Origin: a bacterium
Lineage (GTDB): Bacteria; Blakebacterota; Blakebacteria; Blakebacterales; Blakebacteraceae
Length of the DNA: 15,262 bases
Direction of reading: 5' to 3'
NCBI GenBank assembly: GCA_025774615.1
Contig: JALGVQ010000066.1
Coordinates: 1-15,262 of the forward strand
The position numbers and the translations under genes are program-made. The notes below the pieces were generated by a model that was not told the DNA's origin, ran no database searches, and worked only from the letters and a program-made list of their open reading frames with translations. Positions 1 to 15,262 of this stretch are shown in pieces; the stretch's first letter is position 1; each line of letters starts with the position of its first letter.

Positions 1-272
1 CCGGTGATCATCCCATCCCGGACCTCCTCCACTACAAGCTGGTGGGTCATACTGAGCGAAATCTCGATCGGCTGTGGGATGGGGAGTTCAGGCACATCCA
101 TTTCCATGCTGATATCGGACTCGTTCGAGAAATTGACTTCATCTCCCGTATCGAGCTGGTAGAAATGGCTATGACCGGCAGGAGTGGTCTCTGGGGTGCC
201 TGTGCCGGCGGCGGCACAACCTGCCGCCATGAGTGTGATCAGGAGCAGAAATGGAAATAGTCTGGAACGCAT
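1..272 (-). CDS. Lipoprotein of unknown function, 3' part cut by window edge
   Basis: The reading frame is open from an ATG at 272 to the left edge, giving about 90 residues of an incomplete protein. The start is supported by a good ribosome-binding site (AAGAGGTG) a few bases upstream. The first 19 residues form a lipoprotein signal: two arginines, a hydrophobic stretch rich in Leu/Phe, then a lipobox ending MAAGC with Cys19 as the lipidated residue. An Ala/Gly/Thr/Pro linker follows, then alternating polar and hydrophobic residues rich in Glu, Asp, Met and Pro (SMEMDVPELPIPQ), suggesting beta structure. The general look recalls DUF6263-type envelope lipoproteins, but this is a weak resemblance. 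It is the last visible gene of the minus-strand cluster beginning at 3138, separated from the thioredoxin gene by 94 bp, so it may share the transcript or have its own promoter. The protein is probably anchored in the inner or outer membrane facing the periplasm. Confidence 0.8.
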   Translation of the reverse strand, partial: MRSRLFPFLLLITLMAAGCAAAGTGTPETTPAGHSHFYQLDTGDEVNFSNESDISMEMDVPELPIPQPIEISLSMTHQLVVEEVRDGMIT

Positions 273-293
273 GATTTCACCTCTTCAGATCAG

Positions 294-314
294 TGTGCCG
301 GCACAGGTACCTGT
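294..314. repeat. Two overlapping 12-bp palindromes in intergenic gap
   Basis: The 94-bp gap between the thioredoxin stop (367) and the lipoprotein start (272) contains TGTGCCGGCACA (294-305) overlapping ACAGGTACCTGT (303-314), both perfect palindromes that share three bases. They could fold as alternative hairpins in RNA or form a double operator for the lipoprotein gene. No U-tract follows, so an ordinary intrinsic terminator is unlikely. Confidence 0.4.
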
Positions 315-366
315 ACGGTCGAACCGATATCCATTTTCACAGAGTAATCCCGGACTGACGGTGAGT

Positions 367-957
367 CTACTTCTCTGACCACCGTTGCAGTATCTCGACA
401 AGCCTGGATTCACCAGGCTCTTCCAATACACTCTGGCTGCTCTGTTCCACCACCCGCCCGTACCAGGTGAGAACCCGCAGTGGTGTCCTGGTAGCAACGA
501 AGAGATCGAGTACGTCAGCCGCGGATGTCTGTGTAGAAACCAGTATCGGCATCCCCGGATCCAGACCCAGCAGGGTGCGGCGGGCCTCATGGCGATCGCC
601 AAGCGCAACTGCAGTGATCGCCACTCCCCGATCATCGAAATGCTCCGTGAGAAAATGGAGGACAGGGAGCTCATCAAGACAGGAAAGGCACTCCCGGTCC
701 TCTATCAGCACCCACAACCGGAGACCCGATACATCTGCATTCATCGAGTCTCCCTCGAGGGTGACGAGAGGACCCAGGAGTTCTGCAATATCGGTACCAA
801 TCCAGTTCTCCACAGGATCCCCGGGTGCCGGTGGCTGGTTCCCTGCGAAAAGATCGAGTCCGAGCAGGACCAGTAGCGCCAGGGATCCGATCCAGAGACC
901 CAGTGCCCCGATCAGAACGCCTGGTGAACGGCTGTCGCTTCCTCCCATCCCATCCAT
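367..957 (-). CDS. Membrane-anchored thioredoxin-fold (TlpA-like) protein, CLSC active site
   Basis: A 196-residue protein if translation starts at the ATG at 957, which has AAGGA about ten bases upstream. An in-frame ATG at 948 and a longer start at 1047 are alternatives. Residues about 13-37 are a single hydrophobic segment (LGLWIGSLALLVLLGLDLF), placing the rest in the periplasm. The thioredoxin fold is shown by a beta strand leading into ECLSC with Cys90 and Cys93, followed by a helix (LDELPVLHFL), and by a Thr-Pro (Pro159) before a VLTWYGRVV strand, the position of the cis-proline in TlpA, ResA and other redoxins. It would reduce or oxidise disulfides of envelope proteins. It overlaps the end of the upstream propeller gene by 46 bp, indicating translational coupling. 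The small tetra-cysteine peptide encoded at the head of the same cluster is an obvious candidate partner, though that is inference. The CLSC dipeptide differs from the usual CPxC, so its redox potential cannot be guessed. Confidence 0.82.
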   Translation of the reverse strand: MDGMGGSDSRSPGVLIGALGLWIGSLALLVLLGLDLFAGNQPPAPGDPVENWIGTDIAELLGPLVTLEGDSMNADVSGLRLWVLIEDRECLSCLDELPVLHFLTEHFDDRGVAITAVALGDRHEARRTLLGLDPGMPILVSTQTSAADVLDLFVATRTPLRVLTWYGRVVEQSSQSVLEEPGESRLVEILQRWSEK

Positions 958-1907
958 TCCAGAAGTGTCCTTCGTGTGGAGAAGTAGAGACCGCCCCATG
1001 GGGTTCGTGTCATGCCGGTGACGGTCAGTTGAATCGGCAGGTTCCATCTGTGGAGTGTGATGCCATCGAACGAGACCAGTATCAGCCGGTTCGATGGTTC
1101 CTCAATGGCCGGATCGTTCGACAGGATGAGGATCCCCCGCCCCTCAAGGACGCAGATCGCCGCGATCTCCCTGTCGACAGTGCCCCCCTTTTTCCGCTGA
1201 TCGATCGTCCTGAATCCGCTCCCCGTCAGGCTGTGCCAGTCGGATATCCCGCCCTCGGACCAGATCGCTACCCGAAGCGAGGATTCATCGAAGATGACAA
1301 CACGGCCATCCTCAAGGCGCCGCATCCACCACCAGTTCCAGGCCGGTTTGAAGGTGAGCCCCATCGGACGGTGAGTTCCCGCGCCGCCGGCCGGGATCGA
1401 CATACCTGTCGCGAGATCGATCACCTGGAGTGGATCATGCTTTTTTGAGAGGGTGTCGTGCGAGAGCCAGCGGTTCCCACCCAGCCATACAACGTCACTC
1501 GGCCAGGTGCCCTCCGGCCACCGGTAGCCGGTATCCTCCTCACGGAGCGGAAAGAGCCCCCCTCCCGGGTCGAAAACCACGGGACCATCACCCGCCATGA
1601 CGATCCGGGAACGGAGTGACCCCTGTGGATGGGCACCGGTTCTGCCATGCACCATGAAACCGGCCCATTCTGTATCCAACCCGCTTCCGACCGGTGAGAG
1701 CAGCAGTCCTGCTCCGTCCGGGTATCCAAGGAAGAGTCTGGTCTCCCCTCCGACTGCCACCGGTCTGACCGGCCTCATCTTTCCGGGTGACATCCTCCCC
1801 TCCCGCTCGAGACCATTGTCACGCAGAAATGTCGCCAGGTTCCCGATGCGTTCCACGAGCCTGCCAGGCAATGGAGAGAGTTCGATCGGAGATACATCCT
1901 CCAGCAC
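912..1907 (-). CDS. Beta-propeller-like protein without a visible signal peptide
   Basis: The frame is open for 331 residues from a GTG at 1907. An ATG at 1793 preceded by GGGAGGGGAGG is the alternative start and would give 293 residues. I prefer the longer frame because the extra 38 residues have ordinary composition (acidic residues, leucines, an amphipathic helix) and GC-rich third positions. The body shows repeated short strands with Asp/Gly turns, aromatic strand ends and phrases such as VVWLGGNRW, RVVIFDESSLRVAIWSE and GGLYFSTRRTLLEW, typical of six-bladed NHL-like or PF17170-type propellers. It is likely a divergent paralogue or partner of the upstream lipoprotein propeller. No signal peptide or lipobox is visible, which is odd for this position. 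Two TGA codons in this frame sit at 1911-1916, just before the GTG, so it cannot simply be fused to the upstream gene. The downstream thioredoxin gene begins inside its 3' end. Confidence 0.7.
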   Translation of the reverse strand: MLEDVSPIELSPLPGRLVERIGNLATFLRDNGLEREGRMSPGKMRPVRPVAVGGETRLFLGYPDGAGLLLSPVGSGLDTEWAGFMVHGRTGAHPQGSLRSRIVMAGDGPVVFDPGGGLFPLREEDTGYRWPEGTWPSDVVWLGGNRWLSHDTLSKKHDPLQVIDLATGMSIPAGGAGTHRPMGLTFKPAWNWWWMRRLEDGRVVIFDESSLRVAIWSEGGISDWHSLTGSGFRTIDQRKKGGTVDREIAAICVLEGRGILILSNDPAIEEPSNRLILVSFDGITLHRWNLPIQLTVTGMTRTPWGGLYFSTRRTLLEWMGWEEATAVHQAF

Positions 1908-2890
1908 ATCTCATCACCATTCCCGACCCCGAACCGGATCACCCGATCGGTACCATCTATTGCCCAGACCATACCCGATCCTGTCCAGAGGACCCTGATC
2001 ACCGGAATGTCGAACTCGAACTCGGTGAGCAATCTCCCGGAGTGGTCGTATCGCCGCGCCCGCCTGAGGCTGCCGTCCAACAGATACGCAAAACCGTCAC
2101 CCCCCATCGTCAGAGAAAGCGTGAATCCGGGATACCCCCGTAACCGTCCGTCCGGTCCTCGTTCAGGCTTCTTCGGAGCCTGTATCCAGGTGTCTTCAGC
2201 GATCGGGGTGCCTTCGGGCCCGAAGATTGTAACGCGGTTCTCCTGTACATACCCGGCGATCACATTTCCATTTCCAAATCTTCCGACATGAACAGCATTC
2301 AGTTCCATGGCGGCGAGTCCCGCTTCATCCGGCCCCGCGGGTGATACCGCCTGACCATACACGACACTGTCTCCGGTCGAGGAAATGTACGTGGCACAGG
2401 GAGAGCCAGGACCGCGATATGCGGCATTGCTCAGCCAGCCGCCAGCGCTCCACTGGAGTGAGGGTGTGGAAAGATCGAGCGGTGGGATCGATTCCGACGC
2501 AACGTATCCCCCCTCCGGTGTGAACCACGACACCGTGAAGAGATGCGCAACACCGATGCGTTCTCCATCAGTGGCGAGGGCATAGGGGAAGCGGCCGAGT
2601 TCCCCCGGCCCCTCCCCCACTCCACCGAATGTAGTGAGGATCAAACCGTTTTTCGGATCGAAGACCACAACATGCGCGAGTTTACCGTCGAGCACATACA
2701 GACGATCATCGAGCATCAGCACATCTCTGGCGAAGAGAAGTACCGGATCTTCACTCGTTGCCGGCTCCTGATAGATGACTTCCGCGACAAGACTCACGCG
2801 GTCGACAGCCACCTCCTCTCCCCCGCAACCGGAGAGCGCCAGGTGAAGAGCGGCAAGCAGACAGATACTCATCGGTTCAGGTCGGGCCAT
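1775..2890 (-). CDS. Six-bladed beta-propeller lipoprotein, with a doubtful C-terminal tail
   Basis: Translation from the ATG at 2890 gives 371 residues and begins two bases after the stop of the small cysteine peptide gene, with AGGACGG about 14 bases upstream. The N-terminus is a lipoprotein signal with hydrophobic core LLAALHLAL and lipobox LSGC (Cys22). The mature part has blade-like units: RDVLMLDDRLYVLDGKLAHV, VVVFDPKNGLILTTFGGVGEGPGEL, and later FAYLLDGSLRRARRYDHSGR and GMVWAIDGTDRVIRF. The phrase GEGPGEL with basic and aromatic neighbours is typical of 6-bladed propeller lipoproteins (PF17170/NHL-like). Its role is unknown, probably protein or peptide binding in the envelope. The last 43 residues, after 1907, abruptly become rich in Cys, Trp, His and Ser and lie wholly over the next gene's better-looking frame. 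A natural end near TGATGA at 1911-1916 in another frame suggests a one-base indel, for instance in the C4 run at 1927-1930. Confidence 0.8.
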   Translation of the reverse strand: MARPEPMSICLLAALHLALSGCGGEEVAVDRVSLVAEVIYQEPATSEDPVLLFARDVLMLDDRLYVLDGKLAHVVVFDPKNGLILTTFGGVGEGPGELGRFPYALATDGERIGVAHLFTVSWFTPEGGYVASESIPPLDLSTPSLQWSAGGWLSNAAYRGPGSPCATYISSTGDSVVYGQAVSPAGPDEAGLAAMELNAVHVGRFGNGNVIAGYVQENRVTIFGPEGTPIAEDTWIQAPKKPERGPDGRLRGYPGFTLSLTMGGDGFAYLLDGSLRRARRYDHSGRLLTEFEFDIPVIRVLWTGSGMVWAIDGTDRVIRFGVGNGDEMCWRMYLRSNSLHCLAGSWNASGTWRHFCVTMVSSGRGGCHPER

Positions 2891-2892
2891 GG

Positions 2893-3138
2893 TCAGCGGA
2901 TAACCGTCCTGAATCCATAGGAGATAGTGCACCAGAGCTTTGCGTAGCCGAACGTCGACCAGCAGAGATACTCCGACTCACCGGAGGCATCCAGACATCT
3001 GAGGAAGCTCGTCTCAGCCCGGTCCATGCAGAGATCGTATTTTTCCGCGGGAGTGTCAGACAGGGCCATTGCCGTTGAGGGCAGGGCAAGGATGGCAGTC
3101 GCTGCAACTATCGAACATGCTCTCCTTATTGTATGCAT
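2893..3138 (-). CDS. Small secreted peptide with CX10CX10CX10C cysteine array
   Basis: An 81-residue protein from the ATG at 3138, which has a strong ribosome-binding site (AAGGAG, five-base spacing). A longer frame upstream has no such site and a non-coding look. Residues 1-25 are a Sec signal peptide: MHTIRRA, hydrophobic core SIVAATAILALP, cleavage expected after AMA. The mature part of about 56 residues contains Cys37, Cys48, Cys59 and Cys70, each exactly 11 residues apart, with acidic and aromatic residues between. Eleven residues is three alpha-helical turns, so the thiols could line one helix face or lock a hairpin. It heads the cluster of two propellers and a thioredoxin. The layout recalls Bacteroidota loci where small secreted cysteine peptides (NVEALA type) neighbour six-bladed propellers, but I see no NVEALA motif. 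It may be a thiol peptide, a metal-binding peptide or a toxin-like product; I do not recognise the family. Confidence 0.78.
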   Translation of the reverse strand: MHTIRRACSIVAATAILALPSTAMALSDTPAEKYDLCMDRAETSFLRCLDASGESEYLCWSTFGYAKLWCTISYGFRTVIR

Positions 3139-3151
3139 GAGTGCTCCTTCT

Positions 3152-3166
3152 TCCCGGGTACCGGGA
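3152..3166 (-). promoter_or_regulatory. 5' leader hairpin directly upstream of the small peptide's RBS
   Basis: TCCCGG-GTA-CCGGGA forms a perfect six-base-pair, all-but-one GC stem with a three-base loop. In the minus-strand transcript it sits a few bases upstream of the AGAAGGAG Shine-Dalgarno sequence of the cysteine peptide gene. Such a hairpin could stabilise the mRNA or set RBS access. Role inferred only. Confidence 0.4.
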
Positions 3167-3194
3167 GCAGTGACGCCGGGGTCGGCGCCATATG

Positions 3195-3207
3195 ACTGAT
3201 TGTCAGT
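3195..3207. promoter_or_regulatory. Operator-like inverted repeat upstream of the peptide/propeller cluster
   Basis: ACTGA-TTG-TCAGT is a 13-bp inverted repeat about 60 bp before the start of the small peptide gene. On the minus strand it lies beside a poor sigma-70-like pair (ATGACG, 17 bases, TCATAT), so it could be an operator over the cluster promoter. The promoter match is weak. The rest of the 269-bp gap (3139-3407) holds no gene I can support. Confidence 0.25.
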
Positions 3208-3367
3208 GCAATCGTCATGCCACCGATGAATCCGGGCAGGTCTGATCCGGGTTCTCACCGTAAAGCAGTGTCGATATTGGTTCGCGGTCTCCCGAATGTC
3301 TGAGGCCGCAGAAGTGGGGAATCAGCAGGTGTATGAAAGAGTGTCACGATCTGCTGACATCACAGAG

Positions 3368-3383
3368 GGATCGATGACGATCC
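3368..3383. terminator. Possible hairpin after hpnE
   Basis: GGATCG-ATGA-CGATCC is a perfect six-bp stem with a four-base loop, about 25 bp beyond the hpnE stop in the direction of transcription. A second short inverted repeat, TGTCAG-N6-CTGACA (3406-3423), overlaps the hpnE stop itself. Neither is followed by a U-tract, so they could be weak or factor-dependent terminators at most. Confidence 0.25.
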
Positions 3384-3407
3384 TCACAGAGAGTGCCTTT
3401 CTACCTG

Positions 3408-4817
3408 TCAGGAAGAGCTGACACCGAGAGAGCGAACAGCCGCCCTTCCACTGCGGACGGCGCCCTCCAGTGTGGATGGCCATCCGGTAGCGGTCCAGGC
3501 ACCCGCGATCGCCAGCCCGGGGATCGTGGTCTGCTGGGAGGGGCGATGAGCCTCGGAACCGGGGAGGGCACTGAAGGTCGCCCTGGTCTCATGGATGAGT
3601 TTTGTTGCCAGAAGTCTTGTAGACCGGGCGCCGGGAAGAACCGCGGAGAGCTCATCCAGCAGGAGAGCGGTTGTCTGACGGTCATCCTCACCGAGGAAGC
3701 GATTCGAAGCGGAAACCACCAGGTTGAGGTGCTGTGCTGATGATGGGATCGGGTCCCTGCCCTCATCCGGTGATTGTCCCGGTTTGACGAAGACCCACTG
3801 AAGGGGGCTGTTCAGAATGCAGAGCAGCGGTTCTTCGGTCACCGGTTTCTCATACCAGAGGTGGAGGTTCAGGATCGGTGTCCACTCTAGGCCTGTTCCC
3901 TCTCGAAAGGGTGAGGTGTCCCGCAACTCAGAAGGCATGCTTCCCCGCAAAGCCCCGGGTGGAACAGCCATCACCGCGCCGGCGACAGGAACACGTTCAC
4001 CGCCGGCCAGCACAATGGAAGAGAGTCGCGGTTCCCGGTTGTCATCTCCGCCCGCCAGTTCGACTCCTTCGACCTTTGTTCCCCGTCGAATGGTTACTCC
4101 CTGCTCTTCGAGACCGCCGGCTACCCGGTCCCAGACACTCCCGTGCGGTTGACTCATCCAGGCGAGATTCGCGTCCCCCTTTCCGGCCAGAAAAGAATCC
4201 CGGATCGCCATCGCCGCCAGGTCCGCGCGGACTTCACCTACCTGCTGGTTGAGGATCGATGTGATCACCGGTTCCCAGAATCTCTCGATGACCGCCGCAG
4301 GCTGGCGCTGTTCGGTGAGCCACTCTCCGAATCTTCTATCCCGCCCTTCAGTGAAGAGCCGGGCTCCGGAGAACTTCAGTGATATGAGGCCCCGCAGGAG
4401 CGCTGCCCGATCACCGGGTCGAAGAGGCGGGAACGTGAGGAGTGGCAGGAGCAGATGAAACGGGGTCGGCAGGTTCAGAGCCTGCAGTACAGCTTCCTTC
4501 CGGTCCCGTTCGAGGAATGTCACTCTGAAGCGCGGCTGGGTATAGGTAAGATCGCTGACACCTGTTCGGTCAAGAAAGTCGGTGAATTCGGTACAGCATG
4601 GCATCCATATGTGCTGGCCGTTGTCGATATACCAGCCGCTGTCAGGATCTCTGAACGATGAGATCCTCCCTCCGAGTTCGGCTCGCTGCTCAAGGAGGAT
4701 AACGCGCTGTCCGGCACGGATCAGGGCCTCGGCAGCGGCAAGTCCCGCAACACCTCCACCAACGACCGCGTACGGCTGCCTCCCTTCAACCGGATGCGCG
4801 TCCGATCCCCCGCTCAC
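3408..4817 (-). CDS. hpnE: Hydroxysqualene dehydroxylase (squalene-associated FAD-dependent desaturase family)
   Basis: A 469-residue FAD-dependent amine-oxidase-fold protein that reduces hydroxysqualene to squalene, the last step of the HpnCDE route. The Rossmann motif is at residues 17-51: AVVGGGVAGLAAAEAL with Gly20, Gly22 and Gly25, the ribose-binding Glu43 (LLEQ) and the LGGR loop at 48-51. DNGQHI at 65-70 is typical of this branch of phytoene-desaturase relatives. The C-terminal FAD-binding motif is visible as AIAGAWTATGWPSTLEGAV. Length is normal for HpnE. It starts with GTG at 4817, overlapping the hpnD stop in GTGA, with AAAGGTG seven bases upstream, so it is translationally coupled. 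It is cytoplasmic or peripheral on the membrane where squalene collects. A phytoene desaturase role is unlikely because the gene sits with both hpnC and hpnD. Confidence 0.93.
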   Translation of the reverse strand: MSGGSDAHPVEGRQPYAVVGGGVAGLAAAEALIRAGQRVILLEQRAELGGRISSFRDPDSGWYIDNGQHIWMPCCTEFTDFLDRTGVSDLTYTQPRFRVTFLERDRKEAVLQALNLPTPFHLLLPLLTFPPLRPGDRAALLRGLISLKFSGARLFTEGRDRRFGEWLTEQRQPAAVIERFWEPVITSILNQQVGEVRADLAAMAIRDSFLAGKGDANLAWMSQPHGSVWDRVAGGLEEQGVTIRRGTKVEGVELAGGDDNREPRLSSIVLAGGERVPVAGAVMAVPPGALRGSMPSELRDTSPFREGTGLEWTPILNLHLWYEKPVTEEPLLCILNSPLQWVFVKPGQSPDEGRDPIPSSAQHLNLVVSASNRFLGEDDRQTTALLLDELSAVLPGARSTRLLATKLIHETRATFSALPGSEAHRPSQQTTIPGLAIAGAWTATGWPSTLEGAVRSGRAAVRSLGVSSS

Positions 4818-5737
4818 TCTGATACACCTTTCAGGTCGGAGGGCGTTCCGCGGAGGCGATATCGCCAGTATGCAGAACCAAGCAGTCTGAGTTTCATCGT
4901 GAGGGTGAGATCGGGGACAGAGCTGAAAACATCGAAGCGCGTGGCCTCGATCCGGTCGAGGATCTTCCGGTAGAGTTCTCCCATCAAGGCCGGACAGATA
5001 CGGGCATCCCGGGCGATCAGGGGAAGAAGTCCGCGACCTTCATCGAGGGCATCCCTCGCCCGACCGGCAAGGGTTCCCATCATCCCTTCCCACGCATCAC
5101 CTGTTCGGCCCGCGAAGATATCCTCCTCGGAGATGCCGAATTCTTCCATCAGCTCACCGGGGATATATATCCGGTCCGATTCGGCATCGGTCCTGACATC
5201 CCTGATGATGTTGATCAACTGCATGCCATGACCCTGGGCGATCGCGAACGCGGCTGCCTCCTCAGAACGGCCATCACAGACAGCCGAACACATCAGGCCG
5301 ATCGTTCCCGCCACATGGTAACAGTATGTGCGAAGATCCTCGTAAGCATGGTATCGCGTCACCGACTGATCCTGTCTCACTCCCGTGAGCAGGTCATGAA
5401 GCGTGTGCACCGGCACTGCGAAGCGCTCGATCGTGTCTGCCAGCGCAATGAAAACGGTCCCTCCCGGATCACCAGTAAGCGCCTCATCCAGCCGCGATTC
5501 GAGGTGATCGAGGGCAGCCAGCCGCTCATCGAGATCGCGTCCTTCTTCATCGGCAAGATCGTCCGCTATCCGGGCGAAGCTGTAGAGAGCATAGAGTGCA
5601 TGGCGACGGTCCCTGCGCAAGGGGAGGAAGGCATAGTAGAAATTTCGGGCCTCCTGCCGTGTGATCACCGCGCATTCGGCGTACGCCTGCTCCAGATCGA
5701 GGCCCCGTCTCTGATCTGCCAGCAGGGGATGATTCAT
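4814..5737 (-). CDS. hpnD: Presqualene diphosphate synthase
   Basis: A 307-residue head-to-head prenyl synthase that condenses two farnesyl diphosphates to presqualene diphosphate. The first Mg-binding aspartate motif is DDLADE at residues 59-64 after FYYAFLPLRRDRRHALYALY. The second is DVRTD at 180-184 within NIIRDVRTD, followed by DRIYIP, the hallmark of squalene/phytoene synthases. The ordering after hpnC and before hpnE, and the FYYAF signature, favour HpnD over phytoene synthase CrtB. The start codon overlaps the hpnC stop by four bases (ATGA at 5734-5737) and its own stop overlaps the hpnE start, so the three proteins are probably made in stoichiometric amounts. A GATC-rich stretch (about 18 per kb by my hand count) is typical of this window. 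No broken motif or frame problem was seen. Confidence 0.95.
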   Translation of the reverse strand: MNHPLLADQRRGLDLEQAYAECAVITRQEARNFYYAFLPLRRDRRHALYALYSFARIADDLADEEGRDLDERLAALDHLESRLDEALTGDPGGTVFIALADTIERFAVPVHTLHDLLTGVRQDQSVTRYHAYEDLRTYCYHVAGTIGLMCSAVCDGRSEEAAAFAIAQGHGMQLINIIRDVRTDAESDRIYIPGELMEEFGISEEDIFAGRTGDAWEGMMGTLAGRARDALDEGRGLLPLIARDARICPALMGELYRKILDRIEATRFDVFSSVPDLTLTMKLRLLGSAYWRYRLRGTPSDLKGVSE

Positions 5738-6618
5738 GTGGTTCGTCCCGTCAGGTATCGAAGAAGTATCGAGAAGATCAATGTCCCCTTCTTCAGCAAC
5801 GTCAAAACCGGGCGCTTCCCCAGTACATCGAAGTCGCCCTCCTCTATCGCATCGAGGATCGACTCCCCACCGCGCGAGAAGAGGAGGAGATCGATCCTGA
5901 ACCGGCCGGCCACCAGTCCGGTGAGCGGTCGCCCCCTTTCAAAATAATCCCGTGTCCGTTCGACCTCGAATCTGAGCAGGTCTCTGAATCCCTCCGTTGC
6001 ACGACCCCGTCCGAGGTCATCCTCGCTCACCGAGAACCGCTGCAGGTCCTCTGTGGGCAGATAGATCCTTCCCATCGCGAGATCCCTGCTCACATCCTGC
6101 CAGAAATTGGTCAGCTGCAGAGCGGTACAGACGGCATCGCTGAAGGGATGGAGTTCTTCGTCCCGGTAACCGAATACAGCAAGGACAAGCCTGCCGACAG
6201 GGTCGGCCGAAAAGGTGCAGTATTCGAGCAGATCATCGAAAGAGGCGTATCGCTGGACACGCTGATCACGCCTGTTCGCCTCGATGAGTCTGAGGAAGGG
6301 ATCGAGTGGGAGATCGAGTTCTTTACGCGACTGACTGAGCGCGCGGAATGCGGCCGGTGATTCTCCCGGTGGCGCCTCACCCCTGCCGAAAGCGGCCATG
6401 AGGTGCGCCTCCCACCAGTCGAGCCGTGCCAGCCGATCCCCCTCGAACTCATCTCCTGCATCATCAACGCCGCGAGCAAACCCATACAGAGCGTACATGT
6501 GCCGCCTGACCTGGCGCGGCAGAAGCGCTGATGCAATGGGAAAGTTCTCGTAGTGCTGCCGCGTCAGGGCGCGGCATTCCGCGTAAGCGCGCTCTATGTC
6601 AGACTCGTTCGTATTCAT
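5734..6618 (-). CDS. hpnC: Hydroxysqualene synthase
   Basis: A 294-residue squalene/phytoene synthase-family enzyme that converts presqualene diphosphate to hydroxysqualene. Residues 23-29 carry the HYENFPI phrase characteristic of HpnC, where squalene synthases have other residues. The first aspartate motif is DDAGDE (about 52-57) and the second is QDVSRD (Asp175, Asp179) within LTNFWQDVSRDLAMGRIYLP. Translation could begin at GTG 6621 or the adjoining ATG 6618. I chose the ATG; neither has a strong Shine-Dalgarno sequence (weak GAG upstream). It is first in the hpnC-hpnD-hpnE operon, whose promoter must lie in the 140-bp region shared with the divergent membrane gene at 6759. The pathway is known to feed squalene-hopene cyclase in hopanoid producers, but no cyclase is visible here, so squalene may be the end product or the cyclase lies elsewhere. 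Confidence 0.95.
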   Translation of the reverse strand: MNTNESDIERAYAECRALTRQHYENFPIASALLPRQVRRHMYALYGFARGVDDAGDEFEGDRLARLDWWEAHLMAAFGRGEAPPGESPAAFRALSQSRKELDLPLDPFLRLIEANRRDQRVQRYASFDDLLEYCTFSADPVGRLVLAVFGYRDEELHPFSDAVCTALQLTNFWQDVSRDLAMGRIYLPTEDLQRFSVSEDDLGRGRATEGFRDLLRFEVERTRDYFERGRPLTGLVAGRFRIDLLLFSRGGESILDAIEEGDFDVLGKRPVLTLLKKGTLIFSILLRYLTGRTT

Positions 6619-6665
6619 CACCGTCGCTCATTCTCGGACTTCACGACCCGCCGCGCAACGCATTC

Positions 6666-6709
6666 CGTGATTCACGAAACCCTTCAGCGCCATGTAGGGT
6701 ATATACATG
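6666..6709. promoter_or_regulatory. Divergent promoter/operator region between hpnC and the membrane gene
   Basis: This 140-bp divergent gap holds two inverted repeats: CGTGA-T-TCACG (6666-6676) and CATGTA-N7-TACATG (6691-6709). The second spans TATATA at 6700-6705, which reads as a possible -10 box on either strand. No convincing -35 was found (GAAACC lies 17 bases before it on the plus strand). The arrangement would suit one regulator acting on both directions, but this is inference. Confidence 0.3.
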
Positions 6710-6758
6710 GAAGAGAGCGATCGGAGTGTATTCAGTCGTTTCAGCAGGAGAGGATCTG

Positions 6759-7346
6759 ATGAGTGAAGAATCGATCGACGGCACGCTCGGTGGCGCGGAG
6801 GTCCAGCCGGAGCCTCAGCAGGCCCATGCTGAGGAGGTAATGGTCGAACGAACGGGACGGCACGGTACCGGGTGGGTACTGATAGCACTGGGCGCGCTGC
6901 TGCTGGCGGGCAATCTGTTCCATATCAGCGGGGGTATTTTCCTGATCGTGCTCGGTGGCGCCTTCCTGGCCGGATACTTCACCAATCGCAGTTACGGTCT
7001 GCTCATCCCCGCCATGATCCTCATCGGCCTCGGTATCGGCGTCATGTTCGAAGAGTGGCGATATCTCGACCTCCATGACTTTGCGGTACCGCTCTTCCTC
7101 GGATTGGGATTCATCTCGATCTACCTGATCGATCGATTCAGCTGGCACCAGAGCAGTACATGGCCGCTCTGGCCCGGCGGCATACTTGTGATCATCGCCC
7201 TCTGGGGTATCGCCATCGAAACCGGTCTCTTCAGGGATATCTGGTGGGAGATGATGGATCTGTTCGGCACCTGGTGGCCGGTGCTGCTCATCATCTGGGG
7301 TGTGTACCTGCTCGGGAAGCGAGGGAAGAAAAAAGAGGCCGTATAG
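6759..7346 (+). CDS. Multi-pass membrane protein of the LiaF/DUF5668 type
   Basis: The only plus-strand gene in the left 13 kb, 195 residues from the ATG at 6759, which has GGAGAGG seven bases upstream; the longer open frame upstream is not coding. Residues 1-37 are a polar, Glu/Gln-rich cytoplasmic head. Hydrophobic segments follow at about 39-55, 58-74, 79-97, 107-123, 136-153 and 171-187, ending in the basic tail GKRGKKK. The repeated pattern of a helix followed by WPLWPGGILVI and WWPVLLIIWGVYLL is characteristic of DUF5668/LiaI-LiaF-like membrane domains, which appear beside envelope-stress systems. The soluble C-terminal domain found in LiaF is absent, so this is the membrane part only. 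Function is unknown; a role in sensing membrane state would fit its place beside squalene lipid genes, but nothing demonstrates that. Confidence 0.82.
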   Translation: MSEESIDGTLGGAEVQPEPQQAHAEEVMVERTGRHGTGWVLIALGALLLAGNLFHISGGIFLIVLGGAFLAGYFTNRSYGLLIPAMILIGLGIGVMFEEWRYLDLHDFAVPLFLGLGFISIYLIDRFSWHQSSTWPLWPGGILVIIALWGIAIETGLFRDIWWEMMDLFGTWWPVLLIIWGVYLLGKRGKKKEAV

Positions 7347-7371
7347 AGCCCTCTGCAGAACACCCTGATGA

Positions 7372-7383
7372 ACACCCGGGTGT
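7372..7383. repeat. 12-bp palindrome between convergent genes
   Basis: ACACCCGGGTGT is a perfect palindrome in the 54-bp gap between the convergent membrane protein and M24 peptidase genes. CAGAACACCC and CAGAACCCCC flank it as a near repeat. With no U-tract and no loop, a terminator role is only a possibility. Confidence 0.3.
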
Positions 7384-7400
7384 ACCCCTGGCAGAACCCC

Positions 7401-8729
7401 CTAGAAAAGGACAGCCTCTCCTGCAAAGGGATCAGTGGGCGTACCTGCCTGCCCCGTATAGAGTTCGGCGCCATCCTCGGTTATCAGCATGATGTCTTCG
7501 AGCCTGACTCCGAACGATCCCTGGATATATATCCCCGGCTCGTTGCTGAAGGTCATTCCCGGTTCGAGAGGCATCGTGTTCCCCTCAACGAGATATCGCC
7601 ATTCGTGGCCATCCATGCCGATACCATGCCCGAGCCGATGGGTGAAGTACCTGTAACCGGGCCCGTAGCCACCCCGATCGATCACTTCCCGGGCGGCACG
7701 ATCCACATCCTCGGCCGGCACACCCGGTCTGGCGGCTTCCAGCGCCGCAGACTGAGCATCCTTGACCAGCGTCCAGACTCTCCTCTGGTCCACCGAGGGT
7801 TCACCGAAGACCGCCGTCCGGGAGATATCGGAAGTATATCCCCCTGCCCTGGTTCCGCTGTCACACAATACAACGATCCCCTCCCTGATGGTTTCTTCCC
7901 TGCTGGTGCCATGGGGATAGGCGGAGTTCTCACCGAAGAGTACCAGTCCTCCACCGCTGTAGCCGAGCCGGTTATAAGCCGTCGAAAGGAGGCGGCTGAA
8001 CTCACGTTGTGTCATACCCGATCTCATTGAACCGAAGGTCGCCGCGAGCGCGGTGATCGTGACCTGATTGGCATGCCGCTGCAGCGCGATCTCTGCCGGA
8101 CTTTTCACAGATCGACAACCGATCGTAATCGGGTCAGCCGAAGTGACTTTCACGGCAGGAGCATCAGCGGCCAGTCCCTTGACCACATGATACCTGGTGG
8201 TCTCCTCCAGTCCGATCCGTCCTGTCCTCATACCCCGATCGGCAAAGAGTGAGGCGATCAGCGCGTAGGGGCTCTCGTGTTCCTCCCACGTACGGATCTC
8301 GTCACCGAACCGCACACCCAGGGCGGCCCGCTCCCGTTCGAACGCCGGGCATATCCAGGCAGGCGGGCCCTCGCGGGGAATGAGAAGAGCAAAGGTCCGT
8401 TCACTCAACCCCCAGCTCATATCGGTGTAGTAGAGCATCGAGGTTCCGCCGAGCATCACGATACCGTCGAGGCCCTCGGCCGCCATCAGACGCTGGGCTT
8501 TTCCAATACGGCTCCACCGCTCATCATCGGTGATTTGGGGAGGCTCCGAGTCGGTCATCGACTCCAGAGCGGCCACTTTTTCAGGGAGGCTTTCCTGGGG
8601 GATGAGGTCGTCCGATTCGATCGGATCTGTCGATCCCGGAGGCAACGGGATCCCCCCGGAGAGCCCGAGGGCTGCCACACCAGCTGTCGATACCGAGGAT
8701 GTGATGAACTTCCTTCTGTCAACACTCAT
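7401..8729 (-). CDS. Tat-exported M24 family metallopeptidase (Xaa-Pro aminopeptidase-like)
   Basis: A 442-residue protein with a twin-arginine signal at the start (DRRKFITSS, then a hydrophobic AGVAALGLSGG), so it is exported folded to the periplasm. Residues about 70-200 form the creatinase/prolidase-like N-terminal domain and about 210-430 the pita-bread catalytic domain. All five metal ligands are visible: Asp290 (VLCDSG), Asp301 (YTSDISRT), His368 (GHGIGMDGHEW), Glu397 (FSNEPGIY) and Glu411 (VRLEDIMLIT). The accessory His273 (YPHGTS) is also present. The family cleaves the N-terminal residue from Xaa-Pro peptides or dipeptides; creatinase-like members use other substrates, so the exact substrate is open. 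Start ATG at 8729 has AGAGG nine bases upstream. It follows the HExxH protein gene after 75 bp, suggesting co-transcription of two exported hydrolase-like proteins. Confidence 0.92.
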   Translation of the reverse strand: MSVDRRKFITSSVSTAGVAALGLSGGIPLPPGSTDPIESDDLIPQESLPEKVAALESMTDSEPPQITDDERWSRIGKAQRLMAAEGLDGIVMLGGTSMLYYTDMSWGLSERTFALLIPREGPPAWICPAFERERAALGVRFGDEIRTWEEHESPYALIASLFADRGMRTGRIGLEETTRYHVVKGLAADAPAVKVTSADPITIGCRSVKSPAEIALQRHANQVTITALAATFGSMRSGMTQREFSRLLSTAYNRLGYSGGGLVLFGENSAYPHGTSREETIREGIVVLCDSGTRAGGYTSDISRTAVFGEPSVDQRRVWTLVKDAQSAALEAARPGVPAEDVDRAAREVIDRGGYGPGYRYFTHRLGHGIGMDGHEWRYLVEGNTMPLEPGMTFSNEPGIYIQGSFGVRLEDIMLITEDGAELYTGQAGTPTDPFAGEAVLF

Positions 8730-8804
8730 ACCTGAGCCTCTTCACCTTATCACAGAGTCTATGTGTCTGGTCCGCACGGAGCCGCCCGTTCGGCACCACT
8801 TCAT

Positions 8805-9983
8805 TCACCAGCTGGACCTCACCAGCAATGCCTGTGCCCGATACGCTGTCGGCGGCAGAACCTTACCACGATCCATAAGAAGATGCATCGCCTCATGAAC
8901 AGCCATCTCCCAGACGGCGAGGGTGATCTCCCCCAGCATCGCCTGGTCACCATATCCTATTTCCATTGCGACGGCGCTTATCTCCGGAAGGGATCCAACG
9001 AGAGAGGGCCAGAGAGCTTCGCCGATATCAAGAGCAAGTGACCGCATCGGTGGGATGTCGTCCATCGAGATCAGGGGAACCCTGAGACGACCCATCTCAT
9101 CGATGACTTCCAGTTGTCTGAGGACCTGACGGGTGACCCGATCGGGAGGAGTATCCATCAGGTACCAGAGCCGGTAGGCGTTCACGAGATCGAGCACCAT
9201 CTCTTCGCCCTCTTCCCGGGAGGCATCACCCAACAGGGCAATTCGCAACGGTGAATCGGGATCGAAGAGAGTCGCAAACCCATAGAGCTGTCTCACCGAA
9301 GAAAAACTGACCTGCCGCCACCCGCTCGATCCGAGGTTGATGACATGGTGACCAGGTGGCGCGTCTGAAGGATCCATCTGATATACGCGATAGGCGTATT
9401 GACGATGGGTCGGCGCAAGACCGGCTGACCAGAGCGCTTCATACTGGAAAAGACCCAGCAGATAATCACCCAGGAGTACGAATCCGGTCTGTGCGAGCGG
9501 CAGTCGCCCTGCTACCGGAAAGTGGGAGACAACTGAATCGATCTCACTCCACCTGGCTTCGACCGTATCGGCGATGAAAAAAGAAAGTCGGTCCGCCGGC
9601 ACCCTGAGCTGTGCCACTTCATCCTCAGTGAGCGCCAGTGAGAGGGGAATCCATCCTCCATCATTGGTCTGTCTGCCCAGTCCCTCGGCCTCGATCAGTC
9701 GGAAGAGTGTTTCCAGCTCTTCCACGTCCAGCCCGAGTTCCCGCCGCAACTGTCCCGGACTCGTACCCGCCGCGAGTTCCACGAGCAGCGCGTGGAGCAG
9801 GTCGTTTTCCAGAACGATAGGTGGTACGGTAACGTCCCACGGAGCCAACGTTGCCACTGAGTACTCATGTTCCTCCAATTCACCCTCTCCACCCACACCA
9901 CCCTGTGCCAGAACAGCCCCTGGATCGAGGAAGATCATGCCAGCCAGAAGAAAAAGAACCGGAGTGCCACGATATAACTTCAC
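8805..9983 (-). CDS. Exported protein with winged-helix-like segment and C-terminal HExxH motif
   Basis: I do not recognise this family. A GTG at 9983 with AAAGGG eight bases upstream gives 392 residues starting with a clear signal peptide (KLYRGTPVLFLLAGMIFL, cleavage near VLA-Q at 26). An ATG at 10013 lacks a Shine-Dalgarno sequence and would weaken the signal. Residues about 62-105 (LLHALLVELAAGTSPGQL, RRELGLDVEELETLF, RLIEAEGLGRQ) look like a helix-turn-helix/winged helix, unusual in an exported protein. The middle is mixed alpha/beta with a GHHVINLGSSGWRQVSFSS segment. Near the C-terminus, WEMAVHEAMHLLMDRG carries HExxH (His363, Glu364, His367) on a predicted helix, as in zincin metallopeptidases. 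The third zinc ligand is not obvious; only about 25 residues follow. It lies between the dehydrogenase and M24 peptidase genes in one probable operon. It may be an exported peptidase or an inactive relative. Confidence 0.75.
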   Translation of the reverse strand: MKLYRGTPVLFLLAGMIFLDPGAVLAQGGVGGEGELEEHEYSVATLAPWDVTVPPIVLENDLLHALLVELAAGTSPGQLRRELGLDVEELETLFRLIEAEGLGRQTNDGGWIPLSLALTEDEVAQLRVPADRLSFFIADTVEARWSEIDSVVSHFPVAGRLPLAQTGFVLLGDYLLGLFQYEALWSAGLAPTHRQYAYRVYQMDPSDAPPGHHVINLGSSGWRQVSFSSVRQLYGFATLFDPDSPLRIALLGDASREEGEEMVLDLVNAYRLWYLMDTPPDRVTRQVLRQLEVIDEMGRLRVPLISMDDIPPMRSLALDIGEALWPSLVGSLPEISAVAMEIGYGDQAMLGEITLAVWEMAVHEAMHLLMDRGKVLPPTAYRAQALLVRSSW

Positions 9984-10033
9984 CCGCTTTACCCTTTCGC
10001 TGATCCGGCACATTGAGTCATGACAGCCGCATC

Positions 10034-13000
10034 TTATTGTATCAATCGCTCCTCAAGAATCACCACTGGATGTACGGCAGTCCGGCCTGTGGCGTCAACG
10101 ATCTGGTGTCTGCAGGAGGTACCGGGGACAACGATTGTACCGCGTCCCTGCAGTGCCTCAATCGCCGGGAATAACCGCTGCCCGCCTATCTCCATCGAGA
10201 GATCATAGTGCTCTTTTTCGTAACCGAACGATCCTGCCATCCCGCAACACCCGGCATCCACTTCCTCAACTTCGGTTCCCGGCAGCCATTCGAGTACGTG
10301 AATGAGCGGACCACTGCCCGCAAGCGCTTTCTGATGGCAATGTCCATGAACCAGCAGATGGGCTTCATCATGGTCACGGGGTGAACGGAACTGCAGTACG
10401 GGGCCAAGCTCTTCTTCGCTCTTCAGAAGCCATTCCTCGACGAGATGGGCGGACGCTGCCACCCTCTCAGCTGCTTCACCAGGTATAAGCGCCGGGTATT
10501 CATCCCTCAGGGTGAGGAGTGATGACGGTTCAACACCGATGATCGGATCACCACCCTCAACCAGAGGAGCCCAGGCCTCGATATTGGCGCGCGCCGCGGA
10601 TACGGCTTGTGCCACCAATCCCTTCGAGAGCATCGCCCGGCCGCATGTTCCTCCAGGCAGTGGCAGCAGCTCGACTCTCCAACCCAAACCCTGAAGAAGC
10701 CGGACTGTGGCCATGCCGACTTCCGGCTCAGTGTAGTTCGTGAATCCATCCGGGAGTACATGGACGGTTCCACGACTCATCTTGCTGCTGGAGACGTCCC
10801 CGTTGCCGCGTTGCGCTCGACGGTACTGTTTCTCGAATGTCTGCCGATGGAAGCGGGGCAATGAATGCCGTGCCTCAATTCCCACCAGACGATCGAGCAA
10901 CCATCTCACGGGGGGGGACCCGGCAATCCAGTTACTGACGGGCGCGGTTGCCGATCCCAGCCGGTTCAGCCTGTCGATGCCGCCGATCAGGCGTGTCCGC
11001 AGGGGGACACCGTGCTCGTGATGCCAGTGTGCCAGATATTCGGTCTTCAGCCGTGTCATATCAACAGCGCTTGGGCACTCGGTCTTGCACGCCTTGCATT
11101 CCAGGCAGAGGTCGAGCGTATTGAAGAGACGCTCATCCAGAAGACCCGCGTTCTCCACCCGGCCGGAGAGAACGGCCCTGAGGGCGTTACCACGGCCTCG
11201 CGTCGAGTGTTCCTCATCCCGGGTCGCCATATAGGAGGGACACATCGTCCCGGAGTCCAGCTTCCGGCATTCACCCGATCCATTGCACATCTCAACGGCG
11301 CGGGCAAATCCACCATCGAGGGTGAAATCGAACCAGGTCGTGACCGGGATCGTGGAGTACTCATGACCGTAGCGGAGAGATTCGGTGATCGATGGTCCCC
11401 GTACGATCCTGCCGGGGTTCATGATCCCTTCAGGATCGAAGGTGTCCTTGATCCGCTCGAAGAGCCTGTGCAGTTCCTCTCCGTGGATCTTCGGACTGAG
11501 CGCGCTCCTCAGGATCCCATCCCCGTGCTCTCCCGACATCGCCCCTCCGTACTTGAGCACGAGATCGGAGACCGCCTCGGAAATGGAAGCCATTTTCCCG
11601 ATGCCGTCCATCTCCTTGAGATTCACCACCGGCCGGATGTGGAGACACCCCGCCGAGGCGTGAGCGTAAAAGGTGGCGGGCGCATCGTGATCCCTGAGAA
11701 CTCTGAGCACTTCTCCGATATAGTCCCGGAGGTTCTCAGGTGGAACCGAGGTGTCCTCGATGAAGGGGAGTGGTTTGAAATCACCTCGCCGGCTCATCAC
11801 GAGTCCGAGTCCGGCCTTCCGGACCGACCAGACGTTTACCTGCTCCTCATGGTTGTGGAGAATGCTCACTCCGACCGGCCCCGTGGCCGCGTCCCGGGCT
11901 GCGGCAATCAGTCGCTCCAGATGAGGTTCCCGTTCCTCAGGGGTGTGGCCATACACCTCCACCATGAGGAGCGCTTCCGGCTCACCATCGACAAAGGTCA
12001 TCTTGCGGGCATATTCCGGCTGTTTCCGGGTGAGCCCCAACAACATCGAGTCCATCAGTTCGATCGCTGAAGGAGATTCGGCGAGCATTGCCGGCACAGT
12101 GCCGAGAGCGCTGAGCAGGGAATCGAAGGAGAGCACTGCAAGGCTGGTACCAGGCGGCCTCTCCACCAGTCCCAATTCGAGTTCCACCATCGTGCAGAGA
12201 GTACCCTCGCTGCCGGCAAGCAGTCGCGCCAGGTTCAGCGGTCTACCCGGCGCAAATCCTTTCAGATCATACCCTCCGACCCGCCGCCAGTGCTTCGAGT
12301 ACCCCGCCTCGATGACCGGCTGCTTGTCCCTGACAATCCTCACGACCTCCCGGTAGATCGCCATTTCGAGCCCGACAGGAGGCGGTGCGGCTTTCAGCCC
12401 GCCCGCTGTCGCCTCGACATCACCCGGGGAGGCCAGTCCGGCCCGGCGGTGTGCCTCCTCCCACGAAACACTCTCGAATACCGCGCGACTGCCGTCGGCG
12501 AGCACCGCTTTCACACGCTTCAGGTGATCACCCGACATGCCGTAGAGGATCGAGTGGGAGCCGGTACCGTTATTTCCCAGTACACCACCGATCGTCGCCC
12601 GGTTCCCACTGGCGGGATCGGGTCCGAACATGAGGTTCGATCCCGCGGCTTCAGCATTCAGTCGATCGAGGTAAATGCCCGGCAGTGCGGCGATCGATCG
12701 TGATTCAGGATAGAACCGCGTGATCGAGTCCATATACCGGTTCAGATCGAGGACGACCGCCTCGTTGACGGTCTGTCCGGCCAGAGATGTGCCTCCCCCG
12801 CGCGGCAGAACAGGGAATCCGTACGCCGCGCACCGTTCCACGGTGGCAAGGACTTCCTCTTCATTTTTCGGGAAGACGACGCCAAGAGGCATGATCTGGA
12901 AGATGCTCGCGTCGGTCGAATAGAGCATCCGTGTCCAGTCATCAAAACGGACTTCACCCGAAATATCCCTGGAGAGATCGGCCGCCAGAGCCCGCAGTCC

Positions 13001-13042
13001 CTCCGGGACGTGCTCTCCGGATATGTTCCGCGATGCCTGCAT
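10034..13042 (-). CDS. YdiJ-type FAD-linked oxidase / Fe-S protein (2-hydroxyacid dehydrogenase family)
   Basis: A 1002-residue fusion of a GlcD-like flavoprotein and a GlpC-like iron-sulphur protein, the architecture of E. coli YdiJ. Residues about 50-290 are the PCMH-type FAD-binding domain (LPRGGGTSLAGQ at 79-90, FGPDPASGNRATIGG at 139-153). The FAD-oxidase C-terminal domain follows (AHASAGCLHIRP near 460, SGEHGDGILRS near 503). Fe-S motifs are CNGSGECR with MCPSY (Cys586, 592, 601) and CLECKACKTECP (Cys646, 649, 652, 656). The C-terminal half has cysteine-rich CCG-type motifs: GGTCGR (Cys800), HGHCHQK (Cys902) and DAGCCGMAG (Cys932-933). Such enzymes oxidise D-2-hydroxyacids (D-lactate, D-2-hydroxyglutarate) and pass electrons to the respiratory chain; the substrate here cannot be told from sequence. 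ATG at 13042 has GGAG eleven bases upstream. It may originally have followed the beta-barrel gene on the same strand. Confidence 0.9.
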   Translation of the reverse strand: MQASRNISGEHVPEGLRALAADLSRDISGEVRFDDWTRMLYSTDASIFQIMPLGVVFPKNEEEVLATVERCAAYGFPVLPRGGGTSLAGQTVNEAVVLDLNRYMDSITRFYPESRSIAALPGIYLDRLNAEAAGSNLMFGPDPASGNRATIGGVLGNNGTGSHSILYGMSGDHLKRVKAVLADGSRAVFESVSWEEAHRRAGLASPGDVEATAGGLKAAPPPVGLEMAIYREVVRIVRDKQPVIEAGYSKHWRRVGGYDLKGFAPGRPLNLARLLAGSEGTLCTMVELELGLVERPPGTSLAVLSFDSLLSALGTVPAMLAESPSAIELMDSMLLGLTRKQPEYARKMTFVDGEPEALLMVEVYGHTPEEREPHLERLIAAARDAATGPVGVSILHNHEEQVNVWSVRKAGLGLVMSRRGDFKPLPFIEDTSVPPENLRDYIGEVLRVLRDHDAPATFYAHASAGCLHIRPVVNLKEMDGIGKMASISEAVSDLVLKYGGAMSGEHGDGILRSALSPKIHGEELHRLFERIKDTFDPEGIMNPGRIVRGPSITESLRYGHEYSTIPVTTWFDFTLDGGFARAVEMCNGSGECRKLDSGTMCPSYMATRDEEHSTRGRGNALRAVLSGRVENAGLLDERLFNTLDLCLECKACKTECPSAVDMTRLKTEYLAHWHHEHGVPLRTRLIGGIDRLNRLGSATAPVSNWIAGSPPVRWLLDRLVGIEARHSLPRFHRQTFEKQYRRAQRGNGDVSSSKMSRGTVHVLPDGFTNYTEPEVGMATVRLLQGLGWRVELLPLPGGTCGRAMLSKGLVAQAVSAARANIEAWAPLVEGGDPIIGVEPSSLLTLRDEYPALIPGEAAERVAASAHLVEEWLLKSEEELGPVLQFRSPRDHDEAHLLVHGHCHQKALAGSGPLIHVLEWLPGTEVEEVDAGCCGMAGSFGYEKEHYDLSMEIGGQRLFPAIEALQGRGTIVVPGTSCRHQIVDATGRTAVHPVVILEERLIQ

Positions 13043-13093
13043 ACCTCATACTCTCCAAAGGATGGAACGAGTCAGATCAGTTCTGTTCCAGTG

Positions 13094-13116
13094 TAGTGCC
13101 CCTGCTCAGGGCACTA
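13094..13116. terminator. Hairpin overlapping the stop codon of the relic beta-barrel gene end
   Basis: TAGTGCCC-CTGCTCA-GGGCACTA is a perfect eight-bp stem with a seven-base loop. One arm contains the TAG stop (13114-13116) of the relic gene end. No U-tract follows on the minus strand. It resembles a native transcript 3' end kept together with the relic. Confidence 0.45.
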
Positions 13117-13166
13117 AAGGAAAGTAGTGAGTGTGAGGGTCAGATACCAGCCTGCAGGTTCAGAGA
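13114..13166 (-). pseudogene. Relic 3' end of the outer-membrane beta-barrel gene
   Basis: On the minus strand this 53-bp segment encodes SEPAGWYLTLTLTTFL and a TAG stop, the same last residues as the beta-barrel gene ending at 14393. The nucleotide match to 14393-14445 is 49 of 53. The four differences (at 13117, 13123, 13126 and 13150) are all third-position, synonymous changes. Homology ends abruptly at 13166, beyond which the frame encodes unrelated residues (GNNETGDI). It is therefore the severed or duplicated end of a gene whose body has been displaced by the kelch cassette. Confidence 0.75.
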
Positions 13167-13215
13167 TATCCCCTGTTTCATTATTTCCGAATCTCCGAAG
13201 AAAATCGGGTGTGGA

Positions 13216-13245
13216 TTTACCGGCCACCCGGTGATCTGGTACGAT
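13216..13245 (+). promoter_or_regulatory. Possible promoter of the kelch gene
   Basis: TTTACC (13216-13221) and TACGAT (13240-13245) are separated by 18 bases and match the -35 and -10 consensus at four of six positions each, about 60 bp before the kelch start. A short inverted repeat ACCGG-N4-CCGGT lies between them. This is a weak match in the 260-bp divergent gap (13043-13304), which otherwise holds only the relic gene end and its hairpin. Confidence 0.3.
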
Positions 13246-13304
13246 GCACGTCATGACCTGATTATTTCGAACATATGAGTGTGTACCTTTGAGGAGGCAT
13301 GACA

Positions 13305-14330
13305 ATGCTGAAGAGCAGACCAAAGGTATCTATCGAACTCGTCAGAACAGCTATTCTCATCTTTCTTTCATCCACGTTACTGGCGAACTGTTGTCCCCCA
13401 TGTGAGCCCCCCAAACCGAAAGATCGGGAATACGACATTGTCGAGGTGTACGATATTGCCACTGATACCTGGAGCGAATTGCCCAATTCCCCAATGATCA
13501 CACCGCGGAGTGTCTCCGCCGCAGGAGTCATTAATGGCCGACTCTATGTGGTGGGAGGATCAGATCAGAAGTACAAAACATCAGCCTACGACTCTCTCGA
13601 AGTATTCGATCCGGAAACCGGTTTGTGGAGTCTGGGCCCGCCCATGCCTGGAAAAAGGGATGGTCCCGGTGCCGTCGTCCATGACGGCAAACTGTATGTG
13701 ATTGGAGGTAGTATTCGAACGTCCTATTACAGCGATCTGTTCATTTACGATTCGGCAACCAACACATGGACGATTGGCGCTCAGATGCCTTCAGCCAGAT
13801 ATTGTCCCGCGGTGGGTGTCATCGAAGGCAAAATCTATGTTGCAGGTGGCATGATAGGCAACCCGACAGGACCTGGTATCCTGGATATCGCGACGTTTGA
13901 GATCTATGACATTGCCACCGACATGTGGCTCGCTACGTACGAAATGCCCACCGCTCGCGGCCAGCCCGCCTTCGGCGTCATTGATGGCAAACTGTATGTG
14001 GCAGGTGGATTTGTGGATACATACGAGACGACTGATGTAGTTGAATTTTACACACCCTCAGGTATCTGGAGGACAACCAGTGCATCCATGAATATAACCT
14101 GGGCGGAAGGGTGCGGAGTCGTGTACCAGGGTAAGCTGTATGTCATGGGCGGGATCACCCAGGAGTCACGTGAATCGCACACCATCCTGAATACACTTTC
14201 CGTCTTCGATCCGATATTGGACACCTGGACCAGACTGGAAGATATGCCTACTGCGCGATCTGAGGCCGCTGCAGGAGTCATCGATGGAAAAATCTATGTA
14301 GTAGGAGGTTATCAATCGCGGAATAAGTAA
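13305..14330 (+). CDS. Kelch-repeat six-bladed propeller lipoprotein
   Basis: A 341-residue protein. I chose the ATG at 13305 because AGGAGG ends seven bases upstream; the ATG at 13299 is only one base from it. The N-terminus is basic (MLKSRPK) with a hydrophobic core (AILIFLSSTLLAN) leading to Cys-Cys, a likely but atypical lipobox with Asn at -1. Six kelch units follow, each with a YD/FD...W strand and a GVI-G-LYVVGG double-glycine strand (VVGG, VIGG, VAGG, VAGG, VMGG, VVGG), which closes a six-bladed propeller. DNA repeats between blades (GGCAAACTGTATGTG at 13686 and 13986) point to recent blade duplication. Its GC is near 50% in lines I counted, against 60-65% in neighbours, and GATC density is about half. 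Orientation is opposite to all nearby genes, and it is bounded by direct repeats of the beta-barrel gene end, so it looks acquired. Function is unknown, probably binding at the cell surface. Confidence 0.88.
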   Translation: MLKSRPKVSIELVRTAILIFLSSTLLANCCPPCEPPKPKDREYDIVEVYDIATDTWSELPNSPMITPRSVSAAGVINGRLYVVGGSDQKYKTSAYDSLEVFDPETGLWSLGPPMPGKRDGPGAVVHDGKLYVIGGSIRTSYYSDLFIYDSATNTWTIGAQMPSARYCPAVGVIEGKIYVAGGMIGNPTGPGILDIATFEIYDIATDMWLATYEMPTARGQPAFGVIDGKLYVAGGFVDTYETTDVVEFYTPSGIWRTTSASMNITWAEGCGVVYQGKLYVMGGITQESRESHTILNTLSVFDPILDTWTRLEDMPTARSEAAAGVIDGKIYVVGGYQSRNK

Positions 14331-14366
14331 TCGTGACAGGATGAGGATGTCTCAGAAGAACAGGAT

Positions 14367-14393
14367 GGAATCTGCGATCCGCAGTATCATTCC
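14367..14393. terminator. Bidirectional terminator-like hairpin between convergent genes
   Basis: GGAAT-CTGCG-ATC-CGCAG-TATC-ATTCC: an inner five-bp stem CTGCG/CGCAG with a three-base loop and an outer five-bp stem GGAAT/ATTCC separated by a four-base bulge. It lies 36 bp after the kelch stop and touches the stop of the beta-barrel gene, so it could end both converging transcripts. U-tract absent. Confidence 0.45.
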
Positions 14394-15262
14394 TACAGGA
14401 ACGTCGTGAGTGTGAGGGTCAGATACCAACCTGCAGGTTCAGAGAGACGGCGGGTGAAATCGATGCGAAAGAGTTCGGCTATCCGGCCGATCCCGAAGCC
14501 CACTTCCCGGTACAGTCCATCATCAGGGATAACCGTTTCCCCCCGCCACGACCGGGCAATACCACCGTGGGCGTACAGTTCGATGCCACGTTCATAGAGT
14601 GCCCTGATGCCGAGCATCTGGAAGGGCTGGCTGCGGAAGTTGTGCTCGACGGTGAGCACGGCGTAGTCGGTGCCGGCGAGTTCACGGTGTCCCGCGCTAC
14701 GCAATGCGCCGAGCGGACAGTAGTAGCCGAGGGCGTTCTCAGGCCCTCTCCACAGCTCTCTCGGCAGTGCGCCCTCGCTCCACCCACCGGCGAGCCGGAA
14801 TACCAGCATGGGAGAGAAGAGGTAGCGGGTGGTGAAGGTGGGGATTGAATACGAGAGCACGCCATCGACCCGGGTATAGGAATTATATCCAAATCGCGTC
14901 GGGCCGGCGAAATCACCCGCACCGAACGCCTCACCCTGTTCTACACTCAACAGGACCCCCTTGCCCGTGGACATGCTCGCTGAACTCTCGGGGCGTCCGA
15001 TCCTTATACTGGCCCCACTTCGTGTCCAAGTGCCTTCCTCTATGCTGACCGCGGAATTGGTCCGGGGTATCCCGTCCCGGTTGGAAATACTCCAGCCGTT
15101 CATCGCTTCCAGGCTCTGGTGCGTCGCCCGCGCCAGGAAAAGATCCACGCCGAGACCTGAACGGTCCACCGGACTCACATCAAGCCGCCATCCTCTGCTT
15201 GTGTGGTAGTCGTAGTAGTCGTCCTGAAAAAGCGTCGTAGAGAGAGTATTGAGCAGGACCGG
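14393..15262 (-). CDS. Outer-membrane beta-barrel protein, C-terminal part (5' end beyond window)
   Basis: The frame is open from the right edge to the TAG at 14393, giving about 289 C-terminal residues. There is a GTG at 15178 but the frame continues upstream with sensible sequence (TLFQDDYYDYHTSRGWRLDV), so the start lies outside. The protein consists of alternating polar and hydrophobic strands with aromatic girdle residues, such as SIPTFTTRYLFSPMLVFRL, YAVLTVEHNFRS and GIELYAHGGIARSWRG. It ends in WYLTLTLTTFL, a C-terminal beta-signal-like strand. This suggests the barrel half of a surface-antigen (BamA-like) or DUF5686-type outer-membrane protein; the exact family is uncertain without the N-terminal part. 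Two TT(C)/FL-type terminal residues replace the usual final Phe. Its last 17 codons are duplicated at 13114-13166. It converges with the kelch gene and was probably once directly upstream of the YdiJ-type gene. Confidence 0.8.
   Translation of the reverse strand, partial: PVLLNTLSTTLFQDDYYDYHTSRGWRLDVSPVDRSGLGVDLFLARATHQSLEAMNGWSISNRDGIPRTNSAVSIEEGTWTRSGASIRIGRPESSASMSTGKGVLLSVEQGEAFGAGDFAGPTRFGYNSYTRVDGVLSYSIPTFTTRYLFSPMLVFRLAGGWSEGALPRELWRGPENALGYYCPLGALRSAGHRELAGTDYAVLTVEHNFRSQPFQMLGIRALYERGIELYAHGGIARSWRGETVIPDDGLYREVGFGIGRIAELFRIDFTRRLSEPAGWYLTLTLTTFL

Follow-up and report, generated by a model that had tools for sequence, protein, structure and literature searches.

A kelch gene inserted beside a displaced copy of an outer-membrane gene end in an uncultured bacterial lineage

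Toward one end of the stretch of DNA analyzed here (the window, 15,262 nucleotides, which is the whole of one contig, C62) a single kelch gene lies between two closely similar copies of an outer-membrane gene's 3' end. How did the gene come to be there, and does the arrangement reveal a mobile element? The outer-membrane gene is of a beta-barrel type with the Pfam domains CarboxypepD_reg and DUF5686, and its 3' part (289 codons) occupies positions 14393 to 15262 of the minus strand. On the same strand at 10034 to 13042 lies the gene for a YdiJ-type FAD/Fe-S oxidoreductase, assigned by Pfam; its match to the NCBIfam YdiJ model falls short of the cut-off. Between these genes is a segment of unique DNA (13167 to 14392, 1,226 bp) that encodes the kelch protein and nothing else. 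Elsewhere in the window two squalene/phytoene synthase genes and an amine-oxidase-type gene stand in a row (3408 to 6621, minus strand, by Pfam), like the hpnC-hpnD-hpnE squalene route; this group is ordinary.

The direct repeat is 53 nucleotides in length. The copies at 13114 to 13166 and 14393 to 14445, both read on the minus strand, are identical at 49 of the 53 positions (92.5%), with a start-to-start distance of 1,279 bp, and self-BLAST pairs them with E = 3.6e-14. The longest exact run common to the two is 23 bp. In the minus-strand frame each copy reads SEPAGWYLTLTLTTFL followed by the same TAG stop, and the four differences (GGC/GGT, ACT/ACG, ACT/ACG and CTT/CTG) are all synonymous changes at third positions. 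Were four changes placed at random in the repeat, the probability that every one would be synonymous is ~0.008. The first-pass annotation had given the repeat with these positions, this identity, the included stop codon and the four synonymous differences, and every element of that description is borne out.

Similarity ends sharply on both sides, the 20 bp outside the repeat edges being only 20% and 35% identical. We rejected an extension of homology upstream of the 13114 copy past 53 bp, as the 31-amino acid match at 58% that suggested it comes from the identical codons of the repeat itself. At its own ends the insert has no repeat, and no inverted repeat longer than 6 bp. The copy at 14393 is the in-frame 3' end of the present barrel gene, whereas that at 13114 is displaced from the gene and adjoins the YdiJ-type gene. 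The direct repeats are thus the 3' end of a target gene that is restored on one side, which is an arrangement by which ICE, IME and CIME-type elements are recognized.

Directly behind the 13114 copy is a hairpin (13087 to 13117, minus strand, UAGUGCCCU...GGGGCACUA), for which folding of the fragment 13060 to 13120 gives z = -2.99; in the window the TAG stop codon lies inside its stem. Hairpins stand directly after the barrel stop in three genomes (window 13087-13117, L019 6410-6445 and L020 690-770). Their sequences differ, and what is conserved may be the position of a terminator.

The barrel gene runs off the end of the window, and it continues into a second contig through an exact overlap of 105 bp (window 15158-15262 = G000:C65:1-105, in the reverse complement frame of the gene). 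The gene is split by the assembly only. When joined, the open frame, with which the 14393 copy is continuous, comprises 908 codons compared with 904 in the congener, and the gene ending in the 14393 copy therefore appears from its sequence to be intact. Its orthologues in the three other genomes of the family that we compared are 73, 63 and 55% identical (G001, G002 and G003, respectively), the first belonging to the same genus and the others to a sister genus.

In all three relatives, and thus in two genera, the YdiJ-type gene comes directly after the barrel gene, and no kelch gene separates them. On contig C492 of G001 the barrel gene ends at 6408 and the YdiJ-type gene starts at 6465. The same empty arrangement is found on C56 of G002 and on C307 of G003, where the end of the contig cuts the YdiJ-type gene and leaves its 5' part. 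A scan of GTDB contigs for the site returned the same three records and otherwise only distant ones. This is the empty site for which the first-pass annotation had proposed a search. It had also named a full second barrel gene in relatives as the observation that would speak against its interpretation; we sought such a gene upstream of the YdiJ-type gene at the orthologous site in G001, G002 and G003, and none was found. Since the orthologous site is empty in all three relatives, the kelch segment is, by this comparison, an insertion gained in the lineage of the window. The YdiJ-type gene is the right-hand neighbor at the empty site, and the 13114 copy lies beside it just as the barrel end does there.

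The inserted gene (13299 to 14330, plus strand, convergent with the barrel gene) encodes a protein of 343 amino acids that matches Pfam Kelch_1 with E = 6.7e-63 over seven stretches. Reading of the N-terminus indicates a secretion or lipoprotein-like signal with an imperfect lipobox. The protein probably represents an exported beta-propeller from a family typical of the lineage and, by analogy with what is usually expected of such proteins, it may bind a ligand at the cell surface. Among 336 genomes, relatives of the protein at E <= 1e-60 occur only within the same bacterial family, with 44-50% identity, which fits a related donor. The G+C content of the insert is 0.51 compared with 0.59 for the window; that of the kelch gene, at 0.51, lies below both its neighbors (0.605) and its relatives (0.56-0.60). 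The kelch DNA is single-copy, and elsewhere in the family the insert finds no match outside short kelch-coding stretches. Viral relatives were considered and rejected: there is no close relative of the protein in IMG/VR, and kelch matches in phages and plasmids are distant, at <60% identity. No defense-system model matches the protein. In this genome and its congener, arrays of a 45-bp tandem repeat lie ~2 kb from kelch genes (L023 3222-3555 and L054 3699-4196), and near a kelch gene of G002 there is a 2.3-kb tandem duplication with 68% identity (L055 4246-6563 and 7614-9913).

Which of the two gene ends is the original one? Comparison with the congener G001 shows agreement at 11 of 12 informative codons for the 13114 copy and 9 of 12 for the 14393 copy; at the level of bases the agreement is 45/51 and 42/51. 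Of the four variable positions, three point to the 13114 copy as the ancestral one, and the other copy has clear support from none. The displaced 13114 copy is therefore most likely the recipient's original gene end, on moderate evidence, the polarity being drawn from three informative third positions and mainly from one congener. The 14393 copy was most likely brought in together with the insert, from a close relative.

The synonymous differences point the same way. Had insertion begun with two identical copies, the 13114 copy, freed from coding, would be expected to change faster than the coding copy, having 53 free sites where the latter has ~14 synonymous ones. On this model the probability that all four changes fall on synonymous sites of the coding copy is ~0.002, or 0.009 for the three that are polarized; when changes are allowed in either copy the probability that all are synonymous is 0.03. 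Because the observed pattern is improbable from an identical start, it is most likely that the two gene ends were alleles of two related genomes and had already diverged when they came together. The earlier proposal that both copies evolved as coding ends is thus most likely right, given that all four differences are synonymous.

We consider that the kelch gene was probably acquired by recombination with the DNA of a close relative. The ancestral order was the barrel gene followed by the YdiJ-type gene, as the relatives show. Incoming linear DNA from a related bacterium would have carried a homologous barrel end followed by a convergent kelch gene. At one end of the donor DNA a homologous crossover would occur inside the barrel gene, and at the other an illegitimate joint would be made to the recipient barrel gene at the start of its last 53 bp, which include the stop codon, a process termed homology-facilitated illegitimate recombination (HFIR). 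The stretch of recipient DNA between crossover and joint would be replaced. An equivalent end from the donor would nevertheless keep the barrel gene whole, and the final 53 bp of the recipient's gene would remain as a non-coding remnant beside the YdiJ-type gene. A Campbell-type crossover with a circularized homologous molecule would give the same product, and the two routes are indistinguishable here.

This one-sided homologous event is the simpler reading, and it accounts for the repeat, for an edge that coincides with the stop codon and for differences that are all synonymous, with neither a recognition site nor a recombinase acting in trans. That the repeat stops where the gene does would reflect the conservation of coding ends against divergent intergenic DNA; it is this contrast that would set the edge, which is therefore no recognition boundary. 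Synonymous-only allelic differences are compatible with a divergent homologous donor. The donor arrangement of a barrel end followed by a convergent kelch gene was seen in no genome. The genome encodes a ComEC/Competence-domain protein, which lends weak support to DNA acquisition, since such proteins are common. The first-pass annotation had implied either a homologous or a trans-acted event; the homologous alternative fits, and a trans-acting recombinase is unneeded.

Similar products have been described. In HFIR, reported for the three competent species Streptococcus pneumoniae, Acinetobacter baylyi and Pseudomonas stutzeri as well as, with low efficiency, for conjugation in E. coli (PMC3240628), one end is anchored by homology and the other joined illegitimately with no recombinase, and the same would hold here. 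The kelch case differs in being inferred from anatomy alone, with donor and microhomology unseen, and in that a gene-end remnant is left. HFIR is reported to be rare, and it has been invoked for displaced 3' ends in Vibrio cholerae and at Rhs loci (PMC5361080). In the T6SS clusters of V. cholerae and in Rhs loci, with their 3' ends and immunity genes (PMC5361080), a homology-anchored module shifts the old 3' end downstream as a remnant, as would have occurred at the present locus. Here, in contrast, the protein terminus encoded by the new end is unchanged, and a single kelch gene is carried without any effector-immunity logic. More generally, direct repeats commonly flank differences in gene content between bacteria, being reported for 10-18% of small variable segments (PMC2884548). 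Such segments share with the kelch segment a short difference in gene content bounded by direct repeats, but those repeats are mostly <30 bp whereas here the repeat is 53 bp and coding.

The strongest competing explanation is that the segment is an integrative cassette without a recombinase, or the remnant of one, similar to a cis-mobilizable element, in which attL and attR would correspond to the 53-bp repeats, and a recombinase that acted in trans or has since disappeared would have inserted the segment and restored the gene end. We judge this unlikely, but the best of the alternatives. It accounts for a direct repeat at a gene 3' end, for the restored end and displaced original, and for the empty sites of the relatives. 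There is also a precedent in the H47 genomic island of E. coli, a mobile island with imperfect direct repeats and no recombinase (PMC5426353), and it is because such segments exist that we keep some probability for a site-specific event. H47 is, however, 13 kb in size with repeats of ~145 bp and a mobility that was shown by PCR, whereas the kelch segment is known from its sequence alone. The first-pass annotation had found no recombinase in the segment, and indeed the kelch open reading frame is the only one present. Searching the recovered genome (82% complete) for recombinases of the tyrosine type gave XerC and XerD, both above the NCBIfam cut-off, and one linked to IS91. The last is followed by an IS91-type transposase (Y2_Tnp, Zn_Tnp_IS91) within L071 (G000:C245) 284-2394.

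Nor does the sequence of the repeat behave as a reused site. There is no further copy of the 53-bp sequence in the genome, and within the family it occurs only at the ends of barrel genes apart from chance-level matches. The repeat core pattern has no match in IMG/VR. In the three relatives the site is empty and has not been reused. The earlier suggestion that the same repeat pair might surround other cargo failed: no comparable pair was found around other kelch genes, whose flanks contain internal kelch or tandem repeats only, or in a sample of ~227 kb that included DNA of relatives. Unusually strong nucleotide conservation at this gene end in the congener was considered as a sign of a recognition site and discarded, for although the value of 11/12 codons is high, equal windows are found elsewhere in both genes. 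Of the original view of an element that protects its target by integrating at the 3' ends of genes, we therefore retain the insertion and the restored gene end but not the site-specific element, for which neither a linked recombinase nor a reused site was found. The narrower proposal of a minimal single-gene cassette, which a host recombinase acting in trans would direct to the 3' terminus of an outer-membrane gene and which would bring along a synonymous version of that terminus, seems to us distinctly improbable.

Alternatively the insertion might have been accompanied by a long target duplication of the type found with restriction-modification genes in Helicobacter pylori, in which case the last 53 bp of the target were duplicated and then diverged. 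An empty site in relatives together with a long direct repeat of the target is how such insertions are recognized, and both are found here with no transposase, as in the H. pylori cases (PMC1643837, PMC3031569). Yet copies made in this way would start identical and the freed one would drift everywhere; what is observed is four differences that are synonymous without exception, and it is the freed copy that is conserved. The probability of that pattern is ~0.002 to 0.03 depending on how the changes are shared between the copies, with four differences only. The present copies were probably different alleles from the start, and the cargo contains no restriction-modification system. We regard target duplication as improbable, and more so than the integrative cassette.

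Two other explanations are very unlikely. An origin of the 13114 copy from an old tandem paralogue of the barrel gene, the rest of which gave way to the kelch gene, would agree with two ends that are homologous coding ends, but we reject it since a single barrel gene directly precedes the YdiJ-type gene in all three relatives, homology stops sharply at 53 bp and the remnant is not decayed. An assembly chimera is conceivable in a draft metagenome bin of 324 contigs, where the window ends inside the barrel gene, but the 23-bp exact run is too short for joining when contigs overlap by 105 bp, and the single-copy kelch DNA encodes a protein whose best relatives are in the same bacterial family.

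The kelch insertion is thus most likely an ordinary footprint of gene acquisition and no new mobile element, and it reveals no new system. It does offer a simple test by which an end borne by the donor might be told from a target duplication, in asking whether all the differences between the repeats are synonymous and which copy is ancestral. Above all it provides a clean example, from an uncultured lineage, of how a chromosome takes up one gene next to a conserved one and leaves the latter unbroken.
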